64,000 nucleotides of DNA from an uncultured Alistipes sp. (GTDB lineage Bacteria > Bacteroidota > Bacteroidia > Bacteroidales > Rikenellaceae). The translations under genes and the position numbers were made by a program. Positions 1 through 64,000 of this stretch are shown in pieces. The notes under the pieces were generated by a model, which ran no database searches, was not told where the DNA came from, and was given only the letters and a program-made list of their open reading frames with translations. How positions within the stretch are numbered: position 1 is the first letter of the stretch; each line of letters begins with the position of its first letter. The stretch spans positions 52,945-116,944 of the forward strand of contig CANBCZ010000004.1 of NCBI GenBank assembly GCA_947367255.1, in the 5' to 3' direction.

Positions 1-1074
1 GTTGTGTGCCAGCGCCTTAATCTCCTCGTAGTAGTCAGCAGGGTAGGCGTAGTAGCTCTCTGCAACGACTGCAAAGCGGATATTGTTGCCATCGGCAATC
101 CATCTCGACAGCTCCTTGACAGCCTCCTTCGGCGCATCTGTCATAATCTTTTTGCGCGACTTCGGCGTTACGGCTCTAACGGAAATATTGCTGCTCTTGC
201 GGGCTACGGCAACGAAAAATCCCTCGCTTGCCACGCGGTGCGGGAAGAACTTAAAGCCCTGAAAGTGGCTGACCTTCACCCTCTCCGCATCGCAACCCTC
301 GGGCAGAGTAATCTCTGCACTCGGACATATCTCGTCACCCCATTCGGCAGCCATCCACTCGAGTATTCCCTCATCCTCTGTAGTGTTGTAGGTGCAGGTG
401 CTGTAGATGAACAGACCGCCCGCCTTGAGGCTCTTCCACGCCTCTGTGAGGATTGTCTTTTGGCGTGCAGTGCAGATCTCTACATTATTTGCGCTCCACT
501 CTGTGCGTGCCACCTCGTCCTTGCGGAACATACCCTCGCCCGAGCAAGGTGCATCCACGGCAACCACATCGAACCATCCCTCGAAGGCGGCTATATGCGA
601 CGGGTCGTTATTTGTCACAACAACATTTCCCAAGCCCCACTTGCGGATATTGTCGGCAAGGATGTTGGCTCGGTTTCTCACATACTCATTGGCAACCACA
701 AGACCACGATTGCCGACAGTTGAGGCGTAGAGGGTGCTCTTTCCTCCCGGAGCGGCGCACATATCGAGAATCTTACCGCTGCGGATACCCTCGCTGCGCA
801 GTATATGGTCGATAAATTGCGAACCTGCCTCCTGAACATAGTATGCTCCTGCCGCAAATGGTATGTCGGTAGTGAACTGCGGGCGCGAGTCGAGGTAGCG
901 ACCATACTCGCTCCACGCAATAGCCTCGCCCCAGTTGCCACCGTGCCACTTGTCGCCATTTATACGCACAGAGACGGGTGAAGGGCTGTCGAGCGCGACA
1001 AAGAGACGCTCTGCCTCCGCCTCGCCAAGTTGTTGGCGCATATTGTGGATAAAATCGGCAGGAAGTTGTTGCAT
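1..1074 (-). CDS. RsmF-like rRNA (cytosine-C5) methyltransferase, 3' end cut by window
   Basis: This reading frame is missing from the ORF track because it runs off the left edge without a stop; I translated it by hand (358 codons visible). It starts MQQLPADFIHNMRQQLG and contains the SAM-binding stretch KILDMCAAPGGKS, then DAPCSGEGMFRKDE and YSTCTYNTTEDEG, the two catalytic-cysteine motifs of the NOL1/NOP2/Sun (RsmB/RsmF) family of m5C methyltransferases. These enzymes methylate cytosine in rRNA using a pair of cysteines. The RsmF/YebU-type GMFRK motif favours an RsmF-like rather than an RsmB-like enzyme, and no NusB domain precedes it. The ATG lies 5 bp after the stop of the deoxynucleoside kinase gene, so the two are probably co-transcribed. 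The exact rRNA target is not readable from the sequence. Confidence 0.88.
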   Translation of the reverse strand, partial: MQQLPADFIHNMRQQLGEAEAERLFVALDSPSPVSVRINGDKWHGGNWGEAIAWSEYGRYLDSRPQFTTDIPFAAGAYYVQEAGSQFIDHILRSEGIRSGKILDMCAAPGGKSTLYASTVGNRGLVVANEYVRNRANILADNIRKWGLGNVVVTNNDPSHIAAFEGWFDVVAVDAPCSGEGMFRKDEVARTEWSANNVEICTARQKTILTEAWKSLKAGGLFIYSTCTYNTTEDEGILEWMAAEWGDEICPSAEITLPEGCDAERVKVSHFQGFKFFPHRVASEGFFVAVARKSSNISVRAVTPKSRKKIMTDAPKEAVKELSRWIADGNNIRFAVVAESYYAYPADYYEEIKALAHN

Positions 1075-1079
1075 AGTTT

Positions 1080-1718
1080 TTACCACTTAAAGGTTGATTG
1101 GCGCACTGCGGGACGCTGAGCGTGAATCTCGTCCAGACGCTTGTAGAGCGAGTCGAGAACCTTGATATTCTCGACAAAGTCTGTGTTATCCTTGTCGATG
1201 ATAAATACCTCGCCCTCGTAGTTTGCCACCCACTCGTCGTAGCGGTCGTTGAGGCGCTTGAGGTAGTCGATGTCGATATTCTGCTCATACTCTCTGCCGC
1301 GCTTCTGAATCTGACGCACAAGGGTCGGAATACTCGACTTGAGGTAGATGAGAAGGTCCGGCTTCGGGATGAGGTCTGTAGAGATGTCAAAAATCTTCAT
1401 ATAGGTACCGAAGTCGCGACCCGACATAAGACCCATCTGGTGAAGGTTACCTGCAAAGATGTGGGCATCCTCGTAGATGGTTCGGTCCTGAAAGACATTC
1501 TCCGAGCCGTCCGAGAGCATATCTATAGTCTGACGGATACGGCTGGCGAGGAAGTGCACCTGAAACTGGAATGCCCAGCGGTTCATATCCTCGTAGAAGT
1601 CGGAGATGTAGGGGTTGTCCACATCCTCGTAGTACGCCTTGGCGCCGTAGTGTTTTGTAAGTATCTCGGTCAGCGTGGTCTTGCCGCTGCCGATATTTCC
1701 TGCAATAGCAATATACAT
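1080..1718 (-). CDS. Deoxynucleoside kinase
   Basis: A 212-residue protein with the P-loop GNIGSGKT at residues 8-15, the DRTIYEDAHIFA segment that matches the ERS/DRS motif of the deoxynucleoside kinase (dCK/dGK/TK2) superfamily, and a C-terminal arginine-rich lid (KRGREYEQ). Such enzymes phosphorylate deoxynucleosides in the cytosol for salvage of dNTP precursors. The length (about 205-220 aa) is normal for bacterial members, and no feature indicates which base is preferred. It sits 5 bp upstream of the rRNA methyltransferase start and 41 bp downstream of trkA on the same strand, so a trkA-dNK-methyltransferase transcript is likely. Confidence 0.88.
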   Translation of the reverse strand: MYIAIAGNIGSGKTTLTEILTKHYGAKAYYEDVDNPYISDFYEDMNRWAFQFQVHFLASRIRQTIDMLSDGSENVFQDRTIYEDAHIFAGNLHQMGLMSGRDFGTYMKIFDISTDLIPKPDLLIYLKSSIPTLVRQIQKRGREYEQNIDIDYLKRLNDRYDEWVANYEGEVFIIDKDNTDFVENIKVLDSLYKRLDEIHAQRPAVRQSTFKW

Positions 1719-1759
1719 ATCAGGGTATCTATATAAATTAGTAACTTATTGTTTGTCTG

Positions 1760-3097
1760 TTAGTTGAAGTAGTAGCCTGTATCTGCAATAGCCGACGGCA
1801 TAGCAAATACCACTACGCGGTCATAGGCGTTAATCTGCATCGAACTTGTGGCGATAAATACGCGGTCACCACGAACAATGCCGCCGATAATAACATCCTC
1901 CGGAAGACCCATCTGACCGATAGTGGTCTTTGTGGCAGGCGAGTTTGGCTTGACGATAAACTCCAGCACCTCGGCATCGCTGCCCGTAAGGCACTTGATG
2001 GCAAGCACATCGGTAGACATTGTAAAGCGGAAGATGTTGGAGGCGGTAACAATCTTCTTGTTGATGATTGTATCTACACCCACCGAGTCGGCGATGTTGA
2101 TGTAATTCATATTCTCCACCTCGGCAATTACACGCTTCACGCCCATACGCTTGGCGAGCATAGCTGTCAGAATATTTGTCTCGCTACGACCCGTAACGGC
2201 GATAAAGGCGTCCATATTTGCAAGACCCTCCTCCATCATGGCATCTGTATCGCGACCATCCTGATGGATAATCAGCGTGCGGTCGAGCATCTCGGCAAGA
2301 CGATACGCCTTGTCGGCATTGTAGTCGATAAGCTTGATGTTCACATCGTCCTGCAGCGCTTGTGCAATCTGCACACCGATACGCGAGCCGCCGAGAATCA
2401 TCATATTGTTTACCTTCACGCCACTCTTGCCCGACAACTCCATAACGGTACCAACAGAGTCGTGACGAGCAATGGCATAGACCATATCGCCAATCATATA
2501 GCTGTCACCGCGCTTAGGGATGATTGTCACGCCATCGCGCATAATGGCAACGGTGCGGTAGTTGAGCGTCTGCTCCTCCTCAAATCCTGCGATAGGTCCG
2601 CCGACAAGCGAAGAGTTGGGCTCAAGACGGAAGACGACAAGCGAGAGCTTACCGCCCGAGAAATCGACAAACTCGGTCGTTGCAGTGTGTCCGAGAAGGT
2701 TGATAACCTCCTCTGCGGCGAGCTTCTCGGGGTAGAGCAGGTAGTCGATGCCCATGTTGATAAACATCTCCTTGTTGTTCGGCTCCAGATACTCGTTGTT
2801 GTCGATGCGGGCAATGGACTTCTTTGCGCCCAACTGCTTTGCCATCATCGCCGAGAGGATATTGTCGTTCTCGATAGAGTCTACGGCAATAAAGAGGTCA
2901 CACTTGCGCACAGCCGCCTTGCGGAGTGTGGCAAATGTGGTTGCGTCACCCTCGATGGTGATAACATCGGCAAAACTGCCAAGCTCGGCAAGCAGCTTCG
3001 GATCCTGATCGATAATGGTGATGTCGTGTCCGTTTCCGCTGAGCATCTTGGCAAGATGATTGCCCATCTCCTCAACTCCTGAAATTACGATTCTCAT
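1760..3097 (-). CDS. trkA: Trk system potassium uptake regulator TrkA
   Basis: At 445 residues it has the duplicated architecture of TrkA: an RCK_N Rossmann domain (MRIVISGVEEMGNHLA, about 1-120), RCK_C (about 140-225), a second RCK_N starting at MMILGGSRIGVQIA (about 232-350) and a second RCK_C. TrkA is the cytoplasmic NAD(H)/ATP-binding ring that gates the TrkH/TrkG K+ channel. The first glycine-rich loop is degenerate (GVEEMG instead of GxGxxG), while the second keeps more of the pattern; the second ligand site may therefore differ in affinity, which is an inference. No trkH gene is visible, so the membrane partner is encoded elsewhere. A good promoter lies just upstream. Confidence 0.93.
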   Translation of the reverse strand: MRIVISGVEEMGNHLAKMLSGNGHDITIIDQDPKLLAELGSFADVITIEGDATTFATLRKAAVRKCDLFIAVDSIENDNILSAMMAKQLGAKKSIARIDNNEYLEPNNKEMFINMGIDYLLYPEKLAAEEVINLLGHTATTEFVDFSGGKLSLVVFRLEPNSSLVGGPIAGFEEEQTLNYRTVAIMRDGVTIIPKRGDSYMIGDMVYAIARHDSVGTVMELSGKSGVKVNNMMILGGSRIGVQIAQALQDDVNIKLIDYNADKAYRLAEMLDRTLIIHQDGRDTDAMMEEGLANMDAFIAVTGRSETNILTAMLAKRMGVKRVIAEVENMNYINIADSVGVDTIINKKIVTASNIFRFTMSTDVLAIKCLTGSDAEVLEFIVKPNSPATKTTIGQMGLPEDVIIGGIVRGDRVFIATSSMQINAYDRVVVFAMPSAIADTGYYFN

Positions 3098-3116
3098 AGG
3101 CTTGCAAAATTTCAGA

Positions 3117-3147
3117 CAAATTTATAAATTTGTAGCGAGATTTCAAA
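3117..3147 (-). promoter_or_regulatory. Bacteroidetes-type promoter of trkA
   Basis: Read on the minus strand: TTTG, 19 bases, TAAATTTG. This fits the -33/-7 consensus (TTTG, 19-21 bases, TAnnTTTG) and lies about 20 bp upstream of the trkA ATG. Confidence 0.7.
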
Positions 3148-3200
3148 GCCTTAGCGGGTTTTGATGTAAAATAAATTTAAGTAAATTTTGTAACTTGCTT

Positions 3201-3458
3201 ATGCCTAATTGGTTAGTTGTTATTCTTTTTGCTGTCGGAGCGGTCGCTTTCTTTGGTATTGCACTCTCTTTGACACTTATTTTTAAGGGTCATCATATCG
3301 AGTCGGAGATCTCTACAAACCCCAATATGAAAAAACTCGGTATCAAGTGTGCCGTGCAGGAGACTCGTGAGGATATTGCCGCCGAGACCTGCGATACAGA
3401 CAGCGTCTGTACAGGTAACTGTGCCGGTTGTGATATTGACCACTCGGCTGCGAAATAG
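3201..3458 (+). CDS. Small membrane protein with Cys-rich cytoplasmic tail
   Basis: The track starts this ORF at a TTG (3195), but the ATG at 3201 (MPNWLVVILFAVG) is more likely and gives 85 residues. One hydrophobic segment (residues about 3-27) is followed by a polar part and the tail CDTDSVCTGNCAGCD, a CX5CX3CX2C arrangement with one more Cys upstream (GIKCAVQ). The four closely spaced cysteines suggest metal or Fe-S binding, but that is an inference. I do not recognise a characterised family. It is transcribed divergently from trkA and lies 67 bp before a secreted protein gene. Confidence 0.7.
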   Translation: MPNWLVVILFAVGAVAFFGIALSLTLIFKGHHIESEISTNPNMKKLGIKCAVQETREDIAAETCDTDSVCTGNCAGCDIDHSAAK

Positions 3459-3525
3459 TTCGATAGAGGGGTACAAAATGGAGTGAAATCCGTCTAATCT
3501 GTGTAATAACCAAACTTATCCTATA

Positions 3526-4671
3526 ATGAAACGACTATTTGTAATTATCTTGCTGCTTGCTGCCGGTATCGGTATGCTGACAGCTCAGACACCTATTGAA
3601 CAGTTACCGAAACAGATATGCTCGGGCGAGTGGAAGGCAGGTCACGTGCAGGGGCTTGCTGTCGATACCAAACGCGAATATATCTACTTCTCATTTACCA
3701 CTATGCTTGTCAAGATGGATATGCAGGGTAATGTCGTAGGTACAGTTACCGGTCTGCTCGGTCACCTCGGTTGCATTGAGTTTAATGATGCTGACGGTCG
3801 CATCTACGGCTCATTGGAGTATAAAGACGACTCTATCGGCAGGGGTATTCTCAAGCAGGAGAAGTCCAATAAAAAGTTCGATACCGCATTCTATGTCGCT
3901 ATATTTGATGTCGATAAGATTACCCGTCAGGGTATGAGTGCCGAGAAGGATGGTATTATGACCACCGTCTATCTGCCAACCGTTGTTGAGGATTTCAAGG
4001 CAAAGGTCGAGTGTGGCGGCAAAACCCTCGAGCACCGCTTCGGTTGCAGCGGCTTTGATGGCATAACATTCGGTCCAAAGTTCGGCAAGAGCGACGGAAA
4101 GTACTATCTTACAATCGCTTACGGCATCTACGGCGATGCAAATCGTAGCGATAACGACCATCAGGTGCTCCTCCAGTACGACGCCTCAAATTGGACAAAA
4201 TATGAGCAGCCGCTCTCGCAAGATAATATGCACCAGTTGGGTCCTAAAAAGCCTGCAGGTCGCTACTTCGTCTATACCGGCAACCGTAATTGGGGCGTGC
4301 AGAATATGGAGTATGATAAGAGCCGAAACTTCTGGTTCTTAGCAACTTATGAGACTAAGAAATCCGATTTTGCAGGCTTCTCGCTGATGACAATCGACGG
4401 CAATATCGCACCTAAAAAGCAGCCCCTCAAGGGGGTGGACTACTGCAAGAGTGGCAACCTCTTGACACTCTCGGGTCGCGGTATGACCGATGCCAACCAC
4501 CACTCAATTCGTGGCTGGCACTTCGATAAATCATCTACCGGTATTCACGCTTTGGGCGATAACTACTTCTATATCTCGCACCGCAAACGCAATAAGCCAT
4601 ACCAGAGTTGTACTGCGACGCTATATAAGTTTGTGGGGAGGGAGAGTTATCCTTTTGATCTCATTCAGTAG
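3526..4671 (+). CDS. Secreted protein of unknown function, possibly beta-propeller
   Basis: 381 residues beginning with a clear signal peptide (MKRLFVIILLLAAGIGMLTAQ, cleavage likely after TAQ). The mature part has repeated beta-strand-like segments with short motifs such as GLAVDTKREYIYFSF and LGHLGCIEFNDADGRIYGSLEYKD, resembling the blades of propeller proteins. No catalytic motif was recognised. A periplasmic or outer-membrane-associated location is likely. The gene ends in TAG, and the first base of the intergenic palindromic element (family 1, copy A) follows directly. It faces sppA, which is transcribed from the other strand. Confidence 0.72.
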   Translation: MKRLFVIILLLAAGIGMLTAQTPIEQLPKQICSGEWKAGHVQGLAVDTKREYIYFSFTTMLVKMDMQGNVVGTVTGLLGHLGCIEFNDADGRIYGSLEYKDDSIGRGILKQEKSNKKFDTAFYVAIFDVDKITRQGMSAEKDGIMTTVYLPTVVEDFKAKVECGGKTLEHRFGCSGFDGITFGPKFGKSDGKYYLTIAYGIYGDANRSDNDHQVLLQYDASNWTKYEQPLSQDNMHQLGPKKPAGRYFVYTGNRNWGVQNMEYDKSRNFWFLATYETKKSDFAGFSLMTIDGNIAPKKQPLKGVDYCKSGNLLTLSGRGMTDANHHSIRGWHFDKSSTGIHALGDNYFYISHRKRNKPYQSCTATLYKFVGRESYPFDLIQ

Positions 4672-4797
4672 TTTTATCGTGATAGTGGCGCATTTGCGGC
4701 ACATCCCTTAAAAACCAACGGCGGCTGTACGTTTTAGTACTATCCGCCGTTGCTTTTTTGCACGATGCACCGCAACTACACCACTCTGACGATAAAA
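4672..4797 (+). repeat. Family 1 nested palindrome, copy A
   Basis: A 126 bp element starting at the base after the stop codon of the upstream gene. The ends are TTTTATCGT and ACGATAAAA. Inside are paired arms AGTGG/CCACT and TTGCGG/CCGCAA, the fixed box GCACATCCCTTAA, and a central hairpin with stem CAACGGCGG/CCGCCGTTG (4716-4724 with 4744-4752) and inner stem GTAC/GTAC around GTTTTA. The same layout with different stem sequences occurs seven more times in this window. Confidence 0.9.
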
Positions 4798-5000
4798 CGG
4801 TGCAAAGAAGTAGGGTAGTGAAGTTTGGATTTTTACTGCGTTAGCTGTACTGCGTAGCCAGGAAACCCGACCTATTCGCGCACCCGGAGCGAAGCGACTA
4901 AGCCCCCTTTTTTCAAAAGGGGGTTTGGGGGATATGTCAATATTTTTTTAATATATTAGCATCAGCCGTTTTCGGCTATTCTAAATCCGCAGTGCTACGC
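4798..5000. other. Convergent intergenic region with terminator-like hairpin
   Basis: This is the remainder of the gap between convergent genes. It contains a GC-rich hairpin CCCCCTTTT-TTC-AAAAGGGGG (4903-4923) and, next to the sppA stop, a short hairpin AGCCG-TTTT-CGGCT. The AT tracts beside them make a rho-independent type end for sppA plausible. I see no gene. Confidence 0.5.
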
Positions 5001-6803
5001 TTAAAACGCCATGCGATATGGGCAATACATCTGTACGCCGGTGCGGTTAAGTTCAGTTTTCAGCTCCTCGTAGTGGTTGCAGAGCTCCATTTGCTCGTCG
5101 GTTATCACCATTGAGCGTACCTGCATACCGAGGCTCTGGATAAATGCCATCATCGGATCCATCTCCGGCAGTACCTCTGTTATCTGGAAGTTCTCGGCGA
5201 TGCCTGCCTTATCGGCAGCGATGCTTACGGCTCTCTTGATGCCTCCATTTGTATCTGCAAGACCGATCTCTACGGCATTTGTACCGGTCCATACGCGACC
5301 TTCGGCAATGTTGAGTACCTTCTGGAGCTCGAGGTTACGACCTGCTGCGACCTTTGTTGTGAATGACTCGTACACATCGTCTACTGATGCGATGAGCAGC
5401 TTGCGCTCCATCTCGGTTGTCTTGCGCAGACTCACGCCGAGGATGTTCTGACCGAAGTCCGAAGAGGCATTTGTCTTCACGCCGTCAAAGGTGATGCCGA
5501 GCTTGTTTTTGAGCATATTGCCACCCTCCATAAACATACCGAATACGCCGATAGAGCCTGTTAGTGTGAGTTTGTTTGCCACAATAGCATCTGCCGGAGC
5601 GGAGATGTAGTAGCCGCCACTTGCTGCATATGCGCCCATAGATACAATTACCGGCTTCTCCTGCTTGAGCAGCTCCACCTCGCGCCAGATAATATCACTT
5701 GCAAGTGCGCTGCCGCCCGGAGAGTTTACTCGCAACACTACAGCCTTGATAGTCTGGTCTTTACGCGCCTTGGCAATGGTATTTGCGAGTGTTGTGCCGT
5801 AGATATTGCCGTCGATGCTCTCGCTGTCGCCATCGACAATACCTCCGTCAGCATAGACAATACCCACCTTAGGTGCAGAGACCTTGCTCATATTGGCACC
5901 CGCTACAGAGCAGTAGTCGCCCAACGAGAGGATCTCGTACTCTCCGAGGAAGTTCTTCTCCACGCCATACTCGGCAAAAATCTCCTCCATCTGGTCGCGG
6001 TAGATTATTCCGTCAATCAGTCCGTGCTTGAGTGCCTGCTCGGGGAAGAGCATCGGCTCGGTGTTGGCAATCTTGTTGAGCGCCTCTACTGTTGTGCCGC
6101 GGGCATCGGCTACAGTGGTAGAGATTGTGCTCCACATACTCTCCACCAGTGCCTCCATCTGCTTGCGGTTTGCCGGCGACATCTTCTCGAGGATGTACGG
6201 CTCAACTGCGCTCTTGTACTTGCATACGGTCGGGCGGAACACCTCGCAGGTGAGTCCCAACTTGTCCATTGCCCCCTTGAAGAATATTGTCGGCATAGAC
6301 AGACCCATCCAGCTGAAGCTACCCTCCGGCTGCAGATAGATCTTGTCCGCTACAGAGGCAAGATAGTAACCCATCTGCGAATATCCGTCATTGTATGCCA
6401 AGATAAACTTGCCGCTTGTCTTGAATGCCTCGAGCGCCTCGCGCATCTCCTCAAGAGCCGCTGCAGATACCGCTCCGCCACCCGAGAAGTTGAGGTAGAT
6501 ACCCTTTATGCGCTCATCTGTCGCTGCTGTCTCTATTGCGCGCAACACCTTCAGAATCGGCAGCGAACGGGTCGTTTGCATAGATGAAAAGTTCATACTT
6601 GCAAACGGATTTATCGCCGGTGACTCGACAATATTGTCTGCCAAATCGATCTTCAAAATAGTATTCGGAAGGACTGTCACAGCCTTGCTGCCGCCCATAG
6701 ACCCCGCCATGCCGAAGATGGTAATGAGCCAAAAGAGTCCTGAAATTACACTACCTGCCACCACTGCAAGCAGCGCTGCCCAAAAAACCTTAGAAAATTT
6801 CAT
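5001..6803 (-). CDS. sppA: Signal peptide peptidase SppA, 67 kDa type
   Basis: 600 residues, the length of the long (tandem-domain) SppA proteins. An N-terminal membrane anchor (residues about 8-38) is followed by two ClpP/crotonase-fold domains. In the first, YLASVADKIYLQPEGSFSWMG carries the conserved lysine that acts as general base. In the second, VSMGAYAASGGYYISAPADAIVAN carries the nucleophilic serine. SppA degrades signal peptides left in the cytoplasmic membrane after processing. The protein seems intact. Upstream there is a TACCTTTG -7 element on the minus strand (6826-6833). Confidence 0.93.
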   Translation of the reverse strand: MKFSKVFWAALLAVVAGSVISGLFWLITIFGMAGSMGGSKAVTVLPNTILKIDLADNIVESPAINPFASMNFSSMQTTRSLPILKVLRAIETAATDERIKGIYLNFSGGGAVSAAALEEMREALEAFKTSGKFILAYNDGYSQMGYYLASVADKIYLQPEGSFSWMGLSMPTIFFKGAMDKLGLTCEVFRPTVCKYKSAVEPYILEKMSPANRKQMEALVESMWSTISTTVADARGTTVEALNKIANTEPMLFPEQALKHGLIDGIIYRDQMEEIFAEYGVEKNFLGEYEILSLGDYCSVAGANMSKVSAPKVGIVYADGGIVDGDSESIDGNIYGTTLANTIAKARKDQTIKAVVLRVNSPGGSALASDIIWREVELLKQEKPVIVSMGAYAASGGYYISAPADAIVANKLTLTGSIGVFGMFMEGGNMLKNKLGITFDGVKTNASSDFGQNILGVSLRKTTEMERKLLIASVDDVYESFTTKVAAGRNLELQKVLNIAEGRVWTGTNAVEIGLADTNGGIKRAVSIAADKAGIAENFQITEVLPEMDPMMAFIQSLGMQVRSMVITDEQMELCNHYEELKTELNRTGVQMYCPYRMAF

Positions 6804-6825
6804 AATCGTAAATGTTTATTTAGAA

Positions 6826-6833
6826 CAAAGGTA
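6826..6833 (-). promoter_or_regulatory. Probable -7 element of sppA
   Basis: TACCTTTG on the minus strand, 23 bp upstream of the ATG. The extended form CAAAGGTAGTAAAAAA on the plus strand also occurs before the SulP and ROK genes (with small variations), which supports it as a real promoter. No clear TTTG at -33. Confidence 0.5.
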
Positions 6834-6905
6834 GTAAAAAATTGTAAAAATCGCATAACCACCACCAATAAACAACATTTTGCCCAAAATATACTTGATT
6901 TATGG

Positions 6906-6936
6906 TTTGAAAAAAGTAAAACATTTTCTAATTTTG
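6906..6936 (+). promoter_or_regulatory. Promoter of the small secreted protein gene at 6952
   Basis: TTTG, 19 bases, TAATTTTG: a full match to the Bacteroidetes consensus. The predicted transcript would start near 6943, so the ATG at 6952, not the upstream TTG/ATG codons in the track ORF, is the start. Confidence 0.75.
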
Positions 6937-6951
6937 CAAAAAGCATTGGTT

Positions 6952-7506
6952 ATGAAACGTTTTGTTGCCATACTTGTTTTTGCTCTGTGTGCATTTTGTG
7001 CTGAAGCACAACTTATGAACTTTATGTACCAGCCGCCAGAATATAATAAAGAACCTCCTGTATATATTATCGGTAAATTTACGAGAATAACAGATATGGC
7101 TCTTGCTTATAAAGAGGATGGCTTGTATAGACGAGGTAGGGTTCATGGTATGTTTTATTGTACAAATAGGGCTTTAGATTATACGTTGGCATTCTCTTTC
7201 TTGAAAACGGAATATCCGTCAAAAGATTTGGAAATTTTAGACTTGCCAATCTCTGATTTAGAGCAGTTTGAGAATATAATTTTAGCAGAAAATTTCCTAA
7301 AACTTAAAAGCCTTAAAGAGGCTTCAGACTTAATGTGGGAGTTTTTCTATCGACGTTGGAAAGGAAAAACCTACTTTATCGATAGCAGTGAGTGTTATAA
7401 ATCTGACCCAGAACTTAAAGAGCCAGATAGAATGAAGGCTATTCAGGTCGAAGTTTATCCATGCGATATACCTAAATTGCCTCTTCCCGATGGTTTTGTA
7501 GAATAG
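6952..7506 (+). CDS. Small secreted protein of unknown function
   Basis: 184 residues when started at MKRFVAILVFALCAFCAEAQ, a good signal peptide preceded by a consensus promoter; the track ORF (208 aa) begins upstream of that promoter. The mature protein has two or three cysteines, many aromatic residues and no motif I recognise (YIIGKFTRITDMALAYKEDG, MWEFFYRRWKGKTYFI). The region is visibly richer in A+T than its neighbours, with many AT-ending codons, so it may be a more recent acquisition. It lies alone between sppA (divergent) and kbl. Confidence 0.65.
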   Translation: MKRFVAILVFALCAFCAEAQLMNFMYQPPEYNKEPPVYIIGKFTRITDMALAYKEDGLYRRGRVHGMFYCTNRALDYTLAFSFLKTEYPSKDLEILDLPISDLEQFENIILAENFLKLKSLKEASDLMWEFFYRRWKGKTYFIDSSECYKSDPELKEPDRMKAIQVEVYPCDIPKLPLPDGFVE

Positions 7507-7588
7507 ATAGCTAAACAGAGGATGACCATATACGGTTGTCCTCTGTTCGTGTAAAAATGTAATGCGCAGAGTGAAAAAATGGTATTTT

Positions 7589-7621
7589 ATTGGCAAAAAT
7601 GGTGTAAAAATGTTATCTTTG
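7589..7621 (+). promoter_or_regulatory. Promoter of the kbl-lrp-queD operon
   Basis: ATTG, 21 bases, TATCTTTG, close to the -33/-7 consensus, about 95 bp before the kbl start codon. The leader has no obvious hairpin. Confidence 0.6.
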
Positions 7622-7715
7622 CGATAGGGAAAGTTAAAAAGTGTAACTATGGCGTTATACGAAATGGATTAAATAACTGAAAATCAACGATATAAATTTA
7701 TAATATAGTAAAACT

Positions 7716-8903
7716 ATGTACGGTAATTTCAAGCAGTTCCTGGAGCAGGAACTTCAGGCTATCAAGGATGCCGGTCTTTATAAGACCGAGCGAGTTATCT
7801 GTTCTCCGCAGCGTGCAGAGATCGAGGTGGCAGGTAAGGAGTGTCTTAACTTCTGCGCTAACAATTATCTGGGTCTTTCTGACAATCCGCGCCTTATTGA
7901 GGCGGCAAAGCGTGCTATGGACGAGCGCGGTTACGGTATGTCGTCAGTGCGTTTTATCTGCGGCTGTCAGGATATTCACAAGCAGCTCGAGAAGGCTATT
8001 GCCGACTACTTCGGCACTGAGGATACTATCCTTTACGCCGCTTGCTTCGATGCAAATGGTGGTGTGTTCGAGCCGCTCTTTACCGAGCAGGATGCAATTA
8101 TCTCCGACGCCCTCAACCACGCATCTATCATCGACGGTGTGCGCCTCTGCAAGGCTGTTCGTTACCGTTATGCAAATGCCGATATGGAGTCGCTGGAGGA
8201 TTGCCTGAAGCGTGCACAGGCGCAGCGTTTCAGAATTATCTGTACCGACGGTGTCTTCTCTATGGATGGCAATGCCGCTCCGCTCGACGAGATTTGCAAG
8301 CTGGCAAAGCAGTATAACGCCCTTGTTATGGTGGATGAGTGCCACTCTGCGGGTGTGCTTGGCGCTACAGGTCGCGGTATTACCGAGCTTTACAACTTGC
8401 GTGGCGAGGTGGATATTATCACCGGCACCCTCGGTAAGGCATTTGGTGGTGCTGTGGGTGGTTTTACAACAGGTCGTAAGGAGATTATCGATATGCTCCG
8501 CCAGCGCTCACGCCCATATCTGTTCAGCAACTCTCTTCCACCGGCAGTAGTTGGTGCCGGTATCGAGATGTTCAAGATGTTGGAAGAGAGCAACGAGCAC
8601 CACGACCGCCTTGTGGCAAATGTGGAGTACTTCCGTAGCAAGATGATCGAGGCGGGCTTCGACATCAAGCCTACAGACTCGGCAATTTGTGCAGTTATGC
8701 TCTACGATGCAAAGCTCTCGCAGGAGTTTGCAGCGGCACTTCAGCAGCGCGGCGTCTTTGTAACAGGCTTCTACTACCCTGTAGTGCCAAAGGGTCTTGC
8801 CCGAATCCGCGTGCAGGTCTCTGCAGGTCATACAACCGAGCAGCTGCAGCGTTGCGTAGATGCCTTTGTTGAGGTAGGTAAAGAGTTAGGTGTTTTGAAA
8901 TAA
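7716..8903 (+). CDS. kbl: Glycine C-acetyltransferase (2-amino-3-ketobutyrate CoA ligase)
   Basis: 395 residues, the standard length for Kbl. It belongs to the alpha-oxoamine synthase group of PLP enzymes: VMVDECHSAGVLGATGRG holds the Asp/His that contact PLP, and TGTLGKAFGGAVGG holds the lysine that forms the Schiff base. Kbl splits 2-amino-3-ketobutyrate with CoA to glycine and acetyl-CoA, the second step of threonine breakdown. In some Bacteroidetes related enzymes make sphingoid bases (serine palmitoyltransferase) or KAPA; start MYGNFKQFLEQELQAIKDAGLYKTERVI is typical for Kbl, so I prefer it. It is followed 17 bp later by an Lrp-type regulator, a common neighbour for amino-acid enzymes. 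Confidence 0.88.
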   Translation: MYGNFKQFLEQELQAIKDAGLYKTERVICSPQRAEIEVAGKECLNFCANNYLGLSDNPRLIEAAKRAMDERGYGMSSVRFICGCQDIHKQLEKAIADYFGTEDTILYAACFDANGGVFEPLFTEQDAIISDALNHASIIDGVRLCKAVRYRYANADMESLEDCLKRAQAQRFRIICTDGVFSMDGNAAPLDEICKLAKQYNALVMVDECHSAGVLGATGRGITELYNLRGEVDIITGTLGKAFGGAVGGFTTGRKEIIDMLRQRSRPYLFSNSLPPAVVGAGIEMFKMLEESNEHHDRLVANVEYFRSKMIEAGFDIKPTDSAICAVMLYDAKLSQEFAAALQQRGVFVTGFYYPVVPKGLARIRVQVSAGHTTEQLQRCVDAFVEVGKELGVLK

Positions 8904-8920
8904 AATAGGAGGATAGTGTT

Positions 8921-9412
8921 ATGAGCAACAGTAAGGTAGTACTCGATGCGACAGATCGCAAGATACTCAAGTTTCTGGTAAAGAATGCGCGTATGCCATA
9001 CCTCGAGATTGCCCGTGAGTGCGGCATCTCGGGTGCAGCTATCCACCAGCGTATCAAGAAGTTGGAGGAGTCGGGAATCATTATGGGCAGCCGTATGATC
9101 GTAAATCCTAAGATGCTCGGCTTCGATGTCTGCGCCTTTATCAGCATCCGGATTCAGGACCCTATTATGAGCCACGCCGTTGCCGAGAAGATCAAGAGTA
9201 TTCCGGAGGTTGTGGAGTGCCACTTCATCACAGGTACATACAATGCAATGCTTAAACTCTACTGCGTTGATAATGACCACCTTATGCGTACCATCTTTGA
9301 TGGTATTCTGCGTGTGCAGGGCATCTCGACCACCCAGACATATATCTCTCTCAATGAGGCGTTCCAGCGCGAACCGCATATTGATTACCTCGATAAATTG
9401 GCACTTAGATAA
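8921..9412 (+). CDS. Lrp/AsnC family transcriptional regulator
   Basis: 163 residues with an N-terminal winged helix-turn-helix (DRKILKFLVKNARMPYLEIARECGISGAAIHQRIKKLEESGII) and a C-terminal RAM/ligand-binding domain (VVECHFITGTYNAMLKLYCVDNDHLMRTIFDGI). These regulators bind amino acids and control amino-acid metabolism genes. Its place between kbl and queD in one transcript suggests local control of threonine/glycine use, which is an inference. The stop codon overlaps the queD start (TAATG). Confidence 0.9.
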   Translation: MSNSKVVLDATDRKILKFLVKNARMPYLEIARECGISGAAIHQRIKKLEESGIIMGSRMIVNPKMLGFDVCAFISIRIQDPIMSHAVAEKIKSIPEVVECHFITGTYNAMLKLYCVDNDHLMRTIFDGILRVQGISTTQTYISLNEAFQREPHIDYLDKLALR

Positions 9413-9873
9413 TGATTCGTCTGACAAAAGAGTTCTCGTTTGAGTCTGCTCACGCCTTGTGGGGCTATGACGGTAAGTGCCGTGAGGTTCACGGACACTC
9501 TTACCACCTCTTTGTCACCATCAAGGGTGAGCCGATAGCAGACGAAAATGACCCGAAGCTGGGAATGGTTATGGACTTCGGCGAACTCAAGAGCATCGTC
9601 GCCCGTGAGATTACCGATCGCCTCGACCACTCCTTCGTTATGCGTCGTACACCCGAGGCAGAGGCACTCGCAGCCACTATGGAGAGCAAGTTTACCAATG
9701 TAATACTCGTAGACTACCAACCTACCTGCGAGAATATGCTCGCCGACTTCGCCGAGCGCCTTATGAAGGCACTTCCGGAGCGTGTGCAATTGTATTCGTT
9801 GCGACTGCATGAGACTGCTACTTCATACGCAGAATGGTTTTATCGTGATAACGCGGATACCTGCTGCCGCTAA
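9412..9873 (+). CDS. queD: 6-carboxy-5,6,7,8-tetrahydropterin synthase QueD (6-pyruvoyl-THP synthase family)
   Basis: 153 residues. Zinc ligands are visible in FESAHALWGYDGKCREVHGHSYHLFV (one His early, then HGH), with the catalytic Cys in GKCREVHGH and the active-site His/Glu in RLHETATSYAEWF. QueD converts dihydroneopterin triphosphate to 6-carboxytetrahydropterin, the first committed step to queuosine. The natural end of the family is near AEWF; here the last 12 codons (FYRDNADTCCR and stop) lie within the left arm of a family 1 palindrome (copy F), so the repeat supplies the C-terminus and the stop. Frame overlap with lrp shows translational coupling. Confidence 0.9.
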   Translation: MIRLTKEFSFESAHALWGYDGKCREVHGHSYHLFVTIKGEPIADENDPKLGMVMDFGELKSIVAREITDRLDHSFVMRRTPEAEALAATMESKFTNVILVDYQPTCENMLADFAERLMKALPERVQLYSLRLHETATSYAEWFYRDNADTCCR

Positions 9874-10043
9874 CCCGATTTTCAACAATGGGCAGTACTC
9901 TCAGTACAGCCCATCGATGAAAATCGTGTCGAGCGTTAATCCTCCTTCGGAGTCTTTTCGCTGCTTCGTCTCAGCAATTCAAACAAGTTTGATTGCATTC
10001 GACTTAATCGCAGCGTTGTATCTACCGCATTCTGACGATAAAA
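9838..10043 (+). repeat. Family 1 nested palindrome, copy F (long variant, overlaps queD end)
   Basis: Ends TTTTATCGT (9838-9846) and ACGATAAAA (10035-10043) match the other copies, but the copy is about 206 bp because extra palindromic material is inserted on the right side. The central hairpin keeps the pattern: CGATTTTC ... GAAAATCG around ATGGGC/GCCCAT and the inner GTAC-TCTCA-GTAC. A further stem CAATTCAAAC/GTTTGATTG sits in the extra part. Confidence 0.85.
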
Positions 10044-10054
10044 CAGACGAAAAT

Positions 10055-10166
10055 CGATTTTAAGCGGTGATTTCCGCGTTACGCAATTTTAATCAGACAG
10101 GGAAATACCTCCTGTATGTCCCTGCCAGCTTAAAATTCCAAGCCTTGAAATCCCACCCTTAAAATC
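10055..10166 (+). repeat. Family 2 palindrome, copy I
   Basis: Outer arms GATTTTAAG (10055-10063) and CTTAAAATC (10158-10166), then GATTTCCGCGTTACG and GCCTTGAAATC, and a central hairpin CAGGGA-AATACCTCCTGTATG-TCCCTG. The centre (ATAC-CTCCT-GTAT flanked by GGGAA and GTCCC) has the same design as the family 1 centre in copy D. Copies with the same GCGTTAC and CCTTGAAAT boxes lie after purC and in part after DUF3467 and tonB. Confidence 0.75.
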
Positions 10167-10227
10167 AATTTTTGGGGAGGTGAAAAAATTAAAATAACAT
10201 CCGCTCTGCGGATACCACTATAAGGCT

Positions 10228-10257
10228 AATGGCTAATAGCCAACAGCCAATAGCAAA
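10228..10257 (+). repeat. AGCCAA short repeat before polA
   Basis: GGCTAATGGCTAATAGCCAACAGCCAATAGC, a stretch of alternating GGCTA and AGCCA units, five bases before the polA ATG. Near-identical stretches are at 50841-50873 (overlapping the mqnB start) and about 54743-54770. Confidence 0.75.
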
Positions 10258-10262
10258 AAATA

Positions 10263-13133
10263 ATGAAAAAACTCTTCCTTATAGACGCTTATGCGTTGAT
10301 TTTCAAGTACTATTACGCATTTTACGGGCGACCGATGCGCAATCGTGCCGGAATGAACACATCCATAGTCTTCGGCTTTACGAAGTTTTTGCGCGACATA
10401 ATTAAGCGCGAGAAGCCCGACCTGCTCGGCGTGGCATTTGACCCGCCGGGGGGCTGTTTCCGTCGTGAGATGTTCCCCGAGTACAAGGCAAACCGTCCCG
10501 AGACCCCCGAGGATATTATCGAGTCGGTGCCATACGTAAAGCGCATTGTCGAGGCTATGTGCATCCCGATTCTCGAGATTGAGGGCTACGAGGCTGACGA
10601 TGTTATCGGAACACTCGCCTTCAAGGGTGCCGCAGCGGGATATGATGTCTATATGGTTACACCCGACAAGGACTACGGTCAGCTTGTGGGCGAGCGTCGT
10701 AAGATTTATAAGCAGAAGGGTGACAGTATAGAGATTGTGGACAGCGCAGCCATCAAGGAGAAGTACGGCATCGACGATCCTGCTCTTGTGCGCGACATCC
10801 TTGCGCTGTGGGGTGATGCGTCGGACAATATTCCGGGAGTTACGGGCATTGGCGAGAAGGGTGCAAGCAAGCTCGTTCAGAAGTGGGGCGAGGTGGAGAA
10901 CATTATCGCCAACACCGACAAAATTGGTGGCAAGCAGGGTGCAAATATCGCCGCCTCGGCAGAGCAGTTGCGCCTCTCCAAGACCCTTACGACAATCTGC
11001 CTCGATGTGCCTATAGAGTTCAACGAGGCGGATCTTACCGTCTGCTGTCCGAAGATAGATATGCTCCGTTCGCTCTTCACAGAGCTTGATTTCAAGGCAT
11101 TCCTGAATGATTTGCAGAATATGGCACCTGCCGAGGATCTTACAGTGCCGCGCCAGATGGAGCAGACGCAGCTTGCCAATATGGCGCGCGTAAAGGCGGG
11201 CGAGGCGAAGCGCAAGGCTATGGAGGGTCAGGGTTCGCTCTTCGACCTATTCGGTAATCCGTCTGCAGAGGCGGCACAGCCACAGGTGGCAGAGCCGGAG
11301 TCAAATGGCTTTGATACAGTGGCTACGGTGCCACACACATATACTATTGTTCGCGATGCAGCGACGCTTCGCAGTGTTGTGGAGCAGTGTGCAAAGTGCA
11401 AGGAGCTCTGCTTTGACCTCGAGACCTCGGGATTGGATGTCTTTGGCAGCCGCATTGTCGGAGTATCGCTTGCCGTAGCACCACACGAGGCGTGGTACAT
11501 CCCGTTCACCCTCTCGGCAGACAGAAACCGCATCGAGAGCGACTATGCTGCCATTCTAAAACCACTCTTCGAGGATGAGAGTATCCTCAAGGTTGGTCAG
11601 AATATGAAGTTCGACATCCTCTTTTTGCGTACCCTCGGCATCGAGGTCAAGGGTAGAAAGGGCGACACGATGCTTATGCACTACCTTCTCGACCCTGAGG
11701 CGCGTCACAATATGAATGCCCTTGCCGAGAAGTATCTCAATTACTCGCCAATTACTATCGAGACCCTTATCGGTCGAGGCTCGCAGCAGATTACGATGGA
11801 TATGGTCGGACTGGATGCCATTGCGCAGTACGCCGCTGAGGATGCAGATATAACCCTGCAGATCTACCACGCTCTGCGCCCGTTGGTGGAGAAGGAGCAG
11901 CTATGGGAGCTCTACTGCCGTATCGAGGAGCCGATGATAGGTGTACTTGCCGATATGGAGTGGAACGGCGTGAAGATAGATAGCGCAGCGCTGAAGAACT
12001 ACTCTGTAGCTATGAGTGGCGAGCTGGCGCGTCTGGAGGAGCAGATTCGTACCCTTGCCGACGAGCCTGCGCTCAATGTAAACTCGGGTAGACAGATAGG
12101 TGAGGTGTTATTTGCAAAGATGCACATTGCCGACAAGCCGAAGATGACAAAGACAAAGCAGTTCTGCACAGACGAGGAGTATCTGACCTCTTTTGCTGCC
12201 GACCACGAGATTGTCCGTACAATTCTCGAGTATCGCGGCATAAAGAAGTTGCTTTCGACATATATCGACGCCCTGCCACAGCTGGTAAATCCTGTGACGG
12301 GACATATACATACATCGTATAATCAGGCAGTTACGGCTACGGGACGACTCTCGTCCTCGAACCCGAACTTGCAGAATATACCTATCCGCGACGCTCTGGG
12401 AAAACCTATCCGCGAGGCATTTATTCCATCGCGAGCAGAGGGGCTGCTGCTCTCGGCGGACTACTCGCAGGTGGAGCTGCGACTTATGGCGCACCTGAGC
12501 GGTGACGAGTCGCTCATTGAGGCTTTTCGCAATGGAGAGGATATCCACGCAGCAACGGCTGCAAAGATCTTTGGCAAGGCGGTTGCCGATGTTACTGCCG
12601 AGGAGCGCCGCAGGGCAAAGACGGCGAATTTCGGTATTATCTACGGCATCTCGGCATTTGGACTTGCGCAGCGACTGAACATATCGCGCACAGAGGCTAA
12701 AGCGCTCATTGATGGCTACTTTGCATCCTATCCGAAGGTGAAGCAGTATATGGAGCAGACTGTAGCTGAGGCTCATAAGTCGGGTAGCGTATCGACAATC
12801 TTCTCGCGTCGCCGATACCTTGACGGTATCGACTCTCAGAATGCCAATACCCGTGCCCTTGCCGAGCGAAATGCCATCAATGCCCCTATTCAGGGTAGTG
12901 CAGCCGACATTATGAAGATTGCAATGATTGGCGTAGCACGCGAGTTCAAGCAGCAGGGTATCCGCTCAAAGCTTATCCTGCAGGTACACGACGAGATTGT
13001 CATCGACCTTATCCCTGCCGAGCGCGAGGCGGTCGAGAGAATTGTCCGTGAGCAGATGGAGGGTGCCGCAGAGCTCTCTATACCGTTGCTTGTGGAGATT
13101 GGAGTGGGCAAGAACTGGCTTGAAGCACATTAA
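10263..13133 (+). CDS. polA: DNA polymerase I
   Basis: 956 residues with all three domains. The 5' nuclease domain (about 1-290) opens MKKLFLIDAYALIFKYYYAF and includes VAFDPPGGCFRREMFPEYKANRPETPEDI and YEADDVIGTLA. The 3'-5' exonuclease (about 365-560) keeps its acidic residues in FDLETSGLDVFGSRIVG, VGQNMKFDILFL and YAAEDADITLQIY, so proofreading should be active. The polymerase domain has motif A (LSADYSQVELRLMAHLSGDESL), motif B (RRRAKTANFGIIYGISAFGLAQRL) and motif C (LQVHDEIVID). It fills gaps and removes RNA primers in replication and repair. It is preceded by 389 bp of repeats (copies F and I, and the AGCCAA stretch). Confidence 0.97.
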   Translation: MKKLFLIDAYALIFKYYYAFYGRPMRNRAGMNTSIVFGFTKFLRDIIKREKPDLLGVAFDPPGGCFRREMFPEYKANRPETPEDIIESVPYVKRIVEAMCIPILEIEGYEADDVIGTLAFKGAAAGYDVYMVTPDKDYGQLVGERRKIYKQKGDSIEIVDSAAIKEKYGIDDPALVRDILALWGDASDNIPGVTGIGEKGASKLVQKWGEVENIIANTDKIGGKQGANIAASAEQLRLSKTLTTICLDVPIEFNEADLTVCCPKIDMLRSLFTELDFKAFLNDLQNMAPAEDLTVPRQMEQTQLANMARVKAGEAKRKAMEGQGSLFDLFGNPSAEAAQPQVAEPESNGFDTVATVPHTYTIVRDAATLRSVVEQCAKCKELCFDLETSGLDVFGSRIVGVSLAVAPHEAWYIPFTLSADRNRIESDYAAILKPLFEDESILKVGQNMKFDILFLRTLGIEVKGRKGDTMLMHYLLDPEARHNMNALAEKYLNYSPITIETLIGRGSQQITMDMVGLDAIAQYAAEDADITLQIYHALRPLVEKEQLWELYCRIEEPMIGVLADMEWNGVKIDSAALKNYSVAMSGELARLEEQIRTLADEPALNVNSGRQIGEVLFAKMHIADKPKMTKTKQFCTDEEYLTSFAADHEIVRTILEYRGIKKLLSTYIDALPQLVNPVTGHIHTSYNQAVTATGRLSSSNPNLQNIPIRDALGKPIREAFIPSRAEGLLLSADYSQVELRLMAHLSGDESLIEAFRNGEDIHAATAAKIFGKAVADVTAEERRRAKTANFGIIYGISAFGLAQRLNISRTEAKALIDGYFASYPKVKQYMEQTVAEAHKSGSVSTIFSRRRYLDGIDSQNANTRALAERNAINAPIQGSAADIMKIAMIGVAREFKQQGIRSKLILQVHDEIVIDLIPAEREAVERIVREQMEGAAELSIPLLVEIGVGKNWLEAH

Positions 13134-13296
13134 GAGACTGTTTACAATTTATTTACTTCGTTCTTTTATGCTCTTTACGGCTCTTTCCCCTTTCAATTCT
13201 CGTTATATAGTCCCCGCTATACGCCTCGAATTGAAAGAAAAAATAGCCACAAAATAGACGATAAAATAACTTCGTAAACAAATCTAAACAGTCTCT
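13133..13296. repeat. Large nested inverted repeat after polA (family 3)
   Basis: Perfect 12 bp arms AGAGACTGTTTA (13133-13144) and TAAACAGTCTCT (13285-13296) enclose a second perfect stem CTTTCAATTC/GAATTGAAAG and an innermost TATAG-TCCCCG-CTATA. The first arm begins on the last base of the polA stop codon. It has the same nested plan as families 1 and 2 but unrelated sequence. Confidence 0.85.
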
Positions 13297-13334
13297 AAAA
13301 AGAATAAAATACTTAAAAACTAAAAACCTATAGA

Positions 13335-14678
13335 ATGAGAAAATTTTTAATTGTTTTAGCGGCTGTGGGCTTTGCACTCTCGGCGACGGCAGAGGAGCAG
13401 ACGGCTCGCGAGAAGATCTTCAGCGATCCGAGCTATGCTCTGGGCGTATATCGCCTCTATCCGACCGAGTTCAAGGAGCAGACTCCCGTACCTAAGGGGT
13501 ATAAACCCTTCTATATCAGCCACTATGGTCGTCACGGCTCGCGCTATGTGCTTCGTGACGAGAAGTTCGATCGTGCATATAATGTCCTTGCCGATGCAGC
13601 ACATTTCGACAAACTGACCGACTTCGGTAAGGATATTTTCGACCGTATGACCCGCTCCAAGGTCGATACCTATGGTCGTGGCGGTGAGCTGTCTATTAAG
13701 GGTCAGGAGCAGCATCGACAGATCGCGGCGCGTATGTATGAGAACTACAAGCAGATATTCAAAAAGGCTGACTATATCGACGCCAAGGCGACTATCGTTC
13801 CGCGTGTGCTGATGAGTATGACAGCCTTCTGCGACGAGCTTATGCGTCACGACAATACTCTCGACATACACTACGAGTGCGGAAAACCGTTCCAGAAGTG
13901 GCTCAACCCATACTATAAGGATAACGACCCTCGCCTTGCCGAGTATATCGATCGCTATCGCCACAGCGCAAACTGCGAGTGGATGAGAGAGTGGAGGGAG
14001 TATCGTCGCAAGAATGTCGATATTTCGCGTATCCTCAACTCGCTCTTTAAGCCCGATTATGTGAAGAGTATGCCGTTCCCGCACGACTTTGTCTTCCACC
14101 TCTTCAAGACGGCGACATCCTTCCCGGGTACACCGACAACAGAGTCTATTTTGGATGTATTTACAACGGAGGAGCTCTACCAGCAGTGGAAACTTGTGAA
14201 TATCATCTTCTATCACGAGAAGGGACCTTCGGGTATTAAGGATAAGTTCCTCAATGGTGTCTCTACACCGCTGCTCGAGAAGATTATCGAGGATGCCGAG
14301 CAGAAGGTTGCCGAGGGTAAGCCGGCAGTCACTCTGCGCTTCGGACACGACGGAAATATTATGGGTCTGCTCAATACTATGCGTATTCCGGGCTGGTGTG
14401 AGGAGGTTGATAACTATGAGGATGTGGAGAAGTATTGGAACGACTTCAATATCCCTATGGGTTGTAATGTGCAGTTTATCTTCTACCGCAACAAAAAGGG
14501 CGACACCCTTGTAAAATTGTTGCTCAACGAGGAGGAGATTGCCCTGCCAAAGCAGATCGACGACTCCCTTGCACCATACTATCGCTGGGAGGATGTCAAT
14601 AAGTTCTACCGCGACCTTATTCCGCAGATGTACGAAACAGGCGGCTATAACAGATTGGACAAATTATTAGGTAAATAA
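13335..14678 (+). CDS. Secreted histidine-type phosphatase (acid phosphatase/phytase-like)
   Basis: 447 residues with a signal peptide (MRKFLIVLAAVGFALSATA). Clade-2 histidine phosphatase motifs are present: the catalytic FYISHYGRHGSRY (RHG at residues 66-68; His67 is phosphorylated) and the proton donor region RFGHDGNIMGLLNTM (HD at about 338-339). These enzymes, which include MINPP-type phytases, remove phosphate from phytate and similar esters in the periplasm or outside. The HD rather than HAE donor is used by several phytases; the substrate here is not proved. It forms an operon with a secreted PHP-domain protein and a DeoR regulator. Confidence 0.85.
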   Translation: MRKFLIVLAAVGFALSATAEEQTAREKIFSDPSYALGVYRLYPTEFKEQTPVPKGYKPFYISHYGRHGSRYVLRDEKFDRAYNVLADAAHFDKLTDFGKDIFDRMTRSKVDTYGRGGELSIKGQEQHRQIAARMYENYKQIFKKADYIDAKATIVPRVLMSMTAFCDELMRHDNTLDIHYECGKPFQKWLNPYYKDNDPRLAEYIDRYRHSANCEWMREWREYRRKNVDISRILNSLFKPDYVKSMPFPHDFVFHLFKTATSFPGTPTTESILDVFTTEELYQQWKLVNIIFYHEKGPSGIKDKFLNGVSTPLLEKIIEDAEQKVAEGKPAVTLRFGHDGNIMGLLNTMRIPGWCEEVDNYEDVEKYWNDFNIPMGCNVQFIFYRNKKGDTLVKLLLNEEEIALPKQIDDSLAPYYRWEDVNKFYRDLIPQMYETGGYNRLDKLLGK

Positions 14679-14694
14679 CAAACTATAAGCTACT

Positions 14695-15831
14695 ATGAAG
14701 AGATTTTCATTACTTATCGGTCTTGTTGCAATAGTTGCAACTGCCGGTGCAAAGACTCCTCCGGAGGACAATTCAGACGACAGAGTATTCTGCAATCAGA
14801 TTGACAAGGCTGTGCGCCGCATCATCTCTATTCCGGACATCGAGGGCTACAAGACCCTCAAGTGCGACTTCCACATGCACACTGTCTTTGCCGATGCACA
14901 GGTATCTCCAACAGGTCGTGTGCGCGAGGCTTGGCAGGATGGTCTGGATGTTATCGCTATGTCCGAGCACATTGCCGTACACAAGAGCCCGGGCATCAAG
15001 CTCAAGGACTACAATATTCCTATCAACCACGCCCTGAAGGAGGCTGCGAAGTGGGGATTTTTGGTTGTTCCGGCTGTCGAGATTACCCGTACAAAGCCAT
15101 TCGGACATATGAACGCCCTCTTTATCAAGGATCCTAATGTCTTTGAGGAGACCCGCTATAAGGTCGATGAGAATGGCAAACTGCTCCGTGACAAGGATGG
15201 CAACCGCATTCCTAACCCTACCGAGATGGATGACTTCTGTAAGGCTGAGGCGCAGGGCGCATTTATGCTCTGGAACCACCCGGGATGGCCTGATCGCAAA
15301 TCTACTCTCTATCCGCTCCAGAAGCAGCTCATCAAGGAGGGTCGAATTCACGCTGTGGAGATCTTCAACAGCATCGAGTGGTATCCAAAGGTGCTCGATT
15401 GGTTTGACGAGTATAAGTTGCCGATGATGGCAAACTCCGATATTCACGAGACATCACGCTTTGCTTATGGTGATCAGATTCGCCCTATGACCCTCGTATT
15501 TGCCAAGGAGTATACCCTCGAGTCACTGCGCGAGGCGATGTTTGCAGGTCGTATTGTTGCATTCTTCGATGGTAAGCTTGCCGGCGACGAGAAGTATCTG
15601 TCACAGCTTGTTGGCGAGTCACTCAAGGTGCAGGTTGTAGATGCAAAGAAGGGTGTGCTTGTTGTTACAAATGTTTCAGATATTCCGTTCTATACCCTGT
15701 TTGGCGAGCGCACACTGCCGTTTATCTTCCATCCGCGTGCAGCTGTTCGCGTAACAGTTCCGAAGGGTACAGTTCTTGATTTTACAAATTGTTATGTTGG
15801 TCGCAAGACCCTTAAAAAGGAGATTTGGTAA
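14695..15831 (+). CDS. Secreted PHP-domain metallophosphoesterase
   Basis: 378 residues: signal peptide (MKRFSLLIGLVAIVATAGA), then a PHP domain beginning LKCDFHMHTVFADAQVSPTGRVREA, with the metal-binding HxH, and continuing with MSEHI, AVEITR, ILNHPGW-type motif (MLWNHPGW) and NSDIHET near residue 250. A beta-rich C-terminal part follows. PHP domains hydrolyse phosphoesters with a two- or three-metal centre. The signal peptide places it in the envelope, beside the histidine phosphatase 16 bp upstream. The stop codon overlaps the ATG of the DeoR gene (TAATG). Confidence 0.82.
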   Translation: MKRFSLLIGLVAIVATAGAKTPPEDNSDDRVFCNQIDKAVRRIISIPDIEGYKTLKCDFHMHTVFADAQVSPTGRVREAWQDGLDVIAMSEHIAVHKSPGIKLKDYNIPINHALKEAAKWGFLVVPAVEITRTKPFGHMNALFIKDPNVFEETRYKVDENGKLLRDKDGNRIPNPTEMDDFCKAEAQGAFMLWNHPGWPDRKSTLYPLQKQLIKEGRIHAVEIFNSIEWYPKVLDWFDEYKLPMMANSDIHETSRFAYGDQIRPMTLVFAKEYTLESLREAMFAGRIVAFFDGKLAGDEKYLSQLVGESLKVQVVDAKKGVLVVTNVSDIPFYTLFGERTLPFIFHPRAAVRVTVPKGTVLDFTNCYVGRKTLKKEIW

Positions 15832-16604
15832 TGCTTAGTATTGCAGAACGTCATAAATACATCCTCGAAAAGCTCGAGAAGTACGGCTTTATCCGTATTA
15901 CGGATGTTGCCGAGGAGCTGGGTGTGACAAAGGTTACCATCCGCAAGGATGTCAAGATTTTGGAGAGCAAAGGTCTGCTCTTCAAGGTGCACGGTAGCGC
16001 GCGCCTTGCCAATCCGCATATCGCCGACCGTGACCTTATGACCAAGAGTTCGCTCAATCGTGAGGCGAAGCGTCGTATTGCCGAGCGTGCAGCCCAGATG
16101 ATCGAGGAGGGTGACTCTATTATGATCTCGGCAGGCTCTACAACCTACGCCCTTGCCGAGGTTATCCACGCCATGTCGCCATCGCCGACAATCAATGTCG
16201 TAACTCCGTTCCTGAAGGTCTCGGCGCTGCTTAACGAGGTCGATACCATACAGGTCGAGCAGCTCGGCGGCTGTGTCTACAAGAAGTCGTTTGCTACCCG
16301 TGGCGAGACTGCCGGTGCCAGCCTGAAGGATATGGTCTGCACAAAGTTCTTCCTCGGCGTGGATGGCTTTGATCCCGATTTCGGCATCACCACCTCGACT
16401 ATCGAGGAGGCTCATCTGTCGCGTAAGATGATGGCTGCAGCAGCAAAGGTTATCGTTGTCTCAGACTCGTCAAAGTTCGGTCATCACGGCTTTGGTCGCG
16501 TGACCTCTATCGATGGCGTGGATGTGATTATTACCGACACCGGTATATCTCCGGAGATGGCTGCAATTATCGAGGAGACAGGTATTGAATTGATTACTGT
16601 ATAA
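15831..16604 (+). CDS. DeoR/GlpR family transcriptional regulator
   Basis: 257 residues from the ATG at 15831; the track start at 15825 is a TTG. AAGGAG at 15817-15822 is a good ribosome binding site for this ATG, unusual in this phylum. The N-terminal DeoR HTH (YGFIRITDVAEELGVTKVTIRKDVKILESKGLLFKVHG) is followed by a DeoRC sugar-phosphate sensor domain (ISAGSTTYALAEVI, GGCVYKKSFATRGETA, FFLGVDGFDPDFGIT). Members repress sugar or sugar-phosphate genes until a phosphorylated ligand binds. Its overlap with the secreted PHP gene suggests control of this phosphatase operon. Confidence 0.9.
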   Translation: MLSIAERHKYILEKLEKYGFIRITDVAEELGVTKVTIRKDVKILESKGLLFKVHGSARLANPHIADRDLMTKSSLNREAKRRIAERAAQMIEEGDSIMISAGSTTYALAEVIHAMSPSPTINVVTPFLKVSALLNEVDTIQVEQLGGCVYKKSFATRGETAGASLKDMVCTKFFLGVDGFDPDFGITTSTIEEAHLSRKMMAAAAKVIVVSDSSKFGHHGFGRVTSIDGVDVIITDTGISPEMAAIIEETGIELITV

Positions 16605-16619
16605 AAGCTTTGAGAAATT

Positions 16620-16904
16620 ATGGCAGAAAATAAACTTGAATTCGAGATTGACCCTGAAGTAGCGCAGGGTCAATACTCAAACTTCGTGATTATCGCACAC
16701 TCACCGAGCGAGGTTATCCTCGACTTTGCCTCTATGCTTCCGGGTATGCCTAAGGCAAAGGTCGGTCACCGCGTCATCCTCACCCCTGAGCACGCCAAGC
16801 GTCTTCTGCGCTCCCTGCAGGAAAACCTCTCAAATTATGAGAATAAGTTTGGAACGATCAAGGTTGGACAAGGCGGAGGTTTTAAGCCAATGGGTCAAGC
16901 GTAA
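16620..16904 (+). CDS. DUF3467 family protein
   Basis: 94 residues matching the DUF3467 pattern: EFEIDPEVAQGQYSNFVIIAHSPSEVILDFASMLPG followed by ILTPEHAKRLLRSLQENLSNYENKFG. The family is small, common in Bacteroidetes, cytosolic and of unknown function. The gene lies 15 bp after the DeoR regulator. It is followed by a partial family 2 palindrome and then purC. Confidence 0.85.
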   Translation: MAENKLEFEIDPEVAQGQYSNFVIIAHSPSEVILDFASMLPGMPKAKVGHRVILTPEHAKRLLRSLQENLSNYENKFGTIKVGQGGGFKPMGQA

Positions 16905-16990
16905 ACTTGCATAGCAAGGTGAATTCTGCGTTACGCTCGGCTTGAAAATCGGTCTTGTTATTCGCTTGTGGGTGGTGAAAATACTGTCTC
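16905..16990 (+). repeat. Partial family 2 element, copy J
   Basis: GAATTCTGCGTTACGCTCGGCTTGAAAATC at about 16921-16950 matches copy K after purC (GAATTTCTGCGTTACTCTCGGCTCGAAAATC). The right half is not clearly recognisable, so it is a partial or degraded copy. It starts straight after the DUF3467 stop codon. Confidence 0.6.
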
Positions 16991-17028
16991 TGCCCAAATG
17001 GTTGTTGTTTTTAACAGATTTCTTCGAC

Positions 17029-17065
17029 TTTTATGCGATAAAACGGCGATTTTACACTAACTTTG
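17029..17065 (+). promoter_or_regulatory. Probable promoter of purC
   Basis: A TAACTTTG -7 element (17058-17065), with a weak TTTTATG at -33, 31 bp before the purC ATG. No PurR-type or riboswitch fold is evident in the short leader. Confidence 0.5.
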
Positions 17066-17095
17066 CGCCAAAGAATAATCTAATAGTAAAATAAT

Positions 17096-18040
17096 ATGGA
17101 GGCTATTGTAAAGACAAACTTCAATTTTAAGGGTCAGAACAACCACTATGTCGGTAAGGTGCGTGATGTTTACAGCATCGATGGCGACTATCTGGTAATG
17201 GTAGTTTCAGACCGTATCTCTGCGTTTGACGTAGTATTGCCTAAGGGTATTCCATTCAAGGGTCAGGTGCTCAACCAGATTGCTGCTTCTTTCCTTGATG
17301 CTACTACAGACATCCTTCCTAACTGGAAGATTGCTGTGCCGGATCCAATGGTAACTGTAGGTCACAAGTGCGAGCCATTCAAGGTTGAGATGGTTATCCG
17401 CGGCTACCTCTCAGGTCACGCGTGGAGAGAGTACAAGGCTGGCAAGAGAACTCTCTGCGGTGTAACTATGCCTGACGGTATGGTTGAGAATCAGAAGTTC
17501 CCAGAGCCAATCATCACCCCTACAACCAAGGCTGATGAGGGTCACGACGAGGATATCTCTAAGGAGGAGATTATCGCTCGCGGTATCGTTAGTCGTGAGG
17601 ACTACGAGCAGCTCGAGGCTTACACTCGTGCTATCTTTGCTCGCGGTACAGAGATCGCTGCAAAGATGGGTCTTATCCTTGTTGATACCAAGTACGAGTT
17701 TGGTAAGAAGAACGGTGTAATCTACCTGATGGACGAGATTCACACTCCGGACTCTTCTCGTTACTTCTACGCTGAGGGTTATGCTGAGCGTCTTGCTGCA
17801 GGCGAGAAGCAGAAGCAGTTGAGCAAGGAGTTTGTTCGCGAGTGGCTTATGGCAAACGGCTTCCAGGGTCAGGAGGGTCAGCAGGTACCTGAGATGACTC
17901 CGGAGATTGTTGCGTCAATCACCGACCGCTACATCGAGCTCTACGAGAGCATCACCGGCGAGAAGTTCGTGAAGGCTGAGTGTGAGGATGTGGCAGCGCG
18001 TATTGAGAAGAATGTGAGTGAGTTCCTCGCAACTTTGTAG
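17096..18040 (+). CDS. purC: Phosphoribosylaminoimidazole-succinocarboxamide synthase
   Basis: 314 residues, the longer (about 300-315 aa) form of SAICAR synthase. It shows the [43 protein letters not shown] opening, the [27 protein letters not shown] signature, and [15 protein letters not shown] and [12 protein letters not shown] in the ATP-binding part. It joins CAIR with aspartate using ATP in purine synthesis. Codon use (GCT, GGT, AAC, CTT) is that of a strongly expressed gene compared with its neighbours. It stands alone between a promoter and a family 2 palindrome. Confidence 0.96.
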
Positions 18041-18041
18041 T

Positions 18042-18157
18042 GAGTGACAAAAAAGCGAATTTCTGCGTTACTCTCGGCTCGAAAATCCTCATTTACGTCA
18101 AGTAAACTGCGGTTTTCTCGCCTTCGAAAGCCTTGAAATTCATCTTTTTATTCACTC
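18042..18157. repeat. Family 2 palindrome, copy K
   Basis: Arms GAGTGA ... TCACTC and GAATTTC ... GAAATTC enclose the boxes CTGCGTTACTCTCGG and AAGCCTTGAAAT. It starts one base after the purC stop and lies between purC and the facing SulP gene. Confidence 0.75.
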
Positions 18158-18182
18158 CCTATCTCGGTTTCGGGTAAAATAG

Positions 18183-18217
18183 AAAAGGATTGGTTCATCG
18201 AACCAATCCTTTTTTTT
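18183..18217. terminator. Bidirectional rho-independent terminator (purC / SulP gene)
   Basis: AAAAGGATTGGTTC-ATC-GAACCAATCCTTTT, a 14 bp perfect stem followed by more Ts on the plus strand and a T-rich tract on the minus strand. It can end both converging transcripts. Confidence 0.9.
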
Positions 18218-18232
18218 GTAGCTAATCGCCTA

Positions 18233-19918
18233 TTACTTTGCCACCTCAAAGGCGCGATCGACAGCCTTATGGATAGTGTCGAGGATATTCTTCTTGCCGA
18301 GTTTGGCAACGATACCGCTGCGGTCCAGAGAGCGGAAGACATTCTCGTTTACTCCAGACAGGACAATCTTACGACCGCTGGCGAGCGACGAGTCGATAAA
18401 TATCTCGAGGTTATGCAGACCCGTAGCGTCGATAAACGATACCTTACGCATGCGGATAATGCGCACCTTGGCATTTGAGCGGTTACGAGCCATCTCTTCG
18501 AACTTGTTCGCAATACCGAAGAAGAACGGACCGTCAATCTCGTATACCTCGATAAAGTCAGGTAGAGTGATCTTCTCATCATCAGCCTCACCGTCGTTGT
18601 GAACATCGAGTTCGTTAGTAAGTACAGAGATGCTTGTGTTCTCCATAATTCGGCGCATAAAGAGCACTACAGCGAGTACAAGACCAATCTCGATAGCGAT
18701 TGTAAGGTCGAAGATAACTGTCAGCAGCAGTGTTGTAAAGAGGATTGCGATATCCGAGCGCGACTGGAGACACATAGAGCGGATAGTTCTCCAGCCACTC
18801 ATATTGTATGACACCATAATCAGCACACCTGCAAGGCACGGCATAGGGATAGCACCTACAAGACCACCGAGCAGCAGCAGTACGCAGAGCAGAACTATTG
18901 TATGAACAACGCCCGCGACAGGGGTACGACCACCGTTGTTGATATTTGCCATAGTACGGGCAATAGCACCTGTTGCAGGGATACCGCCGAAGAATGGAAC
19001 GACGATATTTGCGATACCCTGACCGATAAGCTCGGTATTTGAGTTGTGCTTGTCGCCGATAACACCATCTGCAACCATTGCCGAGAGCAGTGACTCGATA
19101 GCACCCAGCATAGCGATAGTAAAGGCTACAGGGAGCAGTGACTGCATAGTCGAGAAGATTGTCTCGCCCTCAGGAATTGATGGCAGACGCCACTCCGGAA
19201 GACCTGAAGGGAGGGTGTAGAGGTCGCCGATTGTAGAGATAGATGTAACACCTGCAAAGCGCTCAAGCAGCCAGCAGACGAGGGTCATAATGACAATAGC
19301 GAGCAGTGAACCCGGAATCTTCTTCGAGAACTTAGGGGTGTAGACGATAATCAGAATACTCAGAATACCCACCGCAAATGACCACCAGTTGATATTGCCG
19401 ATATTCTCGAAGTAGCAGATCCACTTGTCGATAAAGTTTGCAGGAACATTCTCGATGCCCATACCGAAGAGGTCATTCATCTGTGTCGAGAAGATGGTAA
19501 TTGCAATACCGCCTGTAAATCCGACAATAATCGGGTATGGCATAAACTTGATGACACTACCAAGACGGAAGATACCCATCAGCACAAGCAGCACGCCCGC
19601 CATAATGGTTGCAATGGCAAGACCGCCCAGACCGAACTGCTGGATAATGCCGTAGATAATTACGATAAATGCACCTGTAGGACCGCCAATCTGTACCTTT
19701 GAACCACCAAATACAGAGATTAGAAATCCTGCAATAATTGCAGTAACAAGACCCTCTGTAGGACCTACACCTGATGCAATACCGAAGGCAATAGCGAGTG
19801 GAATGGCTACGATACCGACAATAATACCCGCCATAAAGTCCTTCGAGAAGGTGTCGAGGTTGTATCCCTTGAGTGTAGAGAACAACTTCGGACGAAAATC
19901 AATCGAAAAACGACTCAT
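18233..19918 (-). CDS. SulP family anion transporter with STAS domain
   Basis: 561 residues: about 10-12 transmembrane segments (for example FMAGIIVGIVAIPLAIAFGIASGVGPTEGLVTAIIAGFLISVFGGS), the SulP signature GGIPATGAIARTMANINNGGRTP, and a C-terminal STAS domain (about 435-555; IRMRKVSFIDATGLHNLEIFI). SulP proteins move sulfate, bicarbonate or other anions through the inner membrane, often with Na+ or H+. The actual substrate cannot be read from the sequence. The gene is monocistronic. Its -33 region lies inside the terminator of eno. Confidence 0.92.
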   Translation of the reverse strand: MSRFSIDFRPKLFSTLKGYNLDTFSKDFMAGIIVGIVAIPLAIAFGIASGVGPTEGLVTAIIAGFLISVFGGSKVQIGGPTGAFIVIIYGIIQQFGLGGLAIATIMAGVLLVLMGIFRLGSVIKFMPYPIIVGFTGGIAITIFSTQMNDLFGMGIENVPANFIDKWICYFENIGNINWWSFAVGILSILIIVYTPKFSKKIPGSLLAIVIMTLVCWLLERFAGVTSISTIGDLYTLPSGLPEWRLPSIPEGETIFSTMQSLLPVAFTIAMLGAIESLLSAMVADGVIGDKHNSNTELIGQGIANIVVPFFGGIPATGAIARTMANINNGGRTPVAGVVHTIVLLCVLLLLGGLVGAIPMPCLAGVLIMVSYNMSGWRTIRSMCLQSRSDIAILFTTLLLTVIFDLTIAIEIGLVLAVVLFMRRIMENTSISVLTNELDVHNDGEADDEKITLPDFIEVYEIDGPFFFGIANKFEEMARNRSNAKVRIIRMRKVSFIDATGLHNLEIFIDSSLASGRKIVLSGVNENVFRSLDRSGIVAKLGKKNILDTIHKAVDRAFEVAK

Positions 19919-19943
19919 AATGAATTATTTAAGTTTGAGAGCG

Positions 19944-19977
19944 CAAAGGTAGTAAAAAAAAGTGCTGTTTGTTCAAA
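19944..19977 (-). promoter_or_regulatory. Promoter of the SulP gene, overlapping the eno terminator
   Basis: Minus strand TTTG, 22 bases, TACCTTTG. The -33 box lies in the loop side of the hairpin that ends eno (19955-19991), so termination and promotion share the same bases. Confidence 0.6.
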
Positions 19978-19991
19978 AACAGCACTTTTTT
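19955..19991. terminator. Rho-independent terminator of eno
   Basis: AAAAAAAGTGCTGTTT-GTTCAA-AAACAGCACTTTTTT: a strong stem with A/T tracts on both sides, ending 2 bp before the eno stop codon on the plus-strand map (so it follows eno on the minus strand). Confidence 0.85.
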
Positions 19992-19993
19992 AA

Positions 19994-21262
19994 TCAATAT
20001 CCGTATTGGGCACTGTCGCCGAGCCTCTCCTCGATGCGCAGCAGACGGTTGTATTTTGCCGTTCTCTCGCCACGCGACAGCGAGCCGCACTTTATCTCTC
20101 CACAGCCGAGGGCTACGGCAAGGTCGGCAATTGTTGTATCTTCGGTCTCTCCCGAGCGGTGCGACATAATGGTCTTATAGCCGGCGTGTTGAGCCATACG
20201 GACAGCATCAATAGTCTCGGTGAGCGTACCTATCTGATTGGGTTTTATAAGCACTGCATTGGCACACTTTTGAGTAATACCTTTATATATACGTCGCGGA
20301 TTTGTGACAAACAGATCGTCGCCAACTATCTGACAACGCTCGCCAATGGTAGCCGTCAGTGCCTGCCACCCTGCCCAATCATCCTCGGCAAGTGGGTCCT
20401 CTATAGAGTCTATCGGATACCTCTCGACAAGTTGTCGGAGGTAGTCTATCTGCTCGGCTGTCGATAGCTTTATGCCGTGTGACCCCTCGAAACAGCGGTA
20501 GTCGTAGCTCTTCTCGCGGTAGAACTCCGTCGCTGCGCAATCAAGGGCGAAGGTTACATCTCTGCCGGCAGTATATCCCGCACGATTGAGCGCCAGAACC
20601 ATCGTCTGCAGCACATCCTCTATCGACTCAAAGGCTGGGGCAAAGCCTCCCTCATCGCCTACGGTTGTTGAAAATCCTCGGTGGCGCAGCTCCGCCTTCA
20701 GGGCGTGAAATATCTCTGCACCCATCCTCAGCCCCTCGCTGAATGTTGAGGCTTCGATAGGTCTTATCATAAACTCCTGAAATGCCACAGGGGCGTCGGA
20801 GTGTCTGCCGGCGTTGATGATGTTCATCATCGGAACGGGCATTATGTAGGTGGAGGCACCGCCTATGTAGCGATATAGCGGCAGGTGAAGACTCTTTGCG
20901 GCAGCCTTGGCTACGGCAAGCGATACGGCAAGGGTGGCATTGGCGCCCAAATTGGATTTATCTTCTGTCCCATCTATAGCTATCAGCGTACGGTCTATGC
21001 CTCGCTGATCAAGCAGATCCATACCCATAAGCTCGGGCGCAATAATGGTGTCGATATTGTGCAGCGCACGCAGAACACCCTTGCCGTTATACCTGCTTTT
21101 GTCTTTGTCGCGTAGCTCTAAAGCCTCATAAGAGCCTGTAGATGCGCCACTTGGCACAGCTGCACGTGCCGAAAATCCCATCATTGTCACCACCTCTGCC
21201 TCGACAGTAGGCACTCCGCGAGAGTCAAGTATCTCGCGTGATAAAATCTTTGCAATCTTCAT
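19994..21262 (-). CDS. eno: Enolase
   Basis: 422 residues from ATG 21262 ([26 protein letters not shown]); the track start 9 bp upstream is a TTG. Hallmarks are [14 protein letters not shown], the metal ligands in [22 protein letters not shown] and VGDDLFVTN, and the signature [20 protein letters not shown] with [19 protein letters not shown]. It converts 2-phosphoglycerate to phosphoenolpyruvate in glycolysis. Several segments are less canonical than usual, but all catalytic elements seem present. It is divergent from murA; the enolase product PEP is a MurA substrate. Confidence 0.95.
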
Positions 21263-21288
21263 ATTTGTCAAAATTGTTTACGGGAAAA

Positions 21289-21320
21289 ATTGCAATTCTT
21301 GCACCAAATTATTACCTTTG
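21289..21320 (+). promoter_or_regulatory. Promoter of murA
   Basis: ATTG, 20 bases, TACCTTTG, 23 bp before the murA ATG. Confidence 0.65.
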
Positions 21321-21343
21321 TATAAGAATATATTTTTTGAGTT

Positions 21344-22654
21344 ATGGCTGTATTCAAAGTTGAAGGTGGTCGCCGTCTTTCGGGCGAGATTACACCGCAA
21401 GGAGCTAAAAATGAGGCACTACAGATTCTCTGCGCAACACTGCTGACAAAGGAGGAGGTGGTAGTGGAGAATATACCTCAGATTATTGATATACTGCAAC
21501 TTATCGACCTGCTGTCGGCAATGGGTGTGGAGGTAAAACGCCTCTCGGAGGATTGTTATTCGTTCCGTGCTGCCGATGTAAATCTCGACTATGTCAAAAG
21601 TGATGACTACCTGCGTCGTTGCTCTCGACTGCGTGGCTCGGTGATGATCCTCGGACCTATGCTCGGTCGTTTCGGTGTGGGTTATATGCCAAAACCGGGT
21701 GGCGATAAGATTGGTCGCCGTCGTCTGGATACCCACTTCCTTGGCTTCCAGAAGCTCGGTGCAGAGTTTGACTACGACGGAGCTGAGAGCCTCTTTGCTG
21801 TTCGAGCAAAGGAGCTGAAGGGTTGCTATATGCTTCTCGACGAGGCTTCGGTTACAGGTACGGCAAATATCATTATGGCGGCGGTGCTTGCCAAGGGTAA
21901 GACCACAATCTACAACGCAGCCTGCGAGCCATATATTCAGCAACTATGCCGTATGCTCTGCCGTATGGGTGCCAAGATTCACGGCATAGGCTCCAATCTG
22001 CTTGAGATTGAGGGCGTGGAGAGCCTCGGTGGAACAACTCACCGTATGCTGCCCGATATGATTGAGGTCGGCTCATTTATCGGTATGGCGGCAATGAATC
22101 GCTCGGAGATAACTATCAAAAATGTATCCTACGACCAGCTCGGCATTATCCCCGCACAGTTTGCACGCCTCGGAATTGCTATGGAGCGTCGTGGTGACGA
22201 TATATTCATTCCACAGCAGGACCACTACTGCGTAGAGAGCTTTATCGACGGCTCGATTATGTCATTTGCCGATGCTCCGTGGCCGGGACTTACCCCTGAC
22301 CTGCTCTCGGTATTCCTCGTTGTGGCAACACAGGCAAAGGGTACAACCCTTATTCACCAGAAGATGTTCGAGTCACGCCTCTTCTTCGTTGATAAACTGA
22401 TAGATATGGGTGCCCAGATAGTCCTCTGTGACCCTCACCGCGCCGTAGTTATCGGTCACGACCACAATGTTCAGCTGCGCGCTGCGCGTATGTCATCCCC
22501 TGATATTCGTGCCGGAGTATCTCTCCTCATCGCCGCTATGAGCGCCGATGGCGTGAGCACCATCCAGAATATCGAGCAGATCGATCGCGGTTATCGAGAT
22601 ATTGAGGGTAGGTTGAATGCGATTGGCGCCAACATCATCCGCACCGAAGAGTAG
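21344..22654 (+). CDS. murA: UDP-N-acetylglucosamine 1-carboxyvinyltransferase, Asp-type active site
   Basis: 436 residues with the inside-out alpha/beta barrel of EPSP synthase relatives: GGRRLSGEITPQGAKNEALQ at the start and SRLRGSVMILGPMLGRFGVGYMPKPGGDKIGRRRLDTH around the active-site loop. MurA moves the enolpyruvyl group of PEP to UDP-GlcNAc, the first committed step of peptidoglycan synthesis. The loop cysteine that fosfomycin alkylates (PGGCAIG in E. coli) is aspartate here (PGGDKIG, Asp121). Such Asp-type enzymes (Chlamydia, Mycobacterium) are active and resist fosfomycin. The stop codon is followed at once by family 1 copy B. Confidence 0.95.
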   Translation: MAVFKVEGGRRLSGEITPQGAKNEALQILCATLLTKEEVVVENIPQIIDILQLIDLLSAMGVEVKRLSEDCYSFRAADVNLDYVKSDDYLRRCSRLRGSVMILGPMLGRFGVGYMPKPGGDKIGRRRLDTHFLGFQKLGAEFDYDGAESLFAVRAKELKGCYMLLDEASVTGTANIIMAAVLAKGKTTIYNAACEPYIQQLCRMLCRMGAKIHGIGSNLLEIEGVESLGGTTHRMLPDMIEVGSFIGMAAMNRSEITIKNVSYDQLGIIPAQFARLGIAMERRGDDIFIPQQDHYCVESFIDGSIMSFADAPWPGLTPDLLSVFLVVATQAKGTTLIHQKMFESRLFFVDKLIDMGAQIVLCDPHRAVVIGHDHNVQLRAARMSSPDIRAGVSLLIAAMSADGVSTIQNIEQIDRGYRDIEGRLNAIGANIIRTEE

Positions 22655-22778
22655 TTTTATCGTGATAACGCGGCATTAGCTGCACATCCCTTAAATCCCC
22701 GAATGGGTAGTACGCTGAGTACAACCCATCCGGGGATTTTTCACGATGCACACCTACTGCCGCGTTCTGACGATAAAA
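22655..22778 (+). repeat. Family 1 nested palindrome, copy B
   Basis: TTTTATCGT starts at the base after the murA TAG; ACGATAAAA ends it. Middle arms AACGCGGCA/TGCCGCGTT pair perfectly, the box GCACATCCCTTAA is present, and the central stem is ATCCCCG-A-ATGGG with CCCAT-C-CGGGGAT around GTAC-GCTGA-GTAC. Confidence 0.9.
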
Positions 22779-22784
22779 CGGATT

Positions 22785-22905
22785 AGTTGTGAAAATACGG
22801 CATTAGCCGCACATCCCTCATATCCCCGAATGGGACGTACATCGAGTACTACCCATCCGGGGATATTTCACGATATGCACCTACTACCGCATTTTGACGA
22901 CAAAA
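22785..22905 (+). repeat. Family 1 nested palindrome, copy C (tandem with B)
   Basis: Same layout six bases after copy B. Arms read AAAATACGG/CCGCATTTT in place of AACGCGGCA/TGCCGCGTT. The central stem is nearly that of B but the inner part is GTAC-ATCGA-GTAC. Its outer ends are the variants TTGTGA and GACGACAA. Confidence 0.85.
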
Positions 22906-22951
22906 CAGTGCATAGAGGTAGCGTGGTGCAGAACTCAGGTTTTGATTTTTT

Positions 22952-23065
22952 CGAGAATAACAGCTATCCGCAAGGATAGTAAAATAGAAAGAGCGGTAGT
23001 GTAAGCTTGCTTACAAACTACTGCTCTTGCTGTTTTTGGTATTGTCACAGACAACGTTATTCTCG
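22952..23065. repeat. Nested inverted repeats near the SGNH hydrolase 3' end
   Basis: Outer arms CGAGAATAAC (22952-22961) and GTTATTCTCG (23056-23065) are perfect. Inside are the hairpin CTATCC-GCAA-GGATAG and a long stem AAGAGCGGTAGT/ACTACTGCTCTT with an inner GTAAGC/GCTTAC. From 23066 to 23173 there are further small hairpins (GCGAAAC/GTTTCGC type, CTTTTTC/GAAAAAG) and a repeated GGGCAGTAC, but no gene. Confidence 0.75.
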
Positions 23066-23173
23066 CAACAGATACGAGCGAAACGGAGTTTCGCAGAAAG
23101 CTTTTTGCACGCCCTGCTTTTTCTCGAAAAAGCGGGCAGTACTATGCGGGCAGTACTGCGCAGTCATTCGGTG

Positions 23174-23779
23174 CTAAAGTGTGGAGAGGACCATTCTCTC
23201 CATAATTGTATAGCACTCGCTATTTGGATGTACGCCATCTTTAGAGAGGGCGGCGGGCAGAGCGCCGTTTTTAGTGGCGAGAGGGGTATAGAAGTCGATA
23301 AATGTGCGATGTTTATGGCTCGCAAAGCGTTTGATGCGGCGATTCATATTGCGGATAGGCTTGACGGGCTCAATCTCCTTGCGCCACGGGTAGCGGTCGG
23401 CAGGAAGGATTGTGCAGAGGATAACCTCGATATTCTTCTCTTCCGCCATCTTTGTCATAATCTTTATATTTTTCATTATCAGGCGGTTAGGAACATAACC
23501 CTTATTCTGTGCGATATCGTTTGTGCCGCCGCAGATAATAACTTTCTCGGGGTGGCGGGCGATGACATCCTTCTCGAAGCGTGCCACCATTTGTGCCGTT
23601 ACCTGACCGCTCTTGCCGCAGTTTACAAAGTTATTCTTTGTGAAAAACTCGGGGTGTCCGCCGTGCTTGGGGCTATCCCAGCTGTCGAAGATAGAGTCTC
23701 CCATAAATACAGCACGCGGCTGGGTGTAAGCTGCTGATATAGAGAGCAGTGCGAGAAGTGTTAATAGTAATCTTTTCAT
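23174..23779 (-). CDS. Secreted SGNH/GDSL-type hydrolase
   Basis: 201 residues from MKRLLLTLLALLSISAAYTQ; the longer track ORF runs back into the upstream gene. After the signal peptide come block I (AVFMGDSIFDSW, nucleophile Ser), block II Gly (VNCGKSGQVTAQM), block III (IICGGTNDIAQ, Asn) and block V (SKDGVHPNSECY, Asp and His). These serine hydrolases remove acyl groups from sugars, lipids or peptides. The ATG overlaps the stop of the CocE-type gene (ATGA), so the two are translationally coupled. Confidence 0.88.
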   Translation of the reverse strand: MKRLLLTLLALLSISAAYTQPRAVFMGDSIFDSWDSPKHGGHPEFFTKNNFVNCGKSGQVTAQMVARFEKDVIARHPEKVIICGGTNDIAQNKGYVPNRLIMKNIKIMTKMAEEKNIEVILCTILPADRYPWRKEIEPVKPIRNMNRRIKRFASHKHRTFIDFYTPLATKNGALPAALSKDGVHPNSECYTIMERMVLSTL

Positions 23780-25545
23780 AGCTGACCAAGTGTAATGGAA
23801 GAGGTGTTGAAGATCTGTACATCGGTTGCGATAAAGTCGGCGGCGGTGCAGTGCCAGAGCTCCACGAACTGCTGTGGTGAGCGCTCGGCAAGCGGATACC
23901 AACTACTTTGTACACAGACCATTATGCGGTGATTCTCCTTAAATGTATGTGCTATGCCCGGCAAGGTAAATGCCACCTCCGTAGCTCTATCTGGTATCAT
24001 TGGTGACGGCGTGCTGAACGAGTTGCGGTAGCGGGCACGCATAATATCGCCACGCACAAGCATCTGATACTGAGGTTTTTTCGCATCGTCATCAGGGAAG
24101 AGGTCGATAATGCGCACAACGAAATCGGCATCAGTAGTAGTGATTGCAACATCCAACTTTACGCTAATATCGCCGACAAATGAGGTATCCTCTGCAAGTG
24201 GCTCGGAGAGGTATGTGACAACATCTGCTCGGTCGGCAGTAAATCGCTGATCCTCAATCATATACTCGCGGCGGCGGTGAACTGTCTGACTATCGTACGG
24301 AACGGGATTTTTAGGGTCAGATGTATAGTTGCAGCAGCGTCGCTCTGTAGGCTTCTCGGCGGTAAGGGTGCCGTTATCGAGGTAGAATGTTCTGCTTGTC
24401 AGAGAGTCGCAGTTGCTTATCCAACTATTTGAGCCTGAGAGGAATATGGACTCATCAGGCATAGTCTCCAAACTGCCTTTACCGCGCAGATAGTACTCGA
24501 AAAATGGGAGTTCGAAGTGGTTGGTATAGTACTTGGTACCTGCCTGCTTGCCGAAGTTGAAGTCGCCGAGTTGTTCAGCATCTCTATTTCTCCACGCGCC
24601 GTGTGCCCAAGGTCCGACAACAAGTCTGCACTCGGTATCGGGCGACTGCTCCTTAATGGCGCGGTAGGTATTCCACGCGCCGAAGCAATCCTCGGCATCG
24701 AACACTCCGCCGACAACAAGCACAGCCGGCTCTATATTATATAGGTAGCGGCGAACATTGCGAGCCTGCCACCACTCGTCGTAGTCGGGGTGCTCGGACA
24801 TAGAGTCCCAGAAGCTCGATGGATGCATAATGGTGCGCAGAGAGTCGCGCGTAGCACTGAGGAAGAAGGCGTACTGGTCGGGAGAGTTGTCGTGCTGACG
24901 GGTCGGTAGCCACTCGGTAGTCGGGGTGTGGTTGGTGTGGCTCATCATCGGCATAAAGTTGAATGAGTCGGAGAGCATCATAACGCCGTTGTGGTGGACA
25001 TCGTCGCCCATAAACCAGTCTGTCACAGGGGCTTGCGGAGATACTGCCTTGACTGCCGGATGACCACACAGAGCGGCATACATAGCATAAAAACCCGGGT
25101 ATGAACAGCCGTAGAAGCCGACGCGACCATTATTGCCTTCAATATTGTTTACAAGCCACTCGACAGTGTCGTAGCTGTCAGTAATTTCGTTTATCGGCTC
25201 TGTCGCAGGGCGGATATTCTCATACTCGCCTTCGCTCATAAATCTGCCGCGAACATCCTGAAAGACAAGGATATAGCCTCGACGCACAAAACTCTGCATA
25301 AGGTAGTTGTTGGAGAGTTGTTTGTTGAACTCTTTACCATACGGGGCGCAAGAGTAGGGTGTTCGTTGCACCAAAATAGGGTGGTTTTTGCCCAGACGCG
25401 GTTTATATATTGTCGTATGCAGACGCACAGAGTCACGCATAGTGATTGTGGTCTCGATCTTCTCGTACTTAAACTCGAGGGGCGCAAAAAAGAGCGCAGC
25501 AGCGACAAGAGCCACTGCTGCGAAAATATAGAGTATACGTCTCAT
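23776..25545 (-). CDS. CocE/NonD family hydrolase (X-Pro dipeptidyl-peptidase S15 type)
   Basis: 589 residues. After an N-terminal signal or anchor (RRILYIFAAVALVAAALFF) there is an alpha/beta-hydrolase domain with the oxyanion/nucleophile region VGFYGCSYPGFYAMYAAL (Ser in GCSYPG), an acid in GGVFDAEDCFGAW and the His in VVGPWAHGAW. A C-terminal jelly-roll domain (from about residue 400; DISVKLDVAITTTDADFVVRIIDLFPDD) completes the S15/CocE layout. Members are Xaa-Pro peptidases, alpha-amino-acid ester hydrolases or acylases. Localisation should be periplasmic. It is followed by the SGNH hydrolase and is 21 bp from corA's end. Confidence 0.88.
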   Translation of the reverse strand: MRRILYIFAAVALVAAALFFAPLEFKYEKIETTITMRDSVRLHTTIYKPRLGKNHPILVQRTPYSCAPYGKEFNKQLSNNYLMQSFVRRGYILVFQDVRGRFMSEGEYENIRPATEPINEITDSYDTVEWLVNNIEGNNGRVGFYGCSYPGFYAMYAALCGHPAVKAVSPQAPVTDWFMGDDVHHNGVMMLSDSFNFMPMMSHTNHTPTTEWLPTRQHDNSPDQYAFFLSATRDSLRTIMHPSSFWDSMSEHPDYDEWWQARNVRRYLYNIEPAVLVVGGVFDAEDCFGAWNTYRAIKEQSPDTECRLVVGPWAHGAWRNRDAEQLGDFNFGKQAGTKYYTNHFELPFFEYYLRGKGSLETMPDESIFLSGSNSWISNCDSLTSRTFYLDNGTLTAEKPTERRCCNYTSDPKNPVPYDSQTVHRRREYMIEDQRFTADRADVVTYLSEPLAEDTSFVGDISVKLDVAITTTDADFVVRIIDLFPDDDAKKPQYQMLVRGDIMRARYRNSFSTPSPMIPDRATEVAFTLPGIAHTFKENHRIMVCVQSSWYPLAERSPQQFVELWHCTAADFIATDVQIFNTSSITLGQL

Positions 25546-25566
25546 AATCGATTGATTAGTACGCTG

Positions 25567-26553
25567 TTACAACCACTTCTTGTAGCGGAAGTAACCCATA
25601 GTAAGACCTGAGGCGAGAATCATCAGACCCAGTGCGAAGATGTAACCCATAGGGATATTCCAGCCGTTTGGCAGAGTCCAAATCCACTCGAGCTCAGGCA
25701 TAAACTTGAAGTTCATACCGTAGATACTTGCCACGAGTGTTGCCGGCAGGAAGACTACGGCAGCCACAGAGAAGATCTTTACCACCTCATTCTGCTCGAT
25801 GTTGATAAGACCGAGTGCCGCATCCTGAATATAGTCCAGACGCTGGAAGGTAAAGTCGGTATGGCTGATAAGTGAGCTTACATCCTTGATCATCAGCTGC
25901 AGACGCGGATAGATATCGTTCGGGAAGCGCTCCGAGCGGTGGATACCCGAGAGTACGCGCTGGCGGTCGAAGATATTCTCGCGCAGCACCATTGTACGCT
26001 CCTGCAGGGTGTTGATGCGGTGGATAACCTCCTTGTCGATGCTATCCTCGCGATTGATATCCTTACTCAGCGTAGATACCTGACGACCGACCATCTCGAC
26101 AAGGTCGGCATCGAAGTCGATACGCACCTCGAGAAGTGAGATGAGGATGTGGTAGCCGGTAGAGTAGTTGCGGTAGTTCATCTGCAGGCGCTTCTCCGCC
26201 TCGCGGAATGTCCGCATATCTGCCTGACGCACAGAGACAAGCACACCCTCGTTCGAGAGGATGAACGACACAGGCTCAACCTTGAACGAGTCGCCACCAA
26301 CGGGAACGAAGAAGTTGCTGTTTGAGATAATGGCATTCTCCGACTCGGAATATTTTGAGGTAGACTCAATCTCCTCGACCTGCTGACGGGTCTGGAGGCT
26401 GATCTCCATAAAGTTCTCCACAGCCTTCTGCTCCTTAATGGTCGGCTGCATCATATCAATCCAGAGGATATCGTCAAAACCCAAATCGTCGAACAGCTCT
26501 GTGTCGGCGTTTCGGATGATTTTGTTGTATTGCTTAAGGTAGATGGTAATCAA
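25567..26553 (-). CDS. corA: CorA family magnesium/divalent cation transporter
   Basis: 328 residues: a long cytoplasmic alpha/beta domain, the stalk helix, then two C-terminal membrane helices with the pore motif YGMNFKFMPELEW between them and a short basic tail (RYKKWL). The GMN sequence is diagnostic. CorA forms a pentameric Mg2+ channel. No ATG fits the expected N-terminus (MITIYLKQYNKII); the start is a TTG at 26553 with a strong Shine-Dalgarno sequence (GGGAGGAAC) seven bases upstream, rare in this phylum. Probably co-transcribed with mqnA, 77 bp upstream. Confidence 0.93.
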   Translation of the reverse strand: MITIYLKQYNKIIRNADTELFDDLGFDDILWIDMMQPTIKEQKAVENFMEISLQTRQQVEEIESTSKYSESENAIISNSNFFVPVGGDSFKVEPVSFILSNEGVLVSVRQADMRTFREAEKRLQMNYRNYSTGYHILISLLEVRIDFDADLVEMVGRQVSTLSKDINREDSIDKEVIHRINTLQERTMVLRENIFDRQRVLSGIHRSERFPNDIYPRLQLMIKDVSSLISHTDFTFQRLDYIQDAALGLINIEQNEVVKIFSVAAVVFLPATLVASIYGMNFKFMPELEWIWTLPNGWNIPMGYIFALGLMILASGLTMGYFRYKKWL

Positions 26554-26630
26554 TTTAGTTCCTCCCTCTCTGTTTTTTGATTAGACTTCATATTCCAGAT
26601 TGGCTTGTGGTGCTACGGCACCTACCCCCT

Positions 26631-27398
26631 TCAGCCGGGATTGACCTTAGGCTCGATCTTCAGCCCAAAGTCCCAGAACTTTTTAAGCGCTTTATGTTTC
26701 TGAGTGTCAAAAAGATAGTCGATGTTGTTTGTCAGGTAGTCGTAGGCATAGTCACGACCGGCATAGTCGCTCTCGAGAATTGCCTCGTAGGTATGCTCGA
26801 CACCGAAAGTTAGTGCACGCTCCAGTGCGTCGTGCACATCGTATGAAAGACCCTTGCGTGCTACCCAAACGGCAAAGACAAATGGCAGGCGGGTCTGGGC
26901 AATCCACTCCTCGGCAAGGTCGTAGGTGTATTTGAAGCGACCCTCATACTCGAAGCACTTGTCGCCGATAATCAGGTAGGCATCGCCCTGCTTCGGACAC
27001 TCCATAACGGAGTAGTCGTCCATAGCGAGCCACTGCGGAGCAATCTTCCAACGATTCTTCGCAAGGTAGCCGCTCAGCTGTACAGAGGTGCGAGAGTGGG
27101 CATCGAGCCAGATGCGCTCGACCTGCTCGATAGGGGTGTTGCTGACGATAACAACAGTTCGTACAGCGCCTACAGCACCTATGCAGTAGTCGGTGATAAT
27201 CTCGGCATCTTTGAGTGTCGGAGCAACAGCGGCAGGAACAAGGGCAAGGTCTACTCTACCCTCGATGAAGTGTTGAACATTTTGAGATGGGGGTGCAAAG
27301 AGCAACTCGGCGCAAAGACAACCTTCGTGCCGAATACCATAGATGAATGGTATCGTATTGAGATACGATATTGCAGCTATTTTTACATTGATACCCAT
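26631..27398 (-). CDS. mqnA: Chorismate dehydratase MqnA
   Basis: 255 residues from ATG 27398 (MGINVKIAAISYLNTIPFIYG); the track ORF extends far upstream through the promoter. The family start ISYLNTxPF and FAPPSQNVQHFIEGRVDLALVPAAV are typical of MqnA. It removes water from chorismate to give 3-enolpyruvyl-benzoate, the first step of the futalosine route to menaquinone. mqnB and mqnD lie together 24 kb away; mqnC and mqnE are not in the window. Confidence 0.9.
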   Translation of the reverse strand: MGINVKIAAISYLNTIPFIYGIRHEGCLCAELLFAPPSQNVQHFIEGRVDLALVPAAVAPTLKDAEIITDYCIGAVGAVRTVVIVSNTPIEQVERIWLDAHSRTSVQLSGYLAKNRWKIAPQWLAMDDYSVMECPKQGDAYLIIGDKCFEYEGRFKYTYDLAEEWIAQTRLPFVFAVWVARKGLSYDVHDALERALTFGVEHTYEAILESDYAGRDYAYDYLTNNIDYLFDTQKHKALKKFWDFGLKIEPKVNPG

Positions 27399-27433
27399 CA
27401 CCATCCATAGTTGTTCACTATTAATTACACAAG

Positions 27434-27460
27434 ATGTACGCATTGTACATTGCAAAGTTA
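27434..27460 (-). promoter_or_regulatory. mqnA -7 element with overlapping dyad
   Basis: TAACTTTG on the minus strand (27453-27460), followed at the expected start point by ATGTAC-GCATT-GTACAT (27434-27450), a perfect 6 bp dyad that could be an operator. The -33 box is not clear. Confidence 0.45.
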
Positions 27461-27589
27461 ATACTTTTTTGCTCACAGAGTATGCCCCTCGGGCTATTTT
27501 TTCAAAAAAAGTGCAATTTTTTTTCGCGGGCAGAGATATTTGTGACCCGATTTTTCTCGATTTTCTGAATGGGGATGGGGTTTGCCCAC

Positions 27590-27621
27590 TTGACAAGGGG
27601 GCTTTTTGAGTTATATATTTG
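27590..27621 (+). promoter_or_regulatory. Candidate promoter of the phage-type gene block
   Basis: CTTG, 21 bases, TATATTTG, 136 bp upstream of the first gene. It is the only good plus-strand promoter in the 358 bp gap between mqnA and the block. Confidence 0.55.
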
Positions 27622-27636
27622 CACTGTCAGTCGACG

Positions 27637-27668
27637 GTTATTGACACTTTCTCGATAGTGTCGATAAC
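27637..27668 (+). promoter_or_regulatory. Hairpin or operator in the leader of the phage-type block
   Basis: GTTATTGACACT-TTCTCGAT-AGTGTCGATAAC: a 12 bp stem (one T.G pair), just downstream of the predicted transcription start. It could be an operator dyad for a repressor or a leader hairpin. No T run follows, so it is not a plain terminator. Confidence 0.6.
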
Positions 27669-27756
27669 TTTATTAACAATCGCAACATATTGTAAATCAC
27701 TGCAATATATAGATGTGTTGCGAGGAAATCAACAAAATTATAAACATACAACTACT

Positions 27757-28161
27757 ATGAACCGCAAAAAAATCATTTCGGCGGTGCAGGGGATTTGTGG
27801 CTCTATGGGCTACGAGTTTCGAGTCTCGGACTCGTCCGCACTATCTGCAAAGAGTATGGCGATGCCTGCAGCTGTACTCATTGAACCAAAATTCCACTCT
27901 ATCGAGGGTCGTAACCACGGCAGAATAACCTATCGGACAACCCTCTATCTCTTCGACAGCGGCTCCCGACTCTCGGCAGAGGAGAGGAGCAATCTGCTGG
28001 CACAGATGGAGAACGATATGTTGGATATATTTTCGCAACTATCTGAAAATAAGTCTGTTGCTGTGGTAGATAATCTGCAGATGGACCACTCGATGCACTC
28101 CGTACTCGGCAGGGGTGAGCTCGGGTTGAAGGCGACAGCCGAGGTAGAGATAATCTTTTAA
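27757..28161 (+). CDS. Phage-type structural protein, unknown (possibly head-tail or tail completion)
   Basis: 134 residues from MNRKKIISAVQGICGSMGYEF; the earlier track start precedes the promoter hairpin. The size, the mixed alpha/beta character and the placement at the head of a block of virion genes suggest a small neck, tail-terminator or connector protein, but I do not recognise the family. It contains RTTLYLFDSGSRLSAEERSNLLAQMENDMLDIF, a pattern seen in phage tail-terminator-like proteins; this is an inference. Stop is 13 bp from the next start. Confidence 0.55.
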   Translation: MNRKKIISAVQGICGSMGYEFRVSDSSALSAKSMAMPAAVLIEPKFHSIEGRNHGRITYRTTLYLFDSGSRLSAEERSNLLAQMENDMLDIFSQLSENKSVAVVDNLQMDHSMHSVLGRGELGLKATAEVEIIF

Positions 28162-28173
28162 TGGCGCAGAATT

Positions 28174-29148
28174 ATGGTACGAATTGTAAAACAACCGGAG
28201 AACTTTACCCCGATTGGCGAGGGGTTGATATTTGTTGTTCAGAGTGACGAGAGGTGCGACCTTGAGGTGACTATTATAAACACCCTGACAGGCGAGGAGG
28301 TGGGTCGAAAGCTTATCTATGACACTACCGAGGCGGTGGTAGACATCGCCCCATATATCGCCGGAATGAGTCCGCTTACAGTGCCAAAGCGACACTTTTC
28401 GGAGCTGCTTTCGGCACCCGCTGCCAGCTATATGATTGTGGTGCAGCGCGAGGGCGAGGTGGTGGAGTCTGAAGAGGTGTGGGTGAGCAACAACATTGTC
28501 AAAGAGGGCGTAGGTGTGGCATCCATTTTTGCGACAGAGGAGTGTCGTGAGATTGCCTATGGTGACGATGATGATCTGAAGATTAAGGCTCCGGAGGCGG
28601 GGTTGATCTCGGTAGAGGTGCTCTCCGATATTGGCGAGAGCTACAGCTATAGCATCAACTCTGAGAGCGGTCGAGCGATGTTTCACCTTGGAACGAGGAT
28701 GTTCGATGAGTCGGTAACGCGCATTGTAGTTGAGGTGTACTGCAATGAAGAGTTTCTGCAAAGTATTGATTACGAGATTGTTCCGCGAGGAGCGAACTCG
28801 ATGCGACTGATGTGGTTCTCGCCTATAGGAACGCTTGAGCACCATACATTTGCAGCGACCTTAAGTCGAACATTGGTATCAAAGCAGAGACAGAGATTTG
28901 TGGGCAGTAATGGCGAGGTGTGCAGCTCAATCTCCGCCGAGCAGACGACTATCGGCTCGAAGAGGTGTTCGGAGAGGCTCTTGGCAGCTCTGGCGACAAT
29001 TGTCACAGCCCCAAAGGTGTGGATAGAGCAGGCGGAGGAGTATGTTCCGGCAGCGGTACTTGACAGCGAGGCGGCAATATCGAGACTTGGCGAGGTGGGA
29101 CAACTGTCGGTGACATTAGAGCATAACAGAAAGGAGGTGACACTATGA
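28174..29148 (+). CDS. Phage-type structural protein, probable tail component
   Basis: 324 residues, no signal peptide, beta-rich, with fibronectin/Ig-like stretches (LEVTIINTLTGEEVGRKLIYDTTEAVVDIAPYIAG). The segment RLMWFSPIGTLEHHTFAATLS resembles a conserved patch in Bacteroidetes phage tail proteins. No catalytic motif is visible. It overlaps the next gene by 4 bp (ATGA), so translation is coupled. Function is inferred from context only. Confidence 0.5.
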   Translation: MVRIVKQPENFTPIGEGLIFVVQSDERCDLEVTIINTLTGEEVGRKLIYDTTEAVVDIAPYIAGMSPLTVPKRHFSELLSAPAASYMIVVQREGEVVESEEVWVSNNIVKEGVGVASIFATEECREIAYGDDDDLKIKAPEAGLISVEVLSDIGESYSYSINSESGRAMFHLGTRMFDESVTRIVVEVYCNEEFLQSIDYEIVPRGANSMRLMWFSPIGTLEHHTFAATLSRTLVSKQRQRFVGSNGEVCSSISAEQTTIGSKRCSERLLAALATIVTAPKVWIEQAEEYVPAAVLDSEAAISRLGEVGQLSVTLEHNRKEVTL

Positions 29149-31511
29149 GGCTCTATGTAGATGGCAAGAGTTGTCCGACGGGGGATATTGACAGGGTGCC
29201 GATTGGCTTCTCGCTTGAGGATATGCTCAATCCGCAGGCGGCGTGCAGCGGTCGCAAGATGGAGATGACAATCCCCTCGACAGCAGAGTCAAATGAGATT
29301 TTCGGTGTGGCGCGAGATATATATGCCGCCGAGAGGTTTAACGACTCGCACCATACGGCACGCCTTGAGTGTGATGGCGTTACACTCTTTGAGGGTACTA
29401 TCTATCTGCTCGATGCATCTGTCGGCAGTCGCAGTGGCGGCGACTACAAGGTGCGCATTGTCGAGGGTGGTAAGGATTGGGCGAAGGATGCAGCACGCAG
29501 GGAGCTGAGAAGCAGCGGCATCTGGTTCAATATGGCACTGACGCCTGAGAATATCTGCTCTACATGGGAGGGGGAGCAGTCGGTGCGCTTTCTGCCGGTG
29601 TTGCGCAATCGTTATACTGCCGAGTACTCCGGAGTCTCGCTCGGACCCAAGGAGCAGGTGCTGACGACAGACGACTACCACCCCTTCTTCTCGGTGCCGG
29701 CACTCTTTGAGCGAATATTTCGCGGATATGAGGTGGAGAGTAGTTTTCTGCAGAGCGATGAGTTTCGACAGCTCCTCTTTTCGGGGCAGTATGGCTCACC
29801 CGACACGGCAAAGCAGCAGAAACTACTCGACTTCAAGGCGCGTAGAGCAGCTCCCGTAACGGCTGTGGCAAATGAGTACGGAAAGGTCTATGCAACGGCA
29901 GCATTTGATGATGACGAGTCGTTGGGAAACATTGTCGATACGGCAGATCCGACAGCTGTAGACAGCGACGGCAAGCTGATGCAGGATACATTTACGACGG
30001 GTAATGTCTTCGGAGTGGATGAGGAGGGTTATATCCGCTTTGAGAGTGCGATAGCGGCAAATGTCGGATTTCTGCTGCACCTTGAGTATCAGACCGACTA
30101 CTGCATCGAGAGCAGAACGCGTCTTCGAGGTTTCGATACAGTCGTCTCCGAGCCGATAGTGGAGGCGCACTTCCCGCTAAGCAATGGTTTTAAGGATAAG
30201 CAGAACGAGCTTGTGGCGGGGCTGACCTACAACCTCTGCATATTCGACTATGTGCCGAGCAGCCTCTATATGTTCAAGATCTTTGATCGCGAGACGGGAG
30301 AGGAGTTAGAGAGTCGGGTTATCGACGGCAGGTTTACGCAGATAACGATGCCTGAGGAGTGCAGCCCCGTATGTACGCTTGAGCCGATGCTGGGCGAGTC
30401 GTTGGAGCACAGTGCAGATTGGGCGCTCTACCCCGGACATGTGCAGGAGCGAGGGGTGACGGAGGTGGTGGTAGATATCCGCATACCGCCGCAGGAGTTT
30501 CTGGCGGGCGATAAGATGAGGTTTAATCGCATCAGGTTTCAGGGTGCCGAGCCGGGGATGGCGATTACCCTCTCGACGGAGTGTTCGCTCAGACCATACT
30601 TTACAAATGTGCCCGGTTTCGGCTCGGTGATGGGGCTGACCGATATTGCCCACAACAAGATGTGGCTCATAGAGTTGGTGGAGGCTGTATGTCAGATGTT
30701 CAACCTTGTAATCTACACAGACGAGCGTGCGAAAAGGGTCATTATAGAGCCCGAGGAGGCGTTCTACAGCGACAGAGTGTGGGAGTGGAGCCACAAGATT
30801 GACTACAGCGAACCGCTGCGCATCTCCGACCTTGGTGTGGATGCTCCGCAGTGGGTGGAGCACAGGTACAAGGAGGGCGACTATGCCTCGGCGCAGTACA
30901 ATGAGCAGTACGGAACAGATATTGGCTGTTGGAGGTCGGGAAATCAGGTATATGGTGCGTTGGATACGACCAAAGTGGTTGAGAGTCCGCTGTTTACGAC
31001 GGGTGTAAACAAGTGTGGTGTCTACGCCTTTGCTCCGTCGGCATCGTTGCTGCAGGTGGGCGACAGCGCTGCTGAGGGCGCGATAGATATGCCATTTACA
31101 ACCCATATTGTGCGATATCTCGGGCTTCGACCACTGCCGGAGGGTGAGGTGTGGGGTCCTTTGGGAGAGGCGAGGTATCCTTTGGCGGCATTCTTCTTCG
31201 AGGGTGACGGGCAGACGGAGGGGTTTTCGCTCTGCTTTGAGCCGAGGGATGGTATTGCAGGGTTGAGCCGTTACTTCGAGCAGCACGCCGAGCGAGTGAC
31301 TCGCCGTCAGCGACTTACGGCAACGCTTCGACTCTCGCCGGCAGAGATAGAGTCGTTGCTCTCTGCGGAGAGCGAAGGGGCGACAATTCGCGACACATTC
31401 CGACTGAAACTCTTCAACGAGACCTCGCTCTATCGTCTTGAGAGCATCAGAGGATACAACCCTGCAACTCAAAGTGCAGAGTGTACATTTATCAGACTAA
31501 TGAAGGACTAA
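29145..31511 (+). CDS. Large phage-type tail or baseplate protein
   Basis: 788 residues, the longest gene of the block. The start follows an exceptionally good ribosome binding site (AAAGGAGGTGA, 5 bp before ATG), rare in this genome. It opens MRLYVDGKSCPTGDIDRVPIGFSLEDMLNPQAACSGRKMEMTIPST and has a middle part LIELVEAVCQMFNLVIYTDERAKRVIIEPEEAFY, typical of tail-tip/hub-like proteins of Bacteroidetes siphophages as far as I can judge. No tape-measure gene lies upstream. It may be a receptor- or envelope-contacting hub. Confidence 0.5.
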   Translation: MRLYVDGKSCPTGDIDRVPIGFSLEDMLNPQAACSGRKMEMTIPSTAESNEIFGVARDIYAAERFNDSHHTARLECDGVTLFEGTIYLLDASVGSRSGGDYKVRIVEGGKDWAKDAARRELRSSGIWFNMALTPENICSTWEGEQSVRFLPVLRNRYTAEYSGVSLGPKEQVLTTDDYHPFFSVPALFERIFRGYEVESSFLQSDEFRQLLFSGQYGSPDTAKQQKLLDFKARRAAPVTAVANEYGKVYATAAFDDDESLGNIVDTADPTAVDSDGKLMQDTFTTGNVFGVDEEGYIRFESAIAANVGFLLHLEYQTDYCIESRTRLRGFDTVVSEPIVEAHFPLSNGFKDKQNELVAGLTYNLCIFDYVPSSLYMFKIFDRETGEELESRVIDGRFTQITMPEECSPVCTLEPMLGESLEHSADWALYPGHVQERGVTEVVVDIRIPPQEFLAGDKMRFNRIRFQGAEPGMAITLSTECSLRPYFTNVPGFGSVMGLTDIAHNKMWLIELVEAVCQMFNLVIYTDERAKRVIIEPEEAFYSDRVWEWSHKIDYSEPLRISDLGVDAPQWVEHRYKEGDYASAQYNEQYGTDIGCWRSGNQVYGALDTTKVVESPLFTTGVNKCGVYAFAPSASLLQVGDSAAEGAIDMPFTTHIVRYLGLRPLPEGEVWGPLGEARYPLAAFFFEGDGQTEGFSLCFEPRDGIAGLSRYFEQHAERVTRRQRLTATLRLSPAEIESLLSAESEGATIRDTFRLKLFNETSLYRLESIRGYNPATQSAECTFIRLMKD

Positions 31512-31513
31512 CA

Positions 31514-32338
31514 ATGAATCAGAGAATTAAAATTTCAGCAAACACAACCGTCGCAACGATAGATATCGAGGGCGAAATCGGCTCTGAGCAGTCGGGCGCG
31601 GTGACGACCTACGGCGCACTGAAGGAGAAGCTGCAGCAGATTGAGGAGCTTGAGGCTCCCGTAGTGGTGGTAAATATCCGCTCGGTGGGTGGAGATGTTG
31701 CCGATGCGTTGCTTATCTACGAGGCACTGAGCACTCTGGATGCGCACATCACGACCCGTTGCTACGGCTACACCGCCTCGGCAGCGACGGTTATTGCTCA
31801 GGCGGCAAATGAGGGGTGTCGAGAGATTGCCGACACGGCACTCTACCTTATCCACAACTCTTCGTGCGTAGCAGAGGGTAATGCGGCGGAACTTCAGCAG
31901 CACGCAGAGTTGTTGCAGAAGACTGACGAGAGAATAGCGGCAATATATGCTGCCCACTCGGGTAAGAGTGTCGAGCACTTTCTCTCGCTAATGGCAGAGA
32001 ATGGCGGTAATGGAGTGTGGCTCTCACCCGAGCAGGCGTTGGAGGCGGGGCTGGTAGATAGTATCATCAAGCCCGAGAAGGGTGTAACGACGACCCTTAT
32101 GAGCAGAATAGCCGAGTGGCTCGGCATAAAACCGAAGAGCGTGCCGACAATGCCGACAGACAAGGTGAATATTCGGTCACAGCAGCCTACAGCCTGTTCG
32201 CAGCTCTCCCTGTCGGAGGGTCAGAGTGCTGTGAGCAGGTCGCAGGTAAAGGCTGTGGAGGACCCCGGACTGCAGGGGGATGCACTGAGTGCAAATGCAG
32301 AGGCGTACAACCGTGACGCCATTCTTTTCAGAAACTAA
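31514..32338 (+). CDS. ClpP-like head maturation protease
   Basis: 274 residues from MNQRIKISANTTVATIDIEGEIG; the track start lies in the previous gene. The ClpP/crotonase fold is clear: VVVNIRSVGGDVADALLIYEAL (oxyanion Gly-Gly), CYGYTASAATVIAQAAN with Ser89, and ALYLIHNSSCVAEG with His114. Such S14-type proteases cleave scaffold and capsid proteins during HK97-like procapsid maturation. A C-terminal polar, low-complexity tail (after about residue 195) could serve as a scaffold. It stands directly upstream of the capsid gene, as in HK97-type modules. Confidence 0.85.
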   Translation: MNQRIKISANTTVATIDIEGEIGSEQSGAVTTYGALKEKLQQIEELEAPVVVVNIRSVGGDVADALLIYEALSTLDAHITTRCYGYTASAATVIAQAANEGCREIADTALYLIHNSSCVAEGNAAELQQHAELLQKTDERIAAIYAAHSGKSVEHFLSLMAENGGNGVWLSPEQALEAGLVDSIIKPEKGVTTTLMSRIAEWLGIKPKSVPTMPTDKVNIRSQQPTACSQLSLSEGQSAVSRSQVKAVEDPGLQGDALSANAEAYNRDAILFRN

Positions 32339-32371
32339 CAAAACAAACAACAACTTAAAAAACTTAAAACT

Positions 32372-33334
32372 ATGACTATTGAAAATACAAAGACCTACCG
32401 TGGTGAGGAGGTTGAGAAGATCTTTTTCCGTCCATCTTTTTGTGGTACAGATGTAAATCAGCTCGGCGTGCGAGTGCTATACAATATGCCAATGCCGACA
32501 ACAGTGCAGGTGTGGAGCCGTCCGAAGAATGTCCTGCAGGAGTTTGAGAGCGGCTGGAGTGGCGGCACAAACGGCGAGAAGATGCAGAAGACAATCGATA
32601 TGCGCAGGGTAAAGGCGGAGTCGAAGTTTTCGTCTGAGGACTATGCATCGCTCGTATATGAGAAGATTGTCGGCAACACTGCCGTAAATCAGGGCGATCT
32701 GACAGGTACAGCGTTGGAGCAGGCTGAGACCGAGCTCTTCCGACTTGCCATTGCCGAGAGTGTGCGTTCGACACTCTGGATTGGCGATACAAAGGGCGAA
32801 ATCTCGGACAATACGACATTTGACGGTCTCTTCCGTCACATTGCCGATATGCGCGACGATATTACTGCGGTGGTAATATCAACCTCCGATACAAACCAGC
32901 CGAAGGCGATAGATATGCTCAAGGGGTGTTGGGATCAGGCGACACCGGAGCTCAAGGCTCTGCGCTCGGAGGGTCAGCTGGCATACTTCGTAAGTTCGGA
33001 TGTGTGCAACGGATATATTGAGCAGCTCGACGATTGGGGCACCGATGCGGCGTATATCGATATGGTAAACGGTCGTCAGCAGCTCTTCTATCGCGGTATT
33101 CCGGTGATTGAGGTGCCTCTGAGCGGCTACAATACGAGCAGCTTCACAAACTTCTGTATGCTTACCGACCGCCGCAACCTTGTGCTTGCCCTCAATACTG
33201 CCGATATGCCGGAGAATGAGGTGCGTATGTGGTACAATCCGGACGAGATGGAGAACCGTCAGCGTGCAGTATTCCTTGCGGGTGCGCAGGTGCTCGATCC
33301 TCTGCTTGTATCTATCTACTACACAAACTATTAG
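32372..33334 (+). CDS. Major capsid protein, HK97-fold type
   Basis: 320 residues. The order protease then a roughly 300 aa acidic protein with GDLTGTALEQAETELFRLAIAESVRSTLWIGDTKG, an alternation of helices and strands, and a C-terminal GIPVIEVPLSGYNTSSFTNFCMLTDRRNLVLAL...VFLAGAQVLDPLLVSIYYTNY (nucleotide- or peptide-contacting strand region) fits Bacteroidetes HK97-type capsid proteins. It is preceded by an AT-rich, AAC-rich leader typical of strongly translated genes here. Whether the N-terminus is cleaved cannot be told. Confidence 0.72.
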   Translation: MTIENTKTYRGEEVEKIFFRPSFCGTDVNQLGVRVLYNMPMPTTVQVWSRPKNVLQEFESGWSGGTNGEKMQKTIDMRRVKAESKFSSEDYASLVYEKIVGNTAVNQGDLTGTALEQAETELFRLAIAESVRSTLWIGDTKGEISDNTTFDGLFRHIADMRDDITAVVISTSDTNQPKAIDMLKGCWDQATPELKALRSEGQLAYFVSSDVCNGYIEQLDDWGTDAAYIDMVNGRQQLFYRGIPVIEVPLSGYNTSSFTNFCMLTDRRNLVLALNTADMPENEVRMWYNPDEMENRQRAVFLAGAQVLDPLLVSIYYTNY

Positions 33335-33337
33335 CGT

Positions 33338-33754
33338 ATGGATTACAAACCTGTTGGTGGCGTAAGGAGAGTATCTCTCCGCGCCGCCGATACGGTTGGT
33401 CGCGCAATGGAGAGTGTCGAGGTAGAGCTGATAGATGACGGCTCGACATACAGAGAGGTGCTGAGCGTAGAGAGGGGAAGTGGCGTGGTAAGGCATACGC
33501 TTACCCTCAAGGCGCTCTACAGCAATGCCGAGGCGTGGCTGCAAAGCGAGTTTATCGATATGGCGACACGAACGGGTGTTGTGGCAGAGGTGATGCTCAA
33601 CGACTCGCGACAGGTGACTGTCGGGTTTTCGGAGGCTTTAGGGGTGGAGCAGCCGCTGCGCATAAGGTCGCTCGAGGTGGACTCGGCGCACTCGCCATCG
33701 GAGGTGCCAACCGTAACGCTTGTATTGTGTTGTGAAGGTGTGAATTTAATATAG
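33338..33754 (+). CDS. Phage-type structural protein, unknown
   Basis: 138 residues, beta-rich (VGRAMESVEVELIDDGSTYREVLSVERGSGVVRHTLTLKALYSNAEAWLQSEFIDMATRTGVVAEVMLNDSRQVTVGFSEALGVEQPLRIRSLEVDSA). The start is 4 bp after the capsid stop. Its position between capsid and portal, together with the beta-sandwich look, suggests a decoration, neck or tail protein; no homolog is recognised with certainty. Confidence 0.5.
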   Translation: MDYKPVGGVRRVSLRAADTVGRAMESVEVELIDDGSTYREVLSVERGSGVVRHTLTLKALYSNAEAWLQSEFIDMATRTGVVAEVMLNDSRQVTVGFSEALGVEQPLRIRSLEVDSAHSPSEVPTVTLVLCCEGVNLI

Positions 33755-33764
33755 AGTCTTGAAT

Positions 33765-34979
33765 ATGAGTAAGATAGTAAAAATATGCGGAGCGACATCC
33801 TCGACTCCTGACCCATATATCATCACCTCAAAGAGGGTGGAGAGTAACGAGTTTTGGCGTTGGGGAAGTGACAATCGTCTGCCGAAGTTGCTCTCGACAA
33901 TATCGCGTTGTTCGACAACGCATCGCCGAATAATCAACGACAAGGCGGACTACATAACCGGCAAGGGATTTACATTTGACCAGCAGATCCCGCTTCTTGA
34001 GGCATTTGTAGGACAGGTAAATGGCAGCGGCGAGAGTCTGCGCCAGCTGATAAATAAGGTGGCATTTGATAAGTCGCTCTTCGGAAATGCATTTATCGAG
34101 GTGGTGACGGATGCCGACCATACATTTCTCTCGCTCTACCATCAGGATGCGGTACGATGTCGTGTGGCGAAAGATTCGGAGCACATACTGCTGCACCACG
34201 ATTGGGACAACTACTCGCCAAAGGATGCAATTTGTCTGCCGAGATATCCACTCTTTGAGCAGCAGAGTGATGGTACGCTGCGCTCGATAATTCACTACAA
34301 GGATTATGAGCCGGGATTTGACCACTACGGCGTGCCACCATATATTGCCGGACTTGGCGTGAGTGCAATAGCCTATAAGACAGATCGTTGGAACATCTCA
34401 CGACTTGACAACTCCTTCCAGCCGTCGGGTGTGATGATACTCGACGATGCTGTGGACAACGAGAGCGATGCCGAGCGAATGGTGCGCAGTGCCGAGGAGC
34501 GATTTGCCGGCAGACCGGGTCAGGTGATGTTTATCGTAAAGGATGGCAGTGATAATGATAACTCTCGATTTGTGCCTATATCGACGGCGAGTGACGGCGA
34601 TTGGGAGTCGCTCCATACGCAGGCGACAAACGATATTGTCGTGGCGCACTCGTGGTTTCGTTCGCTCAGCGGACTGGACTACTCGACGGGTTTCAACTCC
34701 GAGCGAATACTGCACGAGTACGAGATTGCCCTCAATACGGTAATTCTGACCGAGCAGGAGGAGTTGCTTGAGCCGCTCAGAGAGTTGCTGACGAATATCC
34801 TGCAGGTGGATGCCTCGTCGTTGGAGTTTGTAAATCGTCCGCCGACGCGCTCGAAGCCTATATATATGAAGGTGTGGGAGGCTCGCAAGGCGGATGGTCT
34901 CGACTACGACCCTGAGGATAAGGAGCAGCAGTACTATCTCTCCGAGATAACGAAGTATAACGTAACAAAGATTGGATGA
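33765..34979 (+). CDS. Phage portal protein
   Basis: 404 residues from ATG 33765 (the track start is a TTG 6 bp upstream). Portal features: DNRLPKLLSTISRCSTTHRRIINDKADYITGKGF near the N-terminus, FDKSLFGNAFIEVV, YRVPPY-like YGVPPYIAGLGVSAIAYKTDRWNISRLDNSFQPSGVMIL and EYEIALNTVILTEQEELLEPLRELL helices. Portals form the 12-subunit ring for DNA entry and exit at one capsid vertex. It ends ATGATGA, overlapping the next gene. No large terminase, the usual partner, is seen next to it. Confidence 0.8.
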   Translation: MSKIVKICGATSSTPDPYIITSKRVESNEFWRWGSDNRLPKLLSTISRCSTTHRRIINDKADYITGKGFTFDQQIPLLEAFVGQVNGSGESLRQLINKVAFDKSLFGNAFIEVVTDADHTFLSLYHQDAVRCRVAKDSEHILLHHDWDNYSPKDAICLPRYPLFEQQSDGTLRSIIHYKDYEPGFDHYGVPPYIAGLGVSAIAYKTDRWNISRLDNSFQPSGVMILDDAVDNESDAERMVRSAEERFAGRPGQVMFIVKDGSDNDNSRFVPISTASDGDWESLHTQATNDIVVAHSWFRSLSGLDYSTGFNSERILHEYEIALNTVILTEQEELLEPLRELLTNILQVDASSLEFVNRPPTRSKPIYMKVWEARKADGLDYDPEDKEQQYYLSEITKYNVTKIG

Positions 34980-35452
34980 TGAAGACAATTATAGATGTGG
35001 AATCGGTGCTCACCCTTGCCTTCGCAGAGGCGGAGCACCTGAGTCGCGAAGTGGTTGGTAGTACCGATATTCTTGTGGCGACGGAGCGTTATATCACCCC
35101 GATTTTGGGGCAGAAGATGGTCGATGCCCTCACAGAGGGCAAGTATTGCGATTTTGCTGAGAAGTATGTAGCCCCGGCACTCGCCTTTGCTGTAAGGTCG
35201 GTTATCCAGCCGGCGATAAATCTCAGGCTCGGAGATAGCGGGCTTGTTGCTCCACGAGGTGAGGCGATGGAGCAGCCGAATGGAGAGGCGGTGAAGGGGT
35301 TGAATCGTTCGCTAAAGATAAGAACGCGACAACTGCTCAAGCGACTCTCGGAGGCTGTAGAGCAGAATAAGGGTCAGTTTGTTGAGTATGAGTCGAAGTG
35401 TAACATTTTTAACCGTTGTTCGATAGATGGAGGAGTTGTTCAGATTTTTTAA
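34976..35452 (+). CDS. Head-tail connector-type protein
   Basis: 158 residues, mostly helical (SVLTLAFAEAEHLSREVVGSTDILVATERYITPILGQKMVDALTEGKYCDFAEKYVAPALAFAVRSVIQPAINLRL). Small helical proteins just after the portal are normally connector/adaptor proteins (gp6-like). This is an inference from size, fold and place. It overlaps the portal stop by 4 bp and the holin start by 26 bp. Confidence 0.6.
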   Translation: MMKTIIDVESVLTLAFAEAEHLSREVVGSTDILVATERYITPILGQKMVDALTEGKYCDFAEKYVAPALAFAVRSVIQPAINLRLGDSGLVAPRGEAMEQPNGEAVKGLNRSLKIRTRQLLKRLSEAVEQNKGQFVEYESKCNIFNRCSIDGGVVQIF

Positions 35453-35855
35453 GATGCTGCTCATCTCGTTGTTGTCGCTCTTTGCGCCTGTTAAACCATT
35501 GATATACTGCGCATTGGTATTTGTGCTGATAGACTTTGTTACCGGCGTGGCGGCATCAAGAGCTGTAGCAAAGCGCGAGGGTAGGAGTTGGTATTTCGAG
35601 AGTCGCGAGGCGTGGAGAACCCTCTACAAGGGTGGATTTGTCGTGATGGCGATAGGGATGATGTGGATCCTTGAGAGTTGCGTGCTCGACTTTATGACTC
35701 TCAACCTGACAAAGCTCTTTACGGGGTTTGTATGCTCGGTGGAGCTGTGGTCATTTCTTGAGAATGCCGCGCAGCTCTCGGATACTCCACTCTTTGAGTG
35801 GATGAGAAGATATTTGCATCGTAGAATTGAAAACCAGATAGACAATGTCAAGTAG
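35427..35855 (+). CDS. Phage holin family protein
   Basis: 142 residues with three or four predicted membrane helices (PLIYCALVFVLIDFVTGVAASRAVAKREG, TLYKGGFVVMAIGMMWILESCVLDFMTLNLTKLFTGFVCSVELWSFLEN), the layout of Bacteroidetes phage holins. Holins open the inner membrane at lysis so that the lysin can reach the cell wall. It sits directly before the lysin, with an 11 bp overlap. Confidence 0.82.
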   Translation: MEELFRFFKMLLISLLSLFAPVKPLIYCALVFVLIDFVTGVAASRAVAKREGRSWYFESREAWRTLYKGGFVVMAIGMMWILESCVLDFMTLNLTKLFTGFVCSVELWSFLENAAQLSDTPLFEWMRRYLHRRIENQIDNVK

Positions 35856-36264
35856 AGGTTTGAGAAACAGAAATCCGGGAAATATTCGCCGCTCGAAGGT
35901 GCACTACAAGGGCGAGAAGGAGTTTTCGACAGATAGTGCATTTAAGCAGTTTGAGACCCTGGAGGCGGGCTATCGTGCGATGTTCGTATTACTCCATACT
36001 TATCGCGTAAGAGGTTATGGCTCAACCATTTCGCAGATGATTGCTCGTTATGCTCCGCCGTCGGAGAACAACACCGAGGCGTATATTGCCAGAGTTGAGA
36101 GGATGTCGAAAATTGATCGTCATACGCCTCTCGACACCCTTTCGGAGGAGCAGATGGTGCCCGTTGTATGTGCAATGTCGGCAGTTGAGAATGGAGTTGT
36201 TGCCGAGAGGGCAGCAGTAGAGCGCGGCTGGCAGATGTTTGTTGCCGACTTTGCAAAAAAATGA
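35845..36264 (+). CDS. Probable phage endolysin ('structural protein P5'-type, lysozyme-like)
   Basis: 139 residues opening RGLRNRNPGNIRRSKVHYKGEKEF, followed by FKQFETLEAGYRAMFVLLHTYRVRGYGSTISQMIARYAPPSENNTEAYIARVERMSKI. This RGLRNxNPGNIR ... TI..ii.rwAPp.ENNT.aYi pattern belongs to a phage protein group often labelled 'structural protein P5' and related to lytic transglycosylase-like lysins. Next to a holin, a cell-wall hydrolase is the best reading. It is the last gene of the block; the following gene starts 12 bp later. Confidence 0.75.
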   Translation: MSSRGLRNRNPGNIRRSKVHYKGEKEFSTDSAFKQFETLEAGYRAMFVLLHTYRVRGYGSTISQMIARYAPPSENNTEAYIARVERMSKIDRHTPLDTLSEEQMVPVVCAMSAVENGVVAERAAVERGWQMFVADFAKK

Positions 36265-36276
36265 TTATCTTTGCGT

Positions 36277-37440
36277 ATGACTTTGGCGGAATTTGAGATT
36301 TTGTGTAGCGAGGAGGTGCGCAGGGCGGTAGATGAAAATATCGCTCGCGACCCTGTGTCAATTGCTCTCGACAAGCGTATAGAGCACGCCTCGCTTGTGG
36401 CAACGCAGGTGAAGCGACTGCAGCGTGCAAAGAGCAAGCTGCCATCCTACTACGCCGTTCGAGCTATCCTTCCGCCGAGGGCATACGAGCAGTCATCAAG
36501 TGAGCTTTGTGCTGCCGAAAACAATCTCTCAGGTACTTCTGCGCTGGATTTGACCTGTGGGCTGGGTGTAGATACTCTCGCCCTGTCGCGCAAATTTAGC
36601 CGTGTTGTTAGTTGTGAGCGTGATGAAGTTTTAGCATCCATTACGCGCTATAATTTGAGACTGCTCGGAGTAGAAAATGTCACTATTGAAAATTGTTCTG
36701 CGGAGGAGTATCTTGAAAAGACAACCGACCACTTCGATTGGATATTTGTCGATCCAGACCGCAGAGGCGAAAAGGGCGAAAAGCTCGTGCTCCTCGAGGA
36801 GTGTTCGCCCGATGTGGTGGCGCTATTCCCGCGAATTATGGAGGTGGCAGACCGTCTCTGCATAAAGTCCTCGCCACTATTCGATACGGCGGAGGCGGAG
36901 CGTAAATTTGGTAACTGTTCGGTGGAGGTGTTGTCGCTTGCCGGCGAGTGCAAGCAGGTGAATATCTATGTCGATGGAGGTGCTCCGACACTCTCGGCAG
37001 CGGCTGTGGGTATGGGTCGTTTTGAGGTGGACAGATCTAAGGCTGATAGTTACTCGTTTGCGGATGCTCCGGTAGAATTATCTGAATATAAATATCTTAC
37101 AATACCTGATGTGGCGCTTGTTCACTCGCGTCTTGTGGCGGCAGCATTTGCCGGCAAGGCTGATGTGTGGTCAAATAATGGCGTGGCACTCAGCAGAGAG
37201 TATCCCGAGAATGTGTTGGGTCGAATATTTAAGATTGACGAAATTTTCGACTTTGGCAGCAAGGAGCTAAAGCGAGCACTGAAGGGTAAGAAGATTGAGA
37301 TTTTCCGTCGCGATTTTCCAAATTCAAATAGCGAGATATGCCGCAAATTCTCCGTCAAGGAGGGTGCAGCAGAGCGTTGGTGTTTTACCCGTATCTGTGG
37401 AAAATTGTTGGCTATAAAGCTCGTCCCTCATCAGCGCTGA
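36277..37440 (+). CDS. THUMP-like domain class I SAM-dependent methyltransferase
   Basis: 387 residues from ATG 36277 (the track start is a TTG). Methyltransferase motif I is TSALDLTCGLGVDTLALS, the acidic loop VVSCERDEVLAS, and the catalytic-site-like DWIFVDPDRRGEKGEKL (DPDRR). The C-terminal portion has THUMP-like features (IFKIDEIFDFGSKELKRALKGKKIEIFRRDFPNSNSEICRKFSVKEG), as in the Bacteroidetes RNA methyltransferase group annotated as 'THUMP-like'. The RNA target is unknown. A TATCTTTG box (36266-36273) is so close to the ATG that the mRNA would be leaderless or nearly so. The last 29 bp overlap rlmN on the other strand. Confidence 0.8.
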   Translation: MTLAEFEILCSEEVRRAVDENIARDPVSIALDKRIEHASLVATQVKRLQRAKSKLPSYYAVRAILPPRAYEQSSSELCAAENNLSGTSALDLTCGLGVDTLALSRKFSRVVSCERDEVLASITRYNLRLLGVENVTIENCSAEEYLEKTTDHFDWIFVDPDRRGEKGEKLVLLEECSPDVVALFPRIMEVADRLCIKSSPLFDTAEAERKFGNCSVEVLSLAGECKQVNIYVDGGAPTLSAAAVGMGRFEVDRSKADSYSFADAPVELSEYKYLTIPDVALVHSRLVAAAFAGKADVWSNNGVALSREYPENVLGRIFKIDEIFDFGSKELKRALKGKKIEIFRRDFPNSNSEICRKFSVKEGAAERWCFTRICGKLLAIKLVPHQR

Positions 37441-38446
37441 GCAGACCGCACGCAGCCTTTATATCCTCGCCACGAGAGGCACGGATAGTGGTCATAATAC
37501 CCTTTGCCGTAAGTGCATCGCGGAAGGCAACCATCCTCTTCTGGTCCGGTGAGAAGTATGGCGAGTCGGGAATCTTATGGAAACGAATCAGGTTTATACG
37601 ACACTTAATGCCGTTGAGCAGGCGGCATAACTCCTTGATATGCAGTTGCGAATCGTTCAGACCACTCATAACGATATACTCAAATGACACGCGGCGCTGG
37701 TGTGTGAAGTCGTAGCGGCGCAGCGTCTCGGCAATATCTGCAATAGGGTACGCTCGCTCGATAGGCATAATCTCGGCACGCTGATCGTGGAACGGGTTGT
37801 GGAGCGAGATGGCAAGGTGCACGGAACTCTCGTTCAAAAATCGCTCAAGCTCCCTGCCTACGCCTGCAGTAGAGACGGTAATACGGGTCGGTGACCAGCC
37901 GTAGCCCCACTCGGCAGTCATAATCTCGAGCGCCTTGAGAAGGTTGTCGATATTGTCAAACGGCTCGCCCATACCCATATAGACCACATTTGTAAGTGTC
38001 TCTCGCTCGGGCAGAGAGGCAATCTGGTTGAGGATGTCGCAGACCGAGAGCGAGTGTATGAGTCCCAAACGACCTGTAGCACAAAATTTGCAGCCCATAC
38101 GGCAGCCCGCCTGTGACGATACGCAGAGCGTAGCTCGCTCACCATCAGGGATATATGCCGACTCTACTGCCGCCCCCTCGCTTGTGCGGTAGAGGTACTT
38201 TTTTGTGCCGTCAGCAGATTTGCTCTCCTTGACAGGTGCTGTAAGACCGATGCAGTAACTCTCGGCAAGCTTCGCACGATTTGTCTTTGACAAGTCGCTC
38301 ATCTGGTCGATTTCGGTAACGCCGCGGCGATAGAGCCAGCCGGCAATCTGCTTGGCGGCAAAGCGTGGCAGACCCTCCGCTGCACACAGCTGCTGAAGCT
38401 CTGAAAGGGTCTTTCCGTATAGCGGTTCGAGAGTTTTGTTGCTCAT
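37412..38446 (-). CDS. rlmN: 23S rRNA (adenine2503-C2)-methyltransferase RlmN
   Basis: 344 residues. The radical-SAM motif CxxxCxxC is in SSQAGCRMGCKFCATGRLG, with TNVVYMGMGEPFDNIDNLLKAL and the resolving cysteine near the C-terminus (AACGLLSA). RlmN methylates A2503 of 23S rRNA and A37 of some tRNAs. The N-terminal accessory domain (LSELQQLCAAEGLPRFAAKQIAGWLYRRGV) is normal. The Cys-to-Ala signature of Cfr resistance enzymes is not seen. It converges on and overlaps the THUMP-like gene. Confidence 0.95.
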   Translation of the reverse strand: MSNKTLEPLYGKTLSELQQLCAAEGLPRFAAKQIAGWLYRRGVTEIDQMSDLSKTNRAKLAESYCIGLTAPVKESKSADGTKKYLYRTSEGAAVESAYIPDGERATLCVSSQAGCRMGCKFCATGRLGLIHSLSVCDILNQIASLPERETLTNVVYMGMGEPFDNIDNLLKALEIMTAEWGYGWSPTRITVSTAGVGRELERFLNESSVHLAISLHNPFHDQRAEIMPIERAYPIADIAETLRRYDFTHQRRVSFEYIVMSGLNDSQLHIKELCRLLNGIKCRINLIRFHKIPDSPYFSPDQKRMVAFRDALTAKGIMTTIRASRGEDIKAACGLLSADEGRAL

Positions 38447-38526
38447 TGTGTCGAAAAATTTTTCACAAATGTAGAGAAAATTCGCGATTTTTTCGTCGGG
38501 ATGTCTTTTTTTTGAAAAATAATCCT

Positions 38527-38534
38527 TATATTTG
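38527..38534 (+). promoter_or_regulatory. Probable -7 element of tonB
   Basis: TATATTTG about 71 bp before the start codon; a clear -33 TTTG at the right distance is lacking. Confidence 0.4.
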
Positions 38535-38604
38535 TGCCAAAGTATGTCTGCGAAGTGTAGCGCGGACAGCAGATTGGGGTCAATAATTAAAAACTTAACT
38601 ATAA

Positions 38605-39288
38605 ATGGAACTGAAGAAAAATCCTAAAGTTGATGTCAATAACAAGCGCACAGTGCTGCTTGAGATTGGCTTGTGTCTTGCACTTCTCGCAGTTATCGGA
38701 GCATTCCTCTATGCACCAAAGGATGTTGTTGTCGAGGAGATTGATATGAACTACGGTCCTGTAGAGGAGCAGATCACCGAGATTACTCGTCAGGAGGAGC
38801 AGAAGCCTGAGCCTCCAAAGAAGACCGAGATCACCGTTATTACCGACGTGCTCAACATCGTAACCAACGATGAGAAGATCGAGACCGGTTTCGACTTTGC
38901 CGAGTTTGACGAGGATGTTGAGATCGTTCAGCAGGTAGCTGTTGAGGAGGAGGAGATCGAGGAGGATCAGCCATTCGTAAAGGTAGAGGAGATGCCTTCA
39001 TTCCAGGGTGGTGACATTCAGACCTTCCGTAACTGGGTACAGAGCAAGGTTCGTTATCCACAGATTGCTCAGGAGAACAACATCTCTGGTCGTGTATTCC
39101 TTATGTTCGTCGTTGAGCGTGACGGTACTTTGACCAACATTCAGGTTCTTCAGACTCCGGACTCTTCACTCTCTGATGAGGCTATCCGAGTTCTTAAGAC
39201 CTCTCCAAAGTGGAAGCCTGGTAAGCAGCGTAACCAGACTGTACGTGTGAAGTATACACTTCCTATCGACTTTCGTATCCAGAATTAA
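38605..39288 (+). CDS. tonB: Energy transducer TonB
   Basis: 227 residues: a short cytoplasmic part, one membrane helix (VLLEIGLCLALLAVIGAFLYAP), a long acidic periplasmic linker (EEQITEITRQEEQKPEPPKKTE... VEEEEIEEDQPFVKVEEMP) and the C-terminal TonB domain (VRYPQIAQENNISGRVFLMFVVERDGTLTNIQVLQTPDSSLSDEAIRVLKTSPKWKPGKQRNQTVRVKYTLPIDFRI). It passes proton-motive energy to outer-membrane receptors. The linker is acidic rather than Pro/Lys rich, as often in Bacteroidetes. ExbB/ExbD genes are not nearby. Strong-expression codon use. Confidence 0.93.
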   Translation: MELKKNPKVDVNNKRTVLLEIGLCLALLAVIGAFLYAPKDVVVEEIDMNYGPVEEQITEITRQEEQKPEPPKKTEITVITDVLNIVTNDEKIETGFDFAEFDEDVEIVQQVAVEEEEIEEDQPFVKVEEMPSFQGGDIQTFRNWVQSKVRYPQIAQENNISGRVFLMFVVERDGTLTNIQVLQTPDSSLSDEAIRVLKTSPKWKPGKQRNQTVRVKYTLPIDFRIQN

Positions 39289-39301
39289 TCTGTTCTAAGC
39301 C

Positions 39302-39342
39302 GTTCTGCGGCGTTACACTCGATTTCAAAAACCTTGCAGAAC
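39302..39342 (+). repeat. Partial family 2 element, copy L
   Basis: GTTCTGC (39302-39308) and GCAGAAC (39336-39342) enclose the GGCGTTACACTCGATTTC box typical of family 2, 13 bp after the tonB stop. Confidence 0.55.
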
Positions 39343-39379
39343 AACTTATAACAAATTAGTTAAATAGAGACAAAACAGA

Positions 39380-39408
39380 GGGGTTGCCCACAGGGTAACT
39401 CCTTTTTT
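39380..39408 (+). terminator. Rho-independent terminator just upstream of hflX
   Basis: GGGGTTGCCC-ACA-GGGTAACTCC-TTTTTT, a 10 bp stem with two wobbles and a T6 tail. It ends only 7 bp before the hflX ATG, so it either ends tonB transcription with hflX reading through, or acts as an attenuator for hflX. Confidence 0.8.
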
Positions 39409-39415
39409 GAGATAT

Positions 39416-40633
39416 ATGGAGAATAACAAGAAGAATACAAAGACCACAGAGGTCGTCGAGCAGACCGTTGAGCGTGCTGTACTTGTCGCCGTTATTCGCG
39501 ACTCGCAGGACCCTCGACAGGCTACAGAGTTCCTTGATGAGCTCGAGTTCCTTGCCGAGACAGCCTCGATAACTACTGTGCGTCGTTTTACACAGCGACT
39601 GCCGCAGCCTTCGTCGAGAATCTATGTAGGTCCGGGAAAGTTAGAGGAGATTGCTGCATATTGTGCTGATAATGAGATAAATGTGGTTATCTTTGATGAT
39701 GAGCTCTCGCCGTCGCAGACCCGAAATATCGAGGCATCGATGCCGTGTCGAGTGATTGACCGTACACGCCTTATCCTCGACATCTTCCGTCAGCGTGCAC
39801 AGACCGCCTATGCCAAGACGCAGGTGGAGCTTGCGCAGTGCGAGTATATGTTGCCGCGCCTTGCAGGACTCTGGACCCACCTTGAGCGTCAGCGTGGTGG
39901 TACAGGTACTCGTGGTGGTGCCGGTGAGCGCGAGATTGAGACCGACCGTCGTATTGTGCGCAACAGAATATCGAAGCTCAAGGAGGATCTGAAGAAGATT
40001 GACAAGCAGATGGCTGTGCAGCGCTCAAATCGTGGCTCTATGGTGCGCGTGTCGCTTGTGGGATATACCAATGTGGGTAAATCGACGCTGATGAACCTTA
40101 TCTCGAAGAGTGAGGTATTTGCAGAGAACAAACTCTTTGCGACCCTCGATACAACTGTTCGCAAGGTGGTATTTGACAATCTGCCATTCCTGCTCTCGGA
40201 TACCGTAGGTTTTATCCGCAAGCTCCCTACAGAGCTTATCGAGTCGTTCAAATCGACCCTTGATGAGGTGCGCGAGGCGGATCTGCTGATTCATGTTGTG
40301 GATGTGTCGCACCCGCAGTTTGAGGATCAGATTGATGTGGTGAAGCAGACTCTGCAGGATATTGGTGCGGGGGATAAGCCTGTATATCTGGTCTTTAACA
40401 AGATTGACGCCTACACCTATATTAAAAAAGATGAGGACGATTTGACCCCTGCGACAAAGGAGAACCGTTCACTCGACGATCTGCGCGAGAGTTGGTTTGC
40501 AAAGCAGAATACCCCTTGCATATTCCTCTCGGCACTCGACCGCACAAATATCGACAAGTTCCGTCGTGACCTCTACGGTATGGTACGCGAAATTCACTGT
40601 GGCAGATATCCGTTCAACAACTTCCTATACTAA
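39416..40633 (+). CDS. hflX: Ribosome-associated GTPase HflX
   Basis: 405 residues from ATG 39416 (the track's TTG start lies in the terminator). The N-terminal HflX domain (PSSRIYVGPGKLEEIAAYCADNEINVVIFDDELSPSQTRNIE, and GLWTHLERQRGGTGTRGGAGEREIETDRR, the glycine-rich HflX signature) is followed by the G domain: VSLVGYTNVGKSTLMNLI (G1), DTTVRKVVF (G2), SDTVGFIRKLP (G3), NKIDAY (G4). HflX splits stalled 70S ribosomes under stress. It is 1 bp from upp, so the two form an operon. Confidence 0.95.
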   Translation: MENNKKNTKTTEVVEQTVERAVLVAVIRDSQDPRQATEFLDELEFLAETASITTVRRFTQRLPQPSSRIYVGPGKLEEIAAYCADNEINVVIFDDELSPSQTRNIEASMPCRVIDRTRLILDIFRQRAQTAYAKTQVELAQCEYMLPRLAGLWTHLERQRGGTGTRGGAGEREIETDRRIVRNRISKLKEDLKKIDKQMAVQRSNRGSMVRVSLVGYTNVGKSTLMNLISKSEVFAENKLFATLDTTVRKVVFDNLPFLLSDTVGFIRKLPTELIESFKSTLDEVREADLLIHVVDVSHPQFEDQIDVVKQTLQDIGAGDKPVYLVFNKIDAYTYIKKDEDDLTPATKENRSLDDLRESWFAKQNTPCIFLSALDRTNIDKFRRDLYGMVREIHCGRYPFNNFLY

Positions 40634-40634
40634 A

Positions 40635-41291
40635 ATGAAACATATCCTCGATAAACAAAACTCGCTGGTAAGCGTATACCTCTCGCAGTTGCGAAATGTA
40701 GAGGTGCAGAACGATATGATGCGCTTTCGTCGTAACATCGAGCGCATTGGTGAGATTATGGCTTATGAGATCTCGAAGACTCTCGACTATGCTCCGCAGA
40801 GTATCACCACTCCGCTTGCCACAACAGATGTAAATCTGCCTACGCAGACTGTCGTTCTCGGTACAATTCTTCGTGCGGGACTGCCTCTGCATCAGGGACT
40901 TGCACACTACTTCGACAGCGCAGAGAATGCCTTTGTTTCGGCATATCGCAAGGGTCTTACAGAGAGCAACTTTACAATTGCCCTTGAGTATCTTGCCAGC
41001 CCGTCGCTGGAGGGTAAGGTCCTTATCCTTGCAGACCCGATGCTCGCTACAGGCGCCTCTATGGTTGCTGTGTATAACGAGCTTATTGCCCGCTGCGGAA
41101 AGCCTGCACATACCCATATTGTCTCTGTTGTCGGCTGCCCTGAGGGTGTGAAGATGGTAGAGGAGAATATCGACCTCGACAACGATGCAACACTCTGGAT
41201 CGCTACCGTAGATGATTTCTTGAACGAGAATAAGTATATTGTTCCGGGTCTTGGAGATGCGGGTGACTTATGTTTCGGAGAGAAACTGTGA
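40635..41291 (+). CDS. upp: Uracil phosphoribosyltransferase
   Basis: 218 residues from ATG 40635 (MKHILDKQNSLVSVYLSQLRN). It has LRAGLPLHQGLAHYF, the PRPP-binding ILADPMLATGASMVAVYNEL and the uracil-binding C-terminus VPGLGDAGDLCFG. It makes UMP from uracil and PRPP. The start is 1 bp after hflX. The stop codon is followed directly by family 1 copy D. Confidence 0.92.
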   Translation: MKHILDKQNSLVSVYLSQLRNVEVQNDMMRFRRNIERIGEIMAYEISKTLDYAPQSITTPLATTDVNLPTQTVVLGTILRAGLPLHQGLAHYFDSAENAFVSAYRKGLTESNFTIALEYLASPSLEGKVLILADPMLATGASMVAVYNELIARCGKPAHTHIVSVVGCPEGVKMVEENIDLDNDATLWIATVDDFLNENKYIVPGLGDAGDLCFGEKL

Positions 41292-41414
41292 TTTTGTTGT
41301 GAAAAGGCAGCATTAGCTGCATATCCCTCAAATCCCCGAATGGGAAATACGCTTAGTATGTCCCATCCGGGGATTTTTCACGATATACACCTACTACTAC
41401 CTTTTGACAACAAA
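41292..41414 (+). repeat. Family 1 nested palindrome, copy D
   Basis: TTTTGTTGT to ACAACAAA ends, box GCATATCCCTCAA, central stem ATCCCCGAATGGG/CCCATCCGGGGAT and inner ATAC-GCTTA-GTAT. The inner four bases changed on both sides relative to GTAC/GTAC, a compensating change. It begins at the base after the upp stop. Confidence 0.88.
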
Positions 41415-41475
41415 CGACAAACCGAGAGCATAGTCAAGCTTGCTTGAACTATACCGAGGTGCGAAAGTTCGAAAA
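41415..41475 (+). repeat. Family 4 repeat (CCGAGAGCA type), copy 1
   Basis: CGACAAACCGAGAGCATAG ... CTTGCTTG..ACTAT.CCGAGGTGCGAA recurs at 54588-54638. It has its own small dyad (TCAAGC/GCTTGA) and directly follows a family 1 copy. The rest of the gap to 41590 holds only small hairpins (ATCCCG-CTTGT-GGGAT, 41475-41491). Confidence 0.7.
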
Positions 41476-41593
41476 TCCCGCTTGTGGGATTAACAAAATA
41501 GGTCGTCACTTTAAGTAAGTTCTGACGACAAATAAATATCTATCCGCTTGCGGATATCTCGAAAAGGCTGAAAGTATTAAAAAATCGCAAAAA

Positions 41594-41626
41594 AATTGAT
41601 AATTATTGAAAATTTTCGTAAGTTTG
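41594..41626 (+). promoter_or_regulatory. Promoter of the small peptide/GLUG lipoprotein operon
   Basis: ATTG, 20 bases, TAAGTTTG; predicted start near 41633, about 35 bp before the small ORF. Confidence 0.65.
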
Positions 41627-41667
41627 TGAAATAAACCGCAAACAATTACCTAAAAAATTTAATATCT

Positions 41668-41805
41668 ATGACTGGATCTAAAACTTTGCAAGGTTATCTT
41701 GCACCGGAGTTTAAGGTGTTATCCTTAACTTGTGAGGCGGGTTTTGCTATCTCGAATGAGGCGCTGGACGGCGAAAATTGGGATTGGGAGACACCTCAGG
41801 CGTAA
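41668..41805 (+). CDS. Small 45-residue peptide gene ahead of the lipoprotein
   Basis: Too short for the ORF track. ATG at 41668, stop TAA at 41803. The translation is MTGSKTLQGYLAPEFKVLSLTCEAGFAISNEALDGENWDWETPQA. Small peptides with a YxAPEvxvlxxxxE.GFA.S......W...E pattern are frequent near surface protein genes in Bacteroidales, to my recollection, which supports a real gene. It is the first gene after a consensus promoter and lies 33 bp before the large lipoprotein gene. No signal peptide. Role unknown; a secreted or RiPP-like precursor or a leader peptide is possible. Confidence 0.6.
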   Translation: MTGSKTLQGYLAPEFKVLSLTCEAGFAISNEALDGENWDWETPQA

Positions 41806-41838
41806 TCTAATGTTAAATCAGAAAAGAAAAACGAAACA

Positions 41839-44800
41839 ATGAAGAAGTTTGCTATGTTTGTTGGTTTAGCATTGGTGATGCTTGCCACAAGTTGTTCGAC
41901 TGACACTACTGATGTCAATCTCAATGGCGCGAAGGTGACACTTGGCGTATCTCTTGACCAGACTCGTACATATATGGGCGAGCTCAACAATGGTCAGTAT
42001 CCTGTACTTTGGAGCGAGGGTGACTGTCTTCTGGTAAATAACAAGGTTGTAGCTGTGCCTGCAGAGTATGTAGGTAAGGCGACTGTTCAGGTGGCTGTAG
42101 ATGCTGCTGAGGCGTACAATGTTGCATATCCTGCCGATTTGGTTTATGGCAATGAGCTGACTATTTCTGAGGTTCAGAAGTATGCTGAGGGTTCATTTGC
42201 TGTAGGTTCTGGCGTTATGGTGGGTTACTCACACTCTGCAGATGCTGTAGGTTTGAGAAACCTCTATGGTTACTTGAAGTTTACTGTTACAGGTGCTGCA
42301 AATGTAGATGCTGTAACTGTTGTTGCTGCAGGTGGCGAGGCTATCTCCGGTACTTACTCTATCGACTACAAGGAGGCGACTATTGCTCCAAAAGCAGGTA
42401 AGGATATTATCCGCGTAACCGATGTAGTTGCAAAGGATGGCGTTGCAACCGTTGTTGTGGCTGTTCCTGCAGGCGAGTACAGCAAGGGTTTCGAGGTTAA
42501 GATTAAGGATAATGCAAATGGCGTGATGGTTAAGAGCCTGAAGGCTGCTGGTACTGTTGTTGAGGCAGGTACTGTTTACGCTATGCCTGAGGTTGCTTAT
42601 GCTGCAACTGCTACTGAGACCGAGATTACAACTGCTGCGGATTTACAGGCATTTATCGCTGCTGCAAATGCGGGCGACTACTCTGCTTATGTAAGCGCTG
42701 ACGGTGAGGTTAAGCTCGGTGCAGACCTCGACCTTACAGGTGTTACCCTTGATCCTATCACTACATTTAACGGTATTTTCAATGGTCAGGGCTATGCTCT
42801 TAAGAACTGGACCTCTTCTAAGGGCTTGTTTGTTTTGAACAGTGGTACTGTTAAGAATATTGTAATTGACGAGAGCTGTAAGCTGACTCTTCCTGTAATT
42901 ACAGAAGCAGCAATGATTGGTTTCGTTGTTAATCAGAATACAGGTTTGGTTTCTGGTTGTGTGAATAACGCAGATATTACTCTGAATCATGAGGCAGATT
43001 TGGCTCTTCAGTACAAGGTTGGTGCTATTGTTGGTTACTCTTCTGGTGCAGGTAAGGTGTCAAATTGTATTAACAATGGTGATATTACAATGACTTTCCC
43101 TGCAATTACAGCAGGTTCAGATTATTTGGGTGGTGTTGTTGGTAATACTTCTATGGACGACGCTGCATTTGTAGCTGTTGAGAACTGTATTAACAATGGT
43201 GACCTTACATTTACAGTACAAGGTGCAAGTAAGAACGTTTACCTTGGTGGTATTAGCGGTGCTTGCAACAGCAGGGGTGTAATCAATAACTGTATTAACA
43301 ATGGTGCAGTTGTGTACAACTTTATTGCTGGTGGTAGTGGCGCATATCCTAACGTTGGTGGTATTGTTGGTTACACAGCTTGTACTATTAATGATTGTAA
43401 GAACTACGGTGATGTAACTTTCTATTCTGAGGGAGACCTTACTCGTCCTGCAGTTGCTGGTATTGCTGGTTATGTATCAAGAACTGTTAAGGGTTGTGAT
43501 AACTACGGTAACATCTCTGCAAAAGGTAATAAATTTGCTAAAGCTGCTTCTGCAACTGGAGGTGGTGTCGGCGGTGAGCAGTGGCCTGCATTTGCTGGAT
43601 GTTTCGGTTGCGTAGGTACTGTTGCAAGCAATGGTACTGCAGATATTTCTGACTGTAATAACTATGGTAAGGTGCTTGTTGTAAACCCTAATGGTAGCTG
43701 CCGTTTTGCTGCTGCAGGTGTGGTAGGTGAGCCTTGCGGTAATGTGAAAAACTGCCATAACTATGGTGATGTTGATGTTACAGGTGGTTCTCAGGTATAT
43801 CTTGGTGGCGTTGCTGGTTATCACTATTTGGCAACAGACAAGGTTATGGAGAATTGCTCAAATGAGGGTGATCTTATCCTTCGTGAGGGTACTTACTTCT
43901 ATGGTGGTGGCGGTGACGTCTCAGGTGCTGCATACCAGTATGTTGGAGGTCTTGTAGGTTCTTACAATAAATATACAAACTTTAAGGCTACCAACTGTGT
44001 TAATAAGGGTGAGGTGAAGTCTGTTTGCCGTTTGCCAGTTCTGATTGGTGGTCTGGTTGGATGTATCCGAGGCACATTTGAGAACTGTGAAAACTATGGT
44101 GATGTTATTAATGAGAACGGTTATGGTACTAAGTTGTCTGCAACTGCTGGTATTGCTGGTTTTGGCGGTGGTTCTTCATTGAATTGCGCAAATTATGGAA
44201 ATGTTACAATGACAAATGCAACCGGCTTATACGCAGCTACTGCACTCCTTGGTGTTGTTGGTAATACAGAGCAGTCTCATGTCGGAACAACTCTTAAGTG
44301 TGCTGTTTCTTCAAATCTTGGTATCGCGCTGCTCGTAGCAGGTCAGAGCAATAATGGAATGACTGTTACTCTTGGTGCTGCAGAGGCTCCAATTACTCTC
44401 TCTGATGTATCACTTAATGGCGTTGCTGTTACAGCGGATAACCTCGCAACTACAACTGTTGCTGTTAATACTGAGGAGGCAAATGTTGCAAACCTTGTTT
44501 ACGAGCTTGGTACTACTGTTGTAATTGAGGGTGACGCTCCAGCTCCAGCTGCTCTCTCAATTGATGGTAAGCGTTGGCAGCTGCCATCAGACATCGCAGA
44601 GATGCTTGCAGGTGTTCCTACAGCAGTAGTTGTTGCAGATCTTGGCGTATCAACTGCAGGTCAGCTCGCAATTGTTGTTGACTATGAGTCAGTTTATGGC
44701 GCACAGGCTGCTGGTTACTGGGCTCCAATGGTAATGGTTGCTTATGAGGTTCAGGCTACTGATGCTACTTCAGGTAAGGTGTTGGTTAAGCAGACTGACC

Positions 44801-44955
44801 ACTTCGGCGATGTTACTAACGTAGAGGTTCCATACTCTAACCTTACAGCTGATAGCGTAGTTATCGACTTTACAAACATTCTCGGCATGCCAGGTACAGG
44901 CTCTTGCACTCTCTACACAGGCGAGGTTAACTTGTCAGGTGGTGGTGTAATGTAA
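41839..44955 (+). CDS. Large surface lipoprotein with GLUG-type repeats and shared C-terminal module
   Basis: 1038 residues. Lipoprotein signal MKKFAMFVGLALVMLATSC (Cys19). Residues about 25-250 resemble a fimbrillin/Mfa-like domain (RTYMGELNNGQYPVLWSEGDCLLVNNK). A long region (about 290-850) is made of repeats of about 40-50 residues with NCINNGDIT, NYGDV and GGIVGY motifs, the GLUG-type beta-helix. The last about 130 residues (SIDGKRWQLPSDIAEML ... GGGVM) are nearly the same as the end of the protein at 52422. Codons are strongly biased to GCT/GTT/GGT, so high expression is likely. It is probably exposed on the outer membrane; the binding target is unknown. Confidence 0.8.
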   Translation: MKKFAMFVGLALVMLATSCSTDTTDVNLNGAKVTLGVSLDQTRTYMGELNNGQYPVLWSEGDCLLVNNKVVAVPAEYVGKATVQVAVDAAEAYNVAYPADLVYGNELTISEVQKYAEGSFAVGSGVMVGYSHSADAVGLRNLYGYLKFTVTGAANVDAVTVVAAGGEAISGTYSIDYKEATIAPKAGKDIIRVTDVVAKDGVATVVVAVPAGEYSKGFEVKIKDNANGVMVKSLKAAGTVVEAGTVYAMPEVAYAATATETEITTAADLQAFIAAANAGDYSAYVSADGEVKLGADLDLTGVTLDPITTFNGIFNGQGYALKNWTSSKGLFVLNSGTVKNIVIDESCKLTLPVITEAAMIGFVVNQNTGLVSGCVNNADITLNHEADLALQYKVGAIVGYSSGAGKVSNCINNGDITMTFPAITAGSDYLGGVVGNTSMDDAAFVAVENCINNGDLTFTVQGASKNVYLGGISGACNSRGVINNCINNGAVVYNFIAGGSGAYPNVGGIVGYTACTINDCKNYGDVTFYSEGDLTRPAVAGIAGYVSRTVKGCDNYGNISAKGNKFAKAASATGGGVGGEQWPAFAGCFGCVGTVASNGTADISDCNNYGKVLVVNPNGSCRFAAAGVVGEPCGNVKNCHNYGDVDVTGGSQVYLGGVAGYHYLATDKVMENCSNEGDLILREGTYFYGGGGDVSGAAYQYVGGLVGSYNKYTNFKATNCVNKGEVKSVCRLPVLIGGLVGCIRGTFENCENYGDVINENGYGTKLSATAGIAGFGGGSSLNCANYGNVTMTNATGLYAATALLGVVGNTEQSHVGTTLKCAVSSNLGIALLVAGQSNNGMTVTLGAAEAPITLSDVSLNGVAVTADNLATTTVAVNTEEANVANLVYELGTTVVIEGDAPAPAALSIDGKRWQLPSDIAEMLAGVPTAVVVADLGVSTAGQLAIVVDYESVYGAQAAGYWAPMVMVAYEVQATDATSGKVLVKQTDHFGDVTNVEVPYSNLTADSVVIDFTNILGMPGTGSCTLYTGEVNLSGGGVM

Positions 44956-44973
44956 TAGCGATTACGCATAAAT

Positions 44974-45011
44974 AAAAACAACGGCGGGAAAACTCCTGCC
45001 GTTGTTTTTTT
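44974..45011 (+). terminator. Terminator of the GLUG lipoprotein gene
   Basis: ACAACGGCGGG-AAAACT-CCTGCCGTTGT with T7 tail, 19 bp after the stop. Confidence 0.85.
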
Positions 45012-45025
45012 GTTGATACACCCAC

Positions 45026-45056
45026 AAAAAAGAGAGCGTCCGACTGGACGCTCTCT
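45026..45056 (-). terminator. Terminator of the ROK kinase gene
   Basis: Minus strand AGAGAGCGTCC-AGTC-GGACGCTCTCT followed by TTTTTG, 23 bp after the stop codon. Confidence 0.85.
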
Positions 45057-45079
45057 ACTATTATGTAAATAGGTAAGGC

Positions 45080-46078
45080 TTACATATTTTGCCAAACGAG
45101 TGCTGAAGCACCGAGGATTGCGGCATTCTTGTTCTGCAGGCCTGATGGGAGCACCTTAACCTTATTCTTAAAGGCGAAGAGCATATTCTCCTCCATATAC
45201 CACTTAATTGGGTCGAGGATCAGATCGCCAGCCTTTGCAAGACCTCCGAAGATGAAGATCGCCTCAGGGGAGGTGATGGTAACGGCATCGGCAAGTGCGT
45301 AACCGAGACGCATACCTGTAAGGCGGAATGCCTCCTTAGCGATTGGATCGCCCTTAAGTGCGTGCTGGTAGAGGATTGCAGAGTCCATATCGTTGAAAGA
45401 GATGTCGCGCAGAGGTGACTTGTCGTTCATAGTCGCCATAAGCTCGAAAGCGGTGCGCTTAATACCGATAGCCGATGCGTAGGCCTCAAGGCAACCCTTA
45501 CGACCGCAGCCGCACTCTCTACCACCGCGCTCAACGATAACATGACCGAACTCGCCGGCAAAGCCGTCGTGACCGTAGATCATCTCGCCATTAGAGACAA
45601 AGCCCGAGCCGACACCTGTACCGAGTGTAACCATAATAAAGTCCTTCATACCCTTTGCATTGCCGTAGACCATCTCGCCGATAGTTGCTGCATTAGCGTC
45701 GTTGGTAACATATACCGGAACATTAGGGAAGTGAGACTTGATATCCTCTGCGAAGTTGAACATACGCAGGTTCGCGTTCTGGTCCTTATCCTCGGCAGTG
45801 AACTTCCAGAGGTTTGCCGGGGTCTCGATAGTGCCCTTATAGAAGTTTGCGTTAGGGGCACCAACGCCGATACCGATAAGCTCGAAATCGAAGTTTACAG
45901 CCGCAACGAGCAACTTCATAGCCTCACAGAGGTCTGCCACATAGCGAGGGTAGTCCTGATAGTTAGGATATGCGCGGGTAGAGATTACAGACTCGCCAAA
46001 CAGCTCGCCCTTCTCGTCCACAAGTCCAAATGCTGTATTGATACCGCCGATATCAATACCGAATGCAAGTTTTTTCAT
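45080..46078 (-). CDS. ROK family sugar kinase (glucokinase type)
   Basis: 332 residues. The ATP-binding GIDIGGINTAFGLVDEKGEL is at the N-terminus, the catalytic Asp in VYVTNDANAATIGEMVYG, and ROK signature GHVIVERGGRECGCGRKGCLEAYAS with the zinc-binding CGCGRKGC. ROK kinases phosphorylate glucose, GlcNAc, ManNAc and similar sugars in the cytosol. IDIGG in place of DIGGT-type (GGIN) is a mild variation. Glucokinase is the best guess but substrate is uncertain. It is a single gene with its own promoter and terminator. Confidence 0.87.
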   Translation of the reverse strand: MKKLAFGIDIGGINTAFGLVDEKGELFGESVISTRAYPNYQDYPRYVADLCEAMKLLVAAVNFDFELIGIGVGAPNANFYKGTIETPANLWKFTAEDKDQNANLRMFNFAEDIKSHFPNVPVYVTNDANAATIGEMVYGNAKGMKDFIMVTLGTGVGSGFVSNGEMIYGHDGFAGEFGHVIVERGGRECGCGRKGCLEAYASAIGIKRTAFELMATMNDKSPLRDISFNDMDSAILYQHALKGDPIAKEAFRLTGMRLGYALADAVTITSPEAIFIFGGLAKAGDLILDPIKWYMEENMLFAFKNKVKVLPSGLQNKNAAILGASALVWQNM

Positions 46079-46120
46079 AAAAGGTGTGTTCTATAATTAG
46101 TAAATCAATTTCTTTGTATC

Positions 46121-46150
46121 AAAGGTAGTTAAAAAACGCGCAATTGCAAA
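46121..46150 (-). promoter_or_regulatory. Promoter of the ROK kinase gene
   Basis: Minus strand TTTG, about 18-19 bases, TACCTTTG, a close consensus match 43 bp before the start codon. Confidence 0.7.
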
Positions 46151-46239
46151 ATATATTTTATGAATGGTGGAATTTTGGGAGTGGGTCGCTTAACTTTATA
46201 CTTTATTTTGTATATTTGTACTTGGAAAATTGTTTAGAT

Positions 46240-47211
46240 ATGAATACACCGAAGCAGATAGCCGAAATGTTTGAGCGATACATCGCTCTTGTAAATATGC
46301 CTGATGAGCCGCAAAGGCTCTATGCCCCAATTCGTTACTCGCTTGCCGAGGGTGGTAAGCGTATGCGTCCTGTGCTGACGATGCTTGCGTACAACATCTA
46401 TGCAGATGATGTTCAGCGCGTGCTCCCTGCAGCTGCGGCGGTTGAGGTTTTTCACAACTTCACGCTGCTGCACGACGATATTATGGATAATGCGATGGTG
46501 CGCCGTTCGCGTCCGTCAGTATTTGCAAAGTGGGGTAGTAATGTGGCTATTCTCTCGGGCGATGTGATGATGATTGAGGCGTATCGCCATCTGCAGGGGG
46601 TAGAGACGAAGTATCTGCCCGCCGTATTTGAACGTTTCAACACTATGGCGGCGCAGGTGTGCGAGGGTCAGCAGTACGATATGGACTTCGAGACTCAACC
46701 AAAGGTTGCGGTGGCGGAGTATATGAATATGATCGAGCTCAAGACTGCCGCGCTGCTCTGTGGTGCGGTGACAATCGGTGCTACGCTTGCAGGTGCCTCG
46801 GAGGAGGATGTGCAGAAGTTGCACAGATTTGCAACGGAGGTGGGTCTTGCCTTTCAGTTGCAGGACGATCTGCTTGACAGCTACGGTGATGAGCAGCTTG
46901 GCAAGAAGATTGGTGGCGACATACTCGAGGGAAAGAAGACCTATCTGATGATTATATCGCTCTCGCACGCAACAGAGCCTCAGCGTGAGGTGCTCCGCTC
47001 GACACACCTCAATAAGGAGCTGTCGGATGAGGAGAAGATTGTCGCAGTGAAGGGTGTTTATGACGCTATAGGGGCAAAGCAGATGACCGAGCAGCAGATC
47101 TCGGTGCGTATCTCGCGTGCACTTGCAATACTCGACACACTCTCGGTACCTGCCGAGCGTTTGGAGTATATGAAGAGCTATGTGGAGAGCCTTGTAGGTA
47201 GAAAAAAGTAG
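46240..47211 (+). CDS. Polyprenyl (trans-isoprenyl) diphosphate synthase
   Basis: 323 residues from ATG 46240 (MNTPKQIAEMFERYIALV); the track start lies upstream of a TATATTTG -7 element (46211-46218). The first Asp-rich motif is LLHDDIMDNAMVRRSRPS and the second is QLQDDLLDSYGDEQLGKKIGGDILEGKKTYL, with GGKRMRP near the N-terminus. These enzymes join isopentenyl diphosphate units to farnesyl, geranylgeranyl or longer chains for quinones and membrane carriers. Product length cannot be read. It is 4 bp before the U32 gene. Confidence 0.9.
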   Translation: MNTPKQIAEMFERYIALVNMPDEPQRLYAPIRYSLAEGGKRMRPVLTMLAYNIYADDVQRVLPAAAAVEVFHNFTLLHDDIMDNAMVRRSRPSVFAKWGSNVAILSGDVMMIEAYRHLQGVETKYLPAVFERFNTMAAQVCEGQQYDMDFETQPKVAVAEYMNMIELKTAALLCGAVTIGATLAGASEEDVQKLHRFATEVGLAFQLQDDLLDSYGDEQLGKKIGGDILEGKKTYLMIISLSHATEPQREVLRSTHLNKELSDEEKIVAVKGVYDAIGAKQMTEQQISVRISRALAILDTLSVPAERLEYMKSYVESLVGRKK

Positions 47212-47215
47212 AGAG

Positions 47216-48457
47216 ATGAAGAGAACAGATATAGAGATTATGGCGCCTGTAGGCTCGTATGAGAGTCTATATGCGGCGATTAATGCGGGTGCAAACTCGG
47301 TATATTTCGGTATCGGACAGCTCAATATGCGTTCGGCATCGGCAGCAAATTTTACTGCCGACGATATGGCGGAGATTAACCGCATTGCGCACGAGCACGG
47401 GGTAAAGACATACCTTACCGTAAATACGATTATCTACGACACCGAACTCAAGTTGATGCACGAGGTGGTAGATAGAGCAAAGGCAGAGGGTGTGGATGCG
47501 ATTATTGCATCTGACCTCTCGGTAATTCTCTATGCCTACCATGTGGGCGTGGAGGTGCACATATCTACGCAGTGCAATATCTCGAACAGCGAGGCGGCGA
47601 AGTTCTACTCGCAGTGGGCAGATGTGGTTGTGCTGGCGCGTGAGCTCTCGCTCGAGCAGATTGCTATGGTGCACAAGCAGATTGTTGAGCAGGATATACG
47701 CGGTCCGCGTGGCGAGTTGCTCAAGATAGAGATGTTCTCGCACGGTGCGCTCTGTATGTCTATCTCGGGAAAGTGTTACCTCTCGGAGCACGAGACGGCT
47801 TGTTCGGCAAATCGTGGTGCGTGTCGTCAGATCTGTCGTCGCAAGTACACTATTCAGGACAAGGATTCGGGAGAGATGCTCGATATTGACGGTCGTTATA
47901 TCCTCTCGCCGAAGGATCTGTGTACGGTCGATTTCCTCGACAAGTTTATCGCTGCGGGCGTGAGTGTGCTCAAGATTGAGGGTCGTGCGCGCGGTGCGGA
48001 GTATGTGAAGCGTGTAGTGGAGTGTTACGACCTTGCTCTGCGAGCTATCGAGCGCGGAGAGTACAGCAGAGAGTATGCCGATGGGTTGAAAGTTACCCTC
48101 TCAAAGGTCTTTAATCGTGGCTTCTGGGGTGGTTACTATGCCGGTGCAAAGGTTGTTGAGCATAGCACAAACTACGGCTCGTCTGCAACCCGTCGCAAGG
48201 TATATGTGGGCAAGGTGACAAACTACTTCAAGCGTCTTGGCGTTGCCGAGGTGCTGATTGAGGCCGCTCCGCTTGCCGTTGGCGACGAGATACTCTGGAT
48301 GGGCGAGACTACGGGATGCGTGGAGCAGATTGTGGGTGAGATTCGCCTCGATCTAAATCCTGTTCAGAGCGTTAAGCAGGGCGATGTTTGCTCGATTAAG
48401 GTTGAGGGCTCTGAAATCAGAAGGGGAGATAAACTCTACAAAGAGGAGGTACGATAG
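47216..48457 (+). CDS. trhP: U32 family protein, prephenate-dependent tRNA uridine-34 hydroxylase (TrhP/YegQ) type
   Basis: 413 residues: MAPVGSYESLYAAINAGANSVYFGIGQLNMR, the U32 barrel start, VHISTQCNISNSEAAKFYSQWADVVVLARELSLEQI, and the U32 signature EMFSHGALCMSISGKCYLS with cysteines in SANRGACRQICRRKY, which likely hold an Fe-S cluster. TrhP-like proteins make 5-hydroxyuridine at position 34 of tRNAs. Formerly called collagenase-like 'peptidase U32'. The similar RlhA (23S) is about 650 aa, so the length favours TrhP. Co-transcribed with the polyprenyl synthase. Confidence 0.85.
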   Translation: MKRTDIEIMAPVGSYESLYAAINAGANSVYFGIGQLNMRSASAANFTADDMAEINRIAHEHGVKTYLTVNTIIYDTELKLMHEVVDRAKAEGVDAIIASDLSVILYAYHVGVEVHISTQCNISNSEAAKFYSQWADVVVLARELSLEQIAMVHKQIVEQDIRGPRGELLKIEMFSHGALCMSISGKCYLSEHETACSANRGACRQICRRKYTIQDKDSGEMLDIDGRYILSPKDLCTVDFLDKFIAAGVSVLKIEGRARGAEYVKRVVECYDLALRAIERGEYSREYADGLKVTLSKVFNRGFWGGYYAGAKVVEHSTNYGSSATRRKVYVGKVTNYFKRLGVAEVLIEAAPLAVGDEILWMGETTGCVEQIVGEIRLDLNPVQSVKQGDVCSIKVEGSEIRRGDKLYKEEVR

Positions 48458-48530
48458 TAAGTCGTGAAATTCATCCACTTTGACAACTTACGGAAGACTT
48501 GAGTAATAACCATAATAAAACCTAACCACT

Positions 48531-49424
48531 ATGACACCACAAGAGAGAGTTGCGGCGATATTCACAGAGCCCGACTTTTGCCCAGAGAACTACAAGGGCG
48601 AAACAGACGAGAACGGTCTACCACACGGCAAGGGAACGATGAAGTATGAGGAAAAGGTAACTTTTGCTTGGTTCTGGTTGATGGATGATAGTATTGCCCC
48701 AAAGCGCTATGAGGGTCAGTGGGAGCACGGCGTAAGGTGCGGAGAGGGTAAGATGACCTTCTATGCAGATAAAAGCCAGCACTACTCCTATACGGGTCAG
48801 TGGGTAGCGGGTCTGCCAGAGGGTTGTGGTACTATTCGCATCATCGACGAGCGCGGCAAAGAGAGCATAACCCCTTATAACCTTGTGGCGGGTATGCGCG
48901 AGGGCTGTAATACGGTTGTTGAGTTTGGTAAGACTATTGAGTGCGAGTGGAAGGCGGGCGTTAAGGAGGGTGTAGGTATCTGTACAATGCCTAACGGTCA
49001 GCAGTTTAGAGGCGTGTGGCACAATGATAATTTAGACCTTGATGGCTGTGACTTTATGGAGCCAACAGAGTCTCCGACACTTATCGTTACGCTCTATTAT
49101 GCAGGTTTTGACTATAGTCGTCGTATAGTTGCACTTGTTCAGGGTATCTGTGGAGAGCATACTATAGGCGAGTCGTTGCCTATTCTTTGTGATAAAGGTT
49201 TCAAGGAGCAAGATACGCTTATTGAGATTCTCGGTGTTGAAAATGGTGTGGTTGAGTATATTGTTGATGGTATATACTCGGAGGATAAAACTATGCAGGT
49301 GGGCAGGGTTGCGCCAGGTGAGACGGTCAAGCACGCTTATCGTAAAAAAGCTACAGCCAAAATCTATGACGACGACCACGACTATGAAATAGTTCGTGAA
49401 ATAGAGATTAAGTATAATAAATAA
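48531..49424 (+). CDS. MORN-repeat protein
   Basis: 297 residues with no signal peptide. MORN-type units (GxGxxxYxxGxxYxGxWxxGxxxG) include YKGETDENGLPHGKGTMKY, RYEGQWEHGVRCGEGKMTFY, SYTGQWVAGLPEGCGTIRI and CEWKAGVKEGVGICTMPNGQQFRGVW, spanning residues about 18-170. The C-terminal 120 residues form a separate domain (LYYAGFDYSRRIVALVQGICGEHTIGESLPILCDKGFKEQDTLIEILGVENGVVEYIVDGIY) with no family I know. MORN repeats often bind lipids or scaffold proteins; role here unknown. Located between trhP and pepP. Confidence 0.78.
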   Translation: MTPQERVAAIFTEPDFCPENYKGETDENGLPHGKGTMKYEEKVTFAWFWLMDDSIAPKRYEGQWEHGVRCGEGKMTFYADKSQHYSYTGQWVAGLPEGCGTIRIIDERGKESITPYNLVAGMREGCNTVVEFGKTIECEWKAGVKEGVGICTMPNGQQFRGVWHNDNLDLDGCDFMEPTESPTLIVTLYYAGFDYSRRIVALVQGICGEHTIGESLPILCDKGFKEQDTLIEILGVENGVVEYIVDGIYSEDKTMQVGRVAPGETVKHAYRKKATAKIYDDDHDYEIVREIEIKYNK

Positions 49425-49436
49425 AATGGTATAATT

Positions 49437-50834
49437 ATGTTTGCATCAACAACTTACGTGGCTCGCAGAGCCGAGCTTTGTCGTCGAATTGGCAGCGGAC
49501 TTATCCTTATCCCTGGCAATATGGAGGCGTCATACAACTATCCGAACAATACATACCACTTCCGTCAGGATGGAACATTTCTCTACTACTTCGGACTCAA
49601 TCTGCCGCAGTTTTTCGGTGTAATTGACGCTGCAACGGGCGAGGCGACACTCTTTGGTGACGATGTGACTGTAGATGATATTATCTGGATGGGCCCGCAG
49701 CCGACAGTGGTTGAGCTGGGTGCGCAGGTGGGTGTGAAAAACACACTGCCACTCTCGGCGCTTGCTACATTTATCGCAGCGGCGACAGCATCGGGTCAGG
49801 CGGTGCACTATCTACCACCATATCGCGGTAAGACCACCCTGCAGCTCTGCTCGTTGCTCTCAAAGAGTCCTGAGCAGCTGATGAAGGAGATGTCTGTAGA
49901 CCTTATGTTTGCTGTGGCAGAGATGCGTGAGGTGAAGAGTGAGGAGGAGATTGAGGCTATGGAGCGCGCCTTCCACATCGGTTATGCTATGCACACAACA
50001 GCGATGAAGATGTGTCGTGCGGGCGTTGTCGAGCGTGAGATTGCAGGTGCTATAGAGGGTATTGCGCTCGGTCAGGGTGCGGGTATCTCCTTTACATCTA
50101 TCGTCTCGCAGCACGGAGAGACCCTTCACAACCACAACTACGACGGAGTGTTGGAGAATGGACGACTGCTGCTTGTTGATGCAGGTGCGGAGAGCGTGGA
50201 TAACTACTGCTCTGACCATACTCGTACATTCCCTGTAAGCGGAAAGTTTACCGAGAAGCAGAAGGATATATATAATATAGTATTGGCGGCGCAGCAGCAG
50301 GCACCCGAGAATATGAAGAGCGGTGCGATGTATATGGAGGATGTGCACCGCAAGGCACTGCTTACCCTTGCCGAGGGATTGAAGGGCGTGGGGCTGATAA
50401 ACGGTAGCGCCGAGGATGCTGTGGCAGCGGGTGCGATGTTCCTCTTTATGCCGCACGGATTGTCACACGGTATGGGTATCGATGTGCACGACTGCGAGGG
50501 TATGGGCGAGCGTAGCTACGACTTTTCTGCTCTTGCCGAGCGCGCGGCAGAGTCGGCAACATGCATACACCGTGCAACTTGGCGTCTGCGTGCAGGTACG
50601 GTTATGAGTAACGAGCCGGGAATCTACTTTATCCCTGCGCTGATTGATAAGTCTCGCAGCGAGGGACTCTATAAGGGTATTGTGAACTACGACAAGCTCG
50701 ACGGCTATCGCGACTTCGGCGGTATTCGTATCGAGGACGATGTTATCGTGACAGATAATGGTGGCGTAGTAGTAGGAAAGGATAAGAAGATTCCGGTAAC
50801 CGTCGAAGAACTCGAGTCTGTTATCAGTAAATAA
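49437..50834 (+). CDS. pepP: Xaa-Pro aminopeptidase (M24B)
   Basis: 465 residues. The N-terminal creatinase/AMP_N domain (SGLILIPGNMEASYNYPNNTYHFRQDGTFLYYFGL) leads to the pita-bread catalytic domain. Metal ligands are the Asp of LLLVDAGAESVDNYCSDHTRTFPVSGKFT (two Asp), His of FMPHGLSHGMGIDVHD, Glu of NEPGIYFIP and Glu of GGIRIEDDV. It removes an N-terminal residue before proline in the cytosol. Followed by mqnB after 21 bp. Confidence 0.93.
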   Translation: MFASTTYVARRAELCRRIGSGLILIPGNMEASYNYPNNTYHFRQDGTFLYYFGLNLPQFFGVIDAATGEATLFGDDVTVDDIIWMGPQPTVVELGAQVGVKNTLPLSALATFIAAATASGQAVHYLPPYRGKTTLQLCSLLSKSPEQLMKEMSVDLMFAVAEMREVKSEEEIEAMERAFHIGYAMHTTAMKMCRAGVVEREIAGAIEGIALGQGAGISFTSIVSQHGETLHNHNYDGVLENGRLLLVDAGAESVDNYCSDHTRTFPVSGKFTEKQKDIYNIVLAAQQQAPENMKSGAMYMEDVHRKALLTLAEGLKGVGLINGSAEDAVAAGAMFLFMPHGLSHGMGIDVHDCEGMGERSYDFSALAERAAESATCIHRATWRLRAGTVMSNEPGIYFIPALIDKSRSEGLYKGIVNYDKLDGYRDFGGIRIEDDVIVTDNGGVVVGKDKKIPVTVEELESVISK

Positions 50835-50840
50835 ACTCAA

Positions 50841-50873
50841 AAAAGCCAATAGCCAATGGCTAATAGCCAACAG
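50841..50873 (+). repeat. AGCCAA short repeat overlapping the mqnB start
   Basis: AGCCAATAGCCAATGGCTAATAGCCAACAGCC. The ATG of mqnB and its next six codons (ANSQQP) are inside it. It matches the stretches before polA (10228) and near 54743. Confidence 0.75.
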
Positions 50874-51377
50874 CCTATATTTATCTTTGCTACCGAAGCC
50901 GAGGCGGCACCCGTAAGGGCTGCTCGTGGCGACCTTGATATCCGTATCTGCGGTGTCGGGGTGGTCGAGGCGGCTATGGCTGTGGCGAAGATTATCGAAG
51001 AGGAGCATCCCGAGGCGATTATCCTCTGCGGCATTGCAGGGGCGTATGACAGCACCCTTAATGTGGGCGATGTGGTGGCGGTAGAGGTGGAGCAGACGGC
51101 AACGCTGCCAAAGCTCTATCAGAAAAGCTACTCGGCAACCCTCTCGCTGCCACTTATGGCGGTGGTGTCGAATACCGTTATGGCTGTTGGAGCTGAGGCG
51201 TGCGGAGCGCAGGTAGAGAATATGGAGGGTGCGGCAGTATTTGCACTATGTGCCGACAGAGGTGTGAAGTGTGCGCAGATTCGTGCCATATCAAACTATA
51301 CGACCGACAGTCGCGAGCTGTGGGATATCCCTGCGGCACTTGAGGCGTTGGTAAATTGTATAAACGGACTGTTCTGA
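50856..51377 (+). CDS. mqnB: Futalosine hydrolase
   Basis: 173 residues, somewhat shorter than the typical 190-230. It opens MANSQQPIFIFATEAEAAPVRAA and has the nucleosidase core: CGVGVVEAAMAVAKII, LCGIAGAYDSTLNVGDVVAVE, VENMEGAAVFALCADRGVKCAQIRAISNYT. It cleaves futalosine (or aminofutalosine) to release the base. The first seven codons come from a repeat. No other start fits the conserved first strand. A middle segment of roughly 30 residues after VEQTATLPKLYQKS seems shortened. Overlaps mqnD by one base (TGATG). Confidence 0.87.
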   Translation: MANSQQPIFIFATEAEAAPVRAARGDLDIRICGVGVVEAAMAVAKIIEEEHPEAIILCGIAGAYDSTLNVGDVVAVEVEQTATLPKLYQKSYSATLSLPLMAVVSNTVMAVGAEACGAQVENMEGAAVFALCADRGVKCAQIRAISNYTTDSRELWDIPAALEALVNCINGLF

Positions 51378-52150
51378 TGAAAAAGTTATCGTTACATATC
51401 TCGCCATGTCCGAACGACACATTTGCATTTGATGCGATAATCAACCATCGTATAGATCACGACTTTGACTTTGCAGTAGAGTTCAAGGATATCGAGGAGC
51501 TCAACGAGGGTGTGCTGGCGGGTATTCCCGATATATCCAAAATCAGCTATTCGGTCTATCCGAAGATTGCGGATGAGTATCTGCTGCTCGACAGCGGCTC
51601 GGCGCTCGGTCGTGGCAACGGGCAGTTGCTTGTGCGTCGAAAGGGGGAGAATAGCCCTATTCGTACCGTAGCTACTCCGGGACTGAACACTACGGCAAAT
51701 GCGCTGTTGATGCGCTACTTCCCCGAGGTGGAGGTGGCGCCGATGCTCTTCTCGACAATTGCCGAGGCTGTGGAGCGAGGTGAGACAGATGCGGGAGTGC
51801 TGATACACGAGGGTAGATTTGTATATCATCGCCGAAACCTTGAGCTTGTAGCCGACTTGGGTAAGTTGTGGGAGGCGGAGAGCGGGTTGCCGTTGCCACT
51901 CGGAGCGATAGTTATGCGCAGGAGTGTTGCGGCGACAATCTGTAAGCAGTTTGAGGCTCTGCTTGCCGACTCGGTGCGTTTTGCCTTCGAAAATCCGCAA
52001 ATATCGCGTCAGTTCGTCAAACAGCACGCACAGGAGCTCGAAGATGCGGTTATAGAGAGCCATATTGCACTCTTTGTAAACGAGTATACCGTAACCCTCG
52101 GAAAGGAGGGTCGAGAGGCTGTAAAAAGGCTGTTGGGGGTTGATGTGTAG
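51377..52150 (+). CDS. mqnD: 1,4-dihydroxy-6-naphthoate synthase
   Basis: 257 residues from ATG 51377 (MKKLSLHISPCPNDTFAFDAIINHRID); the track start is upstream in mqnB. SPCPNDTFxFxA and DISKISYSVYPKI are family hallmarks, together with GNGQLLVRRKGE, PGLNTTANALL and GVLIHEGRFVYH. It belongs to the periplasmic-binding fold MqnA/MqnD family and converts cyclic dehypoxanthine futalosine to dihydroxynaphthoate. With mqnB it forms a translationally coupled pair. Confidence 0.93.
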   Translation: MKKLSLHISPCPNDTFAFDAIINHRIDHDFDFAVEFKDIEELNEGVLAGIPDISKISYSVYPKIADEYLLLDSGSALGRGNGQLLVRRKGENSPIRTVATPGLNTTANALLMRYFPEVEVAPMLFSTIAEAVERGETDAGVLIHEGRFVYHRRNLELVADLGKLWEAESGLPLPLGAIVMRRSVAATICKQFEALLADSVRFAFENPQISRQFVKQHAQELEDAVIESHIALFVNEYTVTLGKEGREAVKRLLGVDV

Positions 52151-52285
52151 GGTTTTATGAAAAAAATTTAATATTTTTTTGAAAGCCCCTAACTCTTCAA
52201 TAGATGAACCGCACTGCGGGAGTGTCGGTTATAGATTGTCATTAAAAGGGTGGCAAAACTTATAAATCGTAACTACGAAAGAGAA

Positions 52286-52320
52286 CCCTTCGGCGCAAAA
52301 AAGTGCCGAAGGATTTTGTT
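52286..52320 (+). terminator. Probable terminator after mqnD
   Basis: CCTTCGGC-GCAAAAAAGT-GCCGAAGG then ATTTTGTTTT. The gap 52151-52421 also holds GAACCGCACTGCGGGAGTGTCGGTT, a further small hairpin, and no gene. Confidence 0.6.
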
Positions 52321-52421
52321 TTGAAAAAATTTATTTATATCTTGCACTGCAAATCGGAACTAAAATGCTTTTTTTGACCCGATTATACATTAAAATTTAT
52401 AAATACTAAATAACTAATCGT

Positions 52422-54413
52422 ATGAAAAAATTTAGACTTTTACTTGTGATGTCATCGCTTCTGGCGCTGGTGTGCTCGTTTACAGCCTGCAGCACAGATT
52501 TAGCTGACAACTATCCTACTATCAGCGTAGAGGTTACACCGGGTGAGACCACTGCAAGCTCTATCGCATTTACTATTAAGGCTCAGGGTGCTGACGATAT
52601 CTACTACTGGGTAGTTAAGACTGCTGCTGAGGGTGAGGAGGATAATCCGGAGCTTAATATTAAGAAGGGTACCTACCTCGACGCTTCAATGGACACTCCA
52701 TTTGAGCAGTTGGTAGAGAAGACAGATCTTGCAGAGAAGACTGAGTATAACGTTTATGTATATGCAAAGAACTTCTCTCACGATGCTTATGCAACACCTA
52801 TCAAGCTTACAACTGGTGAGGCTGTAGTTATCGCTACCCCTACTGTTAAGGTTGTTCTCGATCCTGCTTCTGCTACAGAGACCTCTTTTGACGCTTTCGT
52901 AACAACTGAGAATGCTCAGAAGGCATCTTGGCTTGTACTCCCTAAGTATACTGCAGGCGTAAATGCTGCGAAGGTATTTGCTGAGGGTACTGCTATCACT
53001 GAGAAGCTTAACGAGGGCGAGGTTGCTGTAACTGTTGAGGGTCTTGAGCCAGGTACTGACTACGACTTCTACGTAGCTGTTGATAACGAGGGTGTTCAGG
53101 TACTGAGCGAGGTTGCTTCTGTATCTACAGTTGAGCCTTCAACTCCTGTAATTACAGTTGCTTTCTCTGAGCTTGCAGACTCAAAGAGTCTTGTTGATAC
53201 TGCTGGTCTTCCAGGTATGTATGTAATGGTTGCAAACCCTGAGACCAACGATTTGGCTCTGCTGTTTATGTATGACCTGACAAACTATCCTGACTATGCA
53301 GGTTACCTCTCTTCTGGTGACTATCCTGCACTTACAGGTTCTCTTGATGCTGGTCAGCTTCCACAGGCTTCTTGTCTGCTCGCAGATCCAAGTTATACTA
53401 ACTTTACTATCGGTGGTGTAGAGTACTATCCTGTAGGTGACCTCGGAGCAACTAAGGAGGGTTTGGTATATGGTCTTAACATTACTACCGTTATGCCAGA
53501 TGAGGATAACAACCTTATTACATTCAACGTTCCTGTAGTAGACGCTGCTGGTAATGAGTATATCATCCAGGGTGAGTATATGGGTCCTCTCGGTTATGTT
53601 GCTCAGATTCAGAGCTATCCATTTGAGCTTACTCAGTGGGGCTTCAAGGAGTTTACTGCAACTACTGAGGGTAATGTAGTTACTCTGAAGAGCACAAGCC
53701 TCAATGGTGACTTTGTTATGAATCTCCACACTGAGGATGGTAACTGGCTTGATACTGGATTCGTTGCAGGTGAGGGCGGTACCCTTACAGGTGGCTTCAC
53801 ATCTTACGTTGAGGGCGCTCCTGAGACTTTCTCATTCATCAGCGGTCGTATCTCTTTCTCAAAGGGTGAGGGCGAGAATGACTATAAGCTTATTATCTCA
53901 ACACGTGCTGGTGAGTGGATGATGCAGGGTCAGAGCGGTGCTTACACAATCGTAGTTCCAGAGTCAGAATACTATGATGTAAAGATTAACCTCCCAGCAG
54001 CTGAGACTCTCTCAGTAGATGGTAAGCGTTGGCAGTTGCCTTCTGACATCGCTGAGATGCTTGCAAGCTCTCCAACTGCAGTTGTTGTTGCAGACCTCGG
54101 CGTTTCAACTCCTGGTCAGCTTTATGTTGCTGTGGATTATGAGTCAATCTACGGTGCGCAGGCTGCAGGTATGTGGGCTCCAATGGTTGCTGTAAACTAC
54201 TCTGTTGAGGCTACAGATGCAACTTCTGGTAAGATTTTGGTTCAGTCATCTAATATGTATGGCGAGGTTTCAACTGTAGAGGTTCCTTACTCTAACCTGA
54301 CAGCAGATAGCGTAACCATCGACTTTACCAACTTGCTCGGTATGCCGGGCAATGGTCCTTGCACACTCTATACAGGAGAGGTTAATCTTCAGCAGGGTGG
54401 TGGCGTAATGTAA
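52422..54413 (+). CDS. Surface lipoprotein with Fn3-like domains and shared C-terminal module
   Basis: 663 residues. Lipoprotein signal MKKFRLLLVMSSLLALVCSFTAC (Cys23, lipobox FTAC). Two fibronectin type III-like domains follow (about 33-130, 137-240; EKTEYNVYVYAKNFSHDAYATPIKLTTG, LEPGTDYDFYVAVDNEG). A beta-rich central part (250-520) is uncharacterised. The last about 130 residues (SVDGKRWQLPSDIAEMLASSPTAVVVADLGVSTPGQLYVAVDYESIYGAQAAGMWAP ... QQGGGVM) are almost identical to the end of the 41839 protein. Codon bias suggests high expression. Probably on the outer membrane. Confidence 0.8.
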   Translation: MKKFRLLLVMSSLLALVCSFTACSTDLADNYPTISVEVTPGETTASSIAFTIKAQGADDIYYWVVKTAAEGEEDNPELNIKKGTYLDASMDTPFEQLVEKTDLAEKTEYNVYVYAKNFSHDAYATPIKLTTGEAVVIATPTVKVVLDPASATETSFDAFVTTENAQKASWLVLPKYTAGVNAAKVFAEGTAITEKLNEGEVAVTVEGLEPGTDYDFYVAVDNEGVQVLSEVASVSTVEPSTPVITVAFSELADSKSLVDTAGLPGMYVMVANPETNDLALLFMYDLTNYPDYAGYLSSGDYPALTGSLDAGQLPQASCLLADPSYTNFTIGGVEYYPVGDLGATKEGLVYGLNITTVMPDEDNNLITFNVPVVDAAGNEYIIQGEYMGPLGYVAQIQSYPFELTQWGFKEFTATTEGNVVTLKSTSLNGDFVMNLHTEDGNWLDTGFVAGEGGTLTGGFTSYVEGAPETFSFISGRISFSKGEGENDYKLIISTRAGEWMMQGQSGAYTIVVPESEYYDVKINLPAAETLSVDGKRWQLPSDIAEMLASSPTAVVVADLGVSTPGQLYVAVDYESIYGAQAAGMWAPMVAVNYSVEATDATSGKILVQSSNMYGEVSTVEVPYSNLTADSVTIDFTNLLGMPGNGPCTLYTGEVNLQQGGGVM

Positions 54414-54428
54414 TAATTTGCCGTGGCA

Positions 54429-54556
54429 TTTGTCGTGAAAATACGGCATTAGCTGCACATCCCTAAAAGTAAACCCCCTTTGGGCTGTAGGTTTTACTAC
54501 TATCCCAAAGGGGTTTCTTTTGCGATGCACACCTACTACCGCATTTTGACGACAAA
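54429..54556 (+). repeat. Family 1 nested palindrome, copy E
   Basis: TTTGTCGT to ACGACAAA ends. Box GCACATCCCTAAA. The central stem is AACCCCCTTTGGG/CCCAAAGGGGTTT around CT-GTAG-GTTTTA-CTAC-TAT; the inner GTAG/CTAC shows a compensating change relative to GTAC/GTAC. It begins 15 bp after the lipoprotein stop. Confidence 0.88.
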
Positions 54557-54561
54557 TGAGA

Positions 54562-54686
54562 TTTTATCGTGATAGTGCCGCCAACCGACGACAAACCGAG
54601 AGCAAAGGCTGCTTGCAGACTATGCCGAGGTGCGAAGGAGGAAGAACCTCCTTTGGAGGGTCAATTACACCACTCTGACGATAAAA
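54562..54686 (+). repeat. Family 1 outer arms with family 4 insert, copy G
   Basis: Ends TTTTATCGT (54562-54570) and ACGATAAAA (54678-54686) frame a family 4 sequence (CGACAAACCGAGAGCA... CCGAGGTGCGAA, 54588-54638) and a small AGGAGG/CCTCCT stem, in place of the usual central hairpin. It is a composite element. Confidence 0.75.
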
Positions 54687-54742
54687 CGGCGTAAGAGGTG
54701 GCGGAGTGCAAATTTGTATATAAAAACATCCGCCGTAGGCGA

Positions 54743-54770
54743 GCCAATGGCTAAAAGCCAACAGCCAAAA
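54743..54770 (+). repeat. AGCCAA short repeat, third copy
   Basis: GAGCCAATGGCTAAAAGCCAACAGCCAAAAGC, like those at polA and mqnB but with no gene start next to it. Confidence 0.65.
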
Positions 54771-54795
54771 GCAACTCCCACCAAGCAGGTGGGAG

Positions 54796-54921
54796 TTTTG
54801 TTATTAGAGTGCGCCAGATACGGTATATCGTACAAAAAATCAGTCGCGGATAGTACTAAGACGTACAGCCGCGACTGATATTTAAGGGATGTGCCGTAGA
54901 TGGCACGCTATAATAGCAAAA
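54796..54921 (-). repeat. Family 1 nested palindrome, copy H (minus strand)
   Basis: 126 bp, starting directly at the base after the fba TAG on the minus strand. It reads TTTTGCTATTATAGCGTGCC...GGCACATCCCTTAAATATCAGTCGCGG-CT-GTAC-GTCTTA-GTAC-TAT-CCGCGACTGAT...ACGATATACCG. The central stem (CAGTCGCGG/CCGCGACTG) is new but the loop CTGTACGTCTTAGTACTAT is that of copy A. Confidence 0.88.
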
Positions 54922-55920
54922 CTAAGCTTTGCCGTTTGAGCCAAGCACATTCACAATCTTGTGAATATACTGCTTCTTCATATTCTCACGTGCAGGACCG
55001 AGGTACTTACGTGGGTCGAACTCTGCTGGGTTCTTAGCGAATACCTCGCGGATAGCAGCGGTCATAGCAAGACGAGAGTCTGAGTCGATGTTGATCTTGC
55101 AAACAGCGCTCTCAGCAGCCTTACGGAGCTGTGACTCTGGAATACCTACTGCAGCCTTGAGTGCACCACCATACTTGTTGATAGTCTCAACCTCCTCCTG
55201 TGGAACTGATGATGAGCCGTGGAGAACGATAGGGAAGCCTGGGAGCTCCTTCTCGATAGCTGCAAGAACATCAAATGCCAATGGTGGTGGTACGAGGCGA
55301 CCTGTCTCTGGGTCGAGGGTGCACTGCTCAGGGGTGAACTTGTATGCACCGTGTGAAGTACCGATAGAGATAGCGAGTGAGTCGCAACCTGTCTTAGTTA
55401 CGAAGTCTACAACCTCCTCTGGCTTAGTGTAGTGGCTCTCCTCTGCGCAAACCTCATCCTCAACACCTGCAAGTACGCCGAGCTCGCCCTCTACAGTTAC
55501 ATCGAACTGGTGTGCGTACTCAACTACCTTCTTAGTAAGTGCTACGTTCTCATCGTATGGGAGGTGTGAACCGTCGATCATTACTGATGAGAAGCCCATG
55601 TCGATACAGCTCTTGCAAGTCTCGAAGCTATCGCCGTGGTCGAGGTGAAGAACGATCTGTGGGTTCTCCCAACCAAGCTCCTTTGCGTACTCTACTGCGC
55701 CCTCTGCCATGTAGCGAAGAAGGGTCTGGTTTGCGTAGTTACGAGCACCCTTAGATACCTGGAGGATAACTGGTGACTTTGTCTCAGCGGCTGCCATGAT
55801 GATTGCCTGCAGCTGCTCCATGTTGTTGAAGTTGAATGCAGGTACTGCGTAACCGCCATCGATTGCCTTTGCAAACATCTCGCGAGTGTTTACAAGGCCG
55901 AGATTCTTGTACGAAATCAT
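54922..55920 (-). CDS. fba: Fructose-bisphosphate aldolase, class II
   Basis: 332 residues: AFNFNNMEQLQAIIMAA, the zinc/active site VLHLDHGDSFETCKSCIDMGFSSVMIDGSHLPYDENV, GELGVLAGVEDEV, SIGTSHGAYKF and VLHGSSSVPQEEVETIN. It is the class IIB zinc-dependent aldolase that splits fructose 1,6-bisphosphate. Codons show strong-expression bias like purC. TAATTTTG (55972-55979, minus) is a likely -7 element. Its stop codon touches family 1 copy H. Confidence 0.95.
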   Translation of the reverse strand: MISYKNLGLVNTREMFAKAIDGGYAVPAFNFNNMEQLQAIIMAAAETKSPVILQVSKGARNYANQTLLRYMAEGAVEYAKELGWENPQIVLHLDHGDSFETCKSCIDMGFSSVMIDGSHLPYDENVALTKKVVEYAHQFDVTVEGELGVLAGVEDEVCAEESHYTKPEEVVDFVTKTGCDSLAISIGTSHGAYKFTPEQCTLDPETGRLVPPPLAFDVLAAIEKELPGFPIVLHGSSSVPQEEVETINKYGGALKAAVGIPESQLRKAAESAVCKINIDSDSRLAMTAAIREVFAKNPAEFDPRKYLGPARENMKKQYIHKIVNVLGSNGKA

Positions 55921-55971
55921 AGTTGTTGAATTAATTTATGGTTAATGATATGTTTGTTCACATTTACGCGC

Positions 55972-55979
55972 CAAAATTA
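55972..55979 (-). promoter_or_regulatory. Probable -7 element of fba
   Basis: TAATTTTG on the minus strand, about 52 bp before the ATG; the -33 box is not clear. Confidence 0.4.
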
Positions 55980-56003
55980 CAAAATATTTCTCAATTTTCG
56001 ACA

Positions 56004-57302
56004 CTAAAATACTAAATTCCACACAAATACTATACTTAATAGTATCGGAGCCACCCATTTAAGGGTAAAGGCAAGCAGTGGGAAGAGGCGTGCACGAAGT
56101 GTGCCGTGGTTGGAGATCTCCTCGTTGAATGTCTTTCGATCGAGCACCCAACCGGCAAAAATTGAGGTCAGCAGTCCGCCAACAGGCATCAGAACATCTG
56201 CCGTAATAACATCGAAGGCGTCGAAGAACCAGCTCCACTTAAGGCATACAACCGACAGCACTATAGTTGCCAGAGAGGTGATGCGGGCGGCATTGCGACG
56301 GGCAACATTGTGGTTCTCCTGCAGGTACTGCGTGAGCACCTCGTGGAAAGAGATTGTCGAGGTGAGTGCTGCGAGAACGACGAGCAGGAAGAATATTGAC
56401 GACCAGAGTGCCGCAGCGGGCATCTCGGCGAAGATAAACGGTATAGTTTCAAAGAGCAGGGTTGGTCCCGCTGTAGGCTCAAGACCCTCGACGCTAAATA
56501 CTGCCGGAAAGATAACCATACCCGAGAGCATAGCTACAAAGAAGGTCATAAGGCTCACAGAGAAGGAGGTCTTTGTGAGGTTTGTACCCTCCTTGAAGTA
56601 GGAGGAGTAGGCGATCATACAACCCAGACCAATCGAGAGCGAGAAGAATGCCTGACCGATAGCGCTGACGATAGTCTTCACTGAAAATGCCTTGCTGAAG
56701 TCCGGATAGAAGAGGAAACGGTAGCCCTCTGCGGCACCCGACATTGTTGCAGAGTGTGCCACAAGCACAACGAGCATCACAAGCAGTATAGGCATAACAA
56801 TCTTCGAGATGCGCTCCAGACCCTCCTGCACGCCCATAACGACGATAGCGTGTGTCAATACTACGAAGAGGATTGTATAGAGCGGCTCGCGCCATGAGCC
56901 TGTGAAGTCTGCAAAGTGCTGATGGAAGTCGCTCACAGAGTAGAGAACACCATCGGCAGAGCTGATGAAGTACTCGAGGGACCAGCCGGCAACGATGTAG
57001 TAGAAGCCTGAGATAAGCAGCGAGACAATGACGCTGTTATATCCCAGCCACTTCCAACGCGGAGAGAGCTGATTGTATGCCTTGACGGGGCTTTTGCGGG
57101 TGTGAGTACCGATAGCAAACTCGGCAAGCATAACGGGAATACCCACAACAAGTACACTCAACAGATAGACAACAAGAAAGGCTCCACCGCCATTCTCGCC
57201 TGTCATATACGGAAATCGCCAGATACTACCAAGACCGATAGCACTGCCGGCGGCAACAAGTATCGCTCCAATCTTGCTGCCAAAAGAGGCTCTTTTTGCC
57301 AT
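56004..57302 (-). CDS. Neurotransmitter:sodium symporter (NSS/LeuT) family transporter
   Basis: 432 residues with about 11-12 transmembrane segments. The family's TM1 signature is SKIGAILVAAGSAIGLGSIWRFPYMTGENGGGAFLVVYLLSVLVVGIPVMLAEFAIG, followed by SLSIGLGCMIAYSSYFKE (TM6-type) and VVLAALTSTISFHEVLTQYL (TM8). NSS proteins import amino acids with Na+. Bacterial members with 11 segments are usual (MhsT, Tyt1-like). Substrate unknown. It lies 22 bp downstream of folB on the same strand. Confidence 0.92.
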   Translation of the reverse strand: MAKRASFGSKIGAILVAAGSAIGLGSIWRFPYMTGENGGGAFLVVYLLSVLVVGIPVMLAEFAIGTHTRKSPVKAYNQLSPRWKWLGYNSVIVSLLISGFYYIVAGWSLEYFISSADGVLYSVSDFHQHFADFTGSWREPLYTILFVVLTHAIVVMGVQEGLERISKIVMPILLVMLVVLVAHSATMSGAAEGYRFLFYPDFSKAFSVKTIVSAIGQAFFSLSIGLGCMIAYSSYFKEGTNLTKTSFSVSLMTFFVAMLSGMVIFPAVFSVEGLEPTAGPTLLFETIPFIFAEMPAAALWSSIFFLLVVLAALTSTISFHEVLTQYLQENHNVARRNAARITSLATIVLSVVCLKWSWFFDAFDVITADVLMPVGGLLTSIFAGWVLDRKTFNEEISNHGTLRARLFPLLAFTLKWVAPILLSIVFVWNLVF

Positions 57303-57324
57303 TAACTAACCTAAGTTTTAATTG

Positions 57325-57699
57325 TTACTCTCGCGCAGAGGTGAGGGTAACGCTAACCTTTCTGACCTTGCCTCCAAGTGGTGGGGCAAGCTTTGTGACG
57401 GTGCACTTGACGGCTACAATCTGTTCAAAACGCTCAAGAAGTGCATCGATAATATTCTGAGCCACGCGCTCGATAGTGTGCTGTGTAATGCGCATCTGCT
57501 CGCGCACAACCTCATAGACGGTAAGGTAGTTTACGGCAAGGGTGACATCATCCTTTGTCGCAACCTCGCCCAGAGGTGTTGTAATCTCAAGGGCTACATC
57601 AAAGTGACTGCCCGAGAGTTGTTCCAAATCATAACAACCATGGAAGGCGTGGAACTCCAAGCCCTCCAGGTTGATTGTATATAGCTGATTGTTACTCAT
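57325..57699 (-). CDS. folB: Dihydroneopterin aldolase
   Basis: 124 residues: [36 protein letters not shown] with the active Glu in [38 protein letters not shown] and the catalytic Lys in [20 protein letters not shown]. It produces 6-hydroxymethyl-dihydropterin in folate synthesis. The start overlaps the tyrS stop by 8 bp, so the genes are coupled. Confidence 0.9.
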
Positions 57700-58993
57700 T
57701 TACGATAACAAGGTAGTAGTTCTTCTTACCCTTCTGCACAAGCAGGTACTTACCGGCAATAAGGTCGGCAGAGGTAACTGTTGCAGCGATATCTGTCACC
57801 TTCTCCTTGTTGAGTGATACGCCACCACCCTGAATCATCTTGCGGCACTCGCCCTTAGATGGGAAGATGTTGGTCTTCTCGGCACACAGGTCGATAAATG
57901 AACAGCCCAAATCTGCAGCAGATACGGAAAACTGCGGTACGCCGTCGAATACCTGAAGCAGTGTCTGCTCGTCAAGGCGGCGCAGAGCCTCAGATGTAGC
58001 ATTGCCGAAGAGGATGCCCGATGCCTCGACAGCCTTCTCATACTCGGCTGCAGAGTGAATCATTGTGGTAACCTCCTGTGCAAGGCGCTTCTGAAGTACG
58101 CGCAGGTGCGGAGCCTGCTCGTGCTCGGCGATAAGGCTCTCGACGGTCTCACGGTCGAGAAGTGTGAAGATCTTGATGTAACGCTTTGCGTCGTCATCAG
58201 ATACATTGAGCCAGAACTGGTAGAACTTGTAAGGCGAGGTGTACTTTGCATCGAGCCATACATTACCGCTCTCGGTCTTACCAAACTTTGTACCGTCAGC
58301 CTTTGTAATCAGCGGGCAGGTAATGGCAAACGCCTCAGCCTCAGAGCCGAGCTTGCGACGGATAAGCTCTGTACCGGTAGTGATGTTACCCCACTGGTCG
58401 GCACCACCGAGCTGTACCTTACAGTTCATAGTCTGGTAGAGGTGCAAAAAGTCGTAACCCTGCAGCAGCTGGTAGGTAAACTCTGTGAACGACATACCGT
58501 CGCCCTCGCCGTTGAAGCGCTTCTTTACAGAGTCCTTAGCCATCATATAGTTTACAGTGATGCACTTACCGATCTCACGAGCAAAGTCGAGGAACGAGAA
58601 CTCCTTCATCCAGTCGTAGTTGTTTACAAGCACAGCAGCATTCTCGGCATCCGAATCGAAGTCGATAAGGCGTGCCAGCTGAGCCTTGATAGCCTCCTGA
58701 TTGTGACGCAGAGCCGCCTCGTCGAGCAGGTTACGCTCCTGAGACTTGCCACTTGGGTCGCCAATCATACCTGTTGCACCACCTACGAGCGCTACAGGAC
58801 GGTGACCGCACATCTGAAGGTGCTTGAGAATCATTACACCTACAAGGTGACCAATATGAAGTGAATCCGCAGTAGGGTCGATACCCAAGTATGCGGTTGT
58901 CATCTCCTTCTCCAACTGCTCCTCGGCACCCGGCATAATGGTATGAATCATACCGCGCCACTGGAGCTCCTCTACAAAATTCTTTCTACTCAT
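57692..58993 (-). CDS. tyrS: Tyrosyl-tRNA synthetase
   Basis: 433 residues, class I. HIGH motif in [22 protein letters not shown]-type loop in [17 protein letters not shown] (KFGKT, the bacterial TyrRS form); anticodon-binding helices and a C-terminal S4 RNA-binding domain ([25 protein letters not shown]). The gene order dnaX-tyrS-folB-NSS on the minus strand has only short gaps, so it could be one transcript. Confidence 0.96.
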
Positions 58994-59016
58994 TTTTTTG
59001 TACTATTTCGTAATTT

Positions 59017-60783
59017 TTAATCTAATTCCAAATCTAATGCCTTGACAAAGCTGTCAAAGAGTGGTGAACACCCTGCAACGTGTGCCAAACGGTCCTCTAA
59101 CTTTACGGGACGAAGCTTTATCTTCACCTCGTTGAGGACAACATCGAGCTTTACGATACCATCGATACCTGCCACATCGGCAAAGTGTTCGGTAATCTCG
59201 CTGCGAGTGTTTGTCAAATCATCACGCAAAATCGAGGTAGGGACCTCGACCGAGATGGTGTTGCCGCAGATTTTGACCTTCTCAAAGGCGGGCGAAAATC
59301 GCGGATGCTTTGCAATGAGCGACGCTACAGCCTTGTCAAACGACGCCTTGAGCTTCTCCTCGCTCTGCGGGTCGGTATATATATCTGCACTCTGCTCGCT
59401 CTGTACGGGTGCCGACATAGACTTTATAAGGTTGTTAATCGAACCCGATGCAAGTGCGCTGTCGATACTGCTGCGTTTGCCCATACCGGCAGCCATTCGT
59501 GGTGCAGCTGCTCGTGGTTGAGGCTGCTGCGGTGCTGCTGTCGGCTGCACCGCCGGCTGCACAGTAGGCTGTGGAACCGGTTGTGGTGTCGGAGCGACTG
59601 CGGGTGTACTCGGCTGAGCTACAGCTACTTGCGGCGTATCAAGTGCGGGCAGCGGATACTCCTCGTCTATGGGGAGGGTCAGGTCAGAATTTTTTTTTTG
59701 AGCCATTGCTGCAATCTTCATCAGCGTAAGCTCCACAAGCAGGCGTTGGTTAGATGCTGTGCGCAGCTTGCCATCTGCCTCCGAGAGCAGTGAGATAGCC
59801 CCGAAGAGGAAGGCTGTGTTGCAGCGAGCAGCCTGCTGACGATAGCGCTCGAGCAGTGCACCTGTAAACTCGATAAGAGTTACGGCAGGACCTGCGGCAA
59901 CGAGCAAATCGCGCATATGTTGGTTAAGACCATTCATAAAAATCTGACCGGAGAAGCCCTTTGTAAGTACCTGATCGAAGGCGAGCAGAGCATTTACATA
60001 GTCCCCCTCGAGCAGCAGGTCGGTAAAGCGGAAGTAGGTGTCGTAGTCGAGCACATTCAGGGTCTGGGCTACAGCCTTATACTCCAAATTTGTGCCACAG
60101 AACGACACAGCCTTGTCGAACATAGACAGTGCATCGCGCATACCGCCGTCTGCCTTCTGTGCAATGAGGTTGAGCGACTCGTCGTCTGCTGTAACACCCT
60201 CATTGTTTGCAATATAGCGAAGATACTCTACTGCATCCTCCACGCGGATACGGTTGAAGTCGTAGATCTGACAGCGGGAGAGGATGGTAGGAATAATCTT
60301 GTGTTTCTCGGTGGTGGCAAGGATAAAGATAGCGTGCTGCGGTGGCTCCTCAAGGGTCTTGAGGAAGGCGTTAAATGCCGCCTGCGAGAGCATATGAACC
60401 TCATCGATGATAAAGACTGAGTAGTGACCCACCTGAGGGATGACTCTCACCTGCTCGATAAGATTGCGGATATCCTCGACAGAGTTGTTTGATGCGGCAT
60501 CGAGCTCGTGGATGCTCATCGAACGACCCTCGTTGAACGAACGGCACGACTCGCACTCGTTGCAAGCCTCGGCACCTACGGGGTTGAGGCAGTTGATTGC
60601 CTTGGCGAAGATGCGGGCGCAGGTGGTCTTACCTACACCTCGAGGACCGCAGAAGAGGTATGCATGAGCCAGCTGGTTGCGCTCAATGGCATTCTTAAGC
60701 GTAGAGGTAATATGCTTCTGACCAACGACCGAGTTGAAGGTCGCAGGACGATATTTTCTTGCCGATACTACAAATTGTTCCAT
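59017..60783 (-). CDS. dnaX: DNA polymerase III subunit gamma/tau, with slippery A10 tract
   Basis: 588 residues (tau). The AAA+ module has P-loop FCGPRGVGKTTCARIFAK, zinc cysteines in CLNPVGAEACNECESC, Walker B IIDEVHMLSQAAFNAFLKTLEEPP, and sensor-1 FILATTEKHKIIPTILSRCQ. Domain III ends near residue 360. A Pro/Gln linker (VAPTPQPVPQPTVQPAVQPTAAPQQPQPRAAA) and a tau-type C-terminus follow. At codons 362-365 the mRNA reads C AAA AAA AAA A before TTCTGA. A -1 slip gives QKKKF-stop (366 aa) and a +1 slip stops after QKKILT. Both produce a short gamma-like protein that keeps the clamp-loader domains. Confidence 0.95.
   Translation of the reverse strand: MEQFVVSARKYRPATFNSVVGQKHITSTLKNAIERNQLAHAYLFCGPRGVGKTTCARIFAKAINCLNPVGAEACNECESCRSFNEGRSMSIHELDAASNNSVEDIRNLIEQVRVIPQVGHYSVFIIDEVHMLSQAAFNAFLKTLEEPPQHAIFILATTEKHKIIPTILSRCQIYDFNRIRVEDAVEYLRYIANNEGVTADDESLNLIAQKADGGMRDALSMFDKAVSFCGTNLEYKAVAQTLNVLDYDTYFRFTDLLLEGDYVNALLAFDQVLTKGFSGQIFMNGLNQHMRDLLVAAGPAVTLIEFTGALLERYRQQAARCNTAFLFGAISLLSEADGKLRTASNQRLLVELTLMKIAAMAQKKNSDLTLPIDEEYPLPALDTPQVAVAQPSTPAVAPTPQPVPQPTVQPAVQPTAAPQQPQPRAAAPRMAAGMGKRSSIDSALASGSINNLIKSMSAPVQSEQSADIYTDPQSEEKLKASFDKAVASLIAKHPRFSPAFEKVKICGNTISVEVPTSILRDDLTNTRSEITEHFADVAGIDGIVKLDVVLNEVKIKLRPVKLEDRLAHVAGCSPLFDSFVKALDLELD
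59690..59700 (-). promoter_or_regulatory. dnaX: Slippery A10 tract in dnaX (recoding or transcriptional slippage site)
   Basis: Ten As in a row following CAA-start C in the coding strand, with stop codons one to four codons downstream in both alternative frames (TTC TGA; ATT CTG ACC TGA). Position just after clamp-loader domain III matches known gamma-forming sites in E. coli and Thermus. Confidence 0.65.
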
Positions 60784-60791
60784 AATCGCGA

Positions 60792-60799
60792 CAAAGTTA
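60792..60799 (-). promoter_or_regulatory. Probable -7 element of dnaX
   Basis: TAACTTTG on the minus strand, 9 bp before the ATG; mRNA would have a very short leader. Confidence 0.4.
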
Positions 60800-60831
60800 C
60801 AAAATAATGTGTAAAGTTGAAAAAATATTGG

Positions 60832-60911
60832 CTAAAACTATCAGTTTTAGTTGTCGTCGGCAGTCAAATTGGCACTCTTTTCTGCCAAAATGGTTTTGGC
60901 AAAGAAGTTGC
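60832..60911 (+). promoter_or_regulatory. clpB upstream region with inverted repeats and sigma-54-like sequence
   Basis: CTAAAACT-ATC-AGTTTTAG (60832-60850); TTGGCA (60869-60874); perfect dyad TGCCAAAA-TGG-TTTTGGCA (60883-60901). TGGCAAAGAAGTTGC (60897-60911) fits the sigma-54 form TGGCAC-N5-TTGC with one mismatch and GG-N10-GC spacing. No CIRCE element is present. Confidence 0.45.
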
Positions 60912-60940
60912 CCTACTATAAGGCGAAAACCAAAACAATT

Positions 60941-63547
60941 ATGGCTATGAATATCAATGTGCTGACAATAAAGGCGCAGCAGGCTCTGCAGAGTGCAGTG
61001 TCTGAGGCTCAAAAGGCGGGTCAGCAGGCTGTAGTGCCGCTGCATCTGCTATCGGTTGTGATTGCCGACAATGATGATTTGGGTGCATTTCTGCTCGGTC
61101 GATGTGGCGTAAATCTGCCAAATTTGCGCAGAAGCGTGGCAGAGGCTCTGTCACGACTGCCAAAAGTGTCGGGAGATGGAGAGCAGTACTTCTCGACAGA
61201 GATAACAAAGGTTATTCAGCGCGCGGTAGATTTTACAAAGAAGTTTAACGATAAGTATGCCTCTGTGGAGCACCTGCTGCTTGCACTTGTGGCAGAGCGT
61301 GGCGAGGCGTCAGAACTGCTTAAGGCTCAGGGCGTTGTAGAGAGTGAATTGCTTGAGGCGGTGCGTCAGTTCCGTAAGGGTTCGACAATCGGCTCGCAGG
61401 CCGATGACAAGCAGTTTGATGCGCTTGGAAAGTATGCGATAAACCTCAACGAACTTGCCAGAACGGGCAAACTCGACCCGGTGATTGGTCGTGATGAGGA
61501 GTGTCGTCGTGTGTTGCAGATTCTCTCGCGCAGAACAAAGAACAATCCGATACTTGTCGGTGAGCCGGGTGTGGGAAAGACCGCCATTGCCGAGGGTATT
61601 GCACACAGAATAGTGGATGGCGATGTGCCTGAAAATCTGCGCTCAAAGAGTATCTATTCGCTCGATATGGGTGCACTGATTGCGGGCGCGAAGTATCAGG
61701 GTGAGTTTGAGGAGCGACTCAAGGCGGTCATTGCCGAGGTGTCGGCATCGGATGGCGAGATACTGCTCTTTATAGACGAGATTCACACGCTTGTCGGTGC
61801 AGGAAAGAGCAGCGGCGCGATGGATGCAGCGAATATCCTCAAACCGGCACTTGCGCGTGGCGAGTTGCGTACGATTGGTGCCACAACGCTCGATGAGTAT
61901 CAGAAGTATTTTGAGCAGGATAAGGCTTTGGAGCGTCGTTTCCAGAAGGTTATGGTCGATGAGCCGACAAAGGAGGATGCGGTGAGTATTCTGCGTGGTC
62001 TGAAGGAGCGATATGAGGGTCACCACAAGGTTCGTATAAAGGATGAGGCGATAGTTGCGGCAGTAGAGCTCTCGCATCGTTACATCACCGACCGTTTCCT
62101 GCCCGACAAGGCGATAGACCTTGTAGATGAGGCGGCGTCGAAGCTGCGTCTTGAGATGAACTCGGTGCCCGAGGAGATAGATAACCTCGACCGTCGTATT
62201 CGTCAGGCGGAGATTGAGCGCGAGGCGATACGTCGCGAGGGTGATAAGGCGCGAATAGAGGCGCTTGACCGCGATATTGACAATCTGCGCGCAAAGGAGT
62301 CGCAGATGAGGGCTAAGTGGCAGGGCGAGCGTGACATACTTGTCAAGATACAGCAGAATAAGCAGCAGGTGGAGCAGCTCAAGATTGAGGCACAACAGGC
62401 TGAGCGTCAGGGCGATTACGGTCGCGTGGCGGAGATTCGTTACGGCAAGATTGTCGATTGTCAGCGTGCCATAGAGGCGCTGCAGGAGGAGCTTGGTGCG
62501 GCGACAGCATCGGGTCAGATGATTAAGGAAGAGGTCGATTCTGCCGATATTGCAGAGATTGTATCTCGCTGGACGGGAATACCTGTGGCAAGGATGCTCG
62601 CCTCGGAGAGTGAGAAGCTCCTCAAGATGGAGGATGAGCTGCATCACCGCGTGGTGGGTCAGCAGCAGGCTATAGTGGCAATATCGGAGGCGGTGCGTCG
62701 TTCGCGTGCCGGTCTGAACGACCCTCGAAAGCCTATCGGATCCTTTATCTTCCTCGGAACAACGGGTGTGGGAAAGACCGAGCTTGCCAAGGCATTGGCG
62801 GAGTTCCTCTTCAATGACGAGAATATGATGACCCGTATAGATATGAGTGAGTATCAGGAGCGTCACTCCGTATCGCGACTTGTCGGAGCGCCTCCGGGAT
62901 ATGTCGGTTATGATGAGGGTGGACAGCTTACGGAGGCTGTTCGTCGAAAGCCATACTCTGTGGTGCTGCTCGACGAGATAGAGAAGGCGCATCCTGATGT
63001 GTTCAACATCTTGTTGCAGGTGCTCGATGACGGACGACTGACAGATAATAAGGGACGAACTGTCGATTTCCGCAATACTATTATAATTATGACCTCAAAT
63101 ATGGGTTCGCACCTGATACAGGAGGCATTTTCGAAGGCTCTTGAGCAGCATGATACTCTGCCCGAGCAGGTTGTGGAGCGTGTGCAGGCAGATGTGCTGG
63201 AGCTGCTGAAGGTACAGCTGAAGCCGGAGTTCCTGAACCGTATAGATGAGATTGTGATGTTTGAGCCGTTGAGCAAGAGCGATATCGAGAAGATTGTCGA
63301 TCTGCAGATGAACTCGCTCCGTAAGATGTTGGCACACAATGGATTGTCACTCGACTATACAGATGCTGCGCGTAGCTATATCGCTGCGGCGGGTTACGAT
63401 GCAATGTATGGCGCACGACCTGTAAAGCGTGTAATTCAGCGCGAGGTGGTCGGCGAGTTGTCAAAACGAATACTTGCAGGTGCCGTAAGTCGCGAGAAGA
63501 CGATAGTTATTGATGCGGCAGATGGTCAGCTCAAGATAACAAATTGA
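60941..63547 (+). CDS. clpB: ATP-dependent disaggregase chaperone ClpB
   Basis: 868 residues from ATG 60941 (or 866 from 60947, MNINVLTIKAQQALQ, closest to the family); the track ORF starts 90 bp too early. Clp_N domain (about 1-145), NBD1 with Walker A GEPGVGKTAIAEG and Walker B ILLFIDEIHTLVGAG, the middle coiled coil (about 405-520; NLDRRIRQAEIEREAIRREGDKARIEALDRDIDNLRAK), NBD2 with GTTGVGKTELAKAL and VLLDEIEKAHPD, and a C-terminal domain. The long coiled coil separates ClpB from ClpA/ClpC. It refolds aggregated proteins with DnaK after heat stress. Confidence 0.96.
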   Translation: MAMNINVLTIKAQQALQSAVSEAQKAGQQAVVPLHLLSVVIADNDDLGAFLLGRCGVNLPNLRRSVAEALSRLPKVSGDGEQYFSTEITKVIQRAVDFTKKFNDKYASVEHLLLALVAERGEASELLKAQGVVESELLEAVRQFRKGSTIGSQADDKQFDALGKYAINLNELARTGKLDPVIGRDEECRRVLQILSRRTKNNPILVGEPGVGKTAIAEGIAHRIVDGDVPENLRSKSIYSLDMGALIAGAKYQGEFEERLKAVIAEVSASDGEILLFIDEIHTLVGAGKSSGAMDAANILKPALARGELRTIGATTLDEYQKYFEQDKALERRFQKVMVDEPTKEDAVSILRGLKERYEGHHKVRIKDEAIVAAVELSHRYITDRFLPDKAIDLVDEAASKLRLEMNSVPEEIDNLDRRIRQAEIEREAIRREGDKARIEALDRDIDNLRAKESQMRAKWQGERDILVKIQQNKQQVEQLKIEAQQAERQGDYGRVAEIRYGKIVDCQRAIEALQEELGAATASGQMIKEEVDSADIAEIVSRWTGIPVARMLASESEKLLKMEDELHHRVVGQQQAIVAISEAVRRSRAGLNDPRKPIGSFIFLGTTGVGKTELAKALAEFLFNDENMMTRIDMSEYQERHSVSRLVGAPPGYVGYDEGGQLTEAVRRKPYSVVLLDEIEKAHPDVFNILLQVLDDGRLTDNKGRTVDFRNTIIIMTSNMGSHLIQEAFSKALEQHDTLPEQVVERVQADVLELLKVQLKPEFLNRIDEIVMFEPLSKSDIEKIVDLQMNSLRKMLAHNGLSLDYTDAARSYIAAAGYDAMYGARPVKRVIQREVVGELSKRILAGAVSREKTIVIDAADGQLKITN

Positions 63548-63753
63548 AAGTAGTATGTGTAAAAATAGAAAAACAAAACGAAAGAACAGCTGTTTATTGG
63601 GATTAAAAAGGAAAATAAAGAGATAAAAAAGCAAAAAATAACCAAAAAATTGAGGTACAAGTTACACTCTTCAATCTCCAATATCTGCGAAATATGGCGT
63701 TCTGATGCGCTTTTGAGCAAAAAGAAAGAAAATAATATTTTTTTCACTTATAA
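63548..63753. other. AT-rich intergenic region after clpB
   Basis: Long A-rich runs, clearly different from the window average. The minus-strand 73-aa ORF here is a low-complexity hydrophobic reading and not supported. No gene seen. Confidence 0.5.
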
Positions 63754-63785
63754 TTTGGAAGTTTGGAATAGTTGTTGTACTTTTG
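63754..63785 (+). promoter_or_regulatory. Consensus promoter of a short transcript
   Basis: TTTG, 20 bases, TACTTTTG, a full match. Predicted start near 63792. Confidence 0.7.
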
Positions 63786-63791
63786 TGCCCG

Positions 63792-63880
63792 GAATGAGAT
63801 GAGAATCTCTTCTGAAGATAGGTTTTTAGGTTAGGTTTAGGGGGCAGCACTTCGAGATTCGAGGTGCTGCTTCAATTTTA
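63792..63880 (+). ncRNA. Candidate small RNA or leader ending in a terminator
   Basis: The promoter above is followed after about 50 bases by GCAGCACTTCGA-GATT... CGAGGTGCTGC (63844-63870) and TTCAATTTT. Only an 11-codon ORF (MRISSEDRFLG) is within it. It could be a small RNA of about 85-90 nt or the leader/attenuator of a gene beyond the window. Confidence 0.4.
63844..63880 (+). terminator. Terminator-like hairpin
   Basis: GCAGCACYTCGA stem with its complement CGAGGTGCTGC, then a TTCAATTTTAT tract. Confidence 0.6.
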
Positions 63881-63926
63881 TGATTATGCGATATTATACC
63901 TAAAATAATTTTTGTGCTTAATGGGC

Positions 63927-63992
63927 TTATTGGTCAAAATAGTACATAAAATCGGGGCGGTTTCTGTTTATTGGTCAAAAATAGTACATAAA
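63927..63992 (+). repeat. Direct repeat of TTATTGGTCAAAATAGTACATAAA
   Basis: Copies at 63927-63950 and 63968-63992 (the second with one extra A), 41 bp apart, each followed by a G-rich stretch. The run may continue beyond the window edge. Confidence 0.75.
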
Positions 63993-64000
63993 TGCGGGTA

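Follow-up and report, generated by a model that had tools for sequence, protein, structure and literature searches.

Gene content and integrity of the block

The window analyzed here is a stretch of 64,000 nucleotides from the genome of an Alistipes species (Rikenellaceae). Positions 27757-36264 carry ten phage-type open reading frames, all of them intact, oriented on the plus strand, and overlapping or separated by small gaps only (Table 1). The original prediction had described exactly such an arrangement, and reading all ten frames bore it out. The ClpP-like protease, portal, connector, holin, and lysin named there were each recovered by profile matches. In addition, g4 scored 1e-32 against Clp_rel_HeadMat, slightly below the cut-off of this model, and its serine motif G[YF]xASA is kept in 108 of 110 homologs. 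For the proposed HK97-type capsid (g5), only a weak profile match was obtained (phrog_1623, 1e-6) and a PDB profile search found nothing, but its AlphaFold model (pLDDT 79) matches phage HK97-fold capsids in Foldseek (best E 1.8e-11, probability 1.0). GTA and encapsulin capsids are also among the matches, including the RcGTA capsid 6tb9 (1.6e-9). The tail-like labels of the original prediction could be supported solely by position in a homologous prophage (see below), because g1-g3 and g6 are named in no database. Profile searches assigned g1 to no named family, and a PDB profile search with g3 gave no relative; the g3 homolog immediately precedes the tape measure gene of the prophage.

Table 1. 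Features of the block and its upstream region (positions within the window).
Feature	Position	Strand	Evidence or remarks
Block promoter	27590..27622	+	TTGACAAGGGGG-N-TATATTTGC, strong Bacteroidota-type promoter form, read directly in window
Leader with clustered TTWTYRACA 9-mers	27623..27756	+	9-mers at 27638-27646 (+), 27659-27667 (-), 27670-27678 (+)
g1, candidate tail terminator-like protein, 134 aa	27757..28161	+	Homolog similarly placed in prophage G006:C31 (L063:19469-19885)
g2, fast-evolving phage-derived protein, 324 aa	28174..29148	+	Tail/baseplate-like by position; prophage homolog L050:410-1333
g3, large phage-derived protein, 788 aa	29145..31511	+	Tail hub/baseplate-like by position; prophage homolog L050:1330-3984
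g4, ClpP-type head maturation protease	31514..32338	+	phrog_94 2e-45; PF00574 1e-28
g5, HK97-fold major capsid protein	32372..33334	+	AlphaFold model and Foldseek
g6, candidate tail-tube-like protein, 138 aa	33338..33754	+	Prophage homolog L050:9085-9600, 171 aa, between capsid and portal
g7, portal protein	33765..34979	+	PF04860 3.5e-11; phrog_11226 3e-23
g8, head-tail connector-type protein (DUF6712)	34976..35452	+	PF20459 4e-8; always immediately 3' of portal
g9, holin (Phage_holin_4_1)	35427..35855	+	PF05105 1.5e-12
g10, endolysin	35845..36264	+	phrog_873 1.6e-35

No integrase, replication, terminase, or tape-measure gene lies inside the block (27757-36264). As had been claimed, no att-like duplication brackets it among the best 20 of 57 direct-repeat families between 26.8 and 37.2 kb, all of which are imperfect. 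A fecal GenBank record labeled "Bacteriophage sp." (MT838736) joins the host gene mqnA to the block; contamination with host DNA is not excluded, and as a sign of host-DNA encapsidation this record is a weak hint only.

Promoter and leader of the block

In 59 of 98 loci, the promoter form TTGACAA-N13..19-TANNTTTG occurs no more than 330 bp ahead of the gene that opens the block. The 9-mer TTWTYRACA occurs 135 times across 47 distinct leaders, compared to 2.5 +/- 1.5 copies in dinucleotide shuffles, and about 1.1 times per 20 kb elsewhere in a complete relative. The cluster is probably a regulatory array, the binder of which is unidentified. A hairpin in the leader RNA was rejected as an explanation: the two inverted 9-mers are often mispaired (C-A in several species), while both still fit the 9-mer, as judged by eye. 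Since pairing breaks and the motif match stays, a protein-binding array is likelier than a hairpin. A DnaA-box array remains an open reading of the motif; oriC was not located.

Conservation, selection, and descent

Of 180 Alistipes species genomes, 172 have the portal gene in single copy, as do 68 of the 70 with at least 90% completeness. Carriers of the block include the cultured commensal isolates Alistipes sp. An66, A. montrealensis kh20, and Alistipes sp. Marseille-P5061. Gene order is identical in 91 complete loci, and no integrase, terminase, or tape measure was found near the block in about 90 loci; within about 10 kb of the block, a tape measure was not seen in any species, albeit with a weak model. 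The reading frames are largely unbroken (capsid, 80/80 loci; portal, 80/81; holin, 73/74; endolysin, 68/69), and g3 is a single ORF in 69 of 76 loci. The original prediction had proposed determining dN/dS for capsid, portal, and protease, and the values of 0.35, 0.19, and 0.32, respectively, indicate purifying selection. Together with holin (0.28) and lysin (0.29), most block genes fall between 0.19 and 0.44 and are under purifying selection; g2 (median 0.62) and g6 (0.67) evolve faster. Both g1 and g6 are present in 41 of 91 loci, neither in 39, g6 alone in 11, and g1 never without g6. About half of the species have lost g6 jointly with g1.

Mantel tests on raw distances from about 22 genomes gave r = 0.84 for the portal and the host gene rlmN, 0.80 for the large terminase described below (TerL) and rlmN, and 0.77 for portal and TerL (each p = 0.0002). 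One very long branch inside the Alistipes rows of the portal tree (VIR_L158) was treated as an artifact. Vertical inheritance and co-diversification with the host, a criterion for gene transfer agents (GTAs; PMC9662315), are therefore met. The hallmarks of a temperate prophage (integrase or att sites, replication genes, mobility) were found neither within the block nor around it in the loci read, and its descent is host-congruent. Those of a decaying remnant (disabled genes, patchy presence, dN/dS near 1) are not met either. The block could still be a satellite that depends on a helper, such as a PICI of the capsid-forming type, or a prophage in slow decay whose fixation is only apparent, and true prophages in Alistipes genomes, some with related heads (G006:C31), would be possible helpers. 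However, no integrase occurs near any block, gene order is fixed in 91 loci with intact frames, and almost every species has one copy of the block, with distances that agree with those of the host. This reading is already largely refuted, and we attach next to no weight to it.

Two outcomes would have contradicted the original prediction. An integrase and terminase beside the block in relatives were not seen in about 90 loci. Absence or pseudogenization in most strains was not seen either, as the frames are intact, yet two good genomes (G181 and G201) lack portal and capsid while keeping the second locus. Conservation of position holds in part: the block is near-universal with a fixed gene order, but it occupies more than one chromosomal site among subclades.

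A second locus encodes a repressor and the large terminase

The search for a lone large terminase elsewhere in the genome, also proposed originally, led to a conserved TerL gene, which is present in 95 of 101 Alistipes genomes. It belongs to a second locus (locus 2) consisting of an S24/CI-type repressor gene divergent from c2 (a gene of ~95 aa) and TerL. This arrangement was found in 18 of the 18 non-prophage TerL loci first examined and also in G181, G201, and G188. TerL is likewise encoded in four of the four sampled portal-carrying genomes from other Rikenellaceae genera (E < 1e-229), and locus 2 occurs in other-genus genomes as well (c2 of G392 was identified by eye). The original description "without terminase or regulators" is thus correct for the block and incorrect for the system. 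In the source genome, the repressor gene (92% identical, C4:91-762) is located about 80 kb from the block and 91 bp from the end of the contig that contains the window, so that TerL should lie just off the assembly. A search of this genome with PF03354 gave no match, and PF03237 retrieved a lone 529-aa terminase on contig C17. The latter was rejected as a partner: a few other species encode it at 99% identity, and only 10 of 101 genomes have it at all. Because it is near-identical in few species and missing from most, we assign it to a mobile prophage.

In TerL, the Walker A motif PPQHGKS, D162-D163, and the Asp/Glu residues of the nuclease region are all invariant, as are S135, K178, and A99-G100 of the repressor. 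A role of c2 as small terminase (TerS) was rejected: its confident model (pLDDT 92) is alpha-beta rather than helical like TerS, without a PDB match. No TerS is recognizable. In most genomes, the two loci are not linked. The portal of the single-contig genome G188 lies at about 1.26 Mb and its TerL at about 3.27 Mb; with more than 1 Mb between them, a single particle could not carry both loci. In G392, they are about 4 kb apart on the same strand. No operator common to both was detected. Endogenization of the genome across multiple loci, another GTA criterion (PMC9662315), is met, with two fixed loci and no integrase or replication genes.

Probable origin from a temperate siphophage

A complete prophage in the Alistipes genome G006 shows the gene order of the block plus integrase, terminase, and tape measure. 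It shares with IMG/VR UViG_3300001596_000105 (L157) and the block the order g2-g3-...-protease-capsid-g6-portal-connector, with portals 45-51% identical. Unlike the block, the G006 prophage encodes an integrase, repressor, replication functions, TerS, TerL, a tape measure, and a reverse transcriptase of the DGR type; a tape measure is likewise present in L157 but absent from the block. Both represent a temperate Bacteroidales siphophage. The 22 TerL proteins of locus 2 form one clade (100/99), beside which the TerL of the G006 prophage falls. Judged from sequence relationships, block and locus 2 TerL appear to stem from the same phage type. The best explanation is that, in the common ancestor of the Rikenellaceae sampled, a domesticated phage became fixed as a chromosomal system.

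It is conceivable that the two loci were domesticated independently, e.g., with the TerL-repressor locus serving defense or recombination and the block forming a particle of its own, since they are mostly unlinked, have no detectable common operator, and G181 and G201 retain locus 2 alone. But both derive from one phage type and are united in the G006 prophage, both are near-universal in the same family with agreeing distances (r = 0.77), and they neighbor each other on one strand in G392. We regard an independent domestication as very unlikely.

A putative GTA-like particle

In our opinion, the block rather probably provides the structural and lysis genes of a domesticated phage and works together with the unlinked locus 2 to form a GTA-like, DNA-packaging particle released by lysis. 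The domesticated particle of the original prediction is strongly supported by near-universal single-copy presence, purifying selection, fixed gene order, co-descent, and a lone TerL, as every check proposed with it that was run came out in favor. Homology, two-locus architecture, intact motor and protease motifs, single origin, host co-descent, and purifying selection were computed directly. With regard to protein ancestry as a GTA criterion (PMC9662315), a caudoviricete-type capsid fold, portal, protease, and TerL are present; no particles have been observed.

In the GTA-like model, a signal, perhaps DNA damage acting on the Ser-Lys autocleavage domain of the presumably self-cleaving S24/CI-type repressor, would derepress c2-TerL, and the block would be transcribed from its own strong promoter with the leader array. 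Protease, capsid, and portal would assemble a small prohead, which TerL may fill with host DNA; a sequence-specific small terminase is not obvious. Cell lysis by holin and endolysin would then free particles with a short tail or none. Assembly of one particle from both loci, host DNA as cargo, damage induction, DNA packaging, and delivery to other cells are all inferred.

Several points speak against a GTA-like function. Neither particles nor packaged DNA nor transfer have been observed, no TerS is recognizable, the loci share no detected operator, and G181 and G201 lack portal and capsid. The route of DNA delivery is unclear, because no tape measure was seen near the block and g1 and g6 are missing from half of the species. 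Moreover, a long-read study of gut virus-like particles reported GTA-like events only in Gram-positive families, with Rikenellaceae abundant in total DNA (PMC12946183). It is the only such study we found, and we count it against the GTA-like reading.

A PBSX-like particle would be repressor-controlled, package host DNA or none, and kill related strains without gene transfer. PBSX of Bacillus subtilis, a defective and chromosomally fixed phage-like particle, takes up random host DNA in pieces of ~13 kb (cited in PMC12946183). Host lysis and repressor control would fit such a function, the portal shows weak similarity to the PBSX portal model TIGR01540 (1e-15, short of the cut-off), and the dN/dS values of g2 and g6 are as might be expected for receptor-facing or target-adapting parts. 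But PBSX has a full contractile tail and kills (PMC12946183), whereas the block contains neither sheath nor tape measure, and no effector or immunity gene accompanies it. In species that have additionally lost g1 and g6, a functional killing tail is improbable. A killing particle is therefore possible but unlikely.

Alternatively, the capsid could be used free of DNA like an encapsulin, whether for storage, to enclose enzymes, or as a capsid-based decoy, and the distant TerL would then have a different role. Encapsulins, which are HK97-fold shells, are among the Foldseek matches, and the block lacks a cargo-specific packaging partner. However, a lone HK97 shell without portal and terminase is not what we find: portal, connector, head protease, holin, and endolysin are all conserved with the shell under purifying selection, and a TerL of the same lineage is co-conserved and co-diversifying, none of which encapsulins need. 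We consider this use highly improbable.

Comparison with known systems

BhGTA (VSH-1; Brachygtaviriformidae) of Brachyspira resembles the Alistipes system in its genus-wide, vertically inherited head and lysis cluster with a single conserved terL outside (PMC9662315). Its TerL likewise forms its own clade away from phages (PMC9662315). For BhGTA, particles and gene transfer are proven (PMC9662315), whereas nothing experimental exists for the Alistipes system, the terL of which is, unlike in BhGTA, tied to a dedicated repressor and a small gene. No homology between BhGTA and the Alistipes block was recognized in our searches. FpGTA I/II of Faecalibacterium, also a gut commensal, similarly comprises two loci with lysis genes, no integrase or replication genes, and probably a short or no tail (PMC12946183). 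It differs in host phylum (Bacillota) and in arrangement: TerS and TerL sit alongside its head operon, and its second locus contains holin and endolysin (PMC12946183), while in Alistipes the lysis genes accompany the head genes and TerL stands apart. FpGTA particles with ~8.5 kb DNA have been seen (PMC12946183), none for Alistipes. RcGTA-like elements (Rhodogtaviriformidae) share HK97 capsid, head protease, portal, lysis genes, and host co-descent with the Alistipes system. The RcGTA tail is complete and includes a tape measure, and regulation is by host CtrA/GafA. No sequence-level relationship to the Alistipes block was found; the capsid model matches 6tb9 structurally.

Implications

Known GTAs are restricted to few lineages. 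Bacteroidota are a dominant gut phylum with very high rates of gene exchange. We found no published description of the Alistipes system, nor of any GTA-like system in Bacteroidota; it would be the first of its kind there. We lean slightly toward regarding it as an independent way of building a GTA, ancestral to the sampled Rikenellaceae and first in Bacteroidota: the motor is placed in its own repressor-controlled, possibly damage-inducible locus, the head-lysis operon lies elsewhere with its own promoter and regulatory array, the long tail is lost or being lost, and short-tailed or tail-less DNA particles are released by lysis in a gut genus that is very common. With regard to data quality, pieces of this chromosomal block have been deposited as phage in IMG/VR and GenBank, and prophage callers may overlook the system or label it wrongly, given that its motor is located elsewhere. 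If our reading is true, this family-wide, selected, terminase-equipped particle would provide a concrete, testable route of gene transfer in Alistipes, and an independent example for studying why lytic DNA-packaging particles are retained by bacteria.

Conservation of the block

All ten predicted plus-strand genes of the block (g1-g10) proved to be whole frames. The analyzed window belongs to a draft genome of 2.07 Mb (94% complete, 59 contigs). Profile searches identified a ClpP-type head maturation protease, a portal, a DUF6712 connector, a Phage_holin_4_1 holin and an endolysin; g1, g2, g3 and g6 did not match any named family. The proposed HK97-type capsid was confirmed by structure prediction: in the PDB, its AlphaFold model matched HK97-fold phage capsids best (E 1.8e-11). 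The RcGTA capsid is also among the matches (E 1.6e-9).

Positions of the features described
Feature	Sequence	Position	Strand
Window	G000:C4	52945-116944	
Ten-gene block	Window	27757-36264	+
Promoter and TTWTYRACA 9-mer cluster	Window	27590-27756	
c2, small gene of locus 2	L189	10611-10904	
Second, unrelated large terminase and small phage-type gene	G000:C17 (L031)	1-3138	

We scanned 85,462 species genomes with a portal alignment. All of the best 80 relatives belonged to Alistipes, Tidjanibacter or unnamed Rikenellaceae records, among them the isolates Alistipes sp. An66, A. montrealensis kh20 and Alistipes sp. Marseille-P5061; this places the genome in Alistipes as GTDB defines the genus. Of 180 Alistipes species genomes, 172 carry the portal (68 of the 70 with a completeness of 90% or more), nearly always as one full-length copy, with an internal stop in two of the matches listed. 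The gene order was invariant in 91 loci spanning g3 to the lysin, and neither a terminase nor a tape measure was recognized in the fetched flanks of these loci (mostly 10 kb; the tape-measure model was built from few sequences). Genes g1 and g6 occurred together in 41 of the 91 loci and were both missing from 39; 11 loci had only g6 (contig ends truncate some of these), and none had only g1. Capsid and portal were single ORFs in 80/80 and 80/81 loci, respectively. Median pairwise dN/dS values (NG86, dS 0.1-1.2) were 0.19 for the portal, 0.28 for the holin, 0.29 for the lysin, 0.32 for the protease, 0.34 for g3, 0.35 for the capsid, 0.44 for the connector, 0.62 for g2 and 0.67 for g6.

The expected conservation of position was only partly borne out. 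The neighbors are corA and mqnA in many genomes and other genes in another group, so the block's position is fixed within groups but not genus-wide. Two high-quality Alistipes genomes, G181 (L237) and G201 (L238), lack portal and capsid and retain the second locus described below; they are natural block knock-outs and demonstrate that block loss is possible. In G392 (L241), from another Rikenellaceae genus, no holin or endolysin adjoins the block; the connector is followed instead by several large secreted-type proteins of ~900 aa.

A second locus encodes terminase and repressor

The block had been described as lacking terminase and regulators. This is true of the block itself, but both are encoded at a separate locus. 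The suggested search for a lone large terminase (TerL; phrog_38) was positive for 95 of 101 Alistipes genomes, mostly with a single match. Two of 20 neighborhoods examined were extra prophage copies; the other 18 (locus 2) share a ~224-aa HTH-S24 repressor divergent from c2 (~95 aa) and TerL. This layout was also found in G181, G201, the single-contig genome G188 and the other Rikenellaceae genera tested. The c2 gene, detected by profile in all 18 neighborhoods, always lies between repressor and TerL; its product has a confident alpha-beta fold without a match in PDB, Pfam or PHROGs.

The locus-2 TerL search gave no score in the window's own genome. The repressor of this genome shares 92% identity with the one in genome G003 and begins only 91 bases inside contig C4, about 80 kb from the block. 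Therefore, the absence of TerL is best read as an assembly edge, with the gene expected just past the contig end. Block and locus 2 are separated by >1 Mb in G188; in G392, TerL is encoded upstream of g1 on the same strand, and the roughly 4 kb separating them hold host genes. The unrelated terminase on C17 lies with its small phage-type gene at a contig end, recurs at 99% identity in a few further Alistipes species and belongs to a recently mobile prophage.

Origin and co-descent

Besides its own domesticated block, genome G006 carries a complete prophage on contig C31 (L063, L050, L064). It encodes an integrase, replication genes, a DGR-type reverse transcriptase, TerS, TerL, a g1 homologue, a 117-aa gene, g2 and g3 homologues, an 893-aa tape measure, protease, capsid, a g6 homologue, portal, connector, a small membrane-type gene and further genes. 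The structural gene order is that of the block. The block corresponds to this module without its packaging genes, its tape measure and several further genes. Of the candidates for the ancestral phage type, this prophage is the strongest.

In a maximum-likelihood tree, 22 Rikenellaceae locus-2 TerLs formed one clade (100/99), adjoined by the G006 prophage TerL and one IMG/VR sequence. Among named phages, siphophages of Bacteroides fragilis such as B40-8 and B124-14 come nearest (about 51% TerL identity). Distances of portal, TerL and repressor correlated with those of host rlmN (Mantel r 0.84, 0.80 and 0.82; p = 0.0002 each) and with one another. Of 393 sampled Bacteroidales genomes, 15 had a portal match; five are Rikenellaceae (own genome included) and the others matched more weakly. 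The four best of these weaker, non-Rikenellaceae genomes lack a locus-2-type TerL.

Possible mechanism

Functional residues are conserved: Walker A PPQHGKS, D162-D163 and the nuclease-region acidic residues are invariant in 22/22 TerLs, the repressor retains S135, K178 and the A99-G100 cleavage pair in 22/22, and the protease Ser motif is kept in 108/110. The block has its own strong promoter, followed by a leader with TTWTYRACA sites (135 in 47 leaders vs 2.5 expected). In the window, the cluster lies behind a very strong promoter, and many copies are one base off a DnaA box. We found neither a binder of the leader array nor an operator common to block and locus 2. By inference, DNA damage would trigger repressor autocleavage, as in other S24 repressors, DNA-filled heads would assemble, and holin and endolysin would lyse the cell. 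That there is no tape measure, and that half of the species have lost g1 and g6 together, suggests a particle with a short tail or none.

Virus records and comparison with gene transfer agents

Chromosomal Alistipes block fragments are filed as viruses in IMG/VR (L147-L154) and GenBank. The latter are two unannotated 'Bacteriophage sp.' scaffolds from Mexican faecal samples, MT838805 (L396) and MT838736 (L397), the second of which is joined to host mqnA. From country and source only, we infer that they derive from a study sequencing DNase-treated virus-like particles (VLPs) from Mexican children (PMC8361208); this DNA could be either packaged material or contamination. A long-read VLP study of three donors found abundant Rikenellaceae in total DNA but reported gene transfer agent (GTA) events for Gram-positive families only (PMC12946183). 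In a library of 5.4 million papers, we found no description of this system in work on gene transfer agents, transductomics or domesticated prophages in Alistipes, Rikenellaceae or Bacteroidetes.

Measured against the published GTA definition (PMC9662315), the system has an endogenized genome and vertical co-descent with its host; its proteins also satisfy the criterion of caudoviricete ancestry. Since particle formation, random packaging of host DNA and delivery still lack experimental evidence, the appropriate label for the Alistipes system is 'GTA-like candidate' rather than 'GTA'. The nearest precedents are BhGTA, in which the one conserved terL is likewise encoded away from the cluster, and FpGTA, a gut system that also has two loci.

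Follow-up and report, generated by a model that had tools for sequence, protein, structure and literature searches.

An optional C-terminal domain that appears to be exchanged among unrelated lipoproteins of gut Alistipes

Two lipoproteins encoded in the window, the 64,000-nucleotide stretch of an uncultured Alistipes genome analysed here, differ over most of their length and end in the same module. We read this module as an optional, independently folding β domain, about 130 residues long, which is exchanged among unrelated lipoproteins and is, somewhat probably, a distal binding head. We count as established the homology of the copies, their exact junctions, the optionality and swapping of the module, the purifying selection acting on it and a confident fold prediction. 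The features concerned are the following.

41839..44955, + strand: GLUG-type lipoprotein, scaffold plus module, 1038 aa (open reading frame; lipobox ATS-C19; sub-threshold Glug motif in four stretches)
41839..41895, + strand: signal peptide II of the GLUG protein with its lipobox cysteine, C19 (from the translation)
41896..44544, + strand: GLUG scaffold without the module, ending ..LVYELGTTVVIEGDAPA (stop position of the module-free relatives from G003 and G491, which end in ..GTTIVVK* and ..GTTIVVE*)
44545..44955, + strand: module copy 1, exchangeable and C-terminal, 136 aa plus stop (77% identity to copy 2; ten close members in nine genomes)
44974..45009, + strand: terminator-like hairpin immediately 3' of copy 1 (16-pair stem and T run)
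52422..54413, + strand: Fn3-containing lipoprotein, scaffold plus module, 663 aa (open reading frame; PF00041 fn3, E=4.8e-07)
52422..52490, + strand: signal peptide II of the Fn3 protein with its lipobox cysteine, C23 (from the translation; identical lipobox in module-free orthologues)
52491..53993, + strand: Fn3 scaffold without the module (end point of eight orthologues, 516-542 aa long and mostly seen in synteny after MqnA)
54000..54413, + strand: module copy 2, exchangeable and C-terminal, 137 aa plus stop (AlphaFold2 pLDDT 88.4, pTM 0.82; homologous module on the orthologues in G003 and G466)

BLASTP aligns residues 901-1038 of the GLUG protein with residues 525-663 of the Fn3 protein (107 of 139 positions identical, 77%; E=5e-65), and outside the module reports no significant likeness between the two except in their signal peptides (E=0.016). 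The DNA of the two copies is 76% identical, this similarity ends at the stop codons, and flanking identity is at background level, 49% over 600 bp upstream and 44% over 200 bp downstream. The genome that contains the window (G000; 2.07 Mb, 59 contigs, 94% complete) harbors exactly two copies. The claim of the first-pass annotation that two unrelated lipoproteins share a common end is thus borne out, with 77% identity over ~137 residues and an unrelated remainder, and so is its view of the module as a discrete, repeatedly used C-terminal unit. It had also called the two ends almost identical, which holds for the sharing and not for the degree, since a dS of ~0.9 and 77% protein identity indicate that the copies split long ago. 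Likewise, the GGGVM tail that it included in the module closes both window copies and is not family-wide, the tails of relatives being GGGVAM, GGGIAQ, VTVQ or SMQ. The invariant core residues of the module are W11, D32, Y67, D73, Y97, and N99 (numbering of the 137-aa copy). Searches of Pfam, NCBIfam, PHROGs, and PDB sequences return no match to the module, and hence no known enzymatic or binding domain among them. The domain family is new, and its kind, domain shuffling on surface lipoproteins, is already known.

AlphaFold2 prediction of the module from nine sequences yields a confident model (pLDDT 88.4, pTM 0.82) comprising eight or nine strands and four short helices, in which the last five residues (GGGVM) alone are disordered (pLDDT ~40). 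A compact β-rich domain of ~130 residues is thus well supported by the model. The top Foldseek neighbours of this model are small lipocalin-like barrels, namely Tp0751/pallilysin (5jk2), B. ovatus BACOVA_00364 (4gzv), and HP1028 (4inn), at non-significant values (E 0.27-0.9, TM 0.39-0.49, 7-13% identity). No lipocalin sequence-profile match is found in Pfam or among PDB sequences, and the lipocalin-like resemblance of the predicted fold is a weak lead rather than a family assignment.

Both scaffolds start as lipoproteins, with lipobox cysteines read by eye in the translations behind a hydrophobic segment (ATS-C in the GLUG protein, FTA-C in the Fn3 protein). The residues that follow, C-STDTTD and C-STDLAD, are polar then acidic, with fewer acids than in the published consensus of the Bacteroidota surface-export signal located after the lipobox cysteine, K-(D/E)2, which is SDDDD in B. 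fragilis (PMC5080379). The lipobox and the Bacteroidota setting suggest that both proteins are displayed on the outer membrane. Of the two scaffold labels proposed initially, Fn3 stands (Pfam fn3, 30.3 bits against a 25-bit cut-off), whereas GLUG falls below the Pfam cut-off (8.8 bits against 20.5), and is kept here as a name for the type. Pfam reports no match for the N-terminus of the window GLUG protein. N-termini resembling it occur in at least a dozen proteins in some genomes of the genus (e.g., G490, G510, G452), forming an expanded surface-type family. AlphaFold2 modelling of the entire Fn3 lipoprotein, with a two-sequence alignment, gives an unusable model (pLDDT 46).

The presence of the module is variable at a fixed junction. 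In relatives for which the neighbourhood is available, the Fn3 lipoprotein lies downstream of mqnA, and the module is present or absent at this one locus depending on the species. Its orthologues carry the module in G000, G003, and G466, and lack it in G471, G449, G029, G028, G481, G469, G491, and G006, where the proteins (516-542 aa) end at the position at which the module starts and retain an identical signal peptide and lipobox. The same is seen for the GLUG scaffold, of which the two closest module-free relatives (G003 and G491) end in ..GTTIVVK/E, precisely at the junction of the window protein. Among GLUG-type lipoproteins, 29 of the 30 open frames are read without the module, a few of these frames running into contig ends. 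A within-genome pair occurs in G030 (L012:8233-15030), where tandem GLUG-type lipoproteins are encoded, one with and one without the module. In genomes with a module-free scaffold, six-frame searches reading through stops detect no second, decayed module.

Relatives of the Fn3 scaffold may bear other C-terminal domains. One, in G458 (L043:1399-3309), ends in a different domain devoid of any Pfam match, and another, in the window's own genome (G000:C19), terminates in a region resembling CBM26 (sub-threshold, E 0.004). The latter (L118:3767-6082) is a lipoprotein-like protein of 771 residues in which the middle region of the Fn3 lipoprotein is found behind a different N-terminus and is followed by this sub-threshold, CBM26-like starch-binding end. 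This arrangement suggests that the middle region, too, is a domain that has been reused, possibly with a tie to starch binding.

These module-free proteins bear on the proposal, made in the first-pass annotation, that the module serves in this lineage as a C-terminal signal for attachment, export or assembly. The module is indeed C-terminal in all ten close members and common to unrelated lipoproteins. However, the module-free orthologues stop right at the junction, those of the Fn3 protein keep signal peptide and lipobox, and nearly all GLUG-type frames (the 29 of 30 above) do without the module. SprA, the pore of the type 9 secretion system (T9SS; TIGR04189), is not found in the window's own genome (94% complete), whereas, of 31 genomes in the phylum sample, 24 are positive in the identical search. 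Moreover, the module is predicted to be a folded domain of ~130 residues, unlike a short sorting tail. Since module-free Fn3 orthologues keep the lipobox, SprA is undetected and the module is a folded domain, a signal function is not supported and we consider it very unlikely. The accompanying statement that the module is not a recognised PorSS domain agrees with our searches: no T9SS/PorSS sorting-domain family appears among the Pfam and NCBIfam matches for the full proteins or the modules. Assignment as a T9SS sorting domain was accordingly rejected, given the missing family match, the undetected SprA and the orthologues of both scaffolds that lack the module. A repeated C-terminal end need not mean a secretion signal.

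Close copies of the module are restricted to this lineage, as had been surmised. The ten close members occur in nine of 180 genomes of the genus, as two copies in G000 and a single copy in each of eight further species. The named module-bearing records are Alistipes/Rikenellaceae metagenome-assembled genomes whose sources, where stated, are the guts of cattle, goat, and deer. All of them being metagenome-assembled might suggest an assembly artefact, but identical junctions recur in independent assemblies from several host animals, and both window copies lie in intact frames within a 117-kb contig, which makes this explanation extremely improbable. Profile searches beyond the genus, at the order and phylum levels, report distant relatives only. 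In the order-level search (393 genomes), G044 encodes a stand-alone lipoprotein of 330 residues, of which the C-terminal half fits the module profile at 34.9 bits, against a shuffle maximum of 8.6. In the tandem protein of G044, the score of the first "domain" is 5.5 bits, under this 8.6 shuffle maximum, and its relation is tentative. Two further matches near E 0.002-0.009 (G197, G192) were rejected as module carriers, the proteins looking unrelated and such E values being expected by chance over 393 genomes. The phylum-level profile search of a 396-genome sample adds no module genome. G1065, which belongs to another family, encodes a third architecture (L130:1486-2775), a fimbrillin-like lipoprotein of 429 residues in which Mfa_like_1 (E 1.4e-37) is followed by a divergent module, 39% identical to that of G044. 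Carriage by phages or mobile elements was also considered and rejected: there is no match in phage records or viral contigs, and a viral fold search gives no significant match.

Comparison of module-bearing genes between species indicates that modules and scaffolds have separate histories. In the GLUG genes of G006 and G028, the last 600 bases upstream of the module are 90% identical and the module DNA 61%, whereas between G006 and G029 the upstream DNA is ~56% identical and the module DNA 97%. The amino acids give the same reversal (scaffold 87% and module 55% for G006-G028; scaffold 65% and module 97% for G006-G029). Between G006 and G029, neighbouring genes have a dS of 0.62-1.72 and the module one of 0.09, so a recent transfer was confined to the module or to a short tract containing it. 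The module tree joins the Fn3-borne copy of G003 to the GLUG-borne copy of G471, and it rejects a single clade of Fn3-borne modules (AU p 9.5e-05). The scaffold tree rejects a clade of module-bearing Fn3 scaffolds (AU p 3.3e-04), a result compatible with gain and with loss alike. The tree of GLUG N-terminal regions is gappy and was excluded from the conclusions. Together, the rejected clade of Fn3-borne modules and the identity reversals make the module phylogeny independent of the scaffold phylogeny, and the sequences indicate that the module is swapped between scaffolds and species by recombination, independently of the scaffold. The GLUG genes of L009, L010, L013, L112, and L019 have scaffolds that are themselves mosaic, with sliding identity that leaps along the gene between values of 28% and 100% in comparisons of species pairs.

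It could be argued that the resemblance of the two window genes is merely the outcome of their recent duplication or gene conversion, their modules being 76% identical to each other while the module of the window Fn3 protein is 59% identical to that of the G003 orthologue. Against this, the dS between the window copies (0.91) resembles that of orthologues to the related genome G471 (0.49-0.91 for U32, PepP, and MqnA), so the copies are not a recent duplicate and are about as old as the split from that species. Furthermore, both scaffolds bear the module in other species, eight species besides that of the window having it. Recent duplication or conversion as the whole explanation is thus highly improbable, and an additional local conversion event between the window copies is possible.

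The module dN/dS of 0.13-0.19 indicates purifying selection, with the proviso that a pairwise value is an average in which a few diversifying sites would stay hidden. This bears on a reading in which the exchange provides surface variation only, for evading phage, antibodies or grazers, and the module needs no ligand. Scaffolds and modules are indeed mosaic across species, and the surface diversity of Porphyromonas gingivalis arises by domain rearrangement and allelic exchange (PMC5266723). Purifying selection and the invariant core speak against variation for its own sake, although not decisively in view of the masking just mentioned, and we regard this reading as unlikely.

A module acting instead as a structural cap or oligomerisation domain, which would steady the end of an elongated surface protein, is a doubtful but not negligible alternative. 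In the close set the module is always terminal, its predicted fold is compact and β-rich, and β-helix-type scaffolds can require caps. Yet both scaffolds have module-free relatives, the Fn3 scaffold does not belong among the GLUG-repeat proteins, and swapping of the module occurs regardless of the scaffold that a cap would need to fit. The strongly conserved core residues fit a structural role equally well.

We therefore return to the binding head, with which the position at the free end, the optionality, the exchange under purifying selection and the other C-terminal domains on relatives of the Fn3 scaffold are all consistent. Against it, the analysis turns up no ligand and no binding site. 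The module would extend unrelated lipoproteins beyond their natural C-terminus (in the genus those of GLUG and Fn3 type, in another family a fimbrillin-like one), and recombination would pass it between scaffolds and between species. With the lipoproteins on the outer membrane, it would occupy the end distant from the lipid anchor and may form a small head that binds or adheres to a glycan, a small molecule or a host, plant or microbial surface, giving the scaffold a new specificity. More tentatively, the C-terminal ends of the lipoproteins could be a general display slot, filled by recombination in gut Bacteroidales with interchangeable binding heads drawn from a common pool. A new ligand-binding family would then have this module as its first described member, and the module would travel between species as a domain-sized unit, more quickly than the chromosome around it. 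A riboswitch link to vitamin uptake was discarded, as Rfam reports neither a cobalamin riboswitch nor any other RNA across the 19-kb neighbourhood.

In uncultured Bacteroidales of herbivore guts, many of the abundant surface-type lipoproteins lack a functional assignment. A domain whose gain, loss and swapping all occur at a single fixed site, and for which module-free orthologues serve as natural controls, offers a handle on what such lipoproteins recognise: the natural pairs with and without the module and the cross-species swaps make its function testable. If the head binds a glycan of the diet or the host, it would account for a species-specific niche trait.

Among known systems, the closest documented precedent for the window lipoproteins is the BtuH-type lipoprotein of Bacteroides, which is membrane-associated, has a predicted lipoprotein export sequence and binds vitamin B12 through a C-terminal globular domain for which known structural homologues are absent (PMC8941943). 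It serves as a precedent only, with neither a family assignment nor a sequence link. The small lipocalin-like barrels resemble the module in being a single small, mostly β domain, at non-significant similarity (E >= 0.27); Tp0751, one of these top weak Foldseek neighbours, is a reported adhesin. Fimbrillin-like proteins (PF13149, Mfa_like_1) are connected to the module through G1065, where a distant relative of it follows such a domain, but the module itself is not a fimbrillin. With the T9SS C-terminal domains the module shares its C-terminal place on Bacteroidota surface-type proteins; unlike them, it is optional on lipidated proteins, has no family match and occurs without a detectable SprA. 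Lastly, the domain variants of Porphyromonas gingivalis surface proteins form a mosaic unrelated to strain phylogeny (PMC5266723). That rearrangement involves other proteins and domains and takes place between strains, whereas exchange of the present module appears to operate between species and on two unrelated scaffolds.
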